From contig NZ_RHNZ01000013.1 in assembly GCF_003946395.1 (NCBI RefSeq), forward strand, positions 1 to 64,000: 64,000 bases of DNA. Reading direction: 5' to 3'. Made by a program: the position numbers and the translations under genes. Under the pieces are notes generated by a model. That model saw only the letters and a list, made by a program, of their open reading frames with translations, was not told the DNA's origin and made no database searches. Source of the DNA: Levilactobacillus fuyuanensis. Lineage in GTDB: Bacteria > Bacillota > Bacilli > Lactobacillales > Lactobacillaceae. The number at the start of each line of letters is the position of its first letter. Position 1 is the stretch's first letter. Positions 1 to 64,000 of the stretch are shown piece by piece.

Positions 1-343
1 TTCATGGCCTTTTTGACTAGTCTGAATAAAGAACTGGTCTAGTAGAGCAGGTGTTGCACTTCAATTTTAAATCGAGGAAAAATTTTTTAATAACATTTGG
101 GTAAACGTTATCACTTTTGGAATATGTACATTTGTCTTAATGATTGTACAGTTCAAAATCTCGTTTCTAAATACAATGATTTTTCTCATGATAAATGTTC
201 TTATTGATGGTTGGCTTGTTTTTAAACAACGGAAGGGAAGTTAAATCCTACTTAACGACGTCACAATTTCTCTTAAGAAATATCGTTTTCAATCTTACCG
301 TCACACTTCGTTTATCAATTTGCCATGTAAAAGCAGCAAAAGA
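1..343. other. Left-edge region without a convincing gene
   Basis: An open frame runs from the window edge to a TAG at 40-42 on the plus strand and may be the last 13 codons of a truncated gene. A second frame ends at TAA 242-244 and encodes a strongly hydrophobic stretch (two possible membrane segments). Its only ATG is at 140 (34 codons) and has no good ribosome binding site; a longer version would need an ATT start at 95. It could be a small membrane protein or the remnant of one. Nothing else is recognisable. Confidence 0.3.
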
Positions 344-380
344 TTGGCCCTAGAAATCATAAAATGACTTCTAGGGCCAA
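344..380 (-). terminator. Terminator of the VOC-family gene
   Basis: A perfect 12-bp inverted repeat (344-355 with 369-380) sits just after the stop codon of the minus-strand gene at 385-852. On the minus strand it is followed by a T-rich stretch, as expected for a Rho-independent terminator. Confidence 0.8.
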
Positions 381-384
381 GCTT

Positions 385-852
385 TCATTGAATATTTGGA
401 TCTTTAATCTGGCTCCACGGCATCACGTGTAGCATCCACGAGATGCCATACTTATCGGTGAAGTGGCCCATCTTGCCACCCCAAAATTGCGATTCAAATG
501 GCATGTCGACCGTCACCGTACCGGAGGCGACAACCCGCTGATAAAAGTCCTCAGCTGCTTGAGCACTCGCAGCATCATCAGCGTTAATATCCAAGATCAT
601 ATCAATCTGATTTGTGGGTTCCGGTTTGCCACGAAACGCATCGGCACACTGGAAGTTCATCCCAAGAATGCTGAACCCAGCATGAATGGTAATATCGTCT
701 AAATTTGCATCCGCTGGCAACCCGAACTGCTTCGCCTGGGCTGCATCTGGACTAAAGCGATAAACGTCCGCGGCACCGAAGACCTCTTGATAATAGGCCA
801 AGGCATCCTTGGCGCTCTCAAACGAAATACTGGGAATCAATCGTGATTGCAC
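385..852 (-). CDS. VOC-superfamily (PhnB/glyoxalase-like) protein
   Basis: This 155-residue protein has the paired beta-alpha-beta-beta-beta pattern of the vicinal-oxygen-chelate fold in its PhnB-like branch. The N-terminal module starts SISFESAKDALAYYQEVFGA and the C-terminal module ends in HFTDKYGISWMLH. PhnB-like proteins are small cytoplasmic homodimers of mostly unknown substrate, despite the name they play no proven part in phosphonate use, and some are annotated as methyltransferase- or glyoxalase-like. The length is normal for the family. Translation starts at a GTG at 852, with an AAGGAG ribosome binding site about 10 bases upstream. It is a single-gene unit with its own terminator. 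The fold assignment is firm; the reaction is not known. Confidence 0.85.
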   Translation of the reverse strand: MQSRLIPSISFESAKDALAYYQEVFGAADVYRFSPDAAQAKQFGLPADANLDDITIHAGFSILGMNFQCADAFRGKPEPTNQIDMILDINADDAASAQAAEDFYQRVVASGTVTVDMPFESQFWGGKMGHFTDKYGISWMLHVMPWSQIKDPNIQ

Positions 853-959
853 GGCAAAACATCTCCTTGATTTGAATAGCCTAAGTGTACCAAGTTCCTT
901 GCTTACTGGGTAGTGATTACCCTTAACCAGCTCAGAATTTCTGGCTGTTTTAAACCAAA

Positions 960-975
960 TGTTTCATGTGAAACA
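960..975. promoter_or_regulatory. parS-type ParB binding site (one variant arm)
   Basis: TGTTTCATGTGAAACA is a perfect 16-bp palindrome that differs from the canonical parS TGTTTCACGTGAAACA at one central base. It lies between a VOC gene and a T-box leader, about 21 kb left of the origin. Four similar sites occur elsewhere in the window. Confidence 0.7.
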
Positions 976-1076
976 TCGGGAAAATTTCATTCTAGAAAAC
1001 TATTTTTAACCCAAATGCTACTATAAGGTGTCTCCGCCACATGATTACCCTACCTCCACAATTTCAAATTTTCCCG

Positions 1077-1104
1077 TTGACAATCCCCATTTCCGTGATA
1101 AACT
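1077..1104 (+). promoter_or_regulatory. Promoter of the T-box/oppA transcript
   Basis: TTGACA (1077-1082) is followed after 16 bases by TAAACT (1099-1104). Transcription would start near 1111, just before the T-box leader. Confidence 0.6.
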
Positions 1105-1134
1105 AGCAATTATTAACAATTGATTAGAAAATTA

Positions 1135-1456
1135 AAAAGTGATGATGAAGTCCAGTAACGCAGGTCACCCCTTGTTAGCGAACCCGGTTTAGTGAGAGCG
1201 GGTCAAGGTCGCCAGCGCGAACATCCCTTCGGAGCTGTTTGCCGAAATTAAAGTAAGTCTATACCGGTAGCAACCGTTATCAATGCAGTGAATCGCGAGT
1301 GTGGTTCGTATCCCAGTAGATCCTAGACTCTGGGAACGTCCTTCTAGGAAGCTCGCCGTTCATGGATAGCGCTACTTTTTGAGTAGCAAAAATAAGGTGG
1401 TACCGTGCAGACTGCGCCCTTACGGAGAGTTTTTTCCGTAGGGGCGCATTTTTTAT
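1135..1456 (+). ncRNA. T-box riboswitch leader (tRNA-sensing)
   Basis: The leader carries the T-box signature AAGGTGGTACCGTG (1393-1406), which forms the antiterminator that pairs with the acceptor end of uncharged tRNA. It is followed by a strong terminator (1413-1454, arms TGCGCCC... and ...GGGGCGCA, then a T run). Upstream, stem I shows the AGTAA loop-E strand near 1153 and the distal AGCGAACCCGG...GTGAGAGC elements. The specifier loop appears to read GAA-CAT-CC near 1219-1226, so the sensed tRNA may be tRNA-His (CAU). A one-base shift would give AUC (Ile), so the specificity is tentative. The riboswitch would switch on the peptide-binding lipoprotein gene at 1501 during starvation for that amino acid. 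Confidence 0.9.
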
Positions 1457-1500
1457 TTTCAGGGTATTTCTAATCAATTGAAATTCTAGGAGGTTTTTGT

Positions 1501-3102
1501 ATGAAACATCTCGCCTATACCGCACCGTTAGTCCTACTTTTACTCCTCACCCTGAGTGGCTGCGGCAGCGCTGCCGGTAACACCACTAAGAATCGCACAC
1601 TTAATGTCACGCTTCCCAGCGAACCCGCCACCGCCGACCCCAACAAGTCGACCGATACCAACAGCGGGAGCGTGATCTCCCAGACCATGGAAGGTCTCTA
1701 TACTTATGATCAATCCGGCAAGATCGTTGCCGGCGTCGCCACTAAGGTGGTTAAACCCACCAACAACGGCAAAACATATACGTTTAACCTTCGTAAGACG
1801 GCCAAATGGGCCAACGGACAGCCCGTCACCGCACAAGACTTTGTCACGTCACTACGTCGCTGGGTCGACCCGAAGACCAAGGCCCAATACGCCAATAAGC
1901 TTTCCGCCATCAAAGGTTACGCCGCAATCCAAAACGGTAAGGCGGACCCCTCCACGTTCGGCGTGAAGGCCCTCAGCAAGACCAAGCTCCAGATCACGCT
2001 GAGTCAGGCCGTTCCCTACTTCGACGACCTCGTCTCCGACTACTATCCTCTGAACACTGCCACCGTGAAGAAGTACGGGCAGAAATACGGGACCAATGCC
2101 GCCAAGACCATGAGTAATGGCGCCTACAAGCTCGTCGGCTGGACCGGGAGTAACTCGTCCTGGACCTACGTCAAGAACACCCACTACTGGGATGCCAAAA
2201 ACGTGAAAATCAAGAAGGTCAAAGTTGACGTCACTAAGGATGAAAGTACCGCGGCCACGCTGTTCAAGAGCGGCAAGATCCAGGAAACGACCGTCAGTGG
2301 CCAATACGTCCGGGCCAATGCCAACAACAAGCAGCTCCACAAGACGCTGCAGGGCCGGCTACAGTACCTCTACGTCAACAGTAAGAAGACCGCAACCAAC
2401 TCCGAAAACTTGCGACAGGCCGTCTCCTACGTAACCAACCGGGAAACACTGACCAGCAAAGTCTTGGCGGATGGCTCCAAGCCCGCTCTCAACGCCGTTC
2501 CACGTGGTGATCAGACCAATCCAAAGACTGGTGAAGACATGGCAACCCAACTGGGAAATCTCCTGCCGACCGACGTTGCCAAGGCCAAGACGTACTGGGC
2601 TAAGTATTTGAAGGAAACCGGCAAGACTAAGGTCACCTTGAATCTATTGACCGACGACACCGATGATGACAAGCACGTCGGCACCTATCTCCAATCCGTG
2701 ATGGAAAAGAACTTCAAGGGTCTGACGGTCACCACGACCTCCATCCCCCACGCCCAACACGTGGCACGGGACTTCGCCGGCACCTTCGAACTAAACCTGA
2801 CCGGTTGGTCCACCAATTTACTAGATGCCTCAGACTTCTTAGACCTTGCGGCAAAAGACAACACGGTCAACTTCACCGGCTGGAACGATACCCCATTCAA
2901 CGCACTCCTAGCCAAGGCAGAAACTCAAACGGGCCTGGCCCGCTACAACACCTTAATGGATGCCAACCAACGCCTGATGGCGGTCAAAGGCTACATCCCA
3001 CTGTACCAGCCATCACAGGCCAAGCTCGTCAGCAAGGATGTCGGTGGCCTAAAGGATACGCTGTTGCACGGCGCGCAATATAAGTATGCGTACTGGAAGT
3101 AG
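1501..3102 (+). CDS. Peptide ABC transporter substrate-binding lipoprotein (OppA-like, orphan)
   Basis: This 533-residue protein belongs to solute-binding protein family 5 (SBP_bac_5). It starts with a lipoprotein signal (hydrophobic LVLLLLLTLSGC, cysteine near residue 21), so it should be anchored on the outer face of the membrane. The family's N-terminal features follow: SEPATADPNKSTDTNSGSV and the WANGQPVTAQDFVTSLRRW segment. Length and architecture match oligopeptide-binding OppA proteins. No permease or ATPase gene is nearby, so it would have to share an Opp system encoded elsewhere. The T-box in its leader implies induction when one particular aminoacyl-tRNA runs short, so it probably scavenges peptides that supply that amino acid. 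The ATG at 1501 follows an AGGAGG ribosome binding site. A hairpin repeat begins one base after the stop codon. Confidence 0.9.
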   Translation: MKHLAYTAPLVLLLLLTLSGCGSAAGNTTKNRTLNVTLPSEPATADPNKSTDTNSGSVISQTMEGLYTYDQSGKIVAGVATKVVKPTNNGKTYTFNLRKTAKWANGQPVTAQDFVTSLRRWVDPKTKAQYANKLSAIKGYAAIQNGKADPSTFGVKALSKTKLQITLSQAVPYFDDLVSDYYPLNTATVKKYGQKYGTNAAKTMSNGAYKLVGWTGSNSSWTYVKNTHYWDAKNVKIKKVKVDVTKDESTAATLFKSGKIQETTVSGQYVRANANNKQLHKTLQGRLQYLYVNSKKTATNSENLRQAVSYVTNRETLTSKVLADGSKPALNAVPRGDQTNPKTGEDMATQLGNLLPTDVAKAKTYWAKYLKETGKTKVTLNLLTDDTDDDKHVGTYLQSVMEKNFKGLTVTTTSIPHAQHVARDFAGTFELNLTGWSTNLLDASDFLDLAAKDNTVNFTGWNDTPFNALLAKAETQTGLARYNTLMDANQRLMAVKGYIPLYQPSQAKLVSKDVGGLKDTLLHGAQYKYAYWK

Positions 3103-3103
3103 A

Positions 3104-3219
3104 GAGTGGAGCAAGCCGCTTAGATTCTGAGCATTAACGTCATTAAGTGCCCGCTCGGTGGAACCGAGCCGGTGCTTAATGGGGTTAAGCGCAGGAATCT
3201 GGCTTGCGCAACTCGTTTC
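3104..3219 (+). repeat. Paired-hairpin repeat, locus A unit 1
   Basis: The unit begins GAGTGGAGCAAGCC immediately after the oppA-like stop codon and ends GGCTTGCGCAACTCGTTTC. GAGT/ACTC, GCAAGCC/GGCTTGC and AGATTC/GAATCT form nested stems around the conserved segments CTGAGCATTAACG and GGGTTAAGCGCAG and a variable apical hairpin. The same plan recurs at 18.6, 23.6 and 47.4 kb with different but still complementary arms. Confidence 0.85.
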
Positions 3220-3225
3220 AGACCA

Positions 3226-3361
3226 GAGTGTGAAGAAGGGCGGTAGGTCCTGAGCATTAACGTAGCTAAGTGCCTGCTTGGCTGGGTTAAGCGCAGGGAC
3301 CTGCCCGACTGAACACGTTTCAGCAGCCGCATATTTCCGGATATCGTGGCGAGAGCAAGTC
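3226..3361 (+). repeat. Paired-hairpin repeat, locus A unit 2 plus tail
   Basis: This second unit runs from GAGTGTG to ACACGTTTC (3226-3321), with the stem AGGTCC/GGACCT and the same conserved inner segments. It is followed by a tail, GCCGCATATTTCC then TGGCGAGAGCAAGTC, that is also present after locus B (to about 23,857). The rest of the gap, to 3624, holds no recognisable gene, only C-rich, low-complexity sequence. Confidence 0.85.
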
Positions 3362-3624
3362 TAACGAACCAAACAAAACTAACCAGCAACAACGCTTCAA
3401 ACCAAAGTAAAACCAAGTTATCATCACGCACACCCAAGCCGCCCGTACCCCAAGCCCCAGTCCACAGCCACCACCAAGACATCCTCAAATGTTTCCGGCG
3501 ACTGTGATCTCGATGCTTCAGGTCTGTGCGGCGCCTCACCAGAACTATGTATCAAACCAAACCATAACGATTTCTATACATTCTCACCTATATAATCACG
3601 ACACAAAATTCAGGAGGAATTTAT

Positions 3625-4809
3625 ATGACCAAAACCACTTTCTTTAATTTCACCTTATTTGATGGCACCACCGATCAAAATCAAGCCGACGCGTGGTTTA
3701 CCGTCGACGACGCTTCCGGTAAATTAGTCGACCGCGGGCAGGGCACACCCGCACCGGCTGACGCCAACGTCGACCTCAACGGCCAATACGTCATGCCGGG
3801 ATTCATGAACGTTCACGTCCACGTCACCGCCGACACGCAGGCACTCCAAGGTAAGGAACACTCCGAAGCCGAGGCTGGCGTTCTGGCCTTCACCAACTTA
3901 CAAACCCTACTCAAGTCCGGCGTCACCTATGTCCGGGGATGCGGAACCGGCTACGATGCCGACGTTAAACTGAAGAAGCTTCAACAATCCGGACAACTGC
4001 CCCATACGCCGCACATGTTAACCTCCGGCAAAGCCTTCTCAATGACGGGGGGTCATGGGGACTCCCCTCACGGCGGACACGCGGTCGACTCTCCCGATGA
4101 AATGCGCAAGGCCGTCCGCACCGCATTTAAGAATGGTGCCGAGAGCATCAAGGTCATGGCGACTGGTGGTGTCATGACGCCCAACGACTTCATGGAAGAC
4201 GCGCAACTCTCCGTGGCCGAAATGCACGTGGCCGTTGAGGAGGCTCATCACAAGCGTCGGGTCGTTGCCGCCCATGCCGAGGGTAATCCCGGTATCCAAA
4301 ACGCCTTAGACGCTGGCGTGGACTCCGTAGAACATGGCTTCTACGTCACCGAGGATGAGGCCAAACAGATGGTCAAGCAAGGCACCTACCTGACACCGAC
4401 GCTGATCGCCGAATGGGTCATCCCCGAACAGGGCCACGGCGTCTTACCCGATTGGGAAGTCAAGAAGGCCGCCGATGCGTTAGATGACACCTACGTTAAC
4501 ATGCGTCGGGCCTTCCAACTCGGGGTGAAGTTCACCTGTGGGACCGATGCCGGGACGCCTTTCAACGGCTTTGATTTAACGCCCAGTGAATTTGGCCTCC
4601 TAACTAAATTGGGCATGACCCCTGCTCAGGCCTACCAGTGTTCGACCTTGAACTCGGCCGCCTTGATGGGCGTCGACCAGGAATACGGCACCCTGGAAGT
4701 CGGCAAATTCGCTGATTTCCAAGTCCTGAAGGCCGACCCACTTGCCGATACCGCAAACGTCGTTCAGACCGACAAACAGGTCTACCTCGGCGGTCACCGC
4801 GAGTTCTAA
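3625..4809 (+). CDS. Metal-dependent amidohydrolase (imidazolonepropionase/prolidase-like)
   Basis: This 394-residue cytoplasmic TIM-barrel hydrolase belongs to the amidohydrolase superfamily. The first metal-binding motif is HVHV (near residue 66). Next come a SIKVMATGG strand with the candidate bridging lysine, then AAHAEG and VEHGF, which supply two metal histidines, and finally CGTDAGTP with the catalytic aspartate. The beta-sandwich formed by the two ends (GQYVMPGFMNVH at the start, VGKFADFQVL at the end) is typical of the imidazolonepropionase-related branch. Members cleave cyclic amides or Xaa-Pro/Xaa-Arg dipeptides, so the substrate cannot be read from sequence. The ATG is preceded by AGGAGGA. 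It stands alone between a repeat locus and its own terminator. Confidence 0.85.
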   Translation: MTKTTFFNFTLFDGTTDQNQADAWFTVDDASGKLVDRGQGTPAPADANVDLNGQYVMPGFMNVHVHVTADTQALQGKEHSEAEAGVLAFTNLQTLLKSGVTYVRGCGTGYDADVKLKKLQQSGQLPHTPHMLTSGKAFSMTGGHGDSPHGGHAVDSPDEMRKAVRTAFKNGAESIKVMATGGVMTPNDFMEDAQLSVAEMHVAVEEAHHKRRVVAAHAEGNPGIQNALDAGVDSVEHGFYVTEDEAKQMVKQGTYLTPTLIAEWVIPEQGHGVLPDWEVKKAADALDDTYVNMRRAFQLGVKFTCGTDAGTPFNGFDLTPSEFGLLTKLGMTPAQAYQCSTLNSAALMGVDQEYGTLEVGKFADFQVLKADPLADTANVVQTDKQVYLGGHREF

Positions 4810-4821
4810 ATCTTGTTAAAG

Positions 4822-4872
4822 AGCAATGCGTCCGCATGGGATCCGACCCCTGGTGCTGGCGCATTGCTTTTT
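4822..4872 (+). terminator. Terminator of the amidohydrolase gene
   Basis: AGCAATGCG pairs with CGCATTGCT and is followed by a short T run, 13 bases after the stop codon. Confidence 0.8.
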
Positions 4873-5021
4873 ATAGTTTTGCCCCGTCACCAAAATATTT
4901 ATTTTGTTATATTAACGATTTACCAGTTGACTTTTATTTTTACTCCGTTAAACTGAGGAGACCTTCCTCAGTTTCGAGGAAACTACCATTAGCCTCACCA
5001 AAAATATAAGCATACAACTCA

Positions 5022-5055
5022 AAATGGACCAGTCGGCGATTACGCTGGTCCATTT
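5022..5055 (-). terminator. Hairpin terminator of gldA
   Basis: AAATGGACCAG pairs with CTGGTCCATTT around a 12-base loop, 46 bases beyond the gldA stop codon. The T tract is modest. Confidence 0.65.
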
Positions 5056-5101
5056 CTAATTGACTGATAAACCTGCTAAACATGTATCAATTGAAATAAT
5101 T

Positions 5102-6217
5102 CTAGAATCGACGCTGCATCTGCCGAGACAATTCATCGGTGGCCTTCATCGCAGAAAAGACATCGCGGGCGCTCACCGGAAAGCCCATGTTGTGGATGGT
5201 TTCTCCGGATTGGACCGTCAGTTTGGCAACCTTCATCAGATCCTCATCACTGGCCTCATCCAAATGAAGGTCGGCCAAGGTCGTTGGCAACCCTAGGTCG
5301 GCTTCAAAGTCCAGATAACGTTGGAATTCGGCATCGGTGGCTCCCTCCAAAACCAAGTTGAGAAGTGTCCCGAACGCCACCTTTTGCCCGTGTGATAGCT
5401 TATGCACGTCGCCGGAGAGCGCGGTCAGACCATTCTGGAAGCTATGAGCCGCAGCCAGGCCCGAGCTCTCGGCCCCAACACCACTCAGAAGAATATTGGC
5501 CTCGATGATATGATTCAACGCCGGCGTAACCACATGATCCGCGGCTGCGGACACGGCTTGGCCAGTGTATTTGAACAACAGTGACTCACACTTCTCGGCA
5601 AGGGCTAACCCGTCGGCCGTCTGGTCGGTCTGTAAGGGTAGCAGCGTGGTGGCTCGGGGCCGTGCGACCGTCTGCGCCTCAACGTTGGTCGACAGCGCGT
5701 CCGCAATCCCGTCGACCAGAAAACGCACGGGTGCTCCGGCAATCACGGTCGAATCCACTAGTACCAAGTCGGGGTTCTTGTCATAGAATTGGTACTTCAA
5801 GAACTCCCCATTGGGTGAATAGATGACGCTCAACCGCGTGCACGGCGAATCGTTCGATGCCAGCGTAGGCACAATCACGACGGGCACGTGGAGCTGATCG
5901 CCGACGGCCTTGGTCGTATCGTTGGTCTTTCCACCGCCTAGAGCGATGACGAATTTGGCATCCCTAGCCTCTCCGATAGCTTGAATCCGTGCAATTTCTT
6001 CCGGAGAACTCTCGCCGTTAAAGTGGATATGCTCAATCTTGAGCCCGTCCGCCGTCAGATGATGATAGAACTGCCCACCCACTAATTCCCAAACGATATC
6101 GTCGGCAATCAATAGGCCACGGTTACCAAACGGCGCAATGTAGCGGGCCGCGTGCTGCAGAAGCTGGTCACCCTGAACGTAGGTCGAGGGACTCGCAAAT
6201 GCTGTAATCATTTCCAA
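5102..6217 (-). CDS. gldA: Glycerol dehydrogenase (iron-containing alcohol dehydrogenase family)
   Basis: This 371-residue NAD-dependent enzyme oxidises glycerol to dihydroxyacetone, or reduces it in reverse, in the cytoplasm. The N-terminal domain holds the nucleotide-binding loop ALGGGKTNDTTKA and the PTLASNDSPCT segment. The C-terminal helical domain holds the three expected metal ligands: the Asp of DGIADALSTNVEAQ, the His of AAHSFQNGL and the His of KLSHGQKVAFG. Length and motifs fit GldA rather than the longer alcohol dehydrogenases. The ATG at 6217 is preceded by GAGGAGG. The gene is monocistronic, running away from the origin with its own terminator; no glycerol kinase or dihydroxyacetone kinase gene is adjacent. 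Confidence 0.92.
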   Translation of the reverse strand: MEMITAFASPSTYVQGDQLLQHAARYIAPFGNRGLLIADDIVWELVGGQFYHHLTADGLKIEHIHFNGESSPEEIARIQAIGEARDAKFVIALGGGKTNDTTKAVGDQLHVPVVIVPTLASNDSPCTRLSVIYSPNGEFLKYQFYDKNPDLVLVDSTVIAGAPVRFLVDGIADALSTNVEAQTVARPRATTLLPLQTDQTADGLALAEKCESLLFKYTGQAVSAAADHVVTPALNHIIEANILLSGVGAESSGLAAAHSFQNGLTALSGDVHKLSHGQKVAFGTLLNLVLEGATDAEFQRYLDFEADLGLPTTLADLHLDEASDEDLMKVAKLTVQSGETIHNMGFPVSARDVFSAMKATDELSRQMQRRF

Positions 6218-6326
6218 TACCTCCTCATTGAACTAGCTCCCATTCTAAAGAGTTCTCACAAAATCCAGCGACCAACGACTTCGCTTCTGCGATTTAAGAT
6301 AGCCAATGCCCGCAACTAGTCAAAAA

Positions 6327-6355
6327 GGAGACTGCAGGTGTTCGCCACAGTCTCC
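6327..6355 (-). terminator. Second hairpin after the rpsR operon
   Basis: GGAGACTG pairs with CAGTCTCC, and the minus strand continues TTTTTGAC. It is a possible back-up terminator beyond the rpsR terminator, in the gap before gldA. Confidence 0.55.
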
Positions 6356-6423
6356 TCAAAAATGATCCATGAAGTCTCTACACAACTACCAAGCATATTA
6401 CGCGCATTTACGCTAATTTTGCC

Positions 6424-6457
6424 AAAAAAAAAGAACCAACACCTGAGTGTTAGTTCT
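6424..6457 (-). terminator. Terminator of rpsF-ssb-rpsR
   Basis: On the minus strand AGAACTAACACTCAGGTGTT continues into GGTTCT and a run of eight or more T, directly after the rpsR stop codon. Confidence 0.85.
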
Positions 6458-6464
6458 TAATAGA

Positions 6465-6701
6465 CTACTCTTCGCTAACGAATGGCATTAAGCCCATGAT
6501 CCGTGAACGCTTGATAGCAATAGTTAACTTACGTTGGTTCTTGGCACTAGTACCAGTAACCCGGCGAGGTAAGATCTTACCCCGTTCGGAGATAAACCGA
6601 CGTAATAAGTCAGTATCCTTGTAATCAATGTATTCAATGTGGTTGGCTGCAATAAAATCAACCTTCCGACGGCGACGGCCGCCACGACGTTGTCCTGCCA
6701 T
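6465..6701 (-). CDS. rpsR: 30S ribosomal protein bS18
   Basis: This is the 78-residue small-subunit protein S18, with the basic N-terminus [14 protein letters not shown], the [17 protein letters not shown] core and the [20 protein letters not shown] end. S18 binds the platform of the 30S subunit as a heterodimer with S6. It is the last gene of the rpsF-ssb-rpsR operon, 28 bases after ssb, which is the standard Firmicute arrangement. The start ATG is preceded by GAGGAGG. Confidence 0.98.
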
Positions 6702-6729
6702 GAGAAATTCCCTCCTCGTATTTTAGTGT

Positions 6730-7299
6730 TTAGAACGGTAAATCATCATCGGAAATGTCAATTGAATCGCCGGTGTTCGCAAACGGATCAGCTGAGTTAT
6801 TCCCAGCATTGTTGCCGTTATTGTTACTTGGGGATGGATTCGAGTTTTGCGATGGGGCCGTCGAAGACGGGTTCCCACTCGTAAATGGATTGGCATTTTG
6901 ATTCTGATTCTGTTGAGGAGCATTATTCGCTGGGTTACCGCCGTAGTTCGTGTTGCCGCCATTGTTGTTCGCGTTGCGAGAACGTGGTTCGAGGAACGAA
7001 AAGTCCTCGACAACAACTTCGGTAACATAAACCCGTTGGCCCTGTTGATTTTCGTAATTCCGGGTCTGAATCCGACCTTCAATACCGACAAGGGAACCCT
7101 TGTGGAAGAAGTTCGCAAAGTTTTCCGCGGACTTGCGCCAGATGACGCAACTTACGAAATCAGCTTCCCGTTCACCAGTTTTGTTGGTGAACCGCCGATC
7201 AACGGCCAAGGTAAACGTGGCAACAGCAGCACCGCCTTGGGTGTATCGTAAGTCAACATCCCGTGTCAGTCGGCCAGTTAGTACTACTCGGTTGATCAT
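6730..7299 (-). CDS. ssb: Single-stranded DNA-binding protein
   Basis: This 189-residue protein has an N-terminal OB fold ([20 protein letters not shown], then [16 protein letters not shown]), a long low-complexity linker rich in Asn, Gln, Ser and Pro (about residues 110-175), and the acidic tip DDDLPF that recruits repair and replication partners. It coats single-stranded DNA at forks. The linker's repeated AAC/AAT codons make this stretch prone to length change. It lies between rpsF and rpsR and is co-transcribed with them. Confidence 0.98.
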
Positions 7300-7340
7300 T
7301 GCTGAATAACTCCTCTCAAAATTAAAAGTTTAAAGTCAAA

Positions 7341-7637
7341 TTAGTCTTCGCGCTTAACGATCATGTGACGTAAGATGCTGTCGTTGATCTTAGCTAAACG
7401 GTCAAATTCGTTCAATGCTGCATCGTCATCAGCGTTTACAGTAATAACGTGGTAGATACCTTCGTTAAAACCACCGATTTCGTAAGCAAAACGACGCTTA
7501 GACCAATCCTTTGAATCAAGGATGTCGGCACCGTTATCCTTAAGCAACTTGTCGAAGCGTTCAACCAAAGCGGTCTTTGCGGCATCGTCAAGGTCTGGAC
7601 GAATAATGTAGGTAATTTCGTATTTAGTAGTTTCCAT
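7341..7637 (-). CDS. rpsF: 30S ribosomal protein bS6
   Basis: This 98-residue ferredoxin-like protein S6 shows the family start [16 protein letters not shown], the central [12 protein letters not shown] strand and the end RHMIVKRED. It pairs with S18 on the 30S platform. It is first in the rpsF-ssb-rpsR operon, with a strong AAGGAGG site upstream and a structured leader (7638-7722). Confidence 0.98.
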
Positions 7638-7649
7638 GAATGTTACACC

Positions 7650-7722
7650 TCCTTATGGACTTCAGGCCCCCGCTGCGATGCGGGAGCAAGGAGAGACTCT
7701 AGCGAAAGCCAGATACTCACAA
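7650..7722 (-). promoter_or_regulatory. Possible S6:S18-binding leader of rpsF
   Basis: The 85-base leader contains a GC-rich hairpin (GCTCCCGC ... GCGGGGGC on the minus strand) enclosed by weaker pairing and lying directly before the ribosome binding site. Many bacteria autoregulate rpsF through an S6:S18 complex that binds a CCG-containing hairpin at this position. The location and the CCG-rich stem fit, but the detailed motif was not verified. Confidence 0.45.
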
Positions 7723-7728
7723 GCTAGT

Positions 7729-7757
7729 AGTATAGCATAAATCATTTCGTTAAGCAA
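7729..7757 (-). promoter_or_regulatory. Promoter of rpsF-ssb-rpsR
   Basis: On the minus strand TTGCTT (7752-7757) is followed after 17 bases by an extended -10, TGCTATACT (hexamer 7729-7734). Confidence 0.7.
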
Positions 7758-7916
7758 ATCGGGGCCGACCGACGGGTGCTGCTTACGCTACACTACTTAA
7801 CTACGTGGAGAATGACCAAATATTTTTTAATTTCCAAAATTATTTTATTTTTAAGCAAGAAATGTCTGCTTATCCGTGGTCCATCGGGTTTTTAGATGAA
7901 AAGGGGGCCACGAGAA

Positions 7917-7942
7917 ACGCGACCAGAATCAATCTGATCGCG
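7917..7942 (-). terminator. Terminator after the small ORF downstream of the Rgg-type gene
   Basis: CGCGATCAGA pairs with TCTGGTCGCG (one wobble) around TTGA, followed by TTTCTC on the minus strand. It lies 15 bases beyond the stop codon of the 40-codon ORF. The same region could also form a longer outer GCCACG/CGTGGC stem. Confidence 0.5.
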
Positions 7943-7957
7943 CTGATTGCTTTAATT

Positions 7958-8080
7958 TTATTTGGCCCGTGGCATTTCGTCTTCGGCCTCATCCTCAGCC
8001 TCGCGAGCCAGTGACTCGACCAATAAACCATCGTGCATGAGAAATAACGTCTCTTGAATTGCTGCCCATTCACTCATCAT
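7958..8080 (-). CDS. Small acidic 40-residue peptide downstream of an Rgg-type regulator
   Basis: A 40-codon ORF starts with two ATG codons at 8080 and 8077 behind an excellent AGGAGGAAC site, and is followed by a terminator. The N-terminal half is amphipathic (MMSEWAAIQETLFLMHDGLL) and the C-terminal half is very acidic (EAEDEAEDE) before a short basic end. There is no obvious secretion signal. It begins 84 bases after the stop of the Rgg/PlcR-type gene, with no terminator visible between them, so the two are probably co-transcribed. In the RNPP family the peptide gene often sits immediately downstream of its receptor gene, but those peptides are normally exported, so a regulatory role here is speculative. 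I recognise no homologue. Confidence 0.6.
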   Translation of the reverse strand: MMSEWAAIQETLFLMHDGLLVESLAREAEDEAEDEMPRAK

Positions 8081-8164
8081 TAGTCGGTTCCTCCTAATAC
8101 GTCTGCTATGCCGTTACTTGTATTATTGCCCAAATGTCACCCACACCTGCTAATCTGCGATCAC

Positions 8165-8950
8165 TCACTGCGTCATCGCATGTGCTTGAACCAACAATGC
8201 ATAATCGTCTGCCAACATATAATCCGATTCATGCGCATCTGCCCATGCAATACCTTCGATCAAGAGCCGAATTGCCCGCTGAGGCTGTCCCTGCATTAAA
8301 CAGATTCGCGCATACTGGTTAAAAACCATGCAGATATTTTGACTGCTATCTATCAAACGTTGTTCCCGAATGATGGTCAATGCACGCTCAAATCCGTCAT
8401 AATTCGGCTGATCTGCGGTAGCCGCTGTCATATAATTTTCAGTTGAAAAGAGTAATACTTCGAGCGTCCGATACCGCTGCGGGTGCTGTGGCAACATCAT
8501 AGTTAATGCTGTCCGAATACTTTGCAACGCAACAGTCGCGTCATGAGTTACCTGATAAACTGTACAACCGTAATAATAATAGTATGCTTTTAAATCTTCA
8601 TCAGTTGTCAAAACCTGTAGACGGCCTGGGCGCTCCATATAGGTCTTCAGATCAACGTATCGCCGCTGGTCGTATAATCGATGAACTTTATCGCTAAACG
8701 ACGGTAGGCGACGAATAGGATAGTTCTCCTTGAGCATCTGCTTGTGGGGCAATCGTAGCCGCTCACACAGCTTAGTCAGTAAACTTGCATTGGGAAGGTC
8801 AATTCCCTTCTCAATATCGCTGATCATGGCTTGCGCACAGAGTCCTGCGGCAAGTGCCTGCTGGGTGAGTCCCAGTGCTTGTCGCCGAGCCTTTAAATTA
8901 TTTCCTAGCACAGTGACTGCCGTCGCAAAATCAATAATGGTCGTTGCCAT
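8165..8950 (-). CDS. Rgg/PlcR-type transcriptional regulator (HTH-XRE plus TPR-like repeats)
   Basis: This 261-residue protein has an N-terminal XRE helix-turn-helix (LKARRQALGLTQQALAAGLCAQAMISDIEKG, about residues 18-48) and an all-helical C-terminal part with TPR-like helices (YYYYYGCTVYQ, YARICLMQGQPQRAIRLLIEG, YMLADDYALL). That is the layout of RNPP/Rgg regulators, which bind intracellular peptides. It is somewhat shorter than typical Rgg proteins (about 280-300 residues). The ATG at 8950 has GGAGG at a good distance, and a run of ten G lies directly upstream of that site. It is probably co-transcribed with the 40-codon ORF downstream; an LPXTG adhesin gene lies upstream on the same strand. 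The target genes are unknown; the adhesin is the obvious candidate. Confidence 0.8.
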   Translation of the reverse strand: MATTIIDFATAVTVLGNNLKARRQALGLTQQALAAGLCAQAMISDIEKGIDLPNASLLTKLCERLRLPHKQMLKENYPIRRLPSFSDKVHRLYDQRRYVDLKTYMERPGRLQVLTTDEDLKAYYYYYGCTVYQVTHDATVALQSIRTALTMMLPQHPQRYRTLEVLLFSTENYMTAATADQPNYDGFERALTIIREQRLIDSSQNICMVFNQYARICLMQGQPQRAIRLLIEGIAWADAHESDYMLADDYALLVQAHAMTQ

Positions 8951-8961
8951 GACGCCTCCGT

Positions 8962-8971
8962 CCCCCCCCCC
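8962..8971 (-). repeat. Homopolymer G10 tract in the regulator leader
   Basis: Ten consecutive C on the plus strand (G10 on the coding strand) end six bases before the GGAGG ribosome binding site of the Rgg-type gene. Such tracts slip during replication and can change expression. Confidence 0.9.
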
Positions 8972-9061
8972 TTTGCTTTCGTCAAATCAATCTAACCAAT
9001 TGATATTATTTCGAGCTTACCAGACAGCTAAGATAAAGTAAACACATTTAACTATATACAA

Positions 9062-9082
9062 TTATTTAAATAATTTAAATTA
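9062..9082. promoter_or_regulatory. AT-rich palindromes upstream of the Rgg-type gene
   Basis: Two overlapping palindromes occur, ATTATTTAAATAAT and TAATTTAAATTA (9071-9082). The second is identical to the core of a 20-bp palindrome upstream of the LPXTG gene (11,945-11,964). Both could be operators, but AT-rich palindromes also arise by chance. The rest of the 310-base gap holds the G10 tract and the adhesin terminator. Confidence 0.4.
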
Positions 9083-9213
9083 CAATCTTTATATAGATTG
9101 CTTAGTAGCAACGATTATGTCCCATATTCATCTCTAATTGGACAACTATTTTACATTAATAAAGTCCGTCATTATTCATTGTATACTCTAGCCAAGAGTG
9201 AGTTAGCTAGACA

Positions 9214-9246
9214 AAAAGAACCACTCAGCCTAAGCCAAGCGGTTCC
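9214..9246 (-). terminator. Terminator of the LPXTG adhesin gene
   Basis: On the minus strand GAACCGCT pairs with AGTGGTTC and is followed by TTTTTG, just after the adhesin stop codon. Confidence 0.8.
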
Positions 9247-9260
9247 GTTAACTATTATAT

Positions 9261-11855
9261 TTAATTTTGACGTTTGAACCAGTTCAGGATGAGGAGACTC
9301 AGGCCAATCACACCAGCCAGGTTTGCCCACCAATCGTGGTTCGCCTCCCCAGTTGCGGGTAATGTCTGCTTTTGCCGAATGTTAGCTTGACCCGTAGGTA
9401 CGGCAGATTCACTTCCACGACGGTACCGCTGTTGGCTAACCTTTTTAACTTTACGCCGTTGCCCTTTGGGTTTCGATGAAGCTGGATTAGCCGTATCCGT
9501 CGAAATCAGATCACCACTTCCCCCGTTTTCCGCAGTCTCAACTGATTCAGCCGGCTTCTCCGGTTCAACTTGTGGTGTTGGTGTTGGTGTTGGTGTTGGC
9601 GTCGGTGTTGGCGTTGGCGTCGGTGTTGGCGTCGGTGTTGGCGTCGGTGTTGGCGTCGGATCTGGTTTCACCACTGCGTTCTTCTCAAATAACAAATAAA
9701 TATCCTGATTACCATCGCCATATTTCCCGGGTAATCCTATACCACGCTTAAAGGTATAACCCACCAAACTATCCGCTACGTCCTTCGTGAACTGTTCGAC
9801 CCGGTAAGCTGTTCCCGATTCCCCTTCAAATATTTCTGATTGATGGAGCTCCCGACCAGTTGATTGCTCAAGGTACCAGACCCGCACCGTCTGCAATTTG
9901 CGATACAACAACGTTAGCACTTGTGGCTCCAACGTAAAGACCCCCTGCGTCGGTAGTGGTGAGTCACGGTGCAGTCTGTATCCCGCAATCTCTGGTGCGA
10001 CAATAGGGAAATGTGTCCCAATCTTTCCCGTCTGGACGCTATCTGGAAGCAACTGATTGCCGTTATCATCCACGGCGCGCAAGGTTGCACTTCCCAGATT
10101 GGAATTTTCTTTCAAATAATACAAAACAACTGCCTGTGCTTGCCTCCAAAATGTCCCCGTCAGAGGCGCACTGGCCCGTTGATAGCGGTAGCCCGGAAAA
10201 TCCGTTTTAATCGTAAATGGCGCGCCCACTATGCCTGAAAGATACCGGGATTGTTGAAGATCCTTATTGGTAATCAAATCGCGGTAGTAAACAATTACGG
10301 GCGCTGCTTGAGCCTCTCGTACATACGTCCCTGCCATCGCCGGCGTATAGTGTTCCTCCAATCCTCTAACGGTTAATCGTGGTCCCTGCGGATGGTCAAC
10401 GGTTCCCGCACCCACAGCATGCCAGTGATCAGTATCATGGGTATGCTGATCATCCTCAGAGGACGCTCCTAGGCCGGCTGTAAATTTCTTAGGATCCTGC
10501 AATAAAGTTTTCGGTCCCAAACGCAAAATATGTAGATTGGGCATCCCCCCTAACATCAATTCTACGCGGCCTTCACTCCAATACTCCGAGAAGGGATCAT
10601 CGTGATAGTCCAAATGGGTCATATCAAATCCCGACAGGTCGACCGTCTTTGCCTGTGATAAGAAGAAAAGCTTCTGGAAACTGCCCGCATGCGACGTCTG
10701 CCAACCGCTAACGTTAATATTCTCGGCAGAACTGGCCGCAAATAACTGCTCAAAGTTAATGACGTTGCGCACATCCCATCGATGAAGATCCAACGACTTA
10801 GCGCCAGTCTCAGCCAGCATTTGATTCATTTTCGTCACATGGCTGACATCCCAATCCTCGATAGGTAATTTCTCTGCCGGAACATTGCGAAACATCTTGG
10901 ACATGTCCGTCACATTCCCCGTCTGCCAGCCACTAACATTCAGTGAATTCAGGTGATAACAACTCCAAAACATTGACGTCATCCTGGTCACATGGCTCAC
11001 GTCCCATCGGCGTAAATCCAACGACTCCAAGCCTGTATGGACAAAAGTACTGTCCATATTAGTGACGTGACTGGTATCCCACTGATCCCCCAGCTGCAAG
11101 CTTTTTAAGGATGACGTCTCCGCAAACGTGTCAGACATCGTTGTGACATTCTTCGTTTGCCACCCCCGCAAGTCCAGACTGGTTAAATTGCTCATTCCAA
11201 AAAACATCCCCGACAGGTCATCGACCTTGTTGACCGACCAACTCCGCAAGTCTAGCGACTGAATGCCACAATAAGTAAACAATGATCGCGCCCACTCTAA
11301 TTGTGGGGTTTTCCAATTCTCAATGCGCAGTTCCTGGAGTGAATTCGTCCAGGCAAAAGCCTCCGGCATCGACGTGACTTGTCGCACATCCCAACTTCGC
11401 AGATCCAATTCCTTCAAGGATTTATCAAATTGAAACATGTACCCCATATTCGTTACCTGGCTGGTATCCACTAAATCCGCGCCACTAAAACGCTGTAGCT
11501 GATGCAGCCCAGAAAACATATATTCACTTTCTGCTGGAAGAACCACTTTTCCAGTAAACTGAATTTCTATAATCTGATCGGCATACCGCCGCCAACTGCC
11601 ATTATTTGCAAAGTTACCGGCACCAATCTTCAAGACTCCATCCTGAAAGGTCCACTCACAGGTACCCGTTTTCCCGGTAATAACCTGACTATCATCCTTT
11701 ACCGCATTCGTGGTCATGACCTTATCATCTTTGACTTCCGCCTGCATCGGTGATGACCACATCATCAATCCCGTTGTCGCTAAGCCAACAATCAAACTCA
11801 CTTTCAATACGGACGTGCTATGACAATGGTTATGAGTATTCCCAGTTATCTTCAA
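9261..11855 (-). CDS. LPXTG-anchored BspA-type leucine-rich-repeat surface protein with MucBP domains
   Basis: This 864-residue cell-wall protein has a long signal peptide (VLKVSLIVGLATTGLMMW). About 15 degenerate repeats of the DUF285/BspA type follow (WDVSHVTNM-, LDLRRWDV-like, residues about 80-420). Three MucBP-like modules come next (APVIVYYRDL, SATLRAVDDNGNQLL, TVRVWYLEQSTGRELH), then an uninterrupted Pro-Thr dipeptide tract, a basic segment and the sortase signal LPATGE with a membrane helix and the tail FKRQN. The BspA repeats and MucBP domains suggest binding to host or mucus glycoproteins. Translation probably starts at TTG 11,855 after GGAGGAG; no in-frame ATG would keep the signal peptide. 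It is transcribed alone, upstream of the Rgg-type gene. Confidence 0.92.
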   Translation of the reverse strand: MKITGNTHNHCHSTSVLKVSLIVGLATTGLMMWSSPMQAEVKDDKVMTTNAVKDDSQVITGKTGTCEWTFQDGVLKIGAGNFANNGSWRRYADQIIEIQFTGKVVLPAESEYMFSGLHQLQRFSGADLVDTSQVTNMGYMFQFDKSLKELDLRSWDVRQVTSMPEAFAWTNSLQELRIENWKTPQLEWARSLFTYCGIQSLDLRSWSVNKVDDLSGMFFGMSNLTSLDLRGWQTKNVTTMSDTFAETSSLKSLQLGDQWDTSHVTNMDSTFVHTGLESLDLRRWDVSHVTRMTSMFWSCYHLNSLNVSGWQTGNVTDMSKMFRNVPAEKLPIEDWDVSHVTKMNQMLAETGAKSLDLHRWDVRNVINFEQLFAASSAENINVSGWQTSHAGSFQKLFFLSQAKTVDLSGFDMTHLDYHDDPFSEYWSEGRVELMLGGMPNLHILRLGPKTLLQDPKKFTAGLGASSEDDQHTHDTDHWHAVGAGTVDHPQGPRLTVRGLEEHYTPAMAGTYVREAQAAPVIVYYRDLITNKDLQQSRYLSGIVGAPFTIKTDFPGYRYQRASAPLTGTFWRQAQAVVLYYLKENSNLGSATLRAVDDNGNQLLPDSVQTGKIGTHFPIVAPEIAGYRLHRDSPLPTQGVFTLEPQVLTLLYRKLQTVRVWYLEQSTGRELHQSEIFEGESGTAYRVEQFTKDVADSLVGYTFKRGIGLPGKYGDGNQDIYLLFEKNAVVKPDPTPTPTPTPTPTPTPTPTPTPTPTPTPTPQVEPEKPAESVETAENGGSGDLISTDTANPASSKPKGQRRKVKKVSQQRYRRGSESAVPTGQANIRQKQTLPATGEANHDWWANLAGVIGLSLLILNWFKRQN
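9574..9659 (-). repeat. Pro-Thr tandem repeat tract (6/12-bp units)
   Basis: About 14 copies of a 6-bp unit (GGTGTT/GGCGTC on the plus strand) encode an unbroken PT dipeptide spacer between the MucBP domains and the wall anchor. Partly homogenised 12-bp blocks suggest recent slippage. Confidence 0.9.
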
Positions 11856-11944
11856 CGTTTTTCTCCTCCAACTAATGTTATCGTAGAAAGGCTATGGTCT
11901 AGACCAAGTATACCCGACGCAAAAGTGGAAATCCACCAGAATTG

Positions 11945-11964
11945 TTTATAATTTAAATTATAAA
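11945..11964. promoter_or_regulatory. Perfect 20-bp palindrome upstream of the LPXTG gene
   Basis: TTTATAATTTAAATTATAAA lies about 90 bases upstream of the adhesin start codon. It contains TATAAT hexamers on both strands and the 12-bp core TAATTTAAATTA also found upstream of the Rgg-type gene. It could be an operator or overlapping -10 elements. Confidence 0.45.
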
Positions 11965-11985
11965 CGCAGTTGCTTTTTGATAAAA

Positions 11986-12023
11986 AAACTAGCCATCACC
12001 CTAAAGGGCAATGACTAGTTTTT
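11986..12023 (-). terminator. Terminator of gyrA
   Basis: AAACTAG...CTAGTTT arms surround an inner CCCTTTAGGG, followed on the minus strand by seven T, 21 bases past the gyrA stop codon. Confidence 0.88.
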
Positions 12024-12043
12024 CAAATCCATAGTTATTTAGT

Positions 12044-14581
12044 TTAAGCTTCCGGTGCGTCAGAATCCGGCGTCACTGGTGTTGAATCGGTTGCGGGGGC
12101 GTCACCGTCCGTCGTTTCACCGTCAACCTCAGCGCTGTCGTCTTCCTTATCGACCTTGGCCATAGTGGCCACAGCGGTATCGTCACCTAGCCGAATCAGG
12201 TGGACCCCTAAGGTTGCCCGACCGGTCTCGGAAACATCGCTCCCGTTGAAGCGAATCATGACACCCTTGTTGGTGACTAACATCAGGTCTTCATCACCGT
12301 CCAAGGTGGTCAATCCGGCTAACGGCCCGTTCTTCTCAGTCACGTTGACGGTCTTGATACCTTTACCGCCACGTCCCTTGATTGGGTATTCGCTAGCTGG
12401 TGTTTGCTTTCCATAACCCTTTTCGGAAATGACAAACACCCGACTGTCCGGCTTGAGGACGCTGGCCCCGATCACGTAATCACTCTCACGCAACCGAATC
12501 CCGCGAACCCCAGTTGCCGACCGGCCCATTGACCGCACGTCCTTAGCCGCAAAGCTAACGGCGTAGCCCAGATGGGTTCCGATGATCATGTTGGCATCAC
12601 CATTGATGATGTCGACATCGATCAATTCGTCGTCATCCTTCAGGTTAATGGCCTTCAGACCATTGCTGCGGATGTTGGCAAATTCATCGACTGGCGTCCG
12701 TTTGACCGTTCCTTGAACCGTCGTGAAGAAGATGTCGCGTTCGGCATTTTCTCCCGGATTGGCCACGTTGATCACGGCCTGCACATGCTCGTTGTTGTTG
12801 ATACCAAGCAAGTTAATGACCGGAATCCCTTTGGCCGTCCGCCCGTATTCAGGGATTTCATACCCCTTCATCCGGTAGACCTTCCCGGTGTTGGTGAAGA
12901 ACAGAAGCATGTCATGCGTGGACGTTGCCACGAGGTGTTCGATGAAGTCATCTTCATGGACACCCATGCCTTGAACCCCTTTACCACCACGGTTTTGGGC
13001 TTTAAATTCAGACGTTGGTAACCGCTTGATGTAGCCGTTGTGAGTCAATGAGACCACCACGTCTTCTTCGGCAATTAAGTCTTCGTCTTCTAGACTCAAG
13101 ACTTCACCGACCATCAATTCAGTCCGCCGCGCGTCACCGAACTTGTTTTGAATTTCCATCAATTCGTCGTAAATGATGCTCTGTTGGCGTTCCTTGGATG
13201 CCAAGATTTCCTTGTAATCCTTGATGTTCGCCATGACATCATTGTATTCCTTCTCGACCTTTTCACGTTCCAGACCGGTCAGACGAACCAACCGCATGTC
13301 CAAGATGGCCTGCGATTGCTTATCTGACAGACTGTAACGTGTCATTAATTCATTTTTCGCCACTTCAGCGGTCTGTGACTGCCGGATAATGGTGATGATT
13401 TCATCGATGTGATCGAGCGCGATCCGCAACCCTTCCAGGATGTGGGCCCGAGCTTCAGCCTTCCGTAATTCGAAGGCCGTCCGCCGTTTGATAACTTCCA
13501 ATTGGAAGTCCAAGTAGTACTGCAAGATTGGCTTTAAGCCCAGCACTTTAGGCGCACCCTTGACGATGGCCAACATGTTGATCCCAAACGAGGTCTGCAT
13601 GAGGGTCATCTTATACAGGTTATTCAAAATCACTTCGGCACTGGCGTCACGCCGGACGTCAATAACGATCCGCATCCCCGTCCGGTCGGTTTCATCGTTG
13701 ACATCAGTAATGCCTTCGATGCGCTTGTCCCGAGCCAATTCGGCGATCCGTTCGATCAGCTTGGCCTTGTTGACCATGTAAGGAATTTCCGTGGCCACAA
13801 TGCGTTGCTTACCGTTCTTTTCTTCTTCAATATCGACTTTCGCCCGTAAGGTAATGGTGCCCTTCCCGGTCTCGTAAGCCCGGCGAATAGCAGCCTTCCC
13901 CATAACGATCCCACCGGTTGGGAAGTCGGGGCCTGGTAAGACCTCCATCAACTCAGCCAGACTGGCATCGGGGTTCTTCATCAAGATGTGTAGGGCACTG
14001 ATGACTTCCGTCAGGTTATGTGGCGGAATGTTCGTGGCCATCCCCACAGCGATCCCGGAAGCCCCATTAACTAACAGGTTGGGGAATCGTGAAGGGAGCA
14101 CAACGGGTTCGCGTTCGGACCCATCATAGTTATCTTGAAAATCAATCGTATCTTTGTTAATGTCACGCAGCATTTCCATCGCGATCTTACTCAACCGCGC
14201 TTCGGTATACCGCATGGCAGCGGCCCCATCACCATCGACAGAACCAAAGTTCCCATGACCGTCCACTAACATGTAGCGGTACGAGAAGTCTTGGGCCATC
14301 CGCACCATGGATTCGTACACGGCAGAATCACCATGTGGATGGTATTTCCCGAGGACATCCCCGACCATCCGGGCAGATTTCCGGAATGGCTTATCGGGGG
14401 TGATCCCGAGTTCGTGCATATCGTATAGGATTCGACGGTGGACTGGCTTCAAACCATCCCGCACATCTGGTAACGCCCGTTGCACAATCACACTCATCGC
14501 GTAATCCAAGAAGGATGTTCGCATGGTTTGTGAAAGGTCAACGTCGGTAATCCGACCTATATTGTAATCTTGATCAGCCAA
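12044..14581 (-). CDS. gyrA: DNA gyrase subunit A
   Basis: This 845-residue gyrase A subunit cuts and rejoins the DNA gate for negative supercoiling. The winged-helix region holds the quinolone-determining stretch [20 protein letters not shown], with wild-type Ser and Glu at the common resistance positions, and the active tyrosine in [11 protein letters not shown]. The C-terminal beta-pinwheel carries the GyrA-box stretch ([11 protein letters not shown]) and related repeats such as [13 protein letters not shown], and the tail is acidic ([10 protein letters not shown]). It starts at ATG 14,581, 21 bases after gyrB, and ends the dnaA-side cluster in the usual order. Confidence 0.98.
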
Positions 14582-14602
14582 ATTTTTACCCTCCGTTCTT
14601 CA

Positions 14603-16552
<1,950 letters not shown>

Positions 16553-17707
16553 TTAATCCTCCTTTGTTGCCGGATCGCCACTGGGGGCAGATCCATCCGC
16601 CACCACCGTCCCGTTAGCCACATGAAAAATGGTCGGGTCTTTAATCAGCTGGCGGGTAATCCCGCTCAGACTGGTGGTGGTAATAAACGTCTGTACTTTA
16701 TCCTGGATAGCCTTCAGCAGATGGGTCTGCCGGGCATCATCCAATTCAGAAAGGACATCATCAAGTAACAAGACCGGATATTCTCCGGTCTCTTCTTTCA
16801 TTAGGTCAATCTCAGCGAGCTTGACGCTTAACGCCGTGGTTCGCTGCTGACCCTGGGAGCCGAACGTTTGCACGTTCTTCCCGTTGACCCGAAAATGCAG
16901 ATCATCTCGGTGCGGGCCCACCAGAGTTGTTCCTCGGTAGAGCTCCTTGTCCTGATGTTCTTTATAAAGCTGCGTTAGCGCCGCACAAATGGTATCCGGG
17001 TCCGTCAATTGGTCCTCTGGTACCTGGGTCGCGTAGTGAAACGTCAGCTCTTCTTTTTGCTGAGAGATCTCGGCGTGAATCGCCTGCGCCCAGTGCTCCA
17101 GCTTATGTAACATCCGCAGCCGCTGGGCAATGATCTCCGCACCATACGCGGCCAGTTGGTCGGTTAAGACCGACAAAAACAACAGGTCACGATTTTGCTT
17201 ATGCTGTAAATCCTTGAGGTACCGGTTCCGTTGCTTTAGTAGCGTCCGGTACTGACTCAAGTTATACAGGTAGCGCGGATTCATCTGGCCAAACTCCATG
17301 TCCATGAAGCGCCGCCGAACAGTCGGGGCACCTTTGACAATGGCGAGATCTTCCGGTGCAAACAAAATCACATTGAGCTGGCCGATATATTGTGACAGTC
17401 GAGCCTGCTCAAGGTGATTCACTTTGGCGCGCTTACCTTGACGTGAGAACGTTAATTCTAGGGGCACCGACCCCACCGACTTCACGACTCGTCCGCTAAC
17501 CTTCGCCGTTTTGGCTTCCCAGTTAACGAGGTCGTGATCATTGGCCGTTCGGTGACTTCGCGTCAACGCAAGAACGTAGATTGCCTCTAATAGATTGGTC
17601 TTGCCCTGCGCATTTTCTCCCAATAAGACGTTAATCCCGGGTCCTAACTCGAGATCAGCACTGGGATAATTCCGAAAATGCTGCAGCTGCAGTTCTTGCA
17701 AATACAT
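16553..17707 (-). CDS. recF: DNA replication and repair protein RecF
   Basis: This 384-residue SMC-like ATPase has Walker A in [14 protein letters not shown], the ABC signature region in [17 protein letters not shown] and Walker B in [13 protein letters not shown]. RecF acts with RecO and RecR to load RecA at single-stranded gaps. The start ATG overlaps the yaaA stop codon by one base, a coupling also seen in other Firmicutes. The last 15 residues ([14 protein letters not shown]) are a polar extension. Confidence 0.98.
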
Positions 17708-17934
17708 TATTCACCCTGCTTTGAGCGTATAAAAAATAATCCTGTACCAGGTACTTCCACCGTATCACCAGGATACAGCTTGCGGCCCCGCCGGTTGTCC
17801 GGCTCGTCGTTGATATTAACGGTGTTTTCCCGCAAATACCACTTGGCTTGACCGCCAGTACTGATAATGGATTCTTCTTTGAGTAACTGGCCTAAAGTAA
17901 TGTAGGGCGTCTCAATGAAAACTTCTTTTTTCAC
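17707..17934 (-). CDS. yaaA: S4-like RNA-binding protein YaaA
   Basis: This 75-residue protein has an S4-type RNA-binding fold ([33 protein letters not shown], ending [16 protein letters not shown]). The small S4-like YaaA is conserved between dnaN and recF in Firmicutes and is implicated in 50S ribosome assembly. Translation starts at GTG 17,934 behind GAGGGG. A TATAAT at 17,964-17,969 on the minus strand probably starts the yaaA-recF-gyrB-gyrA transcript. Confidence 0.93.
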
Positions 17935-17969
17935 AATTTCACCCCTCTATATTCTTCTTTTATATTATA

Positions 17970-18486
17970 CCGCATTTTAGGGAAAAGTACAGTTTAACTG
18001 CTTGATTTTTGCGTTCTCAGCCGATTTAAGCCCTTCCTGATATTTTTGGTAAAAAACCGGTAAATTTGCTCTAATCAAAAAATAGCGGCCTTTTAACGAT
18101 TTTTTTGTTTTTTCAGGCTTTTTTTCAAGCTTTTCTGAAAGTTGCTGAAAATCACGAAGCATATGCGCACGCAAGTAACGAATTTCACGTGGAAATTGTT
18201 GAGATTTTGACGTTGTTTTCAGAAATTGTGACTGTTGTAGTTGAATTTCGCGTTTTTGAGGGTGTTTTCTGATTCACTCTCGTTTTTGATACGTGCTATT
18301 TGAGAGGTCTGGGTGATTTTCTCTATTTAATTGACGATGGCCTAGCTTATTTTGGCGTGCTGCCATTGTTAAGCGTTTGTGGGAGAAGCGCTTTTCCTTC
18401 CTTTGGGTTGATTTCGATTTATTTTCTCGGAACCTTCTCTCTAATTTTATTCTGAGTTCGAGACTTTCCTCTAATTTCACATTGCC
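17970..18486. other. AT-rich gap between yaaA and the locus C repeats
   Basis: No supported gene is present. It holds poly-T/poly-A stretches, short repeats of the form TTTTCAGGC/CTGAAA, and a near-palindrome AATTTCACGTGGAAATT (18,180-18,196) that resembles a decayed parS. A 65-codon frame on the minus strand (17,977-18,174) lacks a ribosome binding site. The gap is unusual for a position normally occupied by a short dnaN-yaaA spacer. Confidence 0.6.
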
Positions 18487-18565
18487 GAAACGTGCTCCAC
18501 AAGACAGACTCCTGCGCTTAACCCCAATAAGGAAAAAGCCAAGTTCGGGCTTTCCACTATGATTT
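18487..18565 (-). repeat. Paired-hairpin repeat, locus C truncated unit
   Basis: Only the 3' half of the element is present: GGGTTAAGCGCAGG, then the arm ending TCTTGTGGAGCACGTTTC (minus strand). The partner arm and GAGCATTAACG segment are missing. About 117 bp separate matching positions in this and the next unit, including shared flanks, so it looks like a tandem duplication followed by decay. Confidence 0.75.
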
Positions 18566-18605
18566 TTTACTAGTTCAAAGACTTTCCTTCTAATTTCACG
18601 TTGCC

Positions 18606-18721
18606 GAAACGTGCTCCACAAGGCAGGTCCCTGCGCTTAACCCCATTAGGCAAAATCCAGGTCCGGGATTTTCTGCCTAATGACGTTAATGCTCAGGACC
18701 TAACCGCCTTGTTCCGCACTC
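18606..18721 (-). repeat. Paired-hairpin repeat, locus C full unit
   Basis: Reading the minus strand, the unit runs GAGTG...ACAAGGCGGTTAGGTCC, TGAGCATTAACGTC, a variable hairpin with a GCAGAAAATCC/GGATTTTGC stem, GGGTTAAGCGCAG, GGACCTGCCTTGT and CACGTTTC. It lies just after the dnaN terminator in the same orientation as dnaN. Confidence 0.85.
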
Positions 18722-18729
18722 TTTTTTAC

Positions 18730-18761
18730 AAAAAAAGCGCCACCCCTTTTGAGGTGACGCT
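18730..18761 (-). terminator. Terminator of dnaN
   Basis: AGCGTCACC pairs with GGTGGCGCT and is followed by seven T on the minus strand, 17 bases beyond the dnaN stop codon. Confidence 0.88.
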
Positions 18762-18777
18762 CCGTTAGTTTCTAAAT

Positions 18778-19917
18778 TTAGAAAGTCCGTACCGGTGTGA
18801 TCAGTTGAATAAAGTTGCTGGTATCTTCCGTTGGAACCAACGTGAATGGCCGTAATGCTGACGTAAAGGCTACGCGGATCGTCGTTTGACCGAATGACCG
18901 TAAGGCATCCTTCATGTAGTCAGGGTTAAAGGAAATTTCGAGGTCGTCCCCGGTAATTTCCTTAGGATCCAAGGCTTCTTCAACATTCCCGACATCTGGG
19001 GAGTTACTGAAGATGGTGACCTGGTTGTCCGCTGGCGTCAGCGTCAGCTTAACCACGTTGTTCCGGGATTCGTGAGACAACAGTGAGGCCCGTTCAACAG
19101 CTGCCAATAATTCTGGCGCTTCGAATTCGACCGTCGTCGAGGCATCCTTTGGAATCAACCGTGAGGTGTCTGGGTAGTTCCCTTCCAGTAAGCGTGAGTA
19201 GAACGAGGTGTCCCCTAGTAAGAACAACACCTGGTTTTCTGAGAACTGCATCTTCACGTCGCTGTCATCGTCACCAATCATCCGAGAAAGTTCAGTCAAA
19301 CTCTTCCCAGGAATGATCACATCAAAGGCTGCACTACTTGGCGTAGGTAGCTCAATCTGACGTTGTGATAACCGGTGACTATCCGTGGCGACCGCCAAGA
19401 ATTGATTGTCAGCCAACACAAAGTGAACCCCGGTCAAGATTGGGCGACTTTCTTGGTTGGAAACGGCAATGACCGTTTGGCTGATCAATTCCTTGAAGAC
19501 GGCACCAGACAACACAACGGAATCTGCAGCGTCAACCTCTGGCAAGTGCGGGTAGTTGTTGGCATCTTGCCCGTTAATATTAAAGGCTGCGGACCCGGAC
19601 GTAATCTCTGTTTGGAATGCGTCCTTAACCGTCACCGTCATGGTTTGTTCTGGCAAACGTTTAACAATTTCACTGAAGAAACGAGCCGTTAAAACAATGG
19701 CGCCTGGTTCATCAATGGTTAAGCCAATATCTGGATCATCCGCCCGAATCAGAGATTCGATTGAAATGTCAGCGTTCGAACCAGTCAATAAGAGGCCCGC
19801 ATCACTAGCAACGATCTTGATCCCCGTTAAAATGGGAATTGTGGTCTTAGACGAAATGGCCCGTGACACATTGTTGAGTTCCTTAATGAAGGCCGCCCGG
19901 TTAATGGAAAATTTCAT
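18778..19917 (-). CDS. dnaN: DNA polymerase III beta sliding clamp
   Basis: This 379-residue protein has three repeated clamp domains (MKFSINRAAFIKELNNVSRAI; GVHFVLADNQFLAVATDSHRL; NPDYMKDALRSF) and ends PVRTF. It forms the dimeric ring that tethers polymerase to DNA. I chose ATG 19,917, which has AAGGAG 11 bases upstream, over an in-frame GTG at 19,929 that overlaps the ribosome binding site. It follows dnaA with a 270-base gap that contains DnaA boxes. It ends in its own terminator rather than continuing into yaaA. Confidence 0.97.
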   Translation of the reverse strand: MKFSINRAAFIKELNNVSRAISSKTTIPILTGIKIVASDAGLLLTGSNADISIESLIRADDPDIGLTIDEPGAIVLTARFFSEIVKRLPEQTMTVTVKDAFQTEITSGSAAFNINGQDANNYPHLPEVDAADSVVLSGAVFKELISQTVIAVSNQESRPILTGVHFVLADNQFLAVATDSHRLSQRQIELPTPSSAAFDVIIPGKSLTELSRMIGDDDSDVKMQFSENQVLFLLGDTSFYSRLLEGNYPDTSRLIPKDASTTVEFEAPELLAAVERASLLSHESRNNVVKLTLTPADNQVTIFSNSPDVGNVEEALDPKEITGDDLEISFNPDYMKDALRSFGQTTIRVAFTSALRPFTLVPTEDTSNFIQLITPVRTF

Positions 19918-19949
19918 AAGATGAGACACTCCTTTTTAGTGGTGCGTAG

Positions 19950-20092
19950 TTTACTTAATTAAAAGAAAAAGACAGTAGCCGTAGTAGAGCAGTGTATTCT
20001 GTGGATAACTTGACGAAATAGCCTGTGTTACTAGCTTTTCCACCTGTGGATAACTTGTGGAAAACTTTAGAGCTATTCTCTTTTTATCCACA
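19950..20092. other. oriC part 2: DnaA boxes and likely unwinding region between dnaA and dnaN
   Basis: Consensus boxes TGTGGATAA/TTATCCACA occur at 20,000-20,008, 20,045-20,053 and 20,084-20,092, with a weaker TGTGGAAAA at 20,056-20,064. Next to the first box lie in-phase triplets TAG-CCG-TAG-TAG (19,976-19,987), which resemble DnaA-trio elements, then AT-rich sequence (19,951-19,970). In Bacillus subtilis the duplex-unwinding element is in this same gap. Confidence 0.8.
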
Positions 20093-20133
20093 CGCTCTGT
20101 TAGCCATACGTCTATCATACCCTAGTTGGTCAC

Positions 20134-20185
20134 AAAAAAACCGTCGCGAGTCTGCTAACTTGTCGCGCTGACTCGGACGGTTTCG
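20134..20185 (-). terminator. Terminator of dnaA
   Basis: AACCGTC-CGAGTC arms pair with GACTCG-CGACGGTT, followed by seven T on the minus strand, directly after the dnaA stop codon. Confidence 0.88.
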
Positions 20186-20187
20186 TC

Positions 20188-21546
20188 CTAGCGCCGCAAT
20201 TCATCTTTCAGATTATCGATGTCCTTTTGCAATTCGGCATCGGTCTTCAGTGAATCCTGGATTTTATCGTAGGCGTGGATGACCGTGGTATGGTCTTTAC
20301 CGCCAAATTCGTTCCCGATACGTGGGAGTGACGCTTCCGTCAATTCACGTGACAGGTACATGGCGATTTGACGGGGCATGACAATGGCCTGCTTGCGTTT
20401 CTTTCCTTTCAAATCCTTGAGAGACACGTGGAAGTAGTTTGCCACACGGTCCTGAATGACCGGAATCGTGATGGCATCCGTGGCGTTGGCCAAGTTGAGG
20501 CTCTTGAGCGCTTCAGCGGCTAGGTCAGTCGTGATCGGTTGATGCATCAACTGATGGTAGGCTTGAACTCGGGCCAATGCGCCTTCAAGTTCCCGCACGT
20601 TAGAGTCGATTTGCCCGGCGATGTAGCTTAGCGTGTCGTCGGGGATGTCGATCTGATCGGCGTCGGCTTTGTTGCGGAGAATGGCGATTCGCGTTTCCAA
20701 GTCCGGTGGTGTAATGTCGACCGATAAGCCCCAAGCAAACCGCGAAACGAGGCGGTCCTGCAACTTAGGAATTTCATTTGGTAGTCGATCGGAAGTCAGG
20801 ACGATCTGCTTCTCATCATCATAAAGCGCATTAAATGTATGGAAGAACTCTTCTTGGGTTCCTTCCTTATTAGCGAAGAACTGAATATCATCGACCAGTA
20901 GCAGATCAACGTTACGATACTCCTGACGGAACTGCTCCTGCGTCCGGGTTTGAATCGCATTGATAAAGTCGTTCGTGAAGGCTTCGCTAGTGACATATTT
21001 GACCTTGGTATCCGGGCGATCTTCAAGCATTTTGTTGCCGATCGCATGCATCAAGTGGGTTTTACCAAGGCCCACGCCACCGTAGAAGAACAGCGGATTA
21101 TACATCACGCCGGGTTCTTCGGAGACAACTAAGGCCGCTGCGTGGGCCATTTGGTTGCCTTTTCCGATGACGAAAGTGTCAAAAGTGTAGCGGGAGTTCA
21201 GCGCGGTTTCCTTCATGAAAGTCGGTGTTGGCTCAGCAGTGGCCGGTTCCTCGGGGGTCGCGGTCTTTGCTTTGCGAGTTGCCTGTTGTTGGCGTTCGCT
21301 TTCGATGATCAAAATCGGCTGAATATCTTCGTGAGCGGCTTGGTATGCGTATTCTACCAATTGCTGGTCCAGGTGTTGGTGGGTCCAGTAATCACGATGC
21401 AGGGGTGACGGGAGTTCCAACGTTAACTTGTTGCCATCTAAGGCAATCGGCTTGGCAGTTTCAATCCAAGTCTTGTAGGTCGTTGGTGTGTTATTCTCCT
21501 CGAATAACTCCTTGATATCAGTCCATAAAGTTACCATATCTGGCAC
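20188..21546 (-). CDS. dnaA: Chromosomal replication initiator protein DnaA
   Basis: This 452-residue AAA+ initiator has an N-terminal interaction domain ([13 protein letters not shown]), a variable linker (about residues 85-110), and an ATPase domain with Walker [16 protein letters not shown], Walker [10 protein letters not shown] and the arginine-finger region [11 protein letters not shown]. The C-terminal DNA-binding domain carries the signature [16 protein letters not shown]. It binds the boxes on either side of its own gene and melts the origin. Translation starts at GTG 21,546, eight bases after AGGGGG. Boxes in its promoter region imply autoregulation. Confidence 0.98.
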
Positions 21547-21639
21547 TGATGTATCCCCCTATTAATTATTTAGATAGTCATTTCCCATTTGGGCGTAAGA
21601 CCCCCAAACGAAAACGTAAGTCCAGTGTAGCATGAAGAA

Positions 21640-21920
21640 AAAAAGTTTTCCACAGGGTATTTTGAACTGTGAATAATTGTTTCACAGAAAGTGGATAGAG
21701 TTATCCACAGGCAGTCGAATGTCTGTGGATGGTTTTTAACAATTTGAGTTATGCACACCCGTCTGTGGACTTAAAACGTGACATTGACAAGTGTTTCACA
21801 AGTTATCCACAGAATCCACTGAACCTAGAAAAGCAAAATAAACAGGCTGTGGAACGGTGGATAACCGAGTGGGAAAGTCTGGAAAAACTTTTTAACAATT
21901 TTAGAGTTATCCACAGCCAA
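21640..21920. other. oriC part 1: DnaA-box cluster upstream of dnaA
   Basis: Perfect boxes TTATCCACA lie at 21,701-21,709, 21,803-21,811 and 21,907-21,915. Near-matches lie at 21,668-21,676 (TGTGAATAA), 21,724-21,732, 21,749-21,757 (TTATGCACA), 21,764-21,772 and 21,856-21,864. The array separates the divergent dnaA and rpmH transcription units. This is the standard bacterial origin arrangement, with core genes leaving in both directions. Confidence 0.92.
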
Positions 21921-21997
21921 AGTGCATGAAACAAATTTCTTCGGGGAGAACTTTTTTATGGAAATTCAAAGTTCCTATTTCCATTCCGCCGAATTTA

Positions 21998-22006
21998 TGC
22001 TAATAT
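21998..22006 (+). promoter_or_regulatory. Extended -10 promoter element for rpmH
   Basis: TGCTAATAT (hexamer 22,001-22,006) lies about 75 bases upstream of rpmH; no strong -35 is visible. Confidence 0.5.
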
Positions 22007-22082
22007 GTTCAGGAAATGCATTTAGTATTTGTCTGGCTCCACCAGATAAAAAATAGTCATAGTTAAGAGAGGAGATTTTACG

Positions 22083-22217
22083 ATGAAGCGCACTTTCCAA
22101 CCAAAGAAACGTCACCGTTCACGTGTCCACGGCTTCCGCAAGCGTATGAGCACTAGCAATGGCCGTCAAGTATTAGCACGTCGCCGTCAAAAGGGACGTA
22201 AAGTATTGTCTGCATAG
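22083..22217 (+). CDS. rpmH: 50S ribosomal protein bL34
   Basis: This 44-residue, very basic protein L34 reads [20 protein letters not shown] at its start and [12 protein letters not shown] at its end, the invariant family pattern. It is an rRNA-binding component of the large subunit. The ribosome binding site is AGGAG at 22,070. It heads the conserved rpmH-rnpA-yidC-jag block on the opposite side of the origin from dnaA. Confidence 0.98.
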
Positions 22218-22244
22218 GCCGCTGATAGTTCAGTGGTCTTTTTA
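22217..22244 (+). terminator. Hairpin between rpmH and rnpA (attenuator)
   Basis: GGCCGCTGA pairs with TCAGTGGTC (two wobbles) around TAGT, followed by a T run. It begins at the last base of the rpmH stop codon. Partial termination here would give more L34 than RnpA. Confidence 0.7.
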
Positions 22245-22321
22245 TTTTATCTGCGAGAAGACTGGGACCCTAATCTCTCGCGGACTGTTCAACAAATCGT
22301 TGAGAATTTTGGAGATGCACC

Positions 22322-22678
22322 ATGCGAAAATCTTACCGCATTAAGAAAGAAGCGGAATTTCAGCAGGTCTTTGAAACCAGAAATTCGGTCGCAAACCGGC
22401 AATTTGTGGTGTATTCAATGGAAAAACCTGATCAATTACATTTTCGAGTTGGCATTTCGGTCGGTAAGAAAATTGGGAACGCGGTCCACCGTAATTGGGT
22501 GAAGCGCCGGATTCGGCAGAGTCTACTCGAGTTAAAACCCTACCTCAAACAGGATGTGGATTTTCTCGTAATTGCTCGGCCCCGGGCGGACGGCATTTCC
22601 ATGACTGATGCGAAGAGCAGCCTGATTCATGTTTTGAAACTGGCAAAACTGCTGGATTCCAACTATAGCGAGGAATAA
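22322..22678 (+). CDS. rnpA: Ribonuclease P protein component
   Basis: This 118-residue protein subunit of RNase P supports the RNA subunit in trimming the 5' ends of tRNAs. It starts [17 protein letters not shown] and carries the RNR signature [18 protein letters not shown]. It lies 104 bases after rpmH and two bases before yidC, so rnpA and yidC are probably translationally coupled. Confidence 0.97.
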
Positions 22679-22680
22679 AA

Positions 22681-23514
22681 GTGAAAAAGTACAAACGTAC
22701 CCTACTTATGCTAGGTATTGTGAGCTTAGTCTTTATCCTTTCCGCTTGTAGCAATGCACCAATCACCAATCATAGTACTGGGATTTGGGACGGCTGGATC
22801 GTTCTGAACTTCTCCCGGGCAATCATTGGGTTGGCCAACATGTTCGGCGGGAGCTACGGTATCGGGATTATCATCTTTACGGTTATCGTGCGGATTATTT
22901 TACTCCCACTGATGATTTTCCAGACCCGGAGCATGCGGAAGACGCAGGACTTACAGCCACAATTAAAAGCTTTACAGAAGAAATACTCCTCAAAAGATCG
23001 CGAAACGATGCAAAAGATGCAGGCCGAACAGCAAAAGCTGTATTCGGAAGCGGGCGTTCACCCCATGTTGGGTTGCCTGCCTGCCGTCGTTCAGTTGCCA
23101 ATCATCTGGGCGTTGTATCAAGCTATCTGGCGGACGGCCGTTCTGCGGTCTGGGAGCTTCCTGTGGTTGCAATTGGGCCACAAAGACCCGTATTTCATCC
23201 TACCTGTCTTGGCTGCTGTTGCCACGCTGATTAGTTCGTGGTTAAGCACCAAGTCAATGCCAGAGTCCAACTCAATGAGTACGATGATGATCGTCGGGAT
23301 GCCGGTAGTGGTCTTCTTCACTGCCCTGAACGTGCCATCATCACTGTCCTTATACTGGACGATTTCCTACGTGTTCCAAGTTGGCCAAACCTTGTTAATT
23401 CAAAATCCGTGGAAGATTCAAGCGGAACGCGATGCCAAGGAAAAGGAAAAGAACGAACACGAACGCACGGTCAAGAAAGCAATTCGACGTGCAAAGCAAA
23501 GCAAACGCAAGTAA
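22681..23514 (+). CDS. yidC: Membrane protein insertase YidC (lipoprotein form)
   Basis: This 277-residue insertase folds membrane proteins with or without SecYEG. The N-terminus has a lipoprotein signal (LVFILSAC, Cys near residue 23), followed by YidC core segments: GIIIFTVIVRIILLPLMIFQ with the groove arginine, a cytoplasmic coiled hairpin (residues about 80-118), then PAVVQLPIIWALYQAIW and three more membrane helices. The tail is highly basic (VKKAIRRAKQSKRK) and contacts ribosomes. It follows rnpA by two bases and ends in a terminator. Confidence 0.96.
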   Translation: MKKYKRTLLMLGIVSLVFILSACSNAPITNHSTGIWDGWIVLNFSRAIIGLANMFGGSYGIGIIIFTVIVRIILLPLMIFQTRSMRKTQDLQPQLKALQKKYSSKDRETMQKMQAEQQKLYSEAGVHPMLGCLPAVVQLPIIWALYQAIWRTAVLRSGSFLWLQLGHKDPYFILPVLAAVATLISSWLSTKSMPESNSMSTMMIVGMPVVVFFTALNVPSSLSLYWTISYVFQVGQTLLIQNPWKIQAERDAKEKEKNEHERTVKKAIRRAKQSKRK

Positions 23515-23539
23515 ACAGTTAGCATAAATGCATTTTATT

Positions 23540-23569
23540 GGCGCAGGACTTCGGTTCGGCGCCTTTTTT
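23540..23569 (+). terminator. Terminator of rpmH-rnpA-yidC
   Basis: GGCGC pairs with GCGCC around a 14-base loop, followed by six T, 25 bases after the yidC stop codon. Confidence 0.8.
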
Positions 23570-23576
23570 GTACAGA

Positions 23577-23694
23577 GAGTGGAGCAAGGCGATTAGGTTC
23601 TGAGCATTAGGGAGCTAAGGTCTTCTGTTCGGCCTCGCCGGACAGGAGGACTTATCTTTCTAAGCGGAAGAACCTGCCTTGCGGAACTCGTTTC
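23577..23694 (+). repeat. Paired-hairpin repeat, locus B unit 1
   Basis: GAGTGGAGCAAGGCG ... GCCTTGCGGAACTCGTTTC forms the outer stem and AGGTTC/GAACCT the inner one. Here the conserved GAGCATTAACG is altered to GAGCATTAGGG, and the opposite strand is TCTAAGCGGAAG, so both sides of this segment changed. The apical hairpin is GTCTTCTG...-type and unrelated to locus A. Confidence 0.85.
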
Positions 23695-23699
23695 GACCA

Positions 23700-23857
23700 G
23701 AGTGTGAAAGAGGGTGGTAGGTCCTGAGCATTAACGTAGATAAGTGCCAGCTTGGCGGAGCCGAGCCGGTGCTTATCTGGGTTAAGCGCAGGGACCTGCC
23801 CGACTGAACACGTTTCAGAGGCCGCATATTTCCCAAGTGTTCTGGCGAGAGCAAGTC
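23700..23857 (+). repeat. Paired-hairpin repeat, locus B unit 2 plus tail
   Basis: GAGTGTGAAAG to ACACGTTTC (23,700-23,816) is nearly identical to locus A unit 2, apart from the apical hairpin and single arm bases. The tail GCCGCATATTTCC...TGGCGAGAGCAAGTC is shared with locus A. From 23,858 to the jag promoter I see no gene. Confidence 0.85.
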
Positions 23858-24065
23858 CGGTTCTCTAAGCTAGAACGGCTACTAACAACTTCAGCGGGCC
23901 AGCCCAATCCGCATTCCCCAAAAACACACAAAGCCCGCCCAGCACACTAATACCTAATACATTTCTCAAAACAACTCGCACCATTTCGCGTTTCTTAACA
24001 GCGTCTCAGAGTCTCATCTTCCCAATCATTTTCAGACTGAATTACGGGGTGCGTCGCAAGCATTA

Positions 24066-24074
24066 TGGTATACT
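24066..24074 (+). promoter_or_regulatory. Extended -10 promoter of jag
   Basis: TGGTATACT (hexamer 24,069-24,074) lies 35 bases upstream of the chosen jag start codon. It falls inside a longer open frame that begins at 24,049, which argues against that earlier start. Confidence 0.6.
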
Positions 24075-24108
24075 GAATTTTAGCGAAAAAGACATGGAGG
24101 AATGGACG

Positions 24109-24903
24109 ATGACAATCTACACGGGCAAAACGGAAGAGGCAGCGATTGCAGCGGGGTTAACCGCGCTCAACAGTCGCCGCGACCAAGTGGTAATTAAGGT
24201 GGTCGCCACTCCGCGGAAGGGTTGGCTGGGAATCGGTCGGCGCGATGCCATGGTGGATATTGTCCTAAAGACGGTTGCGGAAGATTCATCCGCCGCACCA
24301 GCGCCAGAATCAGCAGCGTCAGTGGGGAGTTCAACGGCTTCAATGAGTTCGGCAGTTGCTTCAGTAGCGCCAGTAGCCGCCGCACCAGCTGCGGCGGCGA
24401 CGTCAGCCACAGCAGAACCCACAGTGACCCCTCAGGAGCGCCGTAAGCGACGTGAGGCGGCCATCGAAGCTGTTCAGGACTACTTGGCAACCATCGTCGA
24501 ACAACTGGGCATAGACGCCACGATAGACGTTGAATCGGGTGCGCACCGCCAAGTCCGGTTGGTCTTTACCACGGATAAGGAAGGACTCCTGATCGGCAAG
24601 CACGGTCGGACCATCAACGCCTTACAGAGCTTGGCCCAACTATTTTTGAATCATCACGGTGCTGCTCACGTGGAATTGGAGCTGGACGTTGCGAACTACC
24701 GGGAACGGCGTGCGGCTACGTTAGGTCGCTTGGCGGAGAGCACAGCACGTGAGGTCGTCGCGACCGGGAAACCCATTTATTTGGACCCGATGCCATCGTT
24801 TGAACGCAAGCAGATTCACGCCGTGTTGTCGAAGAATCGCTACGTCACGACGTATTCTGCGGGGAAGGAACCCCATCGCGCGGTCGTCATCGAACCGGCA
24901 TAA
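24109..24903 (+). CDS. jag: RNA-binding protein KhpB (Jag/SpoIIIJ-associated)
   Basis: This 264-residue protein has an N-terminal Jag_N domain (MTIYTGKTEEAAIAAGLTAL, with KGWLGIGRRDA), an Ala/Ser/Pro/Val-rich linker (about residues 65-115), a KH domain with LLIGKHGRTINALQSLAQLF and a C-terminal R3H domain (RRAATLGRLAESTAREV, NRYVTTYSAGKEPHRAVVI). KhpB/Jag binds RNA, often with KhpA, and influences cell division and envelope genes. I chose ATG 24,109 (GGAGG upstream) over 24,049 because the promoter -10 lies between them. The alanine-rich linker is longer and more repetitive than in B. subtilis. Confidence 0.95.
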   Translation: MTIYTGKTEEAAIAAGLTALNSRRDQVVIKVVATPRKGWLGIGRRDAMVDIVLKTVAEDSSAAPAPESAASVGSSTASMSSAVASVAPVAAAPAAAATSATAEPTVTPQERRKRREAAIEAVQDYLATIVEQLGIDATIDVESGAHRQVRLVFTTDKEGLLIGKHGRTINALQSLAQLFLNHHGAAHVELELDVANYRERRAATLGRLAESTAREVVATGKPIYLDPMPSFERKQIHAVLSKNRYVTTYSAGKEPHRAVVIEPA

Positions 24904-24910
24904 GTTTCGT

Positions 24911-24939
24911 TTGACAAACGCGCCGTTACCCCTTATAGT
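24911..24939 (+). promoter_or_regulatory. Consensus promoter upstream of mnmE
   Basis: TTGACA (24,911-24,916) and TATAGT (24,934-24,939) are separated by exactly 17 bases. Transcription would start near 24,946. Confidence 0.8.
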
Positions 24940-24945
24940 GAAGAC

Positions 24946-25030
24946 AATCATTCTTATCAAGTTTACGATAAAGTAGTGAAAGTACTTTATCCACGCACAG
25001 TTAGGTGGCGTGGAGTAGGTGCTTTTTTTT
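24946..25030 (+). ncRNA. Structured short transcript or attenuating leader before mnmE
   Basis: Directly after a consensus promoter come a perfect 9-bp hairpin, GATAAAGTA/TACTTTATC (24,967-24,991), and a second hairpin, CCACGC/GCGTGG (24,991-25,013), then eight T (25,023-25,030). A transcript of about 80 bases would end here unless it reads through to mnmE at 25,160. A GCAC/GTGC alternative pairing could compete with the second hairpin. Whether it is a free small RNA or an attenuator cannot be told from the sequence. Confidence 0.5.
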
Positions 25031-25159
25031 ATGGCGTTAAATGATACGCCCGGGGTGAGCGCTTGCAACGTTAGCCGTTTTAGCACAGCATCACGTGACG
25101 AAAACCGAAACTTGTTTAAGACAATTCAGACAGTAGGAAATATAAAAGGAGGATGGCTC

Positions 25160-26554
25160 ATGACAGTCACCACAACAGAATTTGATACGATTGCAGCAAT
25201 CTCGACGCCGCCTGGTGAAGGTGGGATCTCGATTATCCGGTTGAGCGGTGAGGAAGTCTTCGACGTTGCCTGCAAGCTATTCAAGGGCGCAGACTTAACG
25301 AAGGTTGGGACGCACACCATTCATTACGGCCACATCATCGACCCCGAAAATGGGGAAGAAGTGGATGAGGTCATGGTTACGGTGATGCGGGCCCCCAAGA
25401 CCTATACCAAAGAAGATATTATCGAAATCAACTGTCACGGTGGTATCGTGGCTACGAACCGGATCCTTCAGTTGTGCCTGAGCTACGGCGCACGGTTGGC
25501 CGAACCCGGTGAATACACTAAGCGGGCCTTCTTAAATGGTCGGATTGACTTGACTCAGGCGGAATCCGTCATGGATCTGATTCGGGCCAAGACCGATAAG
25601 TCGATGAAGGTCGCCTTGAACCAATTAGACGGGGATTTGTCGAAATTGATCAGAAATCTTCGTCAGGATATCCTGGATGCGCTGGCTCAAGTTGAGGTCA
25701 ATATCGACTATCCCGAGTACGATGACGTGGAAACCATGACGACTAAGATGTTGCTGGAGAAGGCCCAAGAGGTCAAGCAACAGATCAAGACGTTGCTGGC
25801 GACCGCTAAGCAGGGAAAGGTCCTTCGTGAAGGCCTTGCCACGGCGATTGTCGGGCGGCCTAACGTGGGGAAGAGTAGCTTGTTGAACCACCTGCTCCAC
25901 GAAGACAAGGCCATCGTGACTGACGTCGCTGGGACCACACGGGACGTGATTGAAGAATACGTCAACGTCAAGGGCGTGCCGTTGAAGCTGATCGATACGG
26001 CCGGTATTCGTGATACAACGGATAAGGTCGAGAAGATTGGGGTCGAACGGTCACGAAAGGCCATCAACACGGCTGATTTGGTCATGCTGGTCTTGAACGC
26101 CAGTGAGGCCTTAACGACCGAGGATATGCAGTTGCTGGACGCTACGGCTGACACGCAACGGATCTTAATTTTAAACAAGACGGACCTGCCACAGAAGCTG
26201 GATATGTCGGTGTTGAAGCAATCTGCCGGTGACAGCCCAATTCTTGAAACCTCCATCTTGAAGAGTTCAGGGTTGGATAAGCTGGAGGAAACGATTGCCC
26301 ATCTTTTCTTTGATGAGGGAATCGAATCCAGCCAAAGTACGGTGATGGTGACCAACGCCCGGCACATCGGGTTATTGCATCAAGCCAGTGACGCCTTAGA
26401 CGACGTCATGCACGGGATTGCTGCGGGGATGCCCGTGGATCTGGTTCAGATCGACATGACCCGGGCCTGGGACTTGCTCGGAGAGATTACCGGGGATAGT
26501 TACCAAGACGAGCTGCTCGATCAGCTGTTTAGTCAGTTCTGTTTAGGAAAATAG
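25160..26554 (+). CDS. mnmE: tRNA uridine-5-carboxymethylaminomethyl modification GTPase MnmE
   Basis: This 464-residue GTPase works with MnmG to modify wobble uridine 34 in several tRNAs. The N-terminal folate-binding domain starts [22 protein letters not shown]. The G domain carries [15 protein letters not shown] (G1), DTAGIRDT (G3) and NKTD (G4). The C-terminus is FCLGK, with the catalytic cysteine in the family C(I/L)GK motif. ATG 25,160 has AAAGGAGG upstream; an open frame extends further upstream but would start inside the leader terminator. mnmG follows 69 bases later. Confidence 0.97.
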
Positions 26555-26623
26555 CGTTAAATTAAAACCACAAAGAAACCGCTTGACCGCCGCTACGACG
26601 ATCGGGCATGGAGGGAAAGAACC

Positions 26624-28534
26624 ATGACTGAAGTAATTGAATATCCGGGACAGGACTTCGACGTTATCGTTGTCGGAGCCGGTCATGCCGGTAGTGAAGC
26701 GGCACTGGCCGCAGCCCGGATGGGCAACAAGACCTTACTGATGACGATTAACCTGGATATGGTGGCATTTATGCCATGTAACCCATCCGTTGGGGGTCCA
26801 GCTAAGGGAATTGTCGTCCGTGAAATTGACGCCTTGGGTGGCGAAATGGGTCGCAACATCGACAAGACCTACGTTCAGATGCGGATGCTCAACACCGGGA
26901 AGGGCCCAGCCGTCCGTGCCTTACGTGCCCAAGCCGATAAGCACGCCTATCACGCTGAAATGAAGCACACCATCGAACGCGAACCCAACTTGACCTTGCG
27001 TCAGGGGATCGTGGACGATTTGATCGTGGAAGATGGCGCCTGCAAAGGGGTTATCACCAACACCGGTGCGCGTTACCGGGCTAAGGCCGTGGTCATTGCG
27101 GCCGGAACCGCAGCTCGAGGCAAGATCATCATCGGTGAGTTGATGTACTCCTCTGGTCCTAACAACTCGCAACCAGCCAACAAGCTGACGGCCAACTTAC
27201 CTAAGTATGGGTTTGACCTGGAACGCTTTAAGACTGGGACGCCACCACGGGTCGACGGGAACACGATTCATTACGACGAGACCGAAGAACAACCTGGGGA
27301 TAAGGAGCCGAACCACTTTAGCTTCACGACGCCAGATAGCGCCTACCTTGATCTCAAGAACCAATTGTCTTGCTGGCTGACTTACACGAACCAAAAGACG
27401 CATGAGATCATCAAGGCTAACCTCAACCGCGCCCCAATGTTTACGGGTGTTATTGAGGGTGTCGGTCCGCGTTATTGCCCATCGATCGAGGACAAGATTG
27501 TTCGGTTTGCTGACAAGCCACGCCACCAACTCTTCTTGGAACCAGAAGGCCGGAACACCGACGAATGGTACGTTCAGGGGCTTTCAACGTCTATGCCAGA
27601 AGAAGTGCAACAGAAGATTTTGCACTCTATTCAAGGCCTCGAAGACGCGCAAATGATGCGGCCAGGTTACGCCATCGAATACGATGTCGTTTCCCCTTAC
27701 CAATTACGGCCAACTCTGGAAACCAAGCCGTTGAAGAACCTGTTTACAGCGGGCCAAACCAACGGGACTTCCGGTTATGAAGAAGCTGCTGGCCAAGGCC
27801 TGTTAGCCGGGATTAACGCCGGTTTACGGGCACTGGGTAAGCCTGGCTTCACGTTGAAGCGTTCCGACGCCTACATTGGTGTTATGGTCGACGACCTGGT
27901 AACTAAGGGAACCAAGGAACCTTACCGTCTGTTGACGAGTCGGGCCGAATACCGCTTGATCTTGCGTCACGACAACGCTGATTTGCGTTTGACGGCCAAG
28001 GGTCATGAACTGGGCCTGATCAGCGACGAACGCTACGATGCTTTCTTAGCTAAGAAGGCCGCATTACAGGCTGAAATTGACCGTCTGAACAGCATTCGGA
28101 TTAAGCCAAACGATGCCATCAACGCCTTCATCGAGAGCCACGGCGACAAGCCATTACAAGATGGTGTGTTAGCCGCAGTCTTCCTGCGTCGGCCATACGT
28201 GGATTACAAGACGTTGCTGCAGTTCATCCCAGCACCTGAACAACCAGTGGACCGGCACATCGTGGAAGAAATTGAGATTTCACTGAAGTACGCCGGTTAC
28301 ATCAAGAAGGCTGAAGCTAACGTGGCAAAGCTAAAGCGGATGGAAGCCAAGGCAATTCCTGATAACATTGATTACGATGCAATCGATGGCTTGGCAACCG
28401 AAGCGCACCAGAAGTTAAAGAAGATTCAACCTGAAACGTTGGCACAAGCAAGTCGGATCAGTGGGGTCAACCCAGCTGATATCGCGATTTTGAGTGTGTA
28501 CATTGAACAGGGGAAGATTGCCAAAGTGAAGTAA
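26624..28534 (+). CDS. mnmG: tRNA uridine-5-carboxymethylaminomethyl modification enzyme MnmG (GidA)
   Basis: This 636-residue FAD/NADH-dependent partner of MnmE begins with the dinucleotide-binding motif [19 protein letters not shown] and shows the family patches [42 protein letters not shown] and [17 protein letters not shown]. Length is normal. It closes the plus-strand core block. rsmG, noc, parA and parB, which follow mnmG in many Firmicutes, are absent here, and accessory genes start immediately. Confidence 0.98.
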
Positions 28535-28590
28535 AAATTTGGCGCTGACTGTTTGTTGGCACAGGTTTTGTTAATGTAAATTTGAAGACA

Positions 28591-28632
28591 AGAAGAGGCT
28601 CGCGGTATCAAAAACGCGAGCCTCTTCTTTTA
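28591..28632 (+). terminator. Terminator of mnmE-mnmG
   Basis: A perfect 14-bp stem (AGAAGAGGCTCGCG with CGCGAGCCTCTTCT) around a 10-base loop is followed by T-rich sequence. Confidence 0.92.
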
Positions 28633-28948
28633 TTATCATTGGATTAATTATTAATGATTATTATTTAATTAATAACAAAGATACGAAATCTTTACACGTT
28701 CTTTGCAGAAACCACATACAGACTTGTTAAGCTGATTGCTGTAGTGAGACAAGTGCCCGCCACGCAATCGGTTCTATGAAAGGTCAATGCCGCCAGTGCA
28801 TCGAGTGGTTTCTTTCGTGTGGGAGCGAAAGTGTCGTCTGCCACGGGGATGTGACATGGGCGGACGATAGTTGGCCAGAAATCACAGTAAAATTTCGGTA
28901 AAATTGAACTCTGGAGAATATCATTAAGATCATTGGGAGTTTTTACAT
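28633..28948. other. Gap after mnmG with several possible hairpins, no gene
   Basis: The first 100 bases are AT-rich. From 28,735 to 28,885 the sequence becomes GC-richer and can form hairpins, for example GATTGC/GCAATC and CGTCTGCC/GGGCGGACG. This may be an RNA leader for the membrane-protein gene at 28,949. No known riboswitch motif was recognised. Confidence 0.4.
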
Positions 28949-29329
28949 ATGCGAATGAGCTTGTTGAGCCTGGGGATTATTCTGGTCGTGATCAGTCACG
29001 GTCTGTACCACTATACGTTGCGTCAGCCGCAACAGGGCGTTGTGCGGCAAACGCGGCGAAGCGTTGTCGTGTATCATGGCTTCTTGTATCTCGGTCTGGC
29101 GTACGTCGCAGTAGGGCTATGGCGACCGGTATGGTTGAATCCACGAGTCATTGGTCTGCTGCTATTGGTGGATGGTATTGCCCTTGCCACGAGCTACTAT
29201 CAGCATCGTCACCGGCAATATCCAGCCGGTATGCAAGCATTGTGGCGGCGACAGGCGTGGTACTTGATTGGCAGTCAGATTCTGCTGGCAGTTGTCTTAC
29301 TGGGGACGTTGGCGACTTTGCCGGCGTAG
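28949..29329 (+). CDS. Small four-helix membrane protein of unknown function
   Basis: This 126-residue protein is mostly hydrophobic, with four predicted membrane segments: LSLGIILVVISHGLYHY, VVYHGFLYLGLAYVAVGLW, VIGLLLLVDGIALATSYY and YLIGSQILLAVVLLGTLA. Short positive loops (RQTRRS, HRHRQ) lie between them. ATG 28,949 is preceded by GGGAG. It is monocistronic with its own terminator and sits where chromosome partitioning genes are often found in relatives, but it resembles none of them. No function can be assigned. Confidence 0.65.
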   Translation: MRMSLLSLGIILVVISHGLYHYTLRQPQQGVVRQTRRSVVVYHGFLYLGLAYVAVGLWRPVWLNPRVIGLLLLVDGIALATSYYQHRHRQYPAGMQALWRRQAWYLIGSQILLAVVLLGTLATLPA

Positions 29330-29355
29330 TGACATGTAGATGGTCATTCGGAGAA

Positions 29356-29394
29356 CCCGTTAACGCTGAACAACCAACGCTAACGGGATTTTTT
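29356..29394 (+). terminator. Terminator of the four-helix membrane protein gene
   Basis: CCCGTTA pairs with TAACGGG, with an extra inner ACG/CGC partial pairing, followed by six T. Confidence 0.8.
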
Positions 29395-29410
29395 AAGTTA
29401 TGGGGGACAA

Positions 29411-29644
29411 ATGATGAAACGTTATTCACCAGCAGCCGCGCAGCAAGCACTGCTACAGATTTTAGATGAAGTGAATCATAAGCAAGAGACGGTTGTCGTG
29501 ACGCCCACAGATGGCAACGATGCTAAATCGGCTGTGATTGTCGCGAAGTCTGAATGGGAAGTACTGAAGGCTGCTTTGGAGACCGCGCAACAACCCGTAC
29601 AAGATGCGGGTTACCTGGATCTCGATAAGATTGAATGGGGCTAA
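29411..29644 (+). CDS. Orphan Phd/YefM-like antitoxin
   Basis: This 77-residue protein resembles Phd/YefM antitoxins: a short N-terminal DNA-binding half (YSPAAAQQALLQILDEVNHKQETVVVT), the strand SAVIVAKSEWEVLKAAL that matches the family's end-of-domain pattern (xVLIS..EWExL), and a polar tail (QDAGYLDLDKIEWG) that would wrap a toxin. Such proteins repress their own operon and neutralise a RelE/YoeB-type or Doc-type toxin encoded next door. No toxin gene follows; the next gene is on the opposite strand. Translation could begin at either of two adjacent ATG codons (29,411 or 29,414). The family call is by motif only. Confidence 0.65.
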   Translation: MMKRYSPAAAQQALLQILDEVNHKQETVVVTPTDGNDAKSAVIVAKSEWEVLKAALETAQQPVQDAGYLDLDKIEWG

Positions 29645-29676
29645 AAAAAGCCGCGCATCCGTGGGGATAGCGTGGC
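29643..29676 (-). terminator. Terminator of the 87-residue membrane protein gene
   Basis: GCCACGCTATCC pairs with GGATGCGCGGC (one bulge, one wobble), followed by seven T on the minus strand. Confidence 0.78.
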
Positions 29677-29682
29677 CAGTTA

Positions 29683-29946
29683 TTAATTTCCACCAAGGAT
29701 AAATGCTCTACCAATGGAAGCAACTAAGAAAACGATTTGAAGCGTCAGGTCAATCCGATTTAACGGGTTGGCATCGGTCGTACTCTCGAAGACGTTAAAA
29801 TGCAACATTGCCGTGATTAACGAACTAAAGCAGAGAAAAGCAACGATTTTAGGATCCTGAAGGAACAGCATGGCAAACAGTAGCACTAGCGTTAAAACGA
29901 TGACGCCAATTTTAGCGGGGGTTGCTGAGAAGCGGGCTTCGGTCAT
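29683..29946 (-). CDS. Small membrane protein of unknown function
   Basis: This 87-residue protein has three hydrophobic segments (IGVIVLTLVLLFAMLFL, IVAFLCFSSLITAMLHF and LTLQIVFLVASIGRAFIL) joined by short polar loops. The ATG at 29,946 has GAGGTG upstream. It is transcribed convergently with the orphan antitoxin gene. No family was recognised. Confidence 0.65.
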   Translation of the reverse strand: MTEARFSATPAKIGVIVLTLVLLFAMLFLQDPKIVAFLCFSSLITAMLHFNVFESTTDANPLNRIDLTLQIVFLVASIGRAFILGGN

Positions 29947-30071
29947 GGGTCTTCACCTCGTTTCGCTTAAATGAGAATATGAGATTTCGGTTATAACTTG
30001 TTACCATCATACCAGAAAATCTGGTTAAAGGGGTAAATTAATACTCAAAAGTTAAAATAGTTCCCAATCAA

Positions 30072-30112
30072 AAATCGCCCGCTAGCATCATCGATTGCTA
30101 ACGGGCGATTCG
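30072..30112 (-). terminator. Terminator of the HAD hydrolase gene
   Basis: ATCGCCCGTTAGCA pairs with TGCTAGCGGGCGAT and is followed by TTTTTGA on the minus strand. Confidence 0.85.
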
Positions 30113-30117
30113 TCTAT

Positions 30118-30801
30118 CTAGGCGAGAAGAACATGCTTAAGGGAGGCGTAGGAATCCGCCTCGTAAGTAGGGTGGTAATCAACGGATTTCGCAGCGTGGC
30201 GCGGGTTGAACCAGACGCTATCGAGGTGTGCGTTGTTTGCGCCTAGAATGTCGGAATGCAAGCTGTCACCGATCATAACGGTATTTCCCGCGGTCATCGT
30301 TGGATATTGCGTGAAGATGGGGGCGAAGAAGCGCTCATCCGGCTTGTCATAACCCACGTCCTCGGAGATGAAGATACTGTCGAAGAAGCGAGTCAGTTGA
30401 GAACCAGCGAGCCGATTGAGTTGGATGGACTTGGTGCCGTTGGTCCCGGCAATCACCGTCACGCCGGCACGGGTGAGCGCTGTCAGAAAGGTTGTGGCCC
30501 CAGGCAAAGTGTAGTAGTTGTGATCGAGCATGTTTTTGTACTGCTTTTCAACGGCGGGCCCATCGACGGTGACCCCCATCGCGCCAAAGGCTCTGGCAAA
30601 GCGGGTATCCAATAGGGGCGCGCGGTCTGCGCCCAGTTCGATTTGATGCCAGACGTCCTGGTTGATCTTAACGTAGGTAGCAAGCCCGCGCTGTACGTCG
30701 GTCACGCCATACTTTTGAAGGAGGCGGGTCACGCCTTCATTTTCACCACGGGTAAAGTCGAGGAGGGTGTCATCTAGGTCAATAATTGCGTATTTTTTCA
30801 T
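30118..30801 (-). CDS. HAD-family hydrolase, YjjG-like nucleotidase
   Basis: This 227-residue cytoplasmic phosphatase has HAD motif I DLDDTLLDF (nucleophile Asp8, acid/base Asp10), motif II threonine/asparagine in VIAGTNGT, motif III lysine in DVGYDKPDERFF and motif IV MIGDSLHSDILGAN. The helical cap after motif I and the overall pattern match YjjG-type nucleotidases, which remove phosphate from non-canonical pyrimidine nucleotides. Substrate range within HAD enzymes cannot be fixed by sequence alone. The start is ATG 30,801. It is monocistronic; its upstream flank holds the palindromic repeats. Confidence 0.88.
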   Translation of the reverse strand: MKKYAIIDLDDTLLDFTRGENEGVTRLLQKYGVTDVQRGLATYVKINQDVWHQIELGADRAPLLDTRFARAFGAMGVTVDGPAVEKQYKNMLDHNYYTLPGATTFLTALTRAGVTVIAGTNGTKSIQLNRLAGSQLTRFFDSIFISEDVGYDKPDERFFAPIFTQYPTMTAGNTVMIGDSLHSDILGANNAHLDSVWFNPRHAAKSVDYHPTYEADSYASLKHVLLA

Positions 30802-30872
30802 GAGAGCGCGCCTTTCGGATTGGTTTTGTCGATTTTAGCATAGATTCTGGGGATGATAAAGGTAGGAAAGTC

Positions 30873-31053
30873 ACATTCTAAAAACAACGGATTTTTGAAT
30901 ATTGGCGAATAAAATGGGCCGCAACATTCAAAAAAACGCGATTTCTTTAATGTTGCGGGCCAAAAATCTCGTGAACATTCAAAAAACAGCACTTTTTTGA
31001 ATGTTGACCTCCGAATTTTACCTGAATAATCAAAATAGTTCATTTTTTTGAAT
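30873..31053. repeat. Four palindromes at about 51-bp spacing
   Basis: Hairpins at 30,873-30,902, 30,917-30,961, 30,974-31,006 and (weak) 31,023-31,053 share arms related to AACATTCAAAAAA/TTTTTTGAATGTT. The third is a perfect 13-bp repeat. A minus-strand open frame through them reads a degenerate 17-residue repeat (FKKxxFFEC), which is a by-product of the DNA period rather than a likely protein. The region lies between the HAD gene promoter side and the brnQ terminator. Confidence 0.8.
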
Positions 31054-31071
31054 GAGAAGATTTGGCAATAT

Positions 31072-31104
31072 TAAAACCGCGTCACCAGAATGCAACGCGG
31101 TTTT
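31072..31104 (-). terminator. Terminator of brnQ
   Basis: AAACCGCGT pairs with ACGCGGTTT around a 14-base loop, followed by TAATATT on the minus strand. Confidence 0.75.
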
Positions 31105-31110
31105 GTGAAA

Positions 31111-32454
31111 TCAAACATTTTTTGATCGGAACACCTGGCCCAGGATCCAACCTAGAACCACGCCAATCAACGCTGGAACAACCCAGCTAAAGCCTTGTGC
31201 AGCTAGTGGTAATTGGTTGTTGAGGGTGAGAATTGCGCGACTCCAGCCAGCCTGTTGTAAGCTGCTGGGGAGTGCCGCTACAGCCGAGAAGATGGCCGGT
31301 ATCAGTGTGAACAGCATTGCTAAGCCGTATAACCAGCGACTGGTGCCCAATAGTGGTGAGAGCACCGCTAGCACAATCAGGACGATAGCTAGGGGGTACA
31401 GGAACATTAGCACGGGTGAGGAGTAGCTGATGAGCTTTGTCAGACCCACATTTGCGAAGAGGCAGGGTAACACGCTGGCAAAGACGATTAACCAGGTGTA
31501 GGACAACCGAGGAAACATCTCATGAAAGGTATCCCCAAACGCCGAAATTAGGCCGATTGCCGTCTTCAGGCAGGCAATGATCACAATTAGCGCCAGCAGA
31601 ATGTTCCCAAACGTGCCGAAGTACTGATTGGCAATCTGTGCCAGGGTGATTCCGCCGTTGGCCGCTGGCGCGAACTTTCCCAAACTCATGGTTCCCATTA
31701 GCGCCAGTAGCGTGTAGATCAGACCCATCAGCACGACACTAATGGTTCCAGACTTGATGACGTCCTTGGCAATTTGGCCGGGTTCGGTGACGCCCAGTGC
31801 CCGGATACTGTCGATGACGACAATCCCAAATGCTAGTGAGGCCAAGGCATCTAGCGTGTTATAGCCCTCGGTAAATCCGGTTGCCAGCGGACTGGTCGCG
31901 TAGGCCCCGCGAGCCGTTGCGGAGAAGCCGCCCATCGGTTTGATGAAGGTGGCTAGAATCAACAGACCAAGTAAAATCAGGAAGGTCGGTGTCAGCCATT
32001 TGCCAATGTAGGTCATCAATTTTCCGGGGTTACGGGACAATAGCCAGGCAACGACGAAAAATAAGATGGAGAAACTGGCGAGGACCAGGCCCTGATGCCC
32101 GCGACTCACAAAAGGCGCGAGGCCAATCTGATAAGACGTCGTGGCCAGTCGGGGCAGGGCAAAGAATGGTCCCACGGTTAAGTAAAGGAGAATGGTAAAA
32201 ATGTAGGCGAATGGCCGATTGACCTTAGTCGCCAAATCGAAGACACCCTCACTGCGAGTCAGACCGATCCCAGTAACCCCCAGCAGAGGCAGACCAATCC
32301 CAGTTAGGAGGAGACCAATAACCGCCCAACCAACGTTATGGCCGGCTTGTTGACCGAGAAAGACGGGGAAAATCAGGTTGCCGGCACCGAAAAAGAGCCC
32401 AAAGAGCATCATGCCGATAAATAGGAGTTCCCGCCAAGATAATCGAGTTTTCAA
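31111..32454 (-). CDS. brnQ: Branched-chain amino acid transporter BrnQ
   Basis: This 447-residue protein has about twelve membrane helices and the BrnQ/LIV-II family features FGLFFGAGNLIFPVFLGQQAG near the N-terminus, GIGLPLLGVTGIGL, and the VDSIRALG segment. Members import leucine, isoleucine and valine with Na+ or H+. No T-box was seen upstream, though BCAA transporters often have one. The start at ATG 32,454 lies close behind the next gene's terminator. It stands alone. Confidence 0.95.
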   Translation of the reverse strand: MKTRLSWRELLFIGMMLFGLFFGAGNLIFPVFLGQQAGHNVGWAVIGLLLTGIGLPLLGVTGIGLTRSEGVFDLATKVNRPFAYIFTILLYLTVGPFFALPRLATTSYQIGLAPFVSRGHQGLVLASFSILFFVVAWLLSRNPGKLMTYIGKWLTPTFLILLGLLILATFIKPMGGFSATARGAYATSPLATGFTEGYNTLDALASLAFGIVVIDSIRALGVTEPGQIAKDVIKSGTISVVLMGLIYTLLALMGTMSLGKFAPAANGGITLAQIANQYFGTFGNILLALIVIIACLKTAIGLISAFGDTFHEMFPRLSYTWLIVFASVLPCLFANVGLTKLISYSSPVLMFLYPLAIVLIVLAVLSPLLGTSRWLYGLAMLFTLIPAIFSAVAALPSSLQQAGWSRAILTLNNQLPLAAQGFSWVVPALIGVVLGWILGQVFRSKNV

Positions 32455-32513
32455 AGTAATCGCAACTTTCTATAAGCATAAAGTACGGTCGTGCAGACCA
32501 TAGGTAAGCATAT

Positions 32514-32546
32514 CAAAAAAGGGCCCCCGTGGGAACGGGAACCCTC
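32514..32546 (-). terminator. Terminator of the NAD(P)-binding oxidoreductase gene
   Basis: AGGGTTCCCGTT and ACGGGGGCCCT form an imperfect GC-rich stem followed by TTTTTTGA on the minus strand. Confidence 0.78.
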
Positions 32547-32553
32547 TATAAAT

Positions 32554-33201
32554 TTATTTATCAGCAACGGTAAAGCGTGTTTGGTGATGTTGTGGGTGTT
32601 CAATTTCATCTAAAATTGCAACAGCCATGGTGCCTGCGGAAGTCCCAGATTCCTGGTTGGCGTTGACTAAGAGTTCATCGTCACCCGTCAAGAATGGTGT
32701 TGCGTCACCGGGGTGGAAGTTCGCTGCCGGTGATACGCCGACCCAGTTGACGTTGTCTACGTCGCGCAGGAAGTTGAGCTCCTTTAATTGATTCTGTGGA
32801 ACGCTCAAGAAAGCAGCGGCGTTAGGATCTTTGGCGATATCTTCAACGAACAGATGGTGATCATCCCCGGTTTGAAGGCTACCGGCGCCCAAGATGAGGA
32901 CGAGGCGTGGTTGCGTCGTTTCGCGTAACTTAGCAACCAGACTCGCTGCGAGATCAACGTGTTGAAAGGCCAGACTCGGTGCGGTTGCGAAAGCATCAAC
33001 AACCACGTCGGTCGTTGCGAGTTCAGCCGGGGTTAAGGCAAACGCATCTTGTACCTTGGTTGTCAGGTTAGGATTAGTCGGCAACTTGGCGAGCTTTTCC
33101 GCCGAACGGGCGAGCGCCGTGACACTGTGGCCACGCTTTAAAGCTTCTGCGACAAGTGCTGATCCGGCCATCCCGGTGGCACCAATAATTGAAATTTTCA
33201 T
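32554..33201 (-). CDS. NAD(P)-binding atypical SDR-type oxidoreductase
   Basis: This 215-residue Rossmann protein begins MKISIIGATGMAGSALVAEALKRGHSVTALAR, with the GATGxxG dinucleotide-binding loop and an arginine that suggests NADP preference. The rest (VVVDAFATAP, LVLILGAGSL, WVGVSPAANF, GTMAVAILDEIE) matches the NAD(P)H-binding branch related to YwnB and biliverdin reductase B. Such proteins reduce flavins or quinones or act as redox sensors; the substrate is unknown. I placed the start at ATG 33,201, behind AGGAGG, instead of an earlier in-frame codon at 33,261. Confidence 0.88.
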   Translation of the reverse strand: MKISIIGATGMAGSALVAEALKRGHSVTALARSAEKLAKLPTNPNLTTKVQDAFALTPAELATTDVVVDAFATAPSLAFQHVDLAASLVAKLRETTQPRLVLILGAGSLQTGDDHHLFVEDIAKDPNAAAFLSVPQNQLKELNFLRDVDNVNWVGVSPAANFHPGDATPFLTGDDELLVNANQESGTSAGTMAVAILDEIEHPQHHQTRFTVADK

Positions 33202-33322
33202 GAAAGGACCTCCTGTATTTGCTGCGATCAGTATACCGGTTTTAACGAAGATCACCAACAATTATGGCTCGACGTGGTTGCGGGTGTGGTAGAGTAGGAG
33301 AAAACGCCGAGGAGGCACTATC

Positions 33323-33904
33323 ATGAAAAGTGTGGTTCAGGGACAGTTGGTTCATTTAACGGAAATGCGTGATGGGGATGCGGAATGGCTCCAGGATACG
33401 CAGTGGGAGCCCGGACTCTTGCGGAATTTGTCGGCCGATGCCTTACATCCATGGACGGCGGCCGAATATACCGAGCTGGCCGCGGACCCGGATAGCGATG
33501 ACAAATTCTTCTTTATGGTGCGCGCCAATGCCGACGATGGCCTGTTGGGTTGGGTGATTCTTGATGAGATTCAGCTGAAAAATCGGCGAGCGGAGCTAGG
33601 GATTGCTTTACCGGTCGCGAGTGATCGCGGCCAAGGCTACGGCGTGGATACGCTCAATACGATCCTGTCGTTTGCCTTCAATGAATTAGGCCTACACAAG
33701 GTGACACTGGACGTTAATGCCAATAATCAAGCGGCACTGCGGGCATATACGGCGGTGGGCTTCGTTCGCGAGGGTATCAACCGCGAGGCCGTTTATCAGG
33801 ACGGACAGTGGCTCGACCTGTATCAGTTTGGCATTTTGGCTAAAGAGTGGTGGACTGTTTCACGTGGAACAATCCCAGACGAAAACACCACCGCGGACAA
33901 TTAG
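33323..33904 (+). CDS. GNAT family N-acetyltransferase (RimJ/RimL-like)
   Basis: This 193-residue acetyltransferase has the GNAT fold. LLGWVILDEIQLKNRRAELGIALP forms the central strands, DRGQGYGVDTLNTIL is the acetyl-CoA pyrophosphate loop, and LGLHKVTLDVNANNQAALRAYTAVGFVREG is the classic C-terminal half. RimJ/RimL-like enzymes modify protein N-termini, amino acids or antibiotics; the acceptor is unknown. ATG 33,323 has GAGGAGG. The last codons overlap a perfect parS-type site (33,856-33,871), which must be maintained within coding sequence. Confidence 0.9.
   Translation: MKSVVQGQLVHLTEMRDGDAEWLQDTQWEPGLLRNLSADALHPWTAAEYTELAADPDSDDKFFFMVRANADDGLLGWVILDEIQLKNRRAELGIALPVASDRGQGYGVDTLNTILSFAFNELGLHKVTLDVNANNQAALRAYTAVGFVREGINREAVYQDGQWLDLYQFGILAKEWWTVSRGTIPDENTTADN
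33856..33871. promoter_or_regulatory. Canonical parS site inside the GNAT gene
   Basis: TGTTTCACGTGGAACA is the reverse complement of the B. subtilis consensus TGTTCCACGTGAAACA, with no mismatch. It lies in the 3' end of the GNAT coding region. Confidence 0.9.
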
Positions 33905-33921
33905 AGTCGCAGTGGTGTTTC
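33886..33921 (+). terminator. Terminator of the GNAT gene overlapping a parS variant
   Basis: AAACACCAC pairs with GTGGTGTTT across the stop codon region. The right arm runs into the parS-type sequence at 33,916-33,931. There is no long T run. Confidence 0.5.
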
Positions 33922-33931
33922 ACATGAAACA
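33916..33931. promoter_or_regulatory. parS-type site (second of a close pair)
   Basis: TGTTTCACATGAAACA, one base from the consensus palindrome, lies 60 bp from the canonical site at 33,856 and two bases before the thioesterase stop codon. Confidence 0.75.
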
Positions 33932-33932
33932 T

Positions 33933-34469
33933 TTAGGCGTTGGGCCACGGTGAATCGGTTGTGACGTGGGCGTTCAAACCGGCCTGCTCCTGACGACGCT
34001 CCTTACGTTGCGCGGTTCGTTGCGGATAGCCAGCACATAAGTAACGTTGTTCGTCGGTGACCGGTGTGACGCCAGGAAGTGGGGCCGTGACGGATTTATC
34101 GTCAATGACGTAGGTAATGAAGCAGGTAAAGCCGACGAAGCGGTCGCCAGTCGTCAGGTTTTCTCCAACAATCTTGACGAAGACCTCTAACGAACGTGTC
34201 CCGGTGCCACTGACGTAGGCCTCCAGAATCATGGAGTCGTCGAGATGAAAGGGCCGTAGAAAGCTCACGTGGTCGAAAGATGCGGTCACTACCGTTTTGT
34301 GGGTGAGGCGAACGGCTGCCACGGAGGCGCTGTCGTCTACCAGGGAAAGAATCTTGCCGCCAAAGACAGTCTGGTGTTCGTTTAAATCTGGTTGAAAGAC
34401 CCGGTGGGTGGTCACAATGAGCGTGGCATTGCAGGATACGGGCGTAGGTTGAGTTGTCACAGGTGTCAC
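33933..34469 (-). CDS. Hotdog-fold acyl-CoA thioesterase
   Basis: This 178-residue acyl-CoA hydrolase has the conserved N-terminal stretch RVFQPDLNEHQTVFGGKILSLVDDSASVAAVRLTHKTVVTASFDHVSF, with the catalytic Asn/Asp region of YciA/BfiT-type thioesterases, and continues LEVFVKIVGENLTTGDRFVGFTCFITYV. It releases CoA from acyl-CoA in the cytoplasm. The last 30 residues are an extra basic, non-conserved tail. It is convergent with the GNAT gene, with the parS pair between or overlapping their ends. Confidence 0.9.
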   Translation of the reverse strand: MTPVTTQPTPVSCNATLIVTTHRVFQPDLNEHQTVFGGKILSLVDDSASVAAVRLTHKTVVTASFDHVSFLRPFHLDDSMILEAYVSGTGTRSLEVFVKIVGENLTTGDRFVGFTCFITYVIDDKSVTAPLPGVTPVTDEQRYLCAGYPQRTAQRKERRQEQAGLNAHVTTDSPWPNA

Positions 34470-34577
34470 TCCATTCGTTAACAGTTACCTTCATTCTAAC
34501 AGACTGCAAATTAGGTTACAGTATTATTAACTTTTCGCTATATCTTGGCGGAATCCTAGAGGTCGGGGCGCTGGCTT

Positions 34578-34585
34578 TGCTATAC
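34578..34585 (+). promoter_or_regulatory. Extended -10 upstream of the condensation-fold gene
   Basis: TGCTATACT lies about 30 bases upstream of the GTG start at 34,617. The -35 is weak. Confidence 0.5.
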
Positions 34586-34616
34586 TGAACCTAAATTAAG
34601 CAGGAGGGGTGATCGT

Positions 34617-35828
34617 GTGAATTATCGTGGCGAACCGTTGGATTTAATTCCAACACTAGACTTGGCACAGACGTATCCATTGTTGGAATGCACGTTGAGC
34701 CTGATGCACCCCATTGATGTCGAGCGACTGACGTCGGCGGTTAAGACAACACAGACCGTGGTGCCGCAAATTCTCAGTCGCTATAACCTGCGGCGGAATC
34801 GATTCGAAGAGCAACCAGCGAGCATTGACCAAGTCATCACCGAGTACAGTGCTAGTCACGATCCGGGTCGCGGACGGTTGGACGTTTTACAGGGACCACA
34901 GCTGAAAATCCAGGTGATTCATTACGCCGATTACGACCAACTGCGGTTGATCATGAGTCGCTTGTTGACCGATGGTGAGGGCTTTAAACACTACCTGTAT
35001 TTATTGGCGGCGGCCTACGATGGTCAGAATCTGGCGGATTTTGTGAATGAGCGCAGTGTTCGCCGAATTCTGAATTACTTGCGGCATCCCCACCGCCCCA
35101 TCCCGCAAACGAGCGATGCGCCAGTAGCGGAGGGTTTCCCGCAGTTACAAGGGGATGTTCACCACCATAAGGGTGAGGCCTTGATTCCGCGCGTGGAGAG
35201 TCGGCGTTTGCAACAACGGGCGCGGCAACAGGGCGTCACCATGAATGCCGTTCTCCTGTCAGCCTATGCGCTGTCACTGTTTTCTTTAACGGGTGAGCGC
35301 CGACTGGTGATTCCGTATCAGGTCGATCTGCGTTTGCAGGGGCCGGTTGCGGCGGCTAACGTGGTGCAAGTGGCTAACTTGACTAGCGAAATGGCGGTGC
35401 CAATTATGGTTCAGGACGGGGATACGCTCCAGGACGTGGTGACACGGACGCAGGCGACAATCATCCAATTACGTGATAGCTTAGCTTATCTGGCGCCGTT
35501 GGTGGAAATCAACCGGATGAGCCGGGCCCTGCCACCGGAGATCGTACGACGATTGGCTGGAAAGCATCGGGAACAGTCAGCAGTTTCCTTTGCCAACTTT
35601 GGCCATGTCGATCACACGCGGCTGAAATTTGGGGATACTCGGGTCACGCAAATCTACTTTGCGGGGACGTATCGCGCCATGCCGAACTTTCAGCTGACGG
35701 TGAGCGCCTACCATGAGGCGTGGACGCTGGCATTTAGAATGCTGGGATCGGAACCAGATTATCAATTAGGCATTAAAATTTTAAAGAACGTTGTGGCCCA
35801 GTTGAATCAGTGGGATCATGGCAAATAA
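34617..35828 (+). CDS. Condensation/acyltransferase-fold protein with degenerate HHxxxDG motif
   Basis: This 403-residue protein looks like a stand-alone member of the condensation-domain/alcohol acetyltransferase (CoA-dependent acyltransferase) fold: an N-terminal half with LSLMHPIDVERLTSAVKTT and QLRLIMSRLLTDGEGFKHYL, and a C-terminal half with MNAVLLSAYALSLF, YQVDLRLQ and AVSFANFGHVD. The catalytic motif HHxxxDG reads SRLLTDG (residues 114-120), so both histidines are lost while the Asp-Gly is kept. It may bind rather than transfer acyl groups, or use another base. Translation starts at GTG 34,617 behind AGGAGGGG. It is not flanked by synthetase modules or carrier proteins. Family assignment is moderate. 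Confidence 0.65.
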   Translation: MNYRGEPLDLIPTLDLAQTYPLLECTLSLMHPIDVERLTSAVKTTQTVVPQILSRYNLRRNRFEEQPASIDQVITEYSASHDPGRGRLDVLQGPQLKIQVIHYADYDQLRLIMSRLLTDGEGFKHYLYLLAAAYDGQNLADFVNERSVRRILNYLRHPHRPIPQTSDAPVAEGFPQLQGDVHHHKGEALIPRVESRRLQQRARQQGVTMNAVLLSAYALSLFSLTGERRLVIPYQVDLRLQGPVAAANVVQVANLTSEMAVPIMVQDGDTLQDVVTRTQATIIQLRDSLAYLAPLVEINRMSRALPPEIVRRLAGKHREQSAVSFANFGHVDHTRLKFGDTRVTQIYFAGTYRAMPNFQLTVSAYHEAWTLAFRMLGSEPDYQLGIKILKNVVAQLNQWDHGK

Positions 35829-35872
35829 AAATGCGAGCCTTACCATTTCTGGTGAGACGCGCATTTTTTGAT
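35829..35872 (+). terminator. Terminator of the condensation-fold gene
   Basis: AATGCG...CGCATT outer arms and an inner TTACCA/TGGTGA stem are followed by six T. It also serves the convergent gene at 35,881. Confidence 0.82.
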
Positions 35873-35880
35873 AGAACGGG

Positions 35881-37725
35881 TTAATTGAGGGCCTTAACGT
35901 ACTTGGAATTAGCGGTAATGTAGCCGCCAGCGACTCGGTAGCGCAGGGTACCGGCTGTCGTGGTGCTGGTTCCGCGAGAGTAGTCCCAACCGAGTACTTT
36001 AAAGATGGCATGGGTCTTCTTCGGGTAATGTTTATTCTTCTGCGTCAGGTTGACCGTAGAATAGCGGTTGACGGCGGTCTTAGCCTGCACTTTGGCAGGA
36101 ACTTTATACTGACCAGCAGTGACGAAGTGTTTGTTGGCGGAAATGTACTTACCATTTGTGAGAAGAAAACGGGTCGTGGTGTTATGCGTCACGACTTTCT
36201 TGACAGCGAGTTGGGTGCCTTGTTTATAGGCCGTCCGCGGTTGCTTGAGTGTAGCGGAATCATAACCGTTGATACCACCAGGGTTGATGACCGTCACGAC
36301 TTCAGGGGCACTCTCATAGTAAGTCTGAGTGATGTAAGCCGATTGGGTCGTGATGTAGCCCGTCTGACCATAAGTTGCGGAACCCCGATTGGTGTCGCGA
36401 ACTTGATAGCGCGCGTTGCCGGCCGTGGATTTAGCCGTGCCAATAACGATAAAGGTCGGCTGTTTCAGCTGTGGTTTTTGGACGAACCAGGCCAGTCGAC
36501 TAGTAGCCGAGAAATCCTTGCTACTGTAAAAACCAATTTTCTTGGTAGCCGTGACGGCAAAGGGCTGAAAGGTGGCAGTGTCGGGTTCGGTAGGAGCTGG
36601 TATCGATGGCAAGGGTGGCGTGACGGGATCCGGCGCAATGAGTCGCGCTTCCTCAGTGGGCTGCCAAACGTAGGTTTCATTAGCAGGAAGTTCTGCGGTG
36701 TGAGTGCCATCATATAAATCATAGAGGGCGTCGTTTGTGTAGGTGGTATCGCCTAGTGGGTTGTTGTTAAGGTAACCATTCGTCGGGTCATTGTTTATGA
36801 AGTCAACCTTCCCAGTGCCAATGGTTTGCCAAAGGCCAGTGAGATCGGCAGTTGGGCTTGGTCCTGTCAGATGGACGCCAGGATTTATAGTTCCCCAGTC
36901 AGGATCAGTAGTGTCTTGAGCTAGAATCAGTGATGAAGGCAATGTGATTTTAGCAATTTGAGGTGAGCCGGTAAACAAATCCGCATAATTGCTGTTGGCC
37001 GTAAAACTAAAGTTTGCGAGATTCACCTCGCGTAATTCAGGATTGTTATTGAAAAGGCCACTTACGGAAGATACTGAGTTGTTGGGACCAATAAGATTTG
37101 AGAGGTCAACACTGGCTAAGCTAGCATCACGATTAAACATGTTGCTGATGTCGATTGTTGCATTTGGACTAAGATTAAAACTTGGTAGGACTATCGTTGT
37201 TAACGCATTATTGGCGGCAAACATGCTGGTCAGAGAGGCAGTGTTACTCAGGTGACTCAAATCCAAATTTTGTAAATTGGTATACTGTGTGACGTTCGTT
37301 AGATTAGCAAAGAGGTAAGATGCACTAGGTGTTGCGTCCTGAACGGTCAGTTTACTCGAAATGTTTATCTTGGTGATCAAACCTGCAAAATTAATGTTTG
37401 CGGGTGACGTACCATCAGAAACTATGGCAGTCTTTTTTAAATTATAGAGTAATTGTCCTTGCATCGTATTTATAATAGGACCAGATACAATCGGAAGCGT
37501 TCCGCCACCAAGGGTCAAGGTCCCATCCTTTAATTCCCATTGGACGAGGGTTCCATCAGCTTGAGAACCCAATGTTCCAGAATAATCAGAGTTAGTAGGA
37601 CTATCTGCCAGTGCCACGGTGGAATTGTGACTAGCCTCAGGATTAGGAAGGCTATTTTCATAGCCAAATAGAGGACTCAATCCAATCGCAACACCCAAAA
37701 TAATTAAACCAAACTTCCATTTCAT
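35881..37725 (-). CDS. Secreted BspA-type LRR surface protein with DUF5776 domains
   Basis: This 614-residue exported protein has a signal peptide (FGLIILGVAIGLSPLFG), a DUF285/BspA leucine-rich region (residues about 80-280; NLQNLDLSHLSNTASLTSMF, SVDLSNLIG, LREVNLANFSF), a Pro-rich linker (PPLPSIPAPTEP) and a C-terminal half with beta-rich repeats ending RYRVAGGYITANSKYVKALN, the lactobacillus DUF5776-type terminus. There is no LPXTG anchor, so attachment is probably non-covalent through the C-terminal repeats. It parallels the LPXTG adhesin at 9,261 in its N-terminal region but has a different wall-binding strategy. It is single-gene, convergent with the condensation-fold gene. Confidence 0.85.
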   Translation of the reverse strand: MKWKFGLIILGVAIGLSPLFGYENSLPNPEASHNSTVALADSPTNSDYSGTLGSQADGTLVQWELKDGTLTLGGGTLPIVSGPIINTMQGQLLYNLKKTAIVSDGTSPANINFAGLITKINISSKLTVQDATPSASYLFANLTNVTQYTNLQNLDLSHLSNTASLTSMFAANNALTTIVLPSFNLSPNATIDISNMFNRDASLASVDLSNLIGPNNSVSSVSGLFNNNPELREVNLANFSFTANSNYADLFTGSPQIAKITLPSSLILAQDTTDPDWGTINPGVHLTGPSPTADLTGLWQTIGTGKVDFINNDPTNGYLNNNPLGDTTYTNDALYDLYDGTHTAELPANETYVWQPTEEARLIAPDPVTPPLPSIPAPTEPDTATFQPFAVTATKKIGFYSSKDFSATSRLAWFVQKPQLKQPTFIVIGTAKSTAGNARYQVRDTNRGSATYGQTGYITTQSAYITQTYYESAPEVVTVINPGGINGYDSATLKQPRTAYKQGTQLAVKKVVTHNTTTRFLLTNGKYISANKHFVTAGQYKVPAKVQAKTAVNRYSTVNLTQKNKHYPKKTHAIFKVLGWDYSRGTSTTTAGTLRYRVAGGYITANSKYVKALN

Positions 37726-37964
37726 ACTGAACGGCGCCTCCCTTGAAGGTGAATGATGAGCTAAACTAATTGATGGACTACATGATTAGAGTATCATTTC
37801 ACAAGACGAAAAGTTAGCACCTTGACTCGACAGTTTAAGGCTTAAAATGGACCTGACCAAAGATAGACGACCCGCCACGCCTCAGCTAAGAACTATTTAT
37901 TGGCAATGAAATAGGAGAAAAATACATATTTCGTGTTAAAGTGAGCAAACTAACACAACAAAAA

Positions 37965-37999
37965 AGGACATCTGGAAGACGCGCCTAGATGTCCTAAAT
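37965..37999 (-). terminator. Terminator of the Bcr/CflA transporter gene
   Basis: AGGACATCT pairs with AGATGTCCT and is followed by TTTTTTG on the minus strand. The rest of the gap to 37,725 shows no gene. Confidence 0.88.
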
Positions 38000-38010
38000 T
38001 TCAAATTAAG

Positions 38011-39204
38011 TTAAGCCTTAGCCGTCTTACCCTGGTACTTCACCAGTCCCAGTGCCCCGGCATTGCAGACGAACAACATGACTGCCATGGCGGCATAGGA
38101 TTGACCGGTCAGACCGACTAATGGGGAGGCTAAGCCCCCACAGGCGTTCTGTGCCAAGCCGATGACGGCGGAGGCACCCCCGGCGTTCTTGGTGGCTTGG
38201 TCCATGATGATCGTGACCGTCAGCGTGAGTAACGCGCCAATCAGGATAACCATGACCAGCACCAAGCCACTGACGACCCAGACATTGGCTGGGAAGAGGA
38301 GCGTGACCAGTAAGACCAGACTCACACCCGCCGCAATTGCCAGCAGGCTCGTGACCTGTTGCTTGTTGGAGTACCACCGAGAGAGTTGCCCCGGCAGATT
38401 ACTGCCGACCACGATGCCCAGCCCATTAAAGGCGTAGAGCAGGCTAAATGTCTGAGGTGCCATCCCGAATCCCGTTTGAAAGACGAAGGTTGAGGCCGAG
38501 ATGTAGCTGAACAAGCCACCGTAGACCAACCCTGTGGCCATAATCAGGGGCCAGAAGGCTGGTTGAACGACTAACCGCCCCATGGCACCCAACGAGCTTT
38601 GGAAGCCCCCTGTTTGACGTTCGCTAACGGGGAGTGACTCTGGCAAGCCCAACGCTACCGCGAGGGCGATTGCCCAGCCGATGACGGCCAGCAGAATGAA
38701 GATGGCTTCCCAGTCGACGTAGTGGATCATGAAGCCCCCAATAATCGGGGCGATGATCGGGAACACCCCGTTGACGGTATTGAGTAGCGCATAGAAGCGC
38801 GTCAATTTCTTCCCGGAGAAGAGATCCCGGGCAACGGCTCGGGCCATGACTTGGCCGGTCGCGCCCGCCAATCCCTGAACGAATCGGAGAATGATTAATA
38901 AGGTAATTGAATGAATAAAGGCCATCGCGAGAGAGACTAGGCCAAAGATCACAAAGCCCGCAATGAGGGGCTTGCGACGGCCATATTGGTCCGAAAGCGG
39001 TCCGGCAATCAATTGGCCGAGCGCCAGCCCAATCAGACAGGCCGTGATACTTAGTTGCATAAGTGAGGCGCTCGTGGCAAACTGGGTCCGCATTTGCGGT
39101 AAGGCTGGCAGGTACAGGTCAATGGCCAGTGGCCCGGTGGCACTGACGGTCCCCAGCAAAAGTGTGAGCCAGATTTGCCGGCGCCGTGTAAGGATAGGAT
39201 TCAA
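38011..39204 (-). CDS. Bcr/CflA-family drug efflux transporter (MFS)
   Basis: This 397-residue 12-helix transporter starts with TGPLAIDLYLPALPQM and shows LIAGPLSDQYGRRKPLIAGFVIFGL (MFS motif A) and RFVQGLAGATGQVMARAVARDLF, all typical of the DHA1 Bcr/CflA branch. It exports drugs in exchange for protons. A hairpin-forming inverted repeat (39,261-39,296) lies upstream, possibly in its leader. No regulator gene is adjacent. Confidence 0.92.
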   Translation of the reverse strand: MNPILTRRRQIWLTLLLGTVSATGPLAIDLYLPALPQMRTQFATSASLMQLSITACLIGLALGQLIAGPLSDQYGRRKPLIAGFVIFGLVSLAMAFIHSITLLIILRFVQGLAGATGQVMARAVARDLFSGKKLTRFYALLNTVNGVFPIIAPIIGGFMIHYVDWEAIFILLAVIGWAIALAVALGLPESLPVSERQTGGFQSSLGAMGRLVVQPAFWPLIMATGLVYGGLFSYISASTFVFQTGFGMAPQTFSLLYAFNGLGIVVGSNLPGQLSRWYSNKQQVTSLLAIAAGVSLVLLVTLLFPANVWVVSGLVLVMVILIGALLTLTVTIIMDQATKNAGGASAVIGLAQNACGGLASPLVGLTGQSYAAMAVMLFVCNAGALGLVKYQGKTAKA

Positions 39205-39546
39205 AAGCAGTCAGCCCTTTCAACGTATTATAAATTTCGCAATAACCAGGGGTGACGACGCTGGACCGCCACTCTACTAGCAGAATGGCGGTCCAGAACG
39301 GTCATTATGTAAGGCAAAGCGTATTGTATCATTATTGCTGGAAACCACTGAATTTGCAAGCCGAAAAGTGACAGGAACCTTGCAATTGCGTCTCAATCTT
39401 GTAAATTTTGCGTAAAGCTTGGGACTTTGAGAAGGTTAATGATATGATGAAAAGCGTCCCTGCTAACTAAAATAAATGTTCGTAGCGCGGCGGGTGGTGT
39501 ATGATAATAACATAATTAGTGATTCCCGAAAATAAGGAGTGCCATC
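39205..39546. other. Divergent intergenic region with one strong inverted repeat
   Basis: CTGGACCGCCA pairs perfectly with TGGCGGTCCAG at 39,261-39,296, but neither side has a T run, so it is not an ordinary terminator. It lies 57-92 bases upstream of the efflux gene. On the plus strand a -10-like TATGATAAT (39,499-39,507) probably serves lepB. Nothing else is recognised. Confidence 0.5.
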
Positions 39547-40155
39547 ATGAAAAACTTAAAAAACTTAAAGGAAATTTTGAGTTGGATTGTGCCAGTCGTC
39601 ATTGGGTTAGCGATTGCCTTAGCCCTCAAACAGTTCGTGTTCACGCGCGTGCGGGTCGACGGACCATCCATGGAGCCTAACCTAAATAATAACGAAAAGG
39701 TTTTTGCCTGGAAGATGTCGAAGGTCAAGCATCTGAGTGTCATCGTCTTCGATGCGCACGGTGAAGATCCCGCTGCCAAGGCCAATACCAATTACGTCAA
39801 GCGGGTCATTGGTTTGCCAGGGGACTCTGTAAAGAGCAAGAATGGTTACATCTACGTGAATAACAAGCGGGTCAACCAGAGCTTCATCAGCACCAGCGAG
39901 CGGACTTCCGGAACTGGAAATTGGACGTTAGCCAGTCTCCAACGCCAAAACGATTGGCAAGGCGGTAACAACGGAAAGATTGCCACGGTTGTGCCTAAAG
40001 GCAAGTACTTCGTCTTAGGGGACCATCGAAGCGTGTCTAACGACAGTCGTTACTGGGGCTTCGTCGATAAGGACAAGGTCTTGGGCGTCGTCAAGGTGCC
40101 ATCCTGGGCTTCTAGTAAGACCAAGCGGGTCAACATCAACTCGCTGGCTTACTAA
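39547..40155 (+). CDS. lepB: Signal peptidase I
   Basis: This 202-residue type I signal peptidase removes signal peptides on the outer membrane face. It has one N-terminal membrane helix (WIVPVVIGLAIALAL), then the box-B serine of VDGPSMEPNL (Ser41), the general-base lysine in NYVKRVIGLPGDSV, and box E with GDHRSVSNDSRYWGFV. This matches the S26A family. The start has GGAG about 8 bases upstream. It is monocistronic. Two exported BspA proteins and a nuclease in this window would be among its substrates. Confidence 0.96.
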   Translation: MKNLKNLKEILSWIVPVVIGLAIALALKQFVFTRVRVDGPSMEPNLNNNEKVFAWKMSKVKHLSVIVFDAHGEDPAAKANTNYVKRVIGLPGDSVKSKNGYIYVNNKRVNQSFISTSERTSGTGNWTLASLQRQNDWQGGNNGKIATVVPKGKYFVLGDHRSVSNDSRYWGFVDKDKVLGVVKVPSWASSKTKRVNINSLAY

Positions 40156-40176
40156 AATTAGATCAAGCAAGATAGA

Positions 40177-40226
40177 GCGTCGTCAGTCACAGCCATTGGG
40201 GGTTGCGATTGACGGCGTTTTTTAGT
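40177..40226 (+). terminator. Terminator of lepB
   Basis: CGTCGTCA pairs with TGACGGCG (with a wobble) around a long loop, followed by six T. Confidence 0.65.
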
Positions 40227-40309
40227 AGCGGCGTGATTTATTTGAAGGAGACGCTTACATTTCATAAGAATCGTAGTATCGTAGAACTTATATGAAATGA
40301 ATTGAGGAG

Positions 40310-40996
40310 ATGAATCCCATCAAGAATACTTTAAAGCAACGGTGGACGGCCTTGATTCTGGGCTTAGTCATCAACGCGTTTGGCAGTGGTCTCACGGTGG
40401 CTGCCAATATGGGCGCCAGTCCGTGGATGGCGTCCGAAGTCAATCTGAGTGAGTGGTTTAAGATCGGCATTGGTTGGCCGGTGTTTGTGGTCAGTTGTCT
40501 GGCCGCGGTCGCCAATCAATTTTTACTGCGACGTTGGGAACCCCGGCGCTTCTTTGGCGAAATTGGGTTCATGTTTTTCGTCAGCTTCTTCGTCAACTTT
40601 TTCACGAACATGTTCTATCGCATGGGCATCCTCAAGCTATCGATGTTTACGCGCGGCTTCCTCGCGGTGGCTGGTGTCACGATTTTCTGTATCGCGATTT
40701 CGCTGTACCAACGGGCCAATCTGGTGATGCATCCCAATGACGATACCACGAATATTCTAAGATTCATGTACTGTCATGGTAACGTCCTACATGCACAGCT
40801 GTTGAATTTCATTCCGCCGGTCACAATTATCGTGGTCAGCTGGATCGTGACGCACAACCTCTTTGCGATTAATCTAGGAACGGTCTTTGCGTTGATCTTC
40901 ACCGGGACCATCATTAATCTAACGGATCGGTTTATTTGGCCGAGCCTCAAGCATAACTTTGCGGTCCGGCCGGTCGAGGAGGCGACGAACGATTAA
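40310..40996 (+). CDS. YczE/YyaS/YitT-family membrane protein, first of a tandem pair
   Basis: This 228-residue integral membrane protein has five to six helices and the family segments NAFGSGLTVAANMGASPWMASEVNLS and ISLYQRANLVMHPNDDTTNILRF. Homologues include B. subtilis YczE; the transported or sensed molecule is unknown. It is about 60% similar to the next gene, so the pair arose by duplication. The annotated ATG at 40,310 lies only two bases from the ribosome binding site GAGGAG; an ATC at 40,319 would have ideal spacing (see findings). An inverted repeat ATTTCATAAG/CTTATATGAAAT (40,258-40,299) precedes it. Confidence 0.85.
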   Translation: MNPIKNTLKQRWTALILGLVINAFGSGLTVAANMGASPWMASEVNLSEWFKIGIGWPVFVVSCLAAVANQFLLRRWEPRRFFGEIGFMFFVSFFVNFFTNMFYRMGILKLSMFTRGFLAVAGVTIFCIAISLYQRANLVMHPNDDTTNILRFMYCHGNVLHAQLLNFIPPVTIIVVSWIVTHNLFAINLGTVFALIFTGTIINLTDRFIWPSLKHNFAVRPVEEATND

Positions 40997-41003
40997 GAAT
41001 TCA

Positions 41004-41663
41004 ATGCCACAGCGCTGGGTAGCGTTAGTGTTGGGGCTAGTCGTCAATGCGTTTGGTAATGGTCTGTCGGTGGCGTCCAACATGGGAACCAGTCCCTGGA
41101 CGGCCTCGGAGGTCAACCTGAGTCACTGGCTGGGTACGAGTGTGGGCTTGGCAATTTTTGTGGTCAGTTGTCTGGCGGCGATTGTTAACCAATTGCTGCT
41201 GCGTCACTGGGACCTTCCGCGATTATTGGGCGAAATCAGCTTCGTCTTTTTCTTCAGCTATTTCGTCGATATCTTCTCGGGAACCTTTACCAGAATGGGC
41301 ATCATGCAGTTGCCAGCATGGGGCCGACTCCTGTTGGCAATTACGGGGATCATGATCTTCTGTGCAGCCATCTCGCTATATCAGCGGGCCAATCTGGTCA
41401 TGCATCCCAACGATGACACGACCAATATTCTTCGCTTTCTCTATTGTCACGATAACGTGGTGGTTGCCCAACTACTGACGTTTACGCCGCCAGTTATTAT
41501 CATTTTGGTTTGCTGGCTCAACACACATCAATTGTATGCGGTTAACTGGGGAACGCTGTTTACACTGCTCTTTAACGGAACGCTGATCGGTCTGGCGGAT
41601 CGCTTCGTTTGGCCGCAACTACACCATAATTTCCGGGCGAAACCGGCCCACCGACCAGCTTGA
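41004..41663 (+). CDS. YczE/YyaS/YitT-family membrane protein, second of a tandem pair
   Basis: This protein of about 219 residues parallels its neighbour throughout (NAFGNGLSVASNMGTSPWTASEVNLS; ISLYQRANLVMHPNDDTTNILRF). ATG 41,004 lies seven bases beyond the first gene's stop codon. No ribosome binding site sits at the right distance from it, but AGGAGG at 40,976-40,981, inside the first gene, is nine bases before an ATT codon at 40,991 that extends the homology (IKNS, like IKNT in the first copy). Either translational coupling or a non-ATG start is implied. MarR follows 56 bases later. Confidence 0.82.
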   Translation: MPQRWVALVLGLVVNAFGNGLSVASNMGTSPWTASEVNLSHWLGTSVGLAIFVVSCLAAIVNQLLLRHWDLPRLLGEISFVFFFSYFVDIFSGTFTRMGIMQLPAWGRLLLAITGIMIFCAAISLYQRANLVMHPNDDTTNILRFLYCHDNVVVAQLLTFTPPVIIILVCWLNTHQLYAVNWGTLFTLLFNGTLIGLADRFVWPQLHHNFRAKPAHRPA

Positions 41664-41719
41664 CTTTTTTGTTAATTTAGAATATGCTTGCGCACGTAGT
41701 TTAGGGAAGGAGGCGGCTC

Positions 41720-42178
41720 ATGGCTACCACAGGAAATGACTCAGACATTGTGAAATGGCTCTCGATTGCCAACCGTTATACACGGATTGCCCTGGATCGG
41801 CGGCTACAGCCGTATCGCCTAAATGCCAGCATGTATTACTATATTCTTCGGCTTCACGAGCAGCCCCGACTTACTCAGGACAAGTTGATCAGTCTGACCT
41901 ATCTTAATCCCAGTAACGTCACGCGGGCGGTGAATCAGCTGGTCAACTTGGGCTATGTGCGCAAGCGTCAGTCTAAGTTGGATCGGCGGGTCTATGAGCT
42001 GTCACTAACCAAGCGTGGTGAGCGGCTCTACCCGGAAATTGTCAAGATTCGCCAAGAGGTGGCAGATAACCTGTTGACGGAGATTCCGGCGACGGACCAC
42101 GATGCTTTGGTCGATCAGATTCGCCAGTTAGCGCTGACGGCGGTCGCCAACGAGACACCGGGACAAGCACAAGATTAA
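41720..42178 (+). CDS. MarR-family transcriptional regulator
   Basis: This 152-residue winged-helix repressor shows the MarR pattern: LSIANRYTRIALDRRLQPY dimer helix, ASMYYYILRLHEQPRLTQDKLISLTYLNPSNVTRAVNQLVNLGYVRKRQSKLDRRVYELSLTKRGERL. The wing carries KLDRRVYELSLT. The ATG has AAGGAGG. It may control the tandem YczE-type genes just upstream or the ABC efflux operon downstream; the latter has its own TetR. It ends in its own terminator. Confidence 0.93.
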   Translation: MATTGNDSDIVKWLSIANRYTRIALDRRLQPYRLNASMYYYILRLHEQPRLTQDKLISLTYLNPSNVTRAVNQLVNLGYVRKRQSKLDRRVYELSLTKRGERLYPEIVKIRQEVADNLLTEIPATDHDALVDQIRQLALTAVANETPGQAQD

Positions 42179-42195
42179 ATTAAATGACCTAAAAT

Positions 42196-42230
42196 GGTGG
42201 CGTACCGGAAATGGTGCGCCACTTTTATAA
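42196..42230 (+). terminator. Terminator of the MarR gene
   Basis: GTGGCG pairs with CGCCAC around a 14-base loop and continues into TTTTAT. Confidence 0.75.
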
Positions 42231-42260
42231 TCCCCTTTTGTAATCGGTTACAAAAAAGGA

Positions 42261-42289
42261 TTGACAGGAGCCAGTAAGGGTCGTATGCT
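42261..42289 (+). promoter_or_regulatory. Promoter of the ABC efflux-tetR operon
   Basis: TTGACA (42,261-42,266), a 17-base spacer and TATGCT (42,284-42,289) predict a start near 42,296. Confidence 0.78.
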
Positions 42290-42303
42290 GGGGTCGTAAA
42301 TGA

Positions 42304-42319
42304 GTGAGTGCACACTCAC
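42304..42319. promoter_or_regulatory. TetR-type operator overlapping the transcription start
   Basis: GTGAGTG-CA-CACTCAC is a 16-bp inverted repeat 15 bases downstream of the -10. Its form and place fit the operator of the TetR protein encoded at the end of the operon. Confidence 0.7.
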
Positions 42320-42348
42320 AAAAAAGAACCAGGTCAGGAGGAGTTTAC

Positions 42349-43092
42349 ATGGTAACCAACACGATTGATGTGCGGGGCGTGGCGAAGAAGTTCGGCAGTA
42401 ATCCCGTGCTTAAAAAAATTAGTTTACAATTACCAGTCGGTCAGATCATGGGATTGATTGGTCCCTCGGGGGCTGGTAAGACGACATTGGTTAAGGCAAT
42501 CCTTGGTATGGAAAAGGTTGATGCCGGGACGACGACAGTCTTAGGGACCCCGATGCCCAATCGCAAAGTCATGCAGCGCATTGGCTACATGGCCCAGAGC
42601 GACGCGCTTTATGAGGATTTAACGGCGCGCGAAAATATTCGCTTTTTTGCGGAATTGATGAGCGTTCCCAAGCAGGACTTGGCGGACGCTATCGCACATG
42701 CGGCACAGGTCGTGAATTTAAATGACGCCCTCGACCGCCGCGTATCAGCGTATTCCGGGGGGATGAAACGACGACTGTCCCTAGCCATTGCGTTGGTCCA
42801 AGATCCAGAATTATTGATATTGGATGAACCAACCGTGGGGATTGATCCCGAGCTACGGCAACAGATTTGGGCAGAATTGTACCAACTCAAGTCGCAGGGA
42901 AAGTCGATACTGGTCACGACGCACGTGATGGATGAGGCGGAGCACTGTGATTACCTCATGCTGATTCGCGAAGGGATCGCGCTGGCACAGGGGACCCCGG
43001 CGCAGTTGGAAAAGGATTATGATGTGGCAACGATTGAACAAGTCTTTTTGAAAGCGGGGCGGCTACAAGATGAGAGTCATCGCAATCTTTAA
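42349..43092 (+). CDS. ABC transporter ATP-binding subunit
   Basis: This 247-residue ATPase of a drug/lipid-type ABC-2 exporter has Walker A GPSGAGKTTLVKAILG, Q-loop MAQSDALYEDLT, signature YSGGMKRRLSLAIAL, Walker B LLILDEPTVGID and the switch VTTHVMDEAEHC. It powers the permease encoded next. I set the start at ATG 42,349 (AGGAGG upstream); an earlier in-frame codon lies upstream of that site inside the operator. The stop codon overlaps the permease start by 23 bases. Confidence 0.95.
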   Translation: MVTNTIDVRGVAKKFGSNPVLKKISLQLPVGQIMGLIGPSGAGKTTLVKAILGMEKVDAGTTTVLGTPMPNRKVMQRIGYMAQSDALYEDLTARENIRFFAELMSVPKQDLADAIAHAAQVVNLNDALDRRVSAYSGGMKRRLSLAIALVQDPELLILDEPTVGIDPELRQQIWAELYQLKSQGKSILVTTHVMDEAEHCDYLMLIREGIALAQGTPAQLEKDYDVATIEQVFLKAGRLQDESHRNL

Positions 43093-44257
43093 ACGCGTTT
43101 TACGTGAAATGATTCGGGATAAGCGGACGCTGGCGCTGATGTTCCTTGCGCCTCTGTTCATCCTGACGCTGATGTATTTCCTGTTCAATACGAGTTCGGA
43201 TACCGTGGCGAAGATTGGAGTCAGCCGGGTGGATACGACGGTGGTCAAAGCCATCAAGAATAAGCATGTTAAAATTACGCACTATAGCGCCAACGCAACG
43301 GCAAAGGAGAAGGTGCGTGAGGACAATCTGGCCGCCTTCATTAAGCAAAAGAATGGCAAGCTGACGGTGACGTATCAAAACAGCCAGCCTAGCGATTCAG
43401 CGTTGGTACGTCAGGCATTGCAGGGTGGTCTAACTAAGATCAAGGTCCAAGCCCTAGCTGCCGCAACGCAAGCGCAGAAAAAGGCCTTGCAACAACAGGC
43501 CAAGGTACTGAAGACTCTGGTCGCACAACAGCAGAAGGTGGCAGTCGCTCAGGGAGCCAAAGCGGGTGCAACGCCAGGTCAATCTCAACAAACGAAACTC
43601 AAGGCACCCAAGACCTATAGCATCACGAGTCACTATCTCTATGGCAGTTCGGACTCGACTTTCTTTGATACATTCTTGCCAATTCTCTTAGGATTTTTCG
43701 TATTCTTCTTCGTCTTCCTGATCTCCGGGATTTCACTGTTAAACGAACGGACGACGGGGACGCTGACACGTCTGCTGGCGACGCCAATCCGTCGTGGGGA
43801 GATCATCACCGGCTATCTGATGGGGTACGGACTATTCGCACTGGTTCAGACCGTAATTACCGTGACCTTTGCGCTGACGGTCTTTCAGATTCACATGATT
43901 GGGAGTGTCTGGCTGATTCTCTTGATTAACTTTCTCCTGGCACTGGTCGCGTTATCCATGGGAATCTTCGTGTCGACCTTTGCCAATTCAGAATTTCAGA
44001 TGATGCAATTTATCCCAATTCTCGTGATTCCACAGGTCTTCTTCTCTGGCTTGATTCCGGTCGACCAGATGGCCAATTGGCTGCAGTGGATCGCACACAT
44101 TTTCCCACTCTACTACGGCGGAAATGCTTTGATGAACGTGGCTACCCGAGGCGTGGGTTTTGCCGGTATTGCCGGAGAGTTAGGTATTCTGATCCTGTTC
44201 GCGGTTCTTTTCACCGTTTTGAATGTTGTTGGCATGAAGCGCTATCGGAGGGTCTAA
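43070..44257 (+). CDS. ABC-2 type transporter permease
   Basis: This 395-residue permease has an N-terminal helix (LALMFLAPLFILTLMYFLF), a large extracytoplasmic domain with a Gln/Ala/Lys-rich coiled-coil (about residues 120-170) and five C-terminal helices with the ABC-2 segment NERTTGTLTRLLATPIRRGEIITGYL. It pairs with the ATPase encoded upstream, overlapping it by 23 bases, and is followed after one base by tetR. Such systems export drugs or lipids; the substrate is unknown. Confidence 0.93.
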   Translation: MRVIAIFKRVLREMIRDKRTLALMFLAPLFILTLMYFLFNTSSDTVAKIGVSRVDTTVVKAIKNKHVKITHYSANATAKEKVREDNLAAFIKQKNGKLTVTYQNSQPSDSALVRQALQGGLTKIKVQALAAATQAQKKALQQQAKVLKTLVAQQQKVAVAQGAKAGATPGQSQQTKLKAPKTYSITSHYLYGSSDSTFFDTFLPILLGFFVFFFVFLISGISLLNERTTGTLTRLLATPIRRGEIITGYLMGYGLFALVQTVITVTFALTVFQIHMIGSVWLILLINFLLALVALSMGIFVSTFANSEFQMMQFIPILVIPQVFFSGLIPVDQMANWLQWIAHIFPLYYGGNALMNVATRGVGFAGIAGELGILILFAVLFTVLNVVGMKRYRRV

Positions 44258-44258
44258 G

Positions 44259-44903
44259 ATGGAAAAAGATACGAGTATTAGTGAGGCTTTTCGGGCTGTC
44301 ATGGCAGCGAATGGCAACATTCCTCCCAAGCAACAGCAGGTTTTGGCAGCAAGTCTGGAACTGTTTGCCCAGCAGGGATTTGATAATACGACGACTAAGC
44401 AGATTGCCGAAAAAGCGGGTGTTGCTGAGGGGACCGTGTATCGGCGGTATAAGAATAAGGATGAGCTGTTAGCCGGGGTGTTAGCCCCCTTTATGACCCA
44501 AGTTTTGCCTAACCTGATCAAGGAGTTTGCGCAGCAAGTGGTGGCGCGACCATATCTGACACGTCACGAAATGATCAGCGCCATCGTAGAAAATCGACTC
44601 GCCTTCATTAAGGAAAATGGCGCCATGTTGCGGGTCCTGATTCGCGAGATTTCGGTAAGAAATGACTTGAGAAGTCAATTTATCACGCACGCGGGCCCCC
44701 TATTGCAGGACAATTTGTTTCCAGTGTTGGACCGGCTAAAGGCTAATGGCGAGCTGGTTGACTGGCCTGATTCCCGGATTGCGCAATTCATGATTGGCAC
44801 AATGATCACGGAATTGGTGCGAGCCGTTTTGTTGCCAGAGGACGTTTCAACTGCCGCACCTGTTATTATCGAATTTATAGAAAAGGGTTTAGCACCCAAA
44901 TAA
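44259..44903 (+). CDS. TetR-family repressor of the ABC efflux operon
   Basis: This 214-residue protein has the N-terminal TetR helix-turn-helix (LAASLELFAQQGFDNTTTKQIAEKAGVAEGTVYRRYKNKDELLAGVL) and an all-helical ligand-binding C-terminus. It begins one base after the permease stop codon. The 16-bp operator at the operon promoter fits autoregulation: the repressor would hold the efflux genes down until an inducing compound is bound. Confidence 0.93.
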   Translation: MEKDTSISEAFRAVMAANGNIPPKQQQVLAASLELFAQQGFDNTTTKQIAEKAGVAEGTVYRRYKNKDELLAGVLAPFMTQVLPNLIKEFAQQVVARPYLTRHEMISAIVENRLAFIKENGAMLRVLIREISVRNDLRSQFITHAGPLLQDNLFPVLDRLKANGELVDWPDSRIAQFMIGTMITELVRAVLLPEDVSTAAPVIIEFIEKGLAPK

Positions 44904-44912
44904 GGGCATTAA

Positions 44913-44940
44913 GAAAGGTGGCGGATAGCGCCACCTTTTT
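44913..44940 (+). terminator. Terminator shared by tetR and the LysR gene
   Basis: AAAGGTGGCG-GATA-GCGCCACCTTTTT is a compact hairpin usable from both sides between two convergent genes. Confidence 0.88.
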
Positions 44941-45865
44941 AGTCGTCACGATGTTTAACTTGCGTCGCGGGATCGATATTAAAGACGTGCTGAGCAACCT
45001 GTAGAAAGGCCATCATTTCCGGTGTATTTTCCTTGCTGGATCGGTGAGCCATGATAAGCTGGTAAGTCAGTAATTTTGGATCAAGGTGGATGGCCCGAGC
45101 AGTTGAGGCGATAGCGGTCGGTGTTGGCAGGATGGTCCAGCCGGCACCACTTTCTACCAGTTGTTGAATCGTTGAGAGGCTATTCAACGTCAGGGCGGGC
45201 TGTAAGAAGAGGTGGTGGTCTGCCATAAAGTGCCGTGTGATTTCGCCCAGTACCATCTGGAGGTCACAACCGATAAAGGGTTGGTGTAGAAGGGACGCTA
45301 GTTGTTGGGGATGCGTGATCTGGGGGAGTGAAAAGGGATAGGCCGCTGGCACCAGGACGCTAAAGGATTGGTCGCGCATGATGCGGTAGAAGAACGCACT
45401 GTGGTGGGCCGATTTGGGGCCAATATAGATGTCACTTTGGTTGTCGGTCACGGCTTTTTCCGCAGCGAGCGAGGGCATCTCATGGATGTCGAGGTGATAC
45501 TGGGGATATTCCTGAAGAAATTGACGGACTAATTCTGGGAGAACCTGAGTGGCCATGCTTTCGGACAAAGCAATTGAAAGATGCCCAGATTTAGATTGTG
45601 CAAGTTCGTGCATAGTCTGGTCGAGATCACTGAGTTGCTGCTGGATTTTTTGCAAACCAGCCAGGTACTGCGCGCCAGCATAGGTCAGTCGGGTGGGCTT
45701 AGTTGTCCGGTCGATCAGTTGGATGCCCAGTTGCTGTTCAGCTTCCTTAATCGTCCGACTGATATAGGGTTGGGAAACAAATAGATGCTGGGACGCAGCG
45801 GTGATACTTCCCAGATTTTTAACCGCCGTTAGAATTTCGGCGAGTCGCGTGGTACTAAATGCCAT
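44939..45865 (-). CDS. LysR-family transcriptional regulator
   Basis: This protein of about 308 residues has a LysR helix-turn-helix at its start (TTRLAEILTAVKNLGSITAASQHLFVSQPYISRTIKEAEQQLGIQLIDR) and a periplasmic-binding-like effector domain (HLSIALSESMATQVLPELV, ending VAQHVFNI). I place the start at ATG 45,865, where GAGGTGA precedes it, rather than at 45,916. It is divergent from the old-yellow-enzyme gene, 137 bases away, which it most likely regulates; that gap contains the T-n11-A type sequence expected for LysR sites. Confidence 0.92.
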   Translation of the reverse strand: MAFSTTRLAEILTAVKNLGSITAASQHLFVSQPYISRTIKEAEQQLGIQLIDRTTKPTRLTYAGAQYLAGLQKIQQQLSDLDQTMHELAQSKSGHLSIALSESMATQVLPELVRQFLQEYPQYHLDIHEMPSLAAEKAVTDNQSDIYIGPKSAHHSAFFYRIMRDQSFSVLVPAAYPFSLPQITHPQQLASLLHQPFIGCDLQMVLGEITRHFMADHHLFLQPALTLNSLSTIQQLVESGAGWTILPTPTAIASTARAIHLDPKLLTYQLIMAHRSSKENTPEMMAFLQVAQHVFNIDPATQVKHRDD

Positions 45866-46002
45866 GGTAATCACCTCACTATTAGTATAACCATTCGGTT
45901 CTGAAAACGATATCATAAAAGTATTCGACTTTGTGATTTATCGAACTATACTGAGATTAATCAGCTAAGTTTCCTAGAATTAGGTAAGAAAGGTGAGTTC
46001 AG

Positions 46003-47184
46003 ATGAGTAAAAAATACAAGTTTCTTGAACCCTATACGTTTGCAAACGGCGTCACGGTGAAGAATCGGGTGGTGATTCCACCAATGACTGAGGCCTCCGG
46101 ATTTGAGGAAGGGTCAATCACGTCCGATGAGCTTCGCTATTTCCGGATGCATAGCGGTGGCGTTGGGCTGTTCATTTCCCCCGTCGCCAATGTTTCTGTG
46201 AGTGGCAAAGGATTCGAGGGCGAGTTGGCTATTACCGATGATCGCTACCTTCCCGGCTTAACGAAGATGGCCAGTGCCATGAAGCAGAACGGAACTAAGG
46301 CGATTCTACAAATCTTTCATGCGGGCCGCATGTCGAACTCTAAAATTTTACGTGGCGAACGGCCGGTCAGCGCAAGTTCGGTCGCTGCCGAACGGCCAAA
46401 TGCTGAGGTTCCTCGTGAATTAACGGGGGATGAGATCAATCAGATTATCACAGACTTTGGTGAGGCTACCCGGCGGGCCATCCAAGCCGGATTCGATGGG
46501 GTTGAACTCCACGGTGCGAATACGTACCTGCTCCAGCAATTCTTTTCTCCACACTCTAATCGGCGGACTGATAAGTGGGGCGGCGACGTTGATGGCCGGA
46601 TGAGTTTCGCGTTGGCCGTGATTAAACGGTGTCACGAGGTGATCCAGCAATATGCCGATCGGCCATTTATTCTTGGCTACCGGCTGTCACCAGAAGAAAT
46701 TGAGATCCCCGGAATTCGATTGGCCGATACGCTTCATTTGGTTGATGTCCTGTGTGGTCAACCGCTGGATTACCTGCATATCTCGATGGGGTACGCTTGG
46801 CGGACGTCACTCAATGACCAGACCGATACGGAACCGTTAATCCTGAAAATCAAGCGGCAAGTCGCTGGACGGTTGCCACTGATTGCCGTCGGCTCCGTTG
46901 AAAAGCCAAGCGATGCCGAGAAGGTCATGGATGCTGGCGTCGACTTTGTTGCGTTGGGCCGTGAAATGTTGCGAGAACCCAACTGGGTCCAGAAGGTTGA
47001 GACTGATGACGAAGCTGGTATTCGGTACACCATTTCCGAACAGGACCTGGATGAGCTGGGGATTACACCAGCCATGTGGAATTTCTTAATTGTCCGATTG
47101 AAGTCAGCAATGCATATCTCAAATCAACCCGATTACGATAAGGACCAATTTGACCATAAATTAGCACCACACGAGGGTGCCTAA
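46003..47184 (+). CDS. NADH:flavin oxidoreductase (old yellow enzyme family)
   Basis: This 393-residue FMN TIM-barrel enzyme shows KNRVVIPPMTEASG, QIFHAGRM, GFDGVELHGANTYLLQQFFSPHSNRRTDKWGGDVDGRM and VALGREMLREPNW. It reduces activated alkenes or quinones with NAD(P)H. A long C-terminal extension after the barrel (about 45 residues) is seen in the YqiG/Baiz-related branch. It faces a divergent LysR regulator and ends in its own terminator. The natural substrate is unknown. Confidence 0.92.
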   Translation: MSKKYKFLEPYTFANGVTVKNRVVIPPMTEASGFEEGSITSDELRYFRMHSGGVGLFISPVANVSVSGKGFEGELAITDDRYLPGLTKMASAMKQNGTKAILQIFHAGRMSNSKILRGERPVSASSVAAERPNAEVPRELTGDEINQIITDFGEATRRAIQAGFDGVELHGANTYLLQQFFSPHSNRRTDKWGGDVDGRMSFALAVIKRCHEVIQQYADRPFILGYRLSPEEIEIPGIRLADTLHLVDVLCGQPLDYLHISMGYAWRTSLNDQTDTEPLILKIKRQVAGRLPLIAVGSVEKPSDAEKVMDAGVDFVALGREMLREPNWVQKVETDDEAGIRYTISEQDLDELGITPAMWNFLIVRLKSAMHISNQPDYDKDQFDHKLAPHEGA

Positions 47185-47200
47185 ATGCTGATGTGCCGCG

Positions 47201-47233
47201 AAGAGCCTGGAACAAAATTCCAGGCTCTTTTGC
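47201..47233 (+). terminator. Terminator of the old yellow enzyme gene
   Basis: A perfect 12-bp stem AAGAGCCTGGAA/TTCCAGGCTCTT is followed by TTTG. Confidence 0.88.
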
Positions 47234-47252
47234 TACACAATCTTGCATGGCT

Positions 47253-47370
47253 GAAACGTGCGCCAAAAGACAGCTGGTTCCGCTTAAAATTGCTAACCAA
47301 ACAATCCAAGTTCGGGATTATTCGGTTATTGACGTTAATGCTATAGGCTGTTTCCCAATCTTATACAGTC
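47253..47370 (-). repeat. Paired-hairpin repeat, locus D unit 2
   Basis: Reading the minus strand, ACAGCC...TATAGCATTAACGTCAATAACC, an AATAATCC/GGATTGTT hairpin, TTTTAAGCGGAACC, AGCTGT and GCGCACGTTTC. It is more diverged than the other units but keeps the segment order. Confidence 0.7.
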
Positions 47371-47488
47371 GAAACGTGGGACAGCAGGCAGCTAGCTGTG
47401 CTTAACCCCGTAAGGAGAATAATCCAAACCCAGGATTTTTCCCCTTATGACGTTAATGCTCACTAGCTAATCGCCTGCTGTCCCACTC
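47371..47488 (-). repeat. Paired-hairpin repeat, locus D unit 1
   Basis: On the minus strand GTGGGACAGCAGGC pairs perfectly with GCCTGCTGTCCCAC, and AGCTAG pairs with CTAGCT. GTGAGCATTAACGTC and GGGGTTAAGCACAG flank a CCTTATG-type apical hairpin. Nearly all arm bases differ from locus A, B and C units, yet pairing is complete. Confidence 0.85.
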
Positions 47489-47514
47489 TGTTTTTGATGA
47501 GTTGCCAAGATTAA

Positions 47515-47543
47515 TTGCGTCCATCCCGGGAAAGGGTTAGAAT
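47515..47543 (+). promoter_or_regulatory. Promoter of pepC
   Basis: TTGCGT (47,515-47,520), a 17-base spacer and TAGAAT (47,538-47,543). Confidence 0.65.
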
Positions 47544-47610
47544 GAATTTAGATTAAATTATGAGATTTCAATGATATTTCTTGTAAGCCATTTGAGAGAG
47601 GAGTCATTTT

Positions 47611-48942
47611 ATGTCAGAAACTAAGACTGATCATGAATTAACCGCTGCTGAGACGGCGGATTTACACGCTGACCTCCAGCAACAACCAGCGCACGATGTT
47701 GTGAGTCGCGCGGTAATTAAAAACGGGGTGCTTGCTGCTGCCGAAGATCCGCAAGCGGCCGTACGCTTGAACCGAACCTTTTCTGTGGAACTCGATACGG
47801 GGAAGGTCTCTAATCAAAAGCACTCTGGGCGTTGCTGGTTGTTCTCCACGTTAAACACGATTCGCCATCAATTTGCGGCAAAGTATAACGTGAAGGATTT
47901 CGAGCTGTCACAGAGTTACCTGTTCTTCTGGGACAAGGTTGAACGGGCCAACATTTTCTATGACAACATTTTGCGGACGGCGGACAAGCCGCTCGATGAC
48001 CGGGAAGTGGCGTTCTATCTGAGTCGCCCCGGCGATGACGGTGGTCAGTGGGCTATGGGCGCTGCGCTTGTTCAAAAGTATGGGGTCGTTCCCGCCAGTG
48101 CGATGCCAGAATCCTTTAACACTAATGATACGAGTGGCTTTGCAACCACGTTAAACTTGAAATTGCGTAAGGACGCGTTGGCCTTACGGCAGTTAGTGGC
48201 CGATGGTGCCAGTGAAGATCAGATTGCGACGACCCGGGCGCAAGCCTTGAAGGAAGTTTATCGGATGGCGGCCTACTCATTTGGCGAACCACCAACCACG
48301 TTTGACCTCGAGTATAAGGACGATAAGCACCAATATCACCGCGATGCTGGCCTGACGCCTCAGGGCTTCTTCGAAAAATATTTCGATATTGATTTAGACG
48401 ACTACGTAGTAATCTCCAATTCACCGGACAAGCCATTTGATCAGTTGTACAGCCTACCTAGCCAGGATAATATCGTAGGTGGTAAGCACATTACCTTCTT
48501 GAACTTACCAATGTCAGAATTGAAGCGGACGGCAATCGCCCAGCTACAGAGTGGTGAGGCGGTTTGGTTTGGGAACGATGTCTTACAACAGATGAGTCGC
48601 GAACGAGGCTTTCTCGACAGTCAATTGTTTAAGACGGCCGACTTGTTTGGCGTCGACCTGAGTCTGACGAAGGCCCAACGACTCGCTACGGGTGAGGCTG
48701 AAGTGACCCACGCGATGACGTTAACGGGTGTCGACCTGGTGGCCGATGACCCAACTCGCTGGAAGGTTGAAAACAGCTGGGGCGAGAAGAATGGCGACAA
48801 GGGATACTTTGTGATGACGGATGACTGGATGGAGGACTTTGTCTACGAAGTTGTCGTTCACAAGCGGTTCCTCACGCCAGAGCAACGGGCTGTATTGGCT
48901 ACAACGCCTAAGGCTTTACCAGCTTGGGACTCCTTACAATAA
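47611..48942 (+). CDS. pepC: Aminopeptidase C (bleomycin hydrolase family)
   Basis: This 443-residue C1-family cysteine aminopeptidase has the catalytic cysteine in NQKHSGRCWLFSTLNTIRHQF, the histidine in EVTHAMTLTGVDL and the asparagine in KVENSWGEKNGDKGYF. It forms a hexameric barrel and trims N-terminal residues from peptides in the cytoplasm. The ATG has GAGAGGAG upstream. It is followed by its own terminator. PepC is part of the peptidase set that feeds amino acids after peptide uptake, which fits the opp-like lipoprotein in the left arm. Confidence 0.97.
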   Translation: MSETKTDHELTAAETADLHADLQQQPAHDVVSRAVIKNGVLAAAEDPQAAVRLNRTFSVELDTGKVSNQKHSGRCWLFSTLNTIRHQFAAKYNVKDFELSQSYLFFWDKVERANIFYDNILRTADKPLDDREVAFYLSRPGDDGGQWAMGAALVQKYGVVPASAMPESFNTNDTSGFATTLNLKLRKDALALRQLVADGASEDQIATTRAQALKEVYRMAAYSFGEPPTTFDLEYKDDKHQYHRDAGLTPQGFFEKYFDIDLDDYVVISNSPDKPFDQLYSLPSQDNIVGGKHITFLNLPMSELKRTAIAQLQSGEAVWFGNDVLQQMSRERGFLDSQLFKTADLFGVDLSLTKAQRLATGEAEVTHAMTLTGVDLVADDPTRWKVENSWGEKNGDKGYFVMTDDWMEDFVYEVVVHKRFLTPEQRAVLATTPKALPAWDSLQ

Positions 48943-48951
48943 TAGGATATG

Positions 48952-48986
48952 AAGCATCTCGATGGCTATGTTGAGGTGCTTTTTTC
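48952..48986 (+). terminator. Terminator of pepC
   Basis: AGCATCTC pairs with GAGGTGCT (one wobble), followed by six T. Confidence 0.82.
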
Positions 48987-49009
48987 ATGCGCGGATAACG
49001 ACCGAGACT

Positions 49010-49140
49010 AAAAAAAGCCGCCCCTGGTTAGGAGGCGGCGGTCGTTGCTTGGTTAGGGCAACAAAATGTCATCGTTAATGACAAAATAAAGTTGGTTAAA
49101 TCGGTTTCTGAATTAAGCTCATCTTAAAACGAAAATGTGA
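49010..49140 (-). ncRNA. Candidate small RNA on the minus strand
   Basis: Three consecutive hairpins occur on the minus strand: TGTCAT/ATGACA (49,067-49,083), GTTGC/GCAAC (49,044-49,062) and the terminator-like GCCGCC/GGCGGC (49,017-49,039) followed by seven T. The last two loops share the 8-mer CCTAACCA, and the third also carries TCC. Upstream, the minus strand has an AT-rich stretch with TATATAAAT that could hold a promoter -10. No open frame with a ribosome binding site is present, so a small RNA is the simplest explanation. The remaining part of this 470-base gap is AT-rich and featureless. Confidence 0.5.
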
Positions 49141-49357
49141 AGAAATTGTGAAGGTAATTTATATATTAGTAATGCAAACGATTAGTCTTCTATTTAAGTA
49201 AGACTAAGTATAGCTAATTCAGGCATTGGATTACTTTTTTCTAATTGATAAGGCACATTATTTTGCGAACTTTGGACGTTTCAGAGCGGTAAATTTGAAA
49301 ATAAGTGTAATAATTTATGAACGCTATAATTAATAAGTAATTGATTAAATTTAAAAA

Positions 49358-49396
49358 CTCACCAACTAAATTTTTGGTCGGTGAGCTTTTTTGCAA
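49358..49396 (-). terminator. Bidirectional terminator
   Basis: CTCACC pairs with GGTGAG, with an extra AACTAAA/TTTGGT inner pairing, and both sides are T-rich. On the minus strand it follows the gene at 49,412-49,708. Confidence 0.7.
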
Positions 49397-49411
49397 GTGT
49401 TGTATTCAGGA

Positions 49412-49708
49412 TTAATGGTGTAAAAGTCCATGGTGCGGGTGATCAGCGAGTGGTTGTGGTTGGCCAGCATGGTATCCTGGGCGGAACCGGTCGATCTGCA
49501 TTTGCTTGGTACGTTCGCGTTCAATCCGTAGTTGCGTCTTCAATTGACGCGTTTTCCAGAAGCCGTGAGCTGCTACCGTTACGGGGATGACTTGCAAGAG
49601 TACCGTGGCTGGAATGATCCAGCTCTTGTCACTAATTAGCTCGGTGAATCGGTGAATATCCTCTTGATCCAGTGGGGCCGCAATCGGTAAGCATTTATGT
49701 TTTAACAT
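49412..49708 (-). CDS. Hypothetical single-helix membrane protein
   Basis: This 98-residue protein has one hydrophobic segment (WIIPATVLLQVIPVTVAAHGFW, about residues 30-51), followed by a basic, helix-prone stretch (KTRQLKTQLRIERERTKQMQIDRFRP) and a histidine-rich end (ADHPHHGLLHH). It has a GGAG site before its ATG at 49,708. I recognise no family. It may act as a small membrane anchor with a cytoplasmic tail. Confidence 0.55.
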   Translation of the reverse strand: MLKHKCLPIAAPLDQEDIHRFTELISDKSWIIPATVLLQVIPVTVAAHGFWKTRQLKTQLRIERERTKQMQIDRFRPGYHAGQPQPLADHPHHGLLHH

Positions 49709-49768
49709 CTGTCATCACACTCCTTTAGGCCCTATCATAACCCAAAGTGTGCGTGGTGTCAGCCGTTG

Positions 49769-49784
49769 TGTTCCACGTGAAACA
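49769..49784. promoter_or_regulatory. Canonical parS site
   Basis: TGTTCCACGTGAAACA matches the B. subtilis parS consensus exactly. It lies in a short gap between two small-protein genes, 28 kb right of the origin. Confidence 0.92.
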
Positions 49785-49786
49785 AA

Positions 49787-49954
49787 CTACCGATTACGCC
49801 AATGACTAATGAGGTGCAGGACGCCTAAAACTGCGGCGATCCCTAAGACCCCCGTTTCTAGCATGGCGATGCCGCTGACATGGCGAAACTGTTGGTAGAT
49901 TAAGACGGAACCGACTAATAGTAGGCCGCCCAATCCGGATAATAGTTGTTTCAT
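49787..49954 (-). CDS. Small two-helix membrane protein
   Basis: This 55-residue protein (start ATG 49,954, with GGAGGCG upstream) has two hydrophobic segments (LSGLGGLLLVGSVLIY and TGVLGIAAVLGVLHLI) and a basic end (SHWRNR). A longer start at 49,969 is possible but has no ribosome binding site. The stop codon is two bases from the parS site. No function can be given. Confidence 0.55.
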   Translation of the reverse strand: MKQLLSGLGGLLLVGSVLIYQQFRHVSGIAMLETGVLGIAAVLGVLHLISHWRNR

Positions 49955-49974
49955 GACGACCGCCTCCAAACTAA

Positions 49975-50004
49975 AAACGGCACCACATTTGCGGCACCGT
50001 TTCG
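49975..50004 (-). terminator. Terminator of the secreted lipoprotein gene
   Basis: AAACGGTGCC pairs with GGCACCGTTT-type arms around an 8-base loop, followed by TTAG on the minus strand. Confidence 0.75.
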
Positions 50005-50026
50005 GATTACATGACTACCCAATTAA

Positions 50027-50569
50027 TTAGTTGCCAACCTTGACCATAACGGCTTGGGTGACATCATTGTCGATATCGCGCGAGATGTGGTAACCTGCGA
50101 CTTTCAGCTTGGTGGCCTTGTTGGTACCAGTCAGCGTCTTCTTAACGGTGAACTTCTGCGTCATCGGAATGTCGGACAGCTTACCCTTGAAGTTGATGAC
50201 GGTATCGTCACCCTTAGTCTTGAAGGTCGTGTTCAGCTCACCAGACTTGTTCAGTGCGTTGGCTTTCTTAGCGGCCGCGTACGTCTTGTAGAATTTGTTG
50301 ACGTTGTAGACCGTGACCTTGCCGTTCTTGTTAAAACGGTAAGCTTCCATCCCGGAATTACTCTTGGCGTTGACCGCACCAGTCACATACCAGAGCTTGG
50401 TTGAGTTGGTCAACGTGGACTTCACGTCGGCCTTCTTTGTCGTTTTGTTTTTAAAACTTGCTTGTTGGGTACTCCCCGATTTACTACTCTTACTGCTGCA
50501 GCCGGCTAAACCAATGGTCAAAATGGCCAATAGGCTAAAGACGGCAGCCAGTGTCCGGGTCTTCTTCAT
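50027..50569 (-). CDS. Putative surface lipoprotein of unknown function
   Basis: This 180-residue protein has a lipoprotein signal (LAAVFSLLAILTIGLAGCSS, Cys near residue 24), then a Ser/Lys-rich linker and a soluble domain (KLWYVTGAVNAKSNSGMEAYRF, DDTVINFKGKLSDIPMTQKFTVKKTL). It would sit on the outer face of the membrane. The lipobox is clear; the domain resembles no family I can name. ATG 50,569 has GGTGA upstream. Monocistronic. Confidence 0.8.
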   Translation of the reverse strand: MKKTRTLAAVFSLLAILTIGLAGCSSKSSKSGSTQQASFKNKTTKKADVKSTLTNSTKLWYVTGAVNAKSNSGMEAYRFNKNGKVTVYNVNKFYKTYAAAKKANALNKSGELNTTFKTKGDDTVINFKGKLSDIPMTQKFTVKKTLTGTNKATKLKVAGYHISRDIDNDVTQAVMVKVGN

Positions 50570-50805
50570 AATCCAATCACCTCATCAAAAATGATAACAG
50601 TTTTAGAGTCCGCGTACAAATAGCGTGCTCCCCGTTCTTCAATAGTATAGCATGGTGGCTTCCGTAAAAACCGGAACGCTCCGTTAAAAAAGCGTTAAGT
50701 TCCGGTAACAAAATCAGTGGAATTTGGAAAACTAAAGACGAACACATGTTTTTCTGATAGAATATAACTTAAGCGAATCACGGCATTTGAGAGGGGAATT
50801 TGATC

Positions 50806-51633
50806 ATGAGTAAACGGCACTATCGCCGGGGTCGGCGGGGGAGTCGCATTTCTATTTATGCGGCGATTCTGTTGGTCGTTATTGGGGCTATCGGCAGTCT
50901 GGGTAGTCAGGGTAATTCGACGGCTCAGCACATTACAACCGCTGTTAACAAGGTCGTCGGGTCATCATCTAGCAGTCAGGCGACTAGCAATACGGTTGCT
51001 AGCACGCCGAAACAATCAGTCGCAAGTCGGGCGCTGGCACAGCAGAAGTATCAGGGTACTCAGATTGTTGCGGTCAATCACAACAAGCCCACGTTTAGTC
51101 AGGCGCAGTTGTCCACCAAGAAGGGTGGCTGGGCCACTTACGGGACGTTGGATAATCTGAACCGGGTCACCACGGCCAACGCCTTGTTAAGTAAGAAGTT
51201 AATGCCAACGGCTAAGCGAGAACCGCTGTACGTCAGTCCGACAGGCTGGAAGAATAAGCCATATACGGTCAATGGCAAACGCGGCTACCTATATAATCGG
51301 AGCCATTTGATTGGCTACCAGCTGACGGGGCAGAACAATAACTTGAAAAACTTGATGACCGGGACCCGGTCACTCAATGATCCCGGGATGACGGCTTACG
51401 AGAATCCGGTGGCAAGTTATCTGAAGAGTCATCCTAGTGATTACGTCCGTTACCAGGTTGAGCCGGTCTTTCGGGGCGATGAATTAGTTGCGCGAGGGGT
51501 CCACATGCAGGCCCAATCGGTCGGGAGCAAAGGTGTCTCGTATAACGTCTATATCTTTAATATTCAAGCGGGCGTCAAGATTAATTACAGTACTGGGACA
51601 AGCCAATACGGTGACCCAGCTGCTGCGTTTTAA
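50806..51633 (+). CDS. Secreted DNA/RNA non-specific endonuclease
   Basis: This 275-residue protein has an N-terminal basic segment and membrane/signal helix (ISIYAAILLVVIGAIGSLG), then the DNA/RNA non-specific nuclease (NUC) domain with YNRSHLIGYQLTGQNNNLKNLMTGTRSLNDPGM, corresponding to the ββα-Me active site in which the usual DRGH is replaced by NRSH, as in many streptococcal EndA-like enzymes, and DYVRYQVEPVFRGDEL. It would degrade extracellular DNA, either anchored or cleaved off. ATG 50,806 follows GAGGGG. Confidence 0.9.
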   Translation: MSKRHYRRGRRGSRISIYAAILLVVIGAIGSLGSQGNSTAQHITTAVNKVVGSSSSSQATSNTVASTPKQSVASRALAQQKYQGTQIVAVNHNKPTFSQAQLSTKKGGWATYGTLDNLNRVTTANALLSKKLMPTAKREPLYVSPTGWKNKPYTVNGKRGYLYNRSHLIGYQLTGQNNNLKNLMTGTRSLNDPGMTAYENPVASYLKSHPSDYVRYQVEPVFRGDELVARGVHMQAQSVGSKGVSYNVYIFNIQAGVKINYSTGTSQYGDPAAAF

Positions 51634-51650
51634 ATTTAGTGACAGTCAGT

Positions 51651-51691
51651 AAAGCGCGTCACTTCTCGGTTGGGAAGTGACGCGCTTTTTG
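51651..51691 (+). terminator. Terminator of the nuclease gene
   Basis: AAAGCGCGTCACTTC pairs with GAAGTGACGCGCTTT, followed by TTTG. Confidence 0.9.
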
Positions 51692-51700
51692 CAACTATAG

Positions 51701-51856
51701 TTATCGTCGATTCATGTAGCGGTAAATGAGATACAGGACCAGGCCGACAATCAAAATTGTCCCAATCATGGGATTTTCGCGAAAGATCCAGTGGAAGATG
51801 CGCACGGAGTGGAGGCCATGCAGGCCACCGATTAAAGTATAGAACTGTGTAAACAT
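51701..51856 (-). CDS. Small membrane protein (51 residues)
   Basis: This 51-codon ORF starts at ATG 51,856 behind a near-perfect TAGGAGGTCT site and ends at TAA 51,701, sharing the bidirectional hairpin with the nuclease gene. The first half is amphipathic (MFTQFYTLIGGLHGLHSVRI), the second a membrane helix (MIGTILIVGLVLYLIYRY) with a basic end (MNRR). No family recognised, but the start signal is strong. Confidence 0.7.
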   Translation of the reverse strand: MFTQFYTLIGGLHGLHSVRIFHWIFRENPMIGTILIVGLVLYLIYRYMNRR

Positions 51857-51969
51857 GGGAGACCTCCTAATGATTTATAGCAATTATAATCGAAAATTTT
51901 AAAAAAACTAAAGACTTTTTGACGTTTTGGCGTATGATAAAAAGACAGAGAACAGAGGAGGGTTTACCC

Positions 51970-53427
51970 GTGAGCGTGAATTATATGCTTATCTTTGAAA
52001 TTGTCGTCGTGATTAACTCGGCGTTAGCCTTTGTGACGGTGTTTCGAGAAAAGCGCGATATCGCTGCAACTTGGGCCTGGATGTTGGTGCTAGTCTTACT
52101 GCCGGTAGTGGGCTTTATTGCCTACGCCTTCATTGGACGAAAGTTACCGAAGGGCCGGATGTTTCGACTGCAACATCAAGTCGCGGTTCAACTGAATGAG
52201 CGGCTGAGTCAGCAACGTGAGCAGTTAGGCACGGAGATTATGCCAGCCGATAAGATTAGCCACTCGGTTATCAACATGGTCAACATGTTTATGGAGACCG
52301 ATCAAGCATTTTTGGCCCGGCAGAATCGGGTAAAGATTTTCACGGACGGGCACGATCTCTTCCACACGATGATGGAAGATATTGAGCGTGCCCACTCCAG
52401 TATTCATATTGAATTTTACACCTTTTATAACGATAAGATTGGAAATGAGATTCTGAATTTGCTGGTTAAAAAGGCCGCTGCTGGTGTCGAGGTCCGCGTC
52501 ATCTATGATCCATGGGGGTCCATGGGGACCTGGAAGCGATTCTTCAAGCCGCTAATGGATGTTGGGGGGCACGTGGAACCCTTCCTAGGAACGCGTTCAG
52601 CCGTCATTGACTTCCGACTGAACTTCCGTGATCACCGTAAAGTCGTTACGATTGATGGTCAGGTCGGGTACGTCGGCGGTTTTAATATCGGCGATCAGTA
52701 CCTGGGGCGCAAGGAAAAATTCGGCTATTGGCGCGACACGCACCTCCGAATCGTTGGCTCGGGGGTATTTTCACTGCAGGCCCGCTTCATGTTGGACTGG
52801 AACGCCACGGATAAGGATCATCCCTTCAACGACCGGAAGATTGATACCCGTTACTTCCCGCTGAGTAAGGTTAAGGGCAATACGAGTCTCCAGATTGTCT
52901 CGAGTGGGCCAGATTCTGACCTACAGCAGATCAAGATGGGCTATATGCGCCTGATTCAAACGGCGGAGAAGACCTTGTGGATTCAGACGCCATACTTGAT
53001 ACCAGATGATAGTGTCTTGGACTCCCTGCGGATTGCGGCTATGGCCGGAATTGATGTTCGAATCATGATTCCTGACAAGCCGGACCACGCTTTCGTTTAC
53101 CGGGCAACGCAGTATTACGCTCGCCAACTCGCGGATGACGGTGTTAAAATTTACTACTATCATAACGGGTTCATCCATGCCAAGACGATTGTGGTGGACG
53201 GCCGTATCGCCTCAGTGGGGTCAGCGAACATGGATTACCGGAGTTTCAAGCTGAATTTCGAAATCAATGCCTTCATTTACGACGAGGAAATTGCTCGTGA
53301 ATTAGAGGGTATCTATGAGAAGGACATGGCCCATAGTGAGCTGATTACACCAGAAATGTTTGATGAGCAGTCTTTGTATTTGAAGTTTAAGCAAACGGCA
53401 TCACGGTTATTATCACCAATTCTATAA
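51970..53427 (+). CDS. cls: Cardiolipin synthase
   Basis: This 485-residue membrane phospholipase-D-family enzyme makes cardiolipin from two phosphatidylglycerols. Two N-terminal helices (LIFEIVVVINSALAFVTVF, TWAWMLVLVLLPVVGFIAYAFIG) precede two HxK(x4)D motifs, FRDHRKVVTIDGQVGYVGGFN and FIHAKTIVVDGRIASVGSANMDYRS. I chose GTG 51,970, which has AGAGGAGG upstream; an earlier ATG lies before the promoter -10 (TATGAT near 51,942). It is monocistronic. Confidence 0.95.
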   Translation: MSVNYMLIFEIVVVINSALAFVTVFREKRDIAATWAWMLVLVLLPVVGFIAYAFIGRKLPKGRMFRLQHQVAVQLNERLSQQREQLGTEIMPADKISHSVINMVNMFMETDQAFLARQNRVKIFTDGHDLFHTMMEDIERAHSSIHIEFYTFYNDKIGNEILNLLVKKAAAGVEVRVIYDPWGSMGTWKRFFKPLMDVGGHVEPFLGTRSAVIDFRLNFRDHRKVVTIDGQVGYVGGFNIGDQYLGRKEKFGYWRDTHLRIVGSGVFSLQARFMLDWNATDKDHPFNDRKIDTRYFPLSKVKGNTSLQIVSSGPDSDLQQIKMGYMRLIQTAEKTLWIQTPYLIPDDSVLDSLRIAAMAGIDVRIMIPDKPDHAFVYRATQYYARQLADDGVKIYYYHNGFIHAKTIVVDGRIASVGSANMDYRSFKLNFEINAFIYDEEIARELEGIYEKDMAHSELITPEMFDEQSLYLKFKQTASRLLSPIL

Positions 53428-53442
53428 AAGTTAAATAATGAA

Positions 53443-53472
53443 CTCCCGGTTGCTGGACTGGGAGTTTTTTTG
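53443..53472 (+). terminator. Terminator of cls
   Basis: ACTCCC pairs with GGGAGT around a 12-base loop, followed by seven T. Confidence 0.82.
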
Positions 53473-53557
53473 CTGTCAATAGCGTTCTAATAGGGGAAAC
53501 AGACCGAATTGGGGCGGTTGGATGAGGTTAGTTGTTTATTTTTACCAACTTAGCGGT

Positions 53558-53590
53558 TATAATGAGCTTATAACAGTAAAGCGGTTACAA
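53558..53590 (+). promoter_or_regulatory. AraC-gene promoter with cre-like site
   Basis: TATAAT (53,558-53,563) is followed by GTAAAGCGGTTACA (53,576-53,589), which matches 12 of 14 positions of the CcpA site consensus (TGNAARCGNWWNCA). It would place carbon repression on the regulator gene too. The match is weaker than at 54,677. Confidence 0.45.
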
Positions 53591-53651
53591 AATGGAGGAG
53601 TCGCTTGATTAGTTTGGGAGGAGTTGGCGTGAAGACTGAGGAGGTTTTATC

Positions 53652-54557
53652 ATGAAGCGCTTTGTTTCATTACCAGTCGTAGATTCCAGCCTCTACTTAT
53701 TTGGCGGTCATATGCGAACGGTTCCCGGAGGCTGGCAGTTTTTTGAGCAAAAACACCAAGCCTTTGAGTTAATGTGCGTGATTGATGGGCGCCAAACAAC
53801 AGAAATTAAGAACTTGACTACGTACGATTATGGTGCGGGGGATACTATTATCATTTCTCCCGGGACGTTGCATACGAACCAAAATAGTAGTGCAGATCAG
53901 GATATGACTTATATTTGTTTCCATTTCAACATCGAAAATTTGGCGTTGAAATCAGAAATTATTGGTAAGATCGCGAATACAGTCATTCCTGCCAGTCAGC
54001 CGATTGCACAGTCTGCGGTGAAAACGGCTAAAAAGATGGTAGCGTATAGTGCTGATAAGAAACTGAGTAAGGAACAGGCTAATTTGAAAATTCAAATCGC
54101 CGTTTTGGAATTCTTTTATGATTTAACGGAAAATCTGCAGAGCTATGAATCCCGACATGGTGAGAAGTATACGGAAAGTGAAGCCAAGACCAGCCGTCAG
54201 ATTGCGACGATGATCAAGGAACGGATCGAGCGGGATGAGGCGGTTAACTTTACGTTTGGCGATATTTGCCAAAAGATTGGGATCAGTAGTGGTTACGGAC
54301 ACCGGACATTTAAAAAGGTTTACGGGGTCACACCACTCCACTACATCGAGAGTCAGAAGTATAACAAAGCTAAGATGCTCCTGGGGTCGCCAGAATATTC
54401 GATTGAGGATGTTGCGGATTTGATGGGGGCAAGTAGCGTGTCCAATTTTAGTAAGCAGTTTAAAAAATGGGCCGGCACAACCCCAAGCAAATATCAGCGA
54501 CAAATGAAGCAAAAACGGCGGGTGCGAACCGTTAAGGAAAGTGGCTACTTCGAGTAG
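53652..54557 (+). CDS. AraC-family transcriptional regulator of the xyloside genes
   Basis: This 301-residue protein has an N-terminal cupin-like sensor domain (YLFGGHMRTVPGGWQFFEQKHQAFELMCVIDGRQTTEI) and a C-terminal double helix-turn-helix (FGDICQKIGISSGYGHRTFKKVYGVTPLHYIESQKYNKAKMLL; YSIEDVADLMGASSVSNFSKQFKKWAGTTPSKYQ). It precedes the xyloside transporter and xylosidase genes in the same orientation. It most likely activates them when xylo-oligosaccharides are present. The ATG has GAGGAGG. Confidence 0.92.
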   Translation: MKRFVSLPVVDSSLYLFGGHMRTVPGGWQFFEQKHQAFELMCVIDGRQTTEIKNLTTYDYGAGDTIIISPGTLHTNQNSSADQDMTYICFHFNIENLALKSEIIGKIANTVIPASQPIAQSAVKTAKKMVAYSADKKLSKEQANLKIQIAVLEFFYDLTENLQSYESRHGEKYTESEAKTSRQIATMIKERIERDEAVNFTFGDICQKIGISSGYGHRTFKKVYGVTPLHYIESQKYNKAKMLLGSPEYSIEDVADLMGASSVSNFSKQFKKWAGTTPSKYQRQMKQKRRVRTVKESGYFE

Positions 54558-54988
54558 TTTCACGTGCACAAAGTGACAGCTCTGTCCGGTAAAAGGCTAA
54601 TTTACCGGGCTTTTATTTTGTAAATTAGGTCACAATTTGACTAAAAACAGTCATGAAATAAGATAGCCATTTCTTCTGGAAGCGATTACAATGCAGTTGT
54701 AGTTAGCTAACAAAATAAAACAGCGGGTTAGCGTTTGGCCATGCTAAGTTCGTTGTTCTCAAGCTTCAGCGATGAGGCCTGAGAGGATGGTAAATGGAAA
54801 GCCGGTTAGCGCTGGCTACGAAATTTACTGAGTTGTTCGATAAACGATGCAGGTTTCAGCAATTTTTTTACCTACCTTGGTTGGTTGCATCTACCAACCA
54901 GATGACATAATTTCAATGGACGTCTTCGTAAATCAAATTGACTTACGAAAGGCGTTACAAACATTTCCTTTGAAAGGAGTTTTCGCAT
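54558..54988 (+). promoter_or_regulatory. Regulatory region and long leader of the xyloside operon
   Basis: A perfect match to the CcpA cre consensus, TGGAAGCGATTACA, lies at 54,677-54,690. From about 54,720 to the start codon at 54,989 is a 270-base leader with several possible hairpins, including TTGGT/ACCAA (54,879-54,900) and AGCC/GGCT around 54,800. A degenerate parS-like sequence at 54,554-54,569 is probably chance. No gene is present. Confidence 0.65.
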
Positions 54989-56488
54989 ATGGCCTCAAAT
55001 AGTCAGGCTAATGCCACAAATGCCCAAGACAATCCGCACGATGAGTTTGCCAAGCTTTCTTGGCGCGAGCGAATTAGTTATGGTGCCGGGGATTTAGCTC
55101 AAAACTTAATCTTTGGTACGATTGGGTCAATGTTACTATTCTACTTAACCACTGTTTACGGGATTTCCGCCGCAGTTGGTGCCACGATTTTCTTAGTTGT
55201 TCGTTGGGTCAACGTTTTCTGGGATCCGTGGGTTGGTGCCTTCGTTGATAAGCACAACTTCAAGTCTGGGAAATACCGTCCTTACTTAATTTACTGTGGG
55301 ATTCCAATGACGATCTTCGCCGCAATGCTCTTCTTGCCAATCGATGCTGTACGAGGCAGCGTTATGTACGCCTTCATCGCTTACTTGGCAACGGCCTTGA
55401 TCTACTCCTTCGTTAACATTCCTTATGGGGCTTTGAACGCTTCATTAACGCGTGATAACGATGAAGTTTCCACTTTGACTACTGTTCGTATGACTGAAGC
55501 CAACATTGGTAACTTATTGGTTTACACTTTCCTGCCATTATTTGTTCAGATGGCTTCTCCTAACCCACAATCAAAAGATATTGGGTTCTTCGGGATTCAC
55601 ATGAACTTAGGGGATTACACCTCACCAAAAGCTGGGAAGGCTTACTTCTTAGTTATGGGTATCTACATGATTATTGGGTTCATCATGTTGATGTGCACTT
55701 ACTTCGGTATTAAGGAACGGGTCTTACCTACGGCTAAGGAATCTGCTGCCGTTAAGTACTCCGACTTGTGGGTTGAATTTAAGCAAAACAAGCCTTTACA
55801 AGTGTTAGGTTCATTCTTCCTGATTGGCTTTACCTTCATGTTCTTCGGGAACACTGTATGGCCATTCTACATGCAATACAACATCGGTCACTCCGAATGG
55901 ATGGCTTCCATTAACTTGGTTGGTTCCATTCCTGGTATCTTCTTGGTATTCTTATGGCCAATCATCCGTAAGAAGATTGGGAAGCGTCAATTCTTCTACG
56001 CATTCTTGGCTCTGTTCATTGTTGGGACGTTAGTTCTGTGGGCTTGGGCTATGCCAGCCTTCAAGAATGCCACTGCTCTTGGTTACATTGGTCGTTTCTT
56101 ACAACAATGGGGGATCACTGCTGCTACTGGTTACATGTGGTCATTGGTTCCAGAAGTTGTTTCTTACGGTGAATACAAGTCTAAGAAGCGTGTGGCTGGT
56201 ATCATCAACGCCATCATGGGTCTGTTCTTCAAGATTGGGTTAGCACTTGGTGGGATCATCCCTGGTTACATCAACGCCTTCTTCAAGTTTGATGGGACTA
56301 AGACGAGCCAAACTTCTGGTGCTTTGATGGGTATCCAATGGTCAATGATCTGGTTACCAATCATCTTTGCCCTGATCGCTATGTGGATCATGAGTAAATA
56401 CACCTTGTCTGATGCCGACGTTAAGCGGATGAACGAAGAACTTAACGCTGATCGTCAAGCTGAACTTGATGCAGCTGACGAAAGTTAG
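54989..56488 (+). CDS. GPH-family xyloside/xylo-oligosaccharide symporter
   Basis: This 499-residue transporter has twelve membrane helices and GPH (glycoside-pentoside-hexuronide) family features: LSWRERISYGAGDLAQNLIFGTIGSML, VNVFWDPWVGAFVDKHNFKSGKYRPYLIYCGIPM and the later VPEVVSYGEYKSKKRVAGIINAIMGLFFKIGLALGG. It would import xylosides with H+ or Na+. The ATG has GAAAGGAG upstream and GH43 follows 48 bases later. Codons are strongly biased to the preferred set, suggesting high expression. Confidence 0.93.
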   Translation: MASNSQANATNAQDNPHDEFAKLSWRERISYGAGDLAQNLIFGTIGSMLLFYLTTVYGISAAVGATIFLVVRWVNVFWDPWVGAFVDKHNFKSGKYRPYLIYCGIPMTIFAAMLFLPIDAVRGSVMYAFIAYLATALIYSFVNIPYGALNASLTRDNDEVSTLTTVRMTEANIGNLLVYTFLPLFVQMASPNPQSKDIGFFGIHMNLGDYTSPKAGKAYFLVMGIYMIIGFIMLMCTYFGIKERVLPTAKESAAVKYSDLWVEFKQNKPLQVLGSFFLIGFTFMFFGNTVWPFYMQYNIGHSEWMASINLVGSIPGIFLVFLWPIIRKKIGKRQFFYAFLALFIVGTLVLWAWAMPAFKNATALGYIGRFLQQWGITAATGYMWSLVPEVVSYGEYKSKKRVAGIINAIMGLFFKIGLALGGIIPGYINAFFKFDGTKTSQTSGALMGIQWSMIWLPIIFALIAMWIMSKYTLSDADVKRMNEELNADRQAELDAADES

Positions 56489-56536
56489 ACTTTAACTCTA
56501 GTTAACTAATTTTGTTAAGGAAAGGAAGATTCTTTT

Positions 56537-58192
56537 ATGAAGATTCAAAACCCCGTTTTACCTGGTTTTAACGCGGATCCTAGCATGATTCGGGTTGACG
56601 ACACGTACTACATTGCTAACTCGACGTTTGAATGGTTCCCTGGTGTTCGTTTACATGAATCCAAGGACATGGTTCACTGGAACTTATTACCATCACCACT
56701 TTCAACAACTAAATTGTTGGACATGGTTGGTAACCCTGCATCTGGTGGTATTTGGGCACCAGACTTGAGCTACGCTGATGGCAAGTTCTGGTTGATCTAC
56801 ACCGATGTTAAAATCACCGACGGTCCATTTAAGGACATGACCAACTACTTAACCACGGCTACGGATATCCGCGGACCATGGACTGACCCAATCAAGGTCA
56901 ATGGTGTTGGTTTCGATGCTTCCTTGTTCCATGACGATGATGGTCGCAAGTACCTGGTTCAACAAACCTGGGATCACCGTGAATATCATCACCCATTCGA
57001 CGGGATTACCTTGACTGAATTTGACACTGACACGATGAAACTGAAGCCAGAAACGGCCCGGAACCTTTACAATGGGACCGACGTTAAACTGGTTGAAGGT
57101 CCACATCTGTACAAGATCAACGGTTACTACTACCTGTTCGCTGCTCAAGGTGGGACTGTCTTTACCCACCAAGAAGTTGTTGCACGTTCTAAGACGCTCG
57201 ACAAGTTATCCTTCGAAAGCGAACCAGATGGCCCATTCATCACCAACATGGATACGCCAGACTTCTACTTACAAAAGCAAGGTCATGGTGCCTTAGTTAA
57301 CACACCAGGTGGTGAATGGTACTACGCATCATTGGTATCTCGTCCTTGGAACCACAAGAACGAATCTGCTTATGACCCACGTGGTTGGAGCACGCTTGGT
57401 CGTGAAACTTCCATTCAAAAGGTTGAATGGGACGATGCTGGTTGGCCACGCGTTGTCGGCGGTCATGGTGGTCAAGTTGAGGTTGAAGCACCTAAGGATG
57501 CTATCTTGACGAAGGCCCCTAAAGACCACTCACAACACGATGAATTCGACAAGTCAGAACTCGACTTGAACTGGAACACCTTACGTCAACCATTCACCAA
57601 GAAGTTGGGGACGGTCGGCAATGGTGAATTGAAGTTAGTTGGTAACCAATCATTATCCAGCAACTTTGACGTTTCCTTTGTTGCACGTCGTTGGCAAGCA
57701 TTTAACTTTGATGCTGAAACCAAAGTTAAGTTCGACCCATACACGTATCAACAAATGGCCGGTTTGGCTAACTTCTACAACGACAAGCACTATTCTTCAA
57801 TCTTCATCACTTGGGATGAAAAGAAGGGCCACGTTATCGAAGTTGCCCAAAACGACGACAACAACTACACGTCTTACTTAAAGGACGATGCAATTGCTAT
57901 TCCTGATGGTACCGAATACGTTTGGTTCCGGACGAAGGTTCGCAAGCAATCTTACACTTACGAATACTCATTTGACGGTAAGAAGTGGGAAACTGTTCCA
58001 GTTGAACTGGATGCAGCTATTCTCTCTGACGACTATGTCTTACAGACTTCTGGTGGGTTCTTCACTGGTGCCTTCGTTGGATTATACGCTGTCGACTACG
58101 CTGGTTACGGCCAAGCCGCTACGTTCGATCACTTCGACTACCAAGAATTACCTGACAACGTTGCTTCCGAAAACCTGGTTTCTGAGGACTAA
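56537..58192 (+). CDS. xynB: Beta-xylosidase, glycoside hydrolase family 43
   Basis: This 551-residue intracellular enzyme releases xylose from xylobiose and xylo-oligosaccharides. The N-terminal five-blade propeller holds the expected catalytic residues: the general-base Asp in PGFNADPSMI, the pKa-modulating Asp in VGFDASLFHDDDGRKYLVQQTWDHR and the general-acid Glu in LVEGPHLYKINGYYYLF. The C-terminal beta-sandwich (residues about 330-540) is the GH43 xylosidase companion domain. It has AAAGGAAG before its ATG and is expressed with the transporter gene. Preferred codon use is strong. Confidence 0.96.
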   Translation: MKIQNPVLPGFNADPSMIRVDDTYYIANSTFEWFPGVRLHESKDMVHWNLLPSPLSTTKLLDMVGNPASGGIWAPDLSYADGKFWLIYTDVKITDGPFKDMTNYLTTATDIRGPWTDPIKVNGVGFDASLFHDDDGRKYLVQQTWDHREYHHPFDGITLTEFDTDTMKLKPETARNLYNGTDVKLVEGPHLYKINGYYYLFAAQGGTVFTHQEVVARSKTLDKLSFESEPDGPFITNMDTPDFYLQKQGHGALVNTPGGEWYYASLVSRPWNHKNESAYDPRGWSTLGRETSIQKVEWDDAGWPRVVGGHGGQVEVEAPKDAILTKAPKDHSQHDEFDKSELDLNWNTLRQPFTKKLGTVGNGELKLVGNQSLSSNFDVSFVARRWQAFNFDAETKVKFDPYTYQQMAGLANFYNDKHYSSIFITWDEKKGHVIEVAQNDDNNYTSYLKDDAIAIPDGTEYVWFRTKVRKQSYTYEYSFDGKKWETVPVELDAAILSDDYVLQTSGGFFTGAFVGLYAVDYAGYGQAATFDHFDYQELPDNVASENLVSED

Positions 58193-58601
58193 TTGATTGG
58201 CACAGTTCTCAGCTGGGTGTATGATAGCGCCAAGGTAATGAATCGGTGAACTGGATTGAGACCGTTTTGTCGGTCAATTTGCCGGGGCATAACCGGTGCT
58301 AGCAACAGATGAAGTATGTAAATATGTAGAGAAAGTCCCCCCGAGTAATCGGAGGGGCTTTTTCTGTTCGGGGTTAACTGTGACTTTACAGGAGTGTGGA
58401 TCGGATAGCGAGGATGTTGCCTCGCTTTCGTTTTACCCGTTAAGCAGTCGTCAAAAGTGATGAATGATTGGGTGAAATGATTGCGAGTCAGAAGCTTAGG
58501 CATCGGCTAGTCAGTCTGGTAAGCTAAATAATCAAGTACATTGCGAGTTGGGCCTTACTGCTAGCTATGCTAAAATGTGGGTAGTAAGAAGGGGTGGTTG
58601 A
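58193..58601. other. Gap after the xylosidase gene
   Basis: The only clear element is the terminator at 58,333-58,364. The rest is not recognisably coding on either strand; a 104-codon frame on the minus strand lacks a start signal. Confidence 0.55.
58333..58364 (+). terminator. Terminator of the xyloside operon
   Basis: AGTCCCCCCGA pairs with TCGGAGGGGCT, followed by five T. It is about 140 bases after the xylosidase stop codon. Confidence 0.8.
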
Positions 58602-60434
58602 ATGCTGAAAAGACGGGGATTCTGGGGCTTGATTTTAGGATTACTGGTAGGATTACTATTCTGTGTGGTGGGTCAATCTGTACAGGCAAATGCAGACTAT
58701 ACGATTTCACCATATCGGGTAAATGTTCAGGTCCTTAAGAATGGAGATGCTAACGTCACCCAAACGATGACGTACCAGTTTGATGACGACTATCATGGGG
58801 TATTTGATGTCCAGGATATGCGCGGTATTCAGGGCGGCCAATTGACCGATGTGCAGTATCAAGTCAATAATGGCGGTACTGTATCTGGGGTATCAGCAAC
58901 TGATGGTCAAAACGGGAGTTATGAATTAACGCAAAATAAGCACCGGATGAAGGTCAAACTATATCAAACGGTAAGTGACGGTGACCAGATGACCGTGACG
59001 TATCGGTTCCATCTGCGAGGGATCATTAAGAATTATCGCGATACCGCGGAACTGAATTGGAAGGTCATTGGGACTGGCTGGGATGTGCAGTTAAACCACG
59101 TTAAGGTTACGATTCAACTGCCACAGACAAAAATCTCTAAGCTTCAGGCTTGGACGCATGGCCCATTATCTGGGCACACGCAGGTCGATCGTCAGCAGGG
59201 AAGAGTGGTCATGACGGTTGCGCAAAATCCAGCAGAATCATTCGTTGAAAGTCATCTGTTATTTCCAACGACAGTGACAGCAACGAATACTAATAAGGTG
59301 GCAAAAGACCGCTTAGTGGCGGCACAGCAACAAGAAGCTAAGTTAGCTCGGCAGGCGAATCAGAAGCGCCAGCAGTCACTGTGGCTACGGCGTGGTGTTT
59401 TTCTAGCATTGGTTATCTTGTTGATTGGTTTTGGGGCGCGCTCGTGGCGCTGGTATCATCGCCATCCAGCGAATAAATACACACACCCAACGCCGATTAA
59501 CCATTCGTTTGAGGTTCCAGGAGTTACACCGGCTTTGGCTCGGTCATTAGCCGATGGGATGTCACCTAATACGGATGCTTTAGCTGGTGAAATTTTGGCT
59601 GCGGCAGCGCGGAAAGAGATTACGTTAGAACCTGTCAAAAATGGGCGTAAGGATACTGTGAAGCTAATTAAAAATGGAGAACAGACCAACAGCTTCCTTG
59701 ATAAGTGTTTTGCGAAAATCGGTAGTGACGATAGTTTCACCCTGCAGGAATTGAAAAAATTTGGCAAACACGATAAAACTGATGAGCTGAATAAGTGGTT
59801 TAGCGAGTGGCAAGAGTCGGTTGATAATGTGGCAGATGCTTATTACGATGAAAATAATTTAAATTTGCGTGAACGACTCATTGGGACACGACTGGGTTTG
59901 AGCGCCTTGATTATACTCACGGCGGCAGCTAGTTGGTTGCTGGGAGCAACGGCCGGTAAGATTGGTATCGTGAGTGGTCTCGTTGTCTTGATCGCATTCT
60001 GGGTACTGGTTGGTCGATTCTATCGGCATATCGATCGAAATAATGCTAAGGGCTTGGTACAAGTTAACGAATTAACTGGGTTTCGGCGGATGTTAAAAGA
60101 CATTGGTCACTTCAACACGGCGGAAATTGGTGATTTAATCCTGTGGGAACAAATCTTGCCATATGCGGCAGCTTTTGGACTAGCGCAAAAGGTCGCCGAC
60201 AAGCTCGCTGTAGATTTTGGTTCAGCGGCGTTGGATACAGATCTAGTTGTCTTCTATCCTTTATTCTACGGTGGGCTTGGTTTGCCACTTGGTGATGCTT
60301 TGAGTGATAGTTTGTCCACTGCCTTACAGTCAGCCGATACTAGTACTGACAGTTCAATTTCTGGCGGTTCCGGTGGCTTTTCTGGCGGCAGCTCCGGCGG
60401 ATTTGGCGGCGGTTCTGGTGGTGGTGCATTTTAG
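58602..60434 (+). CDS. DUF2207-family membrane protein
   Basis: This 610-residue protein starts with a signal or membrane helix (LILGLLVGLLFCVVGQSVQANA), then an extracytoplasmic DUF2207 domain (DYTISPYRVNVQVLKNGDANVTQTMTYQFDDDYHGVF), a membrane helix (GVFLALVILLIGFG), a cytoplasmic region, two further helices (LIILTAAASWLLGATAGKIGIVSGLVVLIAFWVLVG) and a glycine/serine-rich tail (SGGSGGFSGGSSGGFGGGSGGG). DUF2207 proteins are widespread in Firmicutes but have no proven role. The ATG follows AAGGGGTGG. Confidence 0.9.
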   Translation: MLKRRGFWGLILGLLVGLLFCVVGQSVQANADYTISPYRVNVQVLKNGDANVTQTMTYQFDDDYHGVFDVQDMRGIQGGQLTDVQYQVNNGGTVSGVSATDGQNGSYELTQNKHRMKVKLYQTVSDGDQMTVTYRFHLRGIIKNYRDTAELNWKVIGTGWDVQLNHVKVTIQLPQTKISKLQAWTHGPLSGHTQVDRQQGRVVMTVAQNPAESFVESHLLFPTTVTATNTNKVAKDRLVAAQQQEAKLARQANQKRQQSLWLRRGVFLALVILLIGFGARSWRWYHRHPANKYTHPTPINHSFEVPGVTPALARSLADGMSPNTDALAGEILAAAARKEITLEPVKNGRKDTVKLIKNGEQTNSFLDKCFAKIGSDDSFTLQELKKFGKHDKTDELNKWFSEWQESVDNVADAYYDENNLNLRERLIGTRLGLSALIILTAAASWLLGATAGKIGIVSGLVVLIAFWVLVGRFYRHIDRNNAKGLVQVNELTGFRRMLKDIGHFNTAEIGDLILWEQILPYAAAFGLAQKVADKLAVDFGSAALDTDLVVFYPLFYGGLGLPLGDALSDSLSTALQSADTSTDSSISGGSGGFSGGSSGGFGGGSGGGAF

Positions 60435-60445
60435 GTAGCAAGTAG

Positions 60446-60494
60446 AAATCCTCTGAAGATTCACCTGCAACGGCGAATCCCCAGAGGATTTTCA
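60446..60494 (+). terminator. Terminator of the DUF2207 gene
   Basis: AATCCTCTG and CAGAGGATT form the outer stem, with inner ATTC/GAAT and CC/GG pairing, followed by TTTTC. Confidence 0.85.
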
Positions 60495-60540
60495 TCGTAA
60501 TTTGCTAAAATAATGAAGGGATTTTATGTGTTGTAGCGCT

Positions 60541-60556
60541 TGTTCCACATGAAACA
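60541..60556. promoter_or_regulatory. parS-type site
   Basis: TGTTCCACATGAAACA differs from the B. subtilis consensus by one central base. It is the right-most of five sites, about 39 kb from the origin, in a gap between two envelope genes. Confidence 0.75.
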
Positions 60557-60672
60557 TTACAATGCCGTATCGTTTGGTGAGAATGATTGACACGGTGGGC
60601 CTGGCTTTGTAAATTGGAGACATAGTGGTTCATTTGGAACCCGTATTTTAGAAATTCACTGGAGGTCTCATC

Positions 60673-63600
60673 ATGGAAATCGCACACCACCGGTGGCCGT
60701 TGTGGATTCTGTATTCCGCGGCTTTTATGGTGATTGCGGCGTTTAGCTTTGGCATCTTTATTGTCGCTAATCGTACGTTGATTTGGAATATGGATGGGGT
60801 GACCCAACATTATCCTTTAATGTTGGAACTTCACCACTTACTAACAAAGTCAGGACTAGCCGGTGTGACGGGCTGGTCATGGACCTTTGGTTTAGGGGCG
60901 GACAAACTCACGACTTTGGCCTATTACGTGCTAGGAGACCCATTTGCCTACTTATTGGCATTACTACCAACCCATTTAATTGAAGCCGGGTATGGTTGGT
61001 TTGTTATTCTGCGGTTGTATGCATCGGGACTGGCTTTCTTGGCGTTTACTCGTTGCTACGCGTTCAAGCCGTTCAGTCGGCTATTAGGCGCCCTGACGTA
61101 CGCATTTGCCGGTTACTCCCTCATGATTGGTGTGCATCATCCCTTCTTCATCTTACCCATGATCTGGTTACCCCTGTTATTTCTAGGAATCGACCGCGTA
61201 TTACGTGGAAAGGGCTGGGCCTTTCTCGGGGCGATGACCGGCCTGACCGTCTTGAGCAATTTTTATTTTGCCTACATATTAGGATTGGGCAGCTTGATCT
61301 ATGCTGTTATTCGATATTTGAGTTTGAAAGAACAGGGACAGCTCCAGGTGAAGTTATGGCGCGTCGTCGGCCGACTGGTTGCCGCTGCGGTGGCGGGACT
61401 GCTCCTGGCGGGAATCTTATTGGTGCCATCGATCGTCATGATGTTGGGCTCTACCAGAGCCGGCAGTATCTTCGCTAACGGCTTGTGGTTGTATCCTGCG
61501 AGTTATTACCTAAAATTGGGAAATGCAGTCCTCACAACGGGAAATCCACTGAGTTATTGGGCCGTCTTTGGTATGACGGGGATTGCCTTTCTAGGGTGCA
61601 TGTATACCCTCGTTCATTGGCGGCAATATCGGACACTAGCTGGAACACTTGTCTTAGTTGTTGTTGGCTTGTTTTTTCCGGCAGTCGCCGCATTTTTTAA
61701 TGTGTTCTCGACACCGTCTAATCGGTGGTTGTTACTGGTGACGGTTCCCGTTAGTCTGGCGACAATGGTGCTATTGGATCATGTTACGCAATTGAGTCGG
61801 CTGGATCGTTGGTGGCTTGGAGGAAGTGCAGCCGGTCTTTTAGCCGTTGTGTACCTCAGCAATGGCCTGATTTTTAGTAATCCGGCGCGAAACCTGATTA
61901 CCTATGGGCTATTTCTGGCAACGGTGGCCATTCTATTAGGAAGTACCCAACAACCCGCGCGGCTAACACTGACCTTGGTCGGTGTCTTGTTAGGTTTGAA
62001 TTTAATCAATAATGCGTGGGGGTATTATGACCCCAACGCCAGTCCGCAGGCGACCCAACAGCTGCGTAAGGGGGATGCCACGGCTTATATTCGCGATTAT
62101 TACGATGGCGCGGAACGTGCAGTACAGCGAGAGAAAACCTTTTCCCGGAGTAATACAACGTCGAATTTCAACCTACTGCGAACCGTAGGAAATAATATGG
62201 CGATGACCCATGGATTGCCGGGCCTCATGTCTTATTTTTCTGTTCAAAATGGGTCGGTCGGTCAGTTTAGCCAAGATATTCAAAATTCAGAATACACGAT
62301 GAATTCGCCAATCGGGCAAGGTGATGACCGCTCGTCTCTGAATCATTTACTAGGCGTCAAGACCATCTTTGCTCGAGAAGACCAAGTGACCAATGACGCG
62401 GCCTTGCCGTACGGTTATCATGCTGAGAAAAAGATTTATCCAGAGCAGGCCGTTTATGGGCTGTCCAATGGGGTGGGGACGCAGCGGTTAACCACGACCC
62501 TTAACTTCCCATTAGTCTATACGCAACCTCAAGCATTGACGGCAAAGCAGTGGGACCGACTCTCCGCAGTCAATCGTGAGCGCAGTTTAACACAGGTTGC
62601 CATGACCCAAAAGAAAGTGGCAGGAGTGCAGACGGCTAAGTATCATTCACCAGCCCGAACGCTGGCTTATACGGTAACTCCGGACGTTATCCCGGTTATT
62701 GATAGTCCGAATAAAGTTGTGCAGTATCGGTTGGCACAGGCATTGGCTGGGCAAAAGAAGGGCCTCAATGACAAGCAATTAGATAATTATGGAAGTTCAG
62801 TGACTGCCCCGAAGTTAACCGTTGATCAGAATGGACTCATCAGTCAGAAGGATGAGCAAAAGTATGCTGACCAGGTGCAACTGAATCAGAACCGTACGCA
62901 ATTGGATCGAGTTCTGACGGCTAATCAGCAGATTCTTCAGGATACGATTACGGCTAATCAGCATGGGCTACGCCAGCTAACGAGTGATGTTCAGGGAAAT
63001 CAGATCAAGTATACGTTGACCTTGAAGCGGCCTAAACAGACCCAGGGAACGGAATTGTATCTGGCTTTGGATGGCATTAGTGCCAAACGACTGACCACGT
63101 CGCAACAGTTACGGGATCAGGATAACACCAGTATTTTAGGCAATACACCACGCTCAAATCTGACGAAGCTGAATGATTGGCGAGATGCGGTCCAGAATCC
63201 AGATATGGGAGATTACTGGGTTAAAGTTAAGACACGTAATGAGACAAATAGTTTTTCTCAGTTCGGGATTGATAATCTTTCGGATTACGAACCGAAGCAT
63301 CAAGTCTTATTGAACCTCGGTTATTCAAAGCAACGGCGACAGACGATTGACGTGACGTTTAATGCGACCCGTCAGATTGATTTCAAAGCCGTTAAGCTTA
63401 TCGCAATGCCATATGGCCAATCCTACGATCAACAGGTACACGCCGCTCAACGACGTGGCCTGAAGAATGTGACCGTTAGTGCTAATCGGGTGACTGGGAA
63501 TCTGAAAACGACCCAGACCAGCGTTCTAACCACGTCGATCCCTTACTCTAAGGGTTGGCGGTTGAAGGTTGATGGCCGACCAGTTGACACGCAGGTCGTT

Positions 63601-63768
63601 AATGATGGCTTTGTCGGTGCTCGCCTGTCTGCTGGAGAGCATCACATTCAACTGACCTATCACACACCTGGATTTATTCTGGGGTGCTGGCTGACGGTGC
63701 TAGGCAGTATGGTGTTGATTGGTGCTGGTAGCTGGCATTGGTGGCGTCATCCACAGCATCGGCACTAA
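60673..63768 (+). CDS. YfhO-family multi-pass membrane protein
   Basis: This 1,031-residue protein has about twelve membrane helices in its first 440 residues (for example WILYSAAFMVIAAFSFGIFIVA, DPFAYLLALLPTHLIEAGYGWFVILRL) and a large extracytoplasmic part (residues about 450-1,000), then a final helix (PGFILGCWLTVLGSMVLIGAGSW) and a basic end. This is the YfhO layout; GT-C type glycosyltransferase activity on wall polymers or lipid-linked sugars is suggested for homologues. The segment DGVTQHYPLML after the first helix, with an aspartate in the loop, is typical. The ATG at 60,673 has GGAGG. Confidence 0.92.
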   Translation: MEIAHHRWPLWILYSAAFMVIAAFSFGIFIVANRTLIWNMDGVTQHYPLMLELHHLLTKSGLAGVTGWSWTFGLGADKLTTLAYYVLGDPFAYLLALLPTHLIEAGYGWFVILRLYASGLAFLAFTRCYAFKPFSRLLGALTYAFAGYSLMIGVHHPFFILPMIWLPLLFLGIDRVLRGKGWAFLGAMTGLTVLSNFYFAYILGLGSLIYAVIRYLSLKEQGQLQVKLWRVVGRLVAAAVAGLLLAGILLVPSIVMMLGSTRAGSIFANGLWLYPASYYLKLGNAVLTTGNPLSYWAVFGMTGIAFLGCMYTLVHWRQYRTLAGTLVLVVVGLFFPAVAAFFNVFSTPSNRWLLLVTVPVSLATMVLLDHVTQLSRLDRWWLGGSAAGLLAVVYLSNGLIFSNPARNLITYGLFLATVAILLGSTQQPARLTLTLVGVLLGLNLINNAWGYYDPNASPQATQQLRKGDATAYIRDYYDGAERAVQREKTFSRSNTTSNFNLLRTVGNNMAMTHGLPGLMSYFSVQNGSVGQFSQDIQNSEYTMNSPIGQGDDRSSLNHLLGVKTIFAREDQVTNDAALPYGYHAEKKIYPEQAVYGLSNGVGTQRLTTTLNFPLVYTQPQALTAKQWDRLSAVNRERSLTQVAMTQKKVAGVQTAKYHSPARTLAYTVTPDVIPVIDSPNKVVQYRLAQALAGQKKGLNDKQLDNYGSSVTAPKLTVDQNGLISQKDEQKYADQVQLNQNRTQLDRVLTANQQILQDTITANQHGLRQLTSDVQGNQIKYTLTLKRPKQTQGTELYLALDGISAKRLTTSQQLRDQDNTSILGNTPRSNLTKLNDWRDAVQNPDMGDYWVKVKTRNETNSFSQFGIDNLSDYEPKHQVLLNLGYSKQRRQTIDVTFNATRQIDFKAVKLIAMPYGQSYDQQVHAAQRRGLKNVTVSANRVTGNLKTTQTSVLTTSIPYSKGWRLKVDGRPVDTQVVNDGFVGARLSAGEHHIQLTYHTPGFILGCWLTVLGSMVLIGAGSWHWWRHPQHRH

Positions 63769-63832
63769 AAATAACCTAGGAAATTTTTTACTCAGTTGTG
63801 TTTTAACCCGGGTTATAACGTTACAGATAGAC

Positions 63833-63875
63833 AAAGCGTGTTCAATTCCATTAGGGACTGAACACGCTTTTTATA
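63833..63875 (+). terminator. Terminator of the YfhO-family gene
   Basis: AAAGCGTGTTCA pairs with TGAACACGCTTT around a 15-base loop, followed by TTAT. It could also serve the convergent frame at the window edge. Confidence 0.85.
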
Positions 63876-63943
63876 ATTTTGATGGGAAGCGATGGTATGG
63901 AAAAGCCCGTGAGCCCATATTTAATGAGGTCACGGACTTAGCA

Positions 63944-64000
63944 TTAATCAGCGTTTAAGATCCAAAGGAAGAGGATAAAGACAACGGCCAAGCCGTACAT
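63944..64000 (-). CDS. C-terminal fragment of a membrane protein (cut by window edge)
   Basis: On the minus strand an open frame enters from the right edge and ends at TAA 63,944. It reads a hydrophobic 18-residue end (YGLAVVFILFLWILNAD), like the last helix of a membrane protein. It is too short to identify. It would be convergent with the YfhO-family gene and share its terminator. Confidence 0.4.
   Translation of the reverse strand: MYGLAVVFILFLWILNAD

What the first reader, a model, noticed from the sequence alone, without database searches (positions are those of the whole stretch)
3104..3361. Repeat family of paired hairpins with compensating stem changes at four loci
Units at 3,104 and 3,226 (plus), 18,606 (minus), 23,577 and 23,700 (plus), and 47,371 and 47,253 (minus) share the order GAGTG, arm, TGAGCATTAACG, variable apical hairpin, GGGTTAAGCGCAG, complementary arm, CACGTTTC. 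The arms differ but stay paired: GCAAGCC/GGCTTGC, GCAAGGC/GCCTTGC, ACAAGGC/GCCTTGT and ACAGCAGGC/GCCTGCTGT for the outer stem; AGATTC/GAATCT, AGGTTC/GAACCT, AGGTCC/GGACCT and AGCTAG/CTAGCT for the inner. That covariation argues that structure, as RNA or cruciform DNA, is selected. Units come in twos, and all four loci are intergenic. I could not match it to a named family.
Basis: seen in the sequence. Interest (0 to 1): 0.78.

Follow-up and report, generated by a model that had tools for sequence, protein, structure and literature searches.

The report
Paired-hairpin repeat family behind lactobacillus genes
A roughly 120-letter DNA repeat that folds into a long hairpin sits just behind dozens of genes in lactobacilli, and its many copies change sequence while keeping the two halves of the hairpin matched, which suggests that the folded shape matters to how this apparently mobile element survives.

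Summary
The window (Levilactobacillus) holds the seven claimed units plus a right-half copy; the genome has 71 end-to-end model matches. The family was hit in 33 of 35 genus genomes and 15 further genera, with 2-120 hits in those 15 genomes. Covariation is strong: 36 of 42 pairs (other genera) and 25 of 42 (Levilactobacillus) exceed a tree-based null. G-T pairs exceed A-C mismatches 2.5-3.5-fold (1.1-1.3 in shuffles), so one strand, as RNA or single-stranded DNA, carries the constraint. Units mostly lie behind a gene on the same strand (203 of 240 loci). Sites are gained and lost between species, and at 26 of 37 shared sites the hairpin looks exchanged for another variant. In one genome, units with near-identical interiors have unrelated but mostly matched outer stems. 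No Rfam match; no paper found in seven searches; two enzyme families tested do not track it. Best reading: an undescribed, non-autonomous mobile hairpin family of the BOX/ERIC kind with strong exchange between copies. "Units come in twos" holds for a minority. New variant of a known kind; mover and cause of stem matching are open.

The parts
3102..3219 (+). full unit 1 (left half, apical hairpin, right half); its first G is the last base of the stop codon TAG (3100-3102) of the solute-binding-protein gene 1501-3102
3226..3321 (+). full unit 2, short apical hairpin
3322..3400 (+). 3' spacer/tail (GCCGCATATTTCC...GAGAGCAAGTC) shared with other loci; end approximate
18606..18721 (-). full unit directly after the terminator of dnaN
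18487..18558 (-). extra right-half copy that begins near the apical loop (left half not recognisable); bounds approximate
23575..23694 (+). full unit 1 after the terminator of the yidC-like gene; variant core TTAGGG/TTTCTAA
23700..23816 (+). full unit 2
23817..23880 (+). 3' spacer/tail; end approximate
47371..47488 (-). full unit; here against the direction of both neighbouring genes
47253..47370 (-). degenerate second unit, weak fold
47201..47235 (.). two-way intrinsic-terminator-like hairpin next to the 3' end of the units; a similar tail plus terminator recurs at a number of own loci
   Evidence: read by eye

Best explanation
An undescribed family of small, non-autonomous mobile hairpin elements of Lactobacillaceae, working like BOX or ERIC elements. 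SHOWN: copies are dispersed (2 to 120 hits per genome outside the genus, 71 end-to-end matches in the own genome), present at some orthologous sites and absent at others, often in or just behind stop codons or behind terminators, mostly pointing with the upstream gene, with a rather conserved core (mostly GAGCATTA / TAAGCG) and varying but matched outer and apical stems; the fold is constrained on one strand; right half plus spacer can be tandemly repeated from near the apical loop; at many shared sites the hairpin differs from its orthologue far more than the upstream flank does. INFERRED: these differences are exchange between copies; the single-stranded hairpin is what an unidentified enzyme recognises when the element moves; most loci are transcribed as part of a 3' untranslated region; breaks at the hairpin tip repaired from other copies cause the exchange, the core-deleted short forms and the right-half duplications.
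For: 71 end-to-end matches in the own genome, hits in 33 of 35 genus genomes and 16 of 63 sampled genera, 2-120 hits in 15 other-genus genomes. Empty or lost sites: behind dnaN no unit in 23 of 30 loci read; L198 and L199 sites in L. parabrevis; L246 and L249 sites in a sister species of G037, at one of which the empty site reads ...AGATAATGG and the filled one ...AGATAGAGCG. Orientation: between co-directional genes 117 with against 26, p 6e-15; between divergent genes 11 of 240 against 21 of 108 background gaps. Stop TAG ending on the unit's first G: 21 of 53 and 21 of 49 units with a stop within 60 bases. Covariation. One-strand signal. Exchange: at 26 of 37 shared sites a paralogue is closer in at least one direction; at 20 of them the unit is 49-93% identical while the 60 bases upstream are 90-100% identical. 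At the 11 unreplaced sites 1 pair-keeping double change against 32 single ones, 14 of them pair-breaking.
Against: No clean target duplication and no enzyme were found: Y1 transposase does not track the repeat (absent in G001, G004, G011, G016, G030, G032, G036, which have many copies; present in G021, which has none) and no reverse transcriptase is in the own genome. Most copies in the own genome are not recent (median best paralogue identity 0.93). Placement is not uniform: 10 of 64 own, 10 of 46 L. parabrevis, 17 of 123 and 32 of 104 other units had neither a near stop nor a T-run in my scan, and 0 of 18 L. parabrevis units with a near stop show the TAG overlap. The upstream flanks used to judge exchange include coding and terminator sequence, which is conserved anyway, and the downstream tails differ too (median 0.72). 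The matched yet site-specific outer stems in G037 are not what a simple copy-and-paste element predicts. No hits among phage, plasmid or viral records.
Confidence: 0.56

Rival explanations
1. A host-beneficial structured RNA in the 3' untranslated region (for example an mRNA-stability or processing element bound by a protein at the conserved core), kept by selection at each site; its spread by recombination is secondary.
For: Strong covariation and one-strand wobble signal; placement near stop codons in the sense direction; in G037 outer stems are site-specific yet 659 of 702 scored pairs are Watson-Crick; unreplaced orthologous stems differ at 4.1% of positions, unpaired positions at 6.8%, with 19 G-T against 8 A-C states.
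Against: No shared function among the neighbours at the four window loci (solute-binding protein, dnaN, yidC-like, FMN oxidoreductase; not tested genome-wide); two genus members gave no hit; core-deleted short forms and losses occur at the same sites; a number of units follow a terminator (10, 9, 38 and 7 in four sets).
Confidence: 0.25
2. The matching of the arms is made by DNA metabolism, not by selection: polymerase template switching within the hairpin copies one arm onto the other (quasi-palindrome correction, recalled), so that any variant becomes matched.
For: Both arms differ together between copies with identical interiors; matched changes are frequent at shared sites (233 double and 62 single pair-keeping against 36 single and 18 double pair-breaking).
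Against: It should erase the mismatched core, left bulge and the three mostly U.G or G.U pairs, which persist; it does not predict the G-T over A-C excess; 17 of the 26 replaced L. parabrevis hairpins match another own copy at 0.90 or more.
Confidence: 0.1
3. A SINE-like retro-element moved through its RNA by a reverse transcriptase; right-half-only copies are 5' truncations.
For: Structured one-strand constraint; right-half copies start near the apical loop.
Against: No RVT_1 match in the own genome or in L. parabrevis, both rich in copies; in the arrays inspected the right-half copies lie in tandem behind a full unit, which fits local duplication.
Confidence: 0.04

Closest known systems
BOX elements of Streptococcus pneumoniae (PMC3049150, abstract and sections 5 and 6 read)
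   Same: Dispersed small hairpin repeat of a Gram-positive bacterium; 125 elements in one genome; modular, with an inner module present in none to many copies; over-represented between convergent genes; predicted to fold when transcribed.
   Different: Here one long hairpin with a mismatched core; the repeated module is right half plus spacer; strong sense orientation behind genes; spread over many genera; hairpins differ at fixed sites. BOX has known terminal inverted repeats and target duplication, not established here. Sequence relation to BOX was not tested.
ERIC/IRU/RU-1 of enterobacteria (PMC2229807, passages read)
   Same: About 127 bp, base-paired stem-loop as transcript, TA at the termini, an effect on mRNA stability reported when co-transcribed; movement by a transposase only hypothesised.
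   Different: Another phylum (recalled); stop-codon overlap, tandem right-half copies and exchange of hairpins were not mentioned in the passages read. Sequence relation not tested.
REP/BIME with RAYT Y1 transposases (PMC2817692 and PMC3733652, search listings only; movement as single strand recalled)
   Same: High-copy extragenic hairpins that may move as single strands.
   Different: REPs are 20-40 bp (PMC3733652 listing); here about 120 bp and no tracking with Y1 transposase genes.
Integron attC sites (recalled)
   Same: Imperfect hairpin with an extra-helical base, one strand acting, often behind a stop codon; the common core GTTAAGC / GC(A)TTAAC fits the recalled R-box consensus.
   Different: The AAC/GTT triplet is not conserved across the family: its pairs vary.

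Membership tests
MITE / BOX-ERIC kind (non-autonomous small mobile hairpin) | under about 200 bp per unit, many dispersed copies | tested here: met
   71 end-to-end matches of about 120 bp in the own genome
MITE / BOX-ERIC kind (non-autonomous small mobile hairpin) | filled and empty sites between relatives | tested here: met
MITE / BOX-ERIC kind (non-autonomous small mobile hairpin) | terminal inverted repeats matching an IS | not tested
   no IS-end library was at hand
MITE / BOX-ERIC kind (non-autonomous small mobile hairpin) | target-site duplication, TA | tested here: inconclusive
   5' junction after TA at one site (stop TAA to TAG) and at a TTGTA site, but six bases behind the stop at another; 3' junctions too diverged
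BOX | boxA-boxB(n)-boxC sequence modules | not tested
   no BOX sequence was compared
ERIC | ERIC consensus sequence | not tested
   no ERIC sequence was compared
REP-RAYT | resident Y1 transposase in genomes with many copies | tested here: not met
   seven copy-rich genomes lack PF01797; the own genome has 4 matches
attC | conserved AAC/GTT triplets | tested here: not met
   the core pairs vary between AU, GC and CG
retro-element | reverse transcriptase in the genome | tested here: not met
   PF00078 has no match in G000 and G007
known Rfam RNA | match at gathering score | tested here: not met
   0 matches in the window and in 8 loci

The most novel reading that the evidence does not exclude
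Outer stems are remade as a matched pair each time a unit settles or its interior is exchanged. In one genome (G037) 47 of 53 units have different outer arms of about 14 nt; in its larger subfamily (35 units, 32 distinct arms) 27 of 34 scored stems are fully Watson-Crick and 3 more only add wobbles, while units with 90-100% identical interiors have outer arms no more alike than random pairs (0.50 against 0.53). This would be a mobile element with a process that creates or swaps both arms of a stem in a coordinated way, so that each site has its own barcode-like stem.
Probability: 0.15. Interest if true: 0.88.

Novelty: new variant of a known kind. Interest (0 to 1): 0.62.

Why it matters
It is a large set of paralogous, covarying hairpins inside single bacterial genomes, so it can serve to test what selects for hairpin structure in 'parasitic' repeats such as BOX and ERIC: movement, effects on transcripts, or DNA repair. 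Change of the hairpin at a stable site and the uncoupling of outer and inner stems were not described in what I read or found in my seven paper searches. If the units are transcribed, the 3' ends of many genes in these food bacteria carry strong hairpins.

Tried and rejected
Rfam: nothing at gathering score; the sub-threshold rows are chance-level. Phage, plasmid and viral collections: no hit; the plasmid and phage searches used one 251-base query and the viral scans two exact patterns, so diverged copies could be missed. Y1 transposase and reverse transcriptase as partners: no tracking; other enzyme families were not tested. attC: rejected on the varying core. A T-box beside the inverted pairs in G036 was suspected from the letters, but Rfam gave no match, so it is not claimed. 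Origin of outer arms from local flanks: no excess of shared 8-11-mers over permuted loci. Papers: searches; no description of this family found, also not by six of its 12-mers (one unrelated paper); one repeat survey included Lactobacillus johnsonii (PMC2267715, one passage seen) and was not read further. Subscription journals are mostly not held.

Of the 26 'replaced' pairs 6 have upstream flanks under 0.70 identical and may pair different members of an array. Pair counts come from alignments fitted to model R1. One of five measures was weak (pairs with a change on both sides: 4 of 500 shuffles reached it). My covariation null copies the idea of R-scape, not the program, and recombination between copies breaks its tree assumption.

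Full report
OBSERVATION. Six of seven fold with z-scores of -6.1 to -11.2 against dinucleotide shuffles; the one at 47253 is degenerate (z -2.1). A unit is a single long hairpin: outer stem, four-base bulge on the left, inner stem, internal loop, short stem with a bulged A, apical stem of variable sequence. An extra right-half copy lies at about 18487-18558 on the minus strand.

EXTENT. A covariance model from eight window sequences finds 79 hits at E <= 0.001 in the own genome; 71 match the model end to end with E < 1e-13, a few of them with a lost or degenerate left half; four of the other eight are units read on the other strand. Among 118 relatives 48 are positive at E <= 1e-8: 33 of 35 in the genus, 14 further genera of the family and one genus of another family. 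Fifteen genomes outside the genus have 2 to 120 hits. No hit in plasmid, phage or viral collections, none at gathering score in Rfam.

STRUCTURE IS SELECTED. In 125 units from 100 loci 97.4% of cells pair against 75.2% in shuffles, with 1133 double changes against 310. In 105 distinct units from other genera the figures are 93.3% against 60.2%, and 1467 against 431. With a null that keeps the tree and the number of changes per column (my own script, modelled on R-scape; 123 and 103 sequences), 25 of 42 pairs are significant in the first set and 36 of 42 in the second; of 8001 column pairs tested in each, 0 and 2 non-structure pairs are significant, and these two lie between the outer helices and fit their extension. 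Pairs that fail mostly vary little; two in the second set (columns 38-143 and 53-127) are poorly paired there (32 and 52 cells unpaired).

WHICH STRAND. Over pairs that are mainly Watson-Crick, G-T and T-G cells outnumber A-C and C-A cells 118 to 34 (ratio 3.47), 96 to 38 (2.53) and 89 to 26 (3.42) in three alignments, where shuffled letters give 1.17, 1.13 and 1.30 (related counts). Three pairs in the Levilactobacillus set are mostly U.G or G.U. Double-stranded or cruciform DNA would not favour one strand; RNA, or single-stranded DNA of the unit's orientation, would.

PLACE. Pooled over 57 own loci, 94 named Levilactobacillus and Paucilactobacillus loci and 89 other-genus loci, the upstream gene is on the unit's strand at 203 of 240. 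Between genes running the same way, units run with them 117 times and against 26 times (p 6e-15); divergent gaps hold 11 of 240 units against 21 of 108 background gaps. Where a stop codon lies within 60 bases upstream, it ends exactly on the unit's first G (TAG-AG) in 21 of 53 and 21 of 49 units, in 5 of 31 own and 0 of 18 L. parabrevis units. Other units directly follow a T-run (10, 9, 38 and 7 in the own, L. parabrevis, named and other-genus sets), and 10, 10, 17 and 32 have neither in this scan. The window's 47371 unit runs against both neighbours.

MOBILITY. Behind dnaN the unit is present in the own genome and G017, shortened in G007 and G023, partial in G014; G033 has a short unit and G018 one on the other strand, which look like separate insertions; in 23 of 30 loci none was found by model or by eye. 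Near-clean empty sites exist for own loci L198 and L199 in L. parabrevis, where a different terminator-like hairpin stands in the gap, and for G037 loci L246:522, 6901, 7181 and L249:12725, 14472 in sister G125. At L249:14472 the empty site ends ...AGATAATGG and the filled one ...AGATAGAGCG: the unit follows the TA of the stop codon; at 12725 it starts six bases behind the stop. Right junctions are too diverged to show a target duplication.

MODULES. The arrays read have the form left half, right half, spacer, then (right half, spacer) repeated, then in some a second full unit; the repeated right halves begin near the apical loop. At the G037 loci inspected such copies carry the outer arm of their own locus, so they look like local tandem duplications. 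Short forms without the core occur at shared sites.

CHANGE AT FIXED SITES. Reciprocal flank matches give 39 shared sites between the own genome and L. parabrevis (G007), 37 with full-length units. Unit identity runs from 0.42 to 0.99. In 11 pairs the orthologue is closest both ways: there stems differ at 4.1%, unpaired positions at 6.8%, with 1 pair-keeping double change, 18 single pair-keeping, 14 single and 2 double pair-breaking changes. In the other 26 there are 233 double and 62 single pair-keeping against 36 single and 18 double pair-breaking changes. At 20 of these 26 the 60 bases upstream are at least 0.90 identical while the unit is 0.49-0.93; the tails downstream differ as well (median 0.72). 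Of 75 units with an orthologue only 17 have it as nearest neighbour, and one inner-arm variant (AGACTC) is in 11 of 46 G007 units but 3 of 64 own units. So most double changes over this span come with what looks like exchange between copies rather than stepwise compensation; this weakens, without excluding, a role of the fold at each site.

UNCOUPLED STEMS. In G037 47 of 53 units have distinct outer arms, and 659 of 702 scored outer pairs are Watson-Crick (10 G-T, 5 A-C, 28 other; 3 units skipped). In the larger subfamily (35 units) 27 of 34 scored stems are fully Watson-Crick, 3 more have only wobbles and 4 a mismatch; in the other 18 units 3 are fully Watson-Crick, 1 has wobbles only, 12 have mismatches and 2 were skipped. 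In the larger subfamily, pairs with apical identity of 0.9 or more (19 pairs) have outer-arm identity 0.50, against 0.53 for all pairs; correlation 0.04. L249:12725 and 14472 have identical interiors and different, matched outer arms. Two units do share everything (L244:18070, L250:13479). The arms are not taken from local flanks. The simplest account is gene conversion of interiors between older insertions with their own outer stems, plus something that keeps outer stems matched; a process that makes matched arms anew is the bolder reading.

MECHANISM AND RANK. I favour a mobile element of the BOX/ERIC kind whose single-stranded hairpin is needed for movement, with tip breakage and repair from other copies behind exchange, deletion and right-half duplication. 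Only the pattern is shown; mover, RNA and repair steps are inferred. The strongest rival is a host RNA element in the 3' untranslated region. Neither Y1 transposase nor reverse transcriptase tracks the family. In the library searched I found no description of it.

Noticed in passing
window 12044-24903: The window seems to span the replication-origin region: gyrase-sized genes, a RecF-like gene, dnaN, and yidC- and jag-like genes (Pfam for dnaN, RecF/SMC, 60KD_IMP and Jag/KH/R3H; the gyrase genes by position and size only).
   Followed up: partly
L242:3404-3763 and 6124-6483 (G036): Two near-identical inverted pairs of units, each about 360 bases, lie beside genes that read like a trp operon; a third kind of arrangement beside single and tandem units.
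   Followed up: no
window 47201-47235; L192, L193, L195, L198, L199, L204 and others: A recurrent terminator-like hairpin (AAAAGAGCCTGGGA...TCCCAGGCTCTTTT and variants) follows a number of units at a similar distance; its left arm resembles the left end of the unit (AAAAGAGTGGGACAAAA).
   Followed up: partly
L324:17619-17676, L381:1501-1558, L327:5249-5306: Core-deleted short forms of the hairpin (58 bases by the model) at sites where relatives have the full unit.
   Followed up: partly
G037:C1: Listed hits in this 2.5 Mb contig looked denser between about 0.6 and 1.5 Mb and mostly on one strand; the listing was incomplete, so no test was made.
   Followed up: no
A4 units, apical loops: Apical loops are often GNRA-like tetraloops or three-base loops closed by C-G (CGAAAG 13, CGAAG 11, CAAAG 11, CGCAG 6 and others).
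   Followed up: partly
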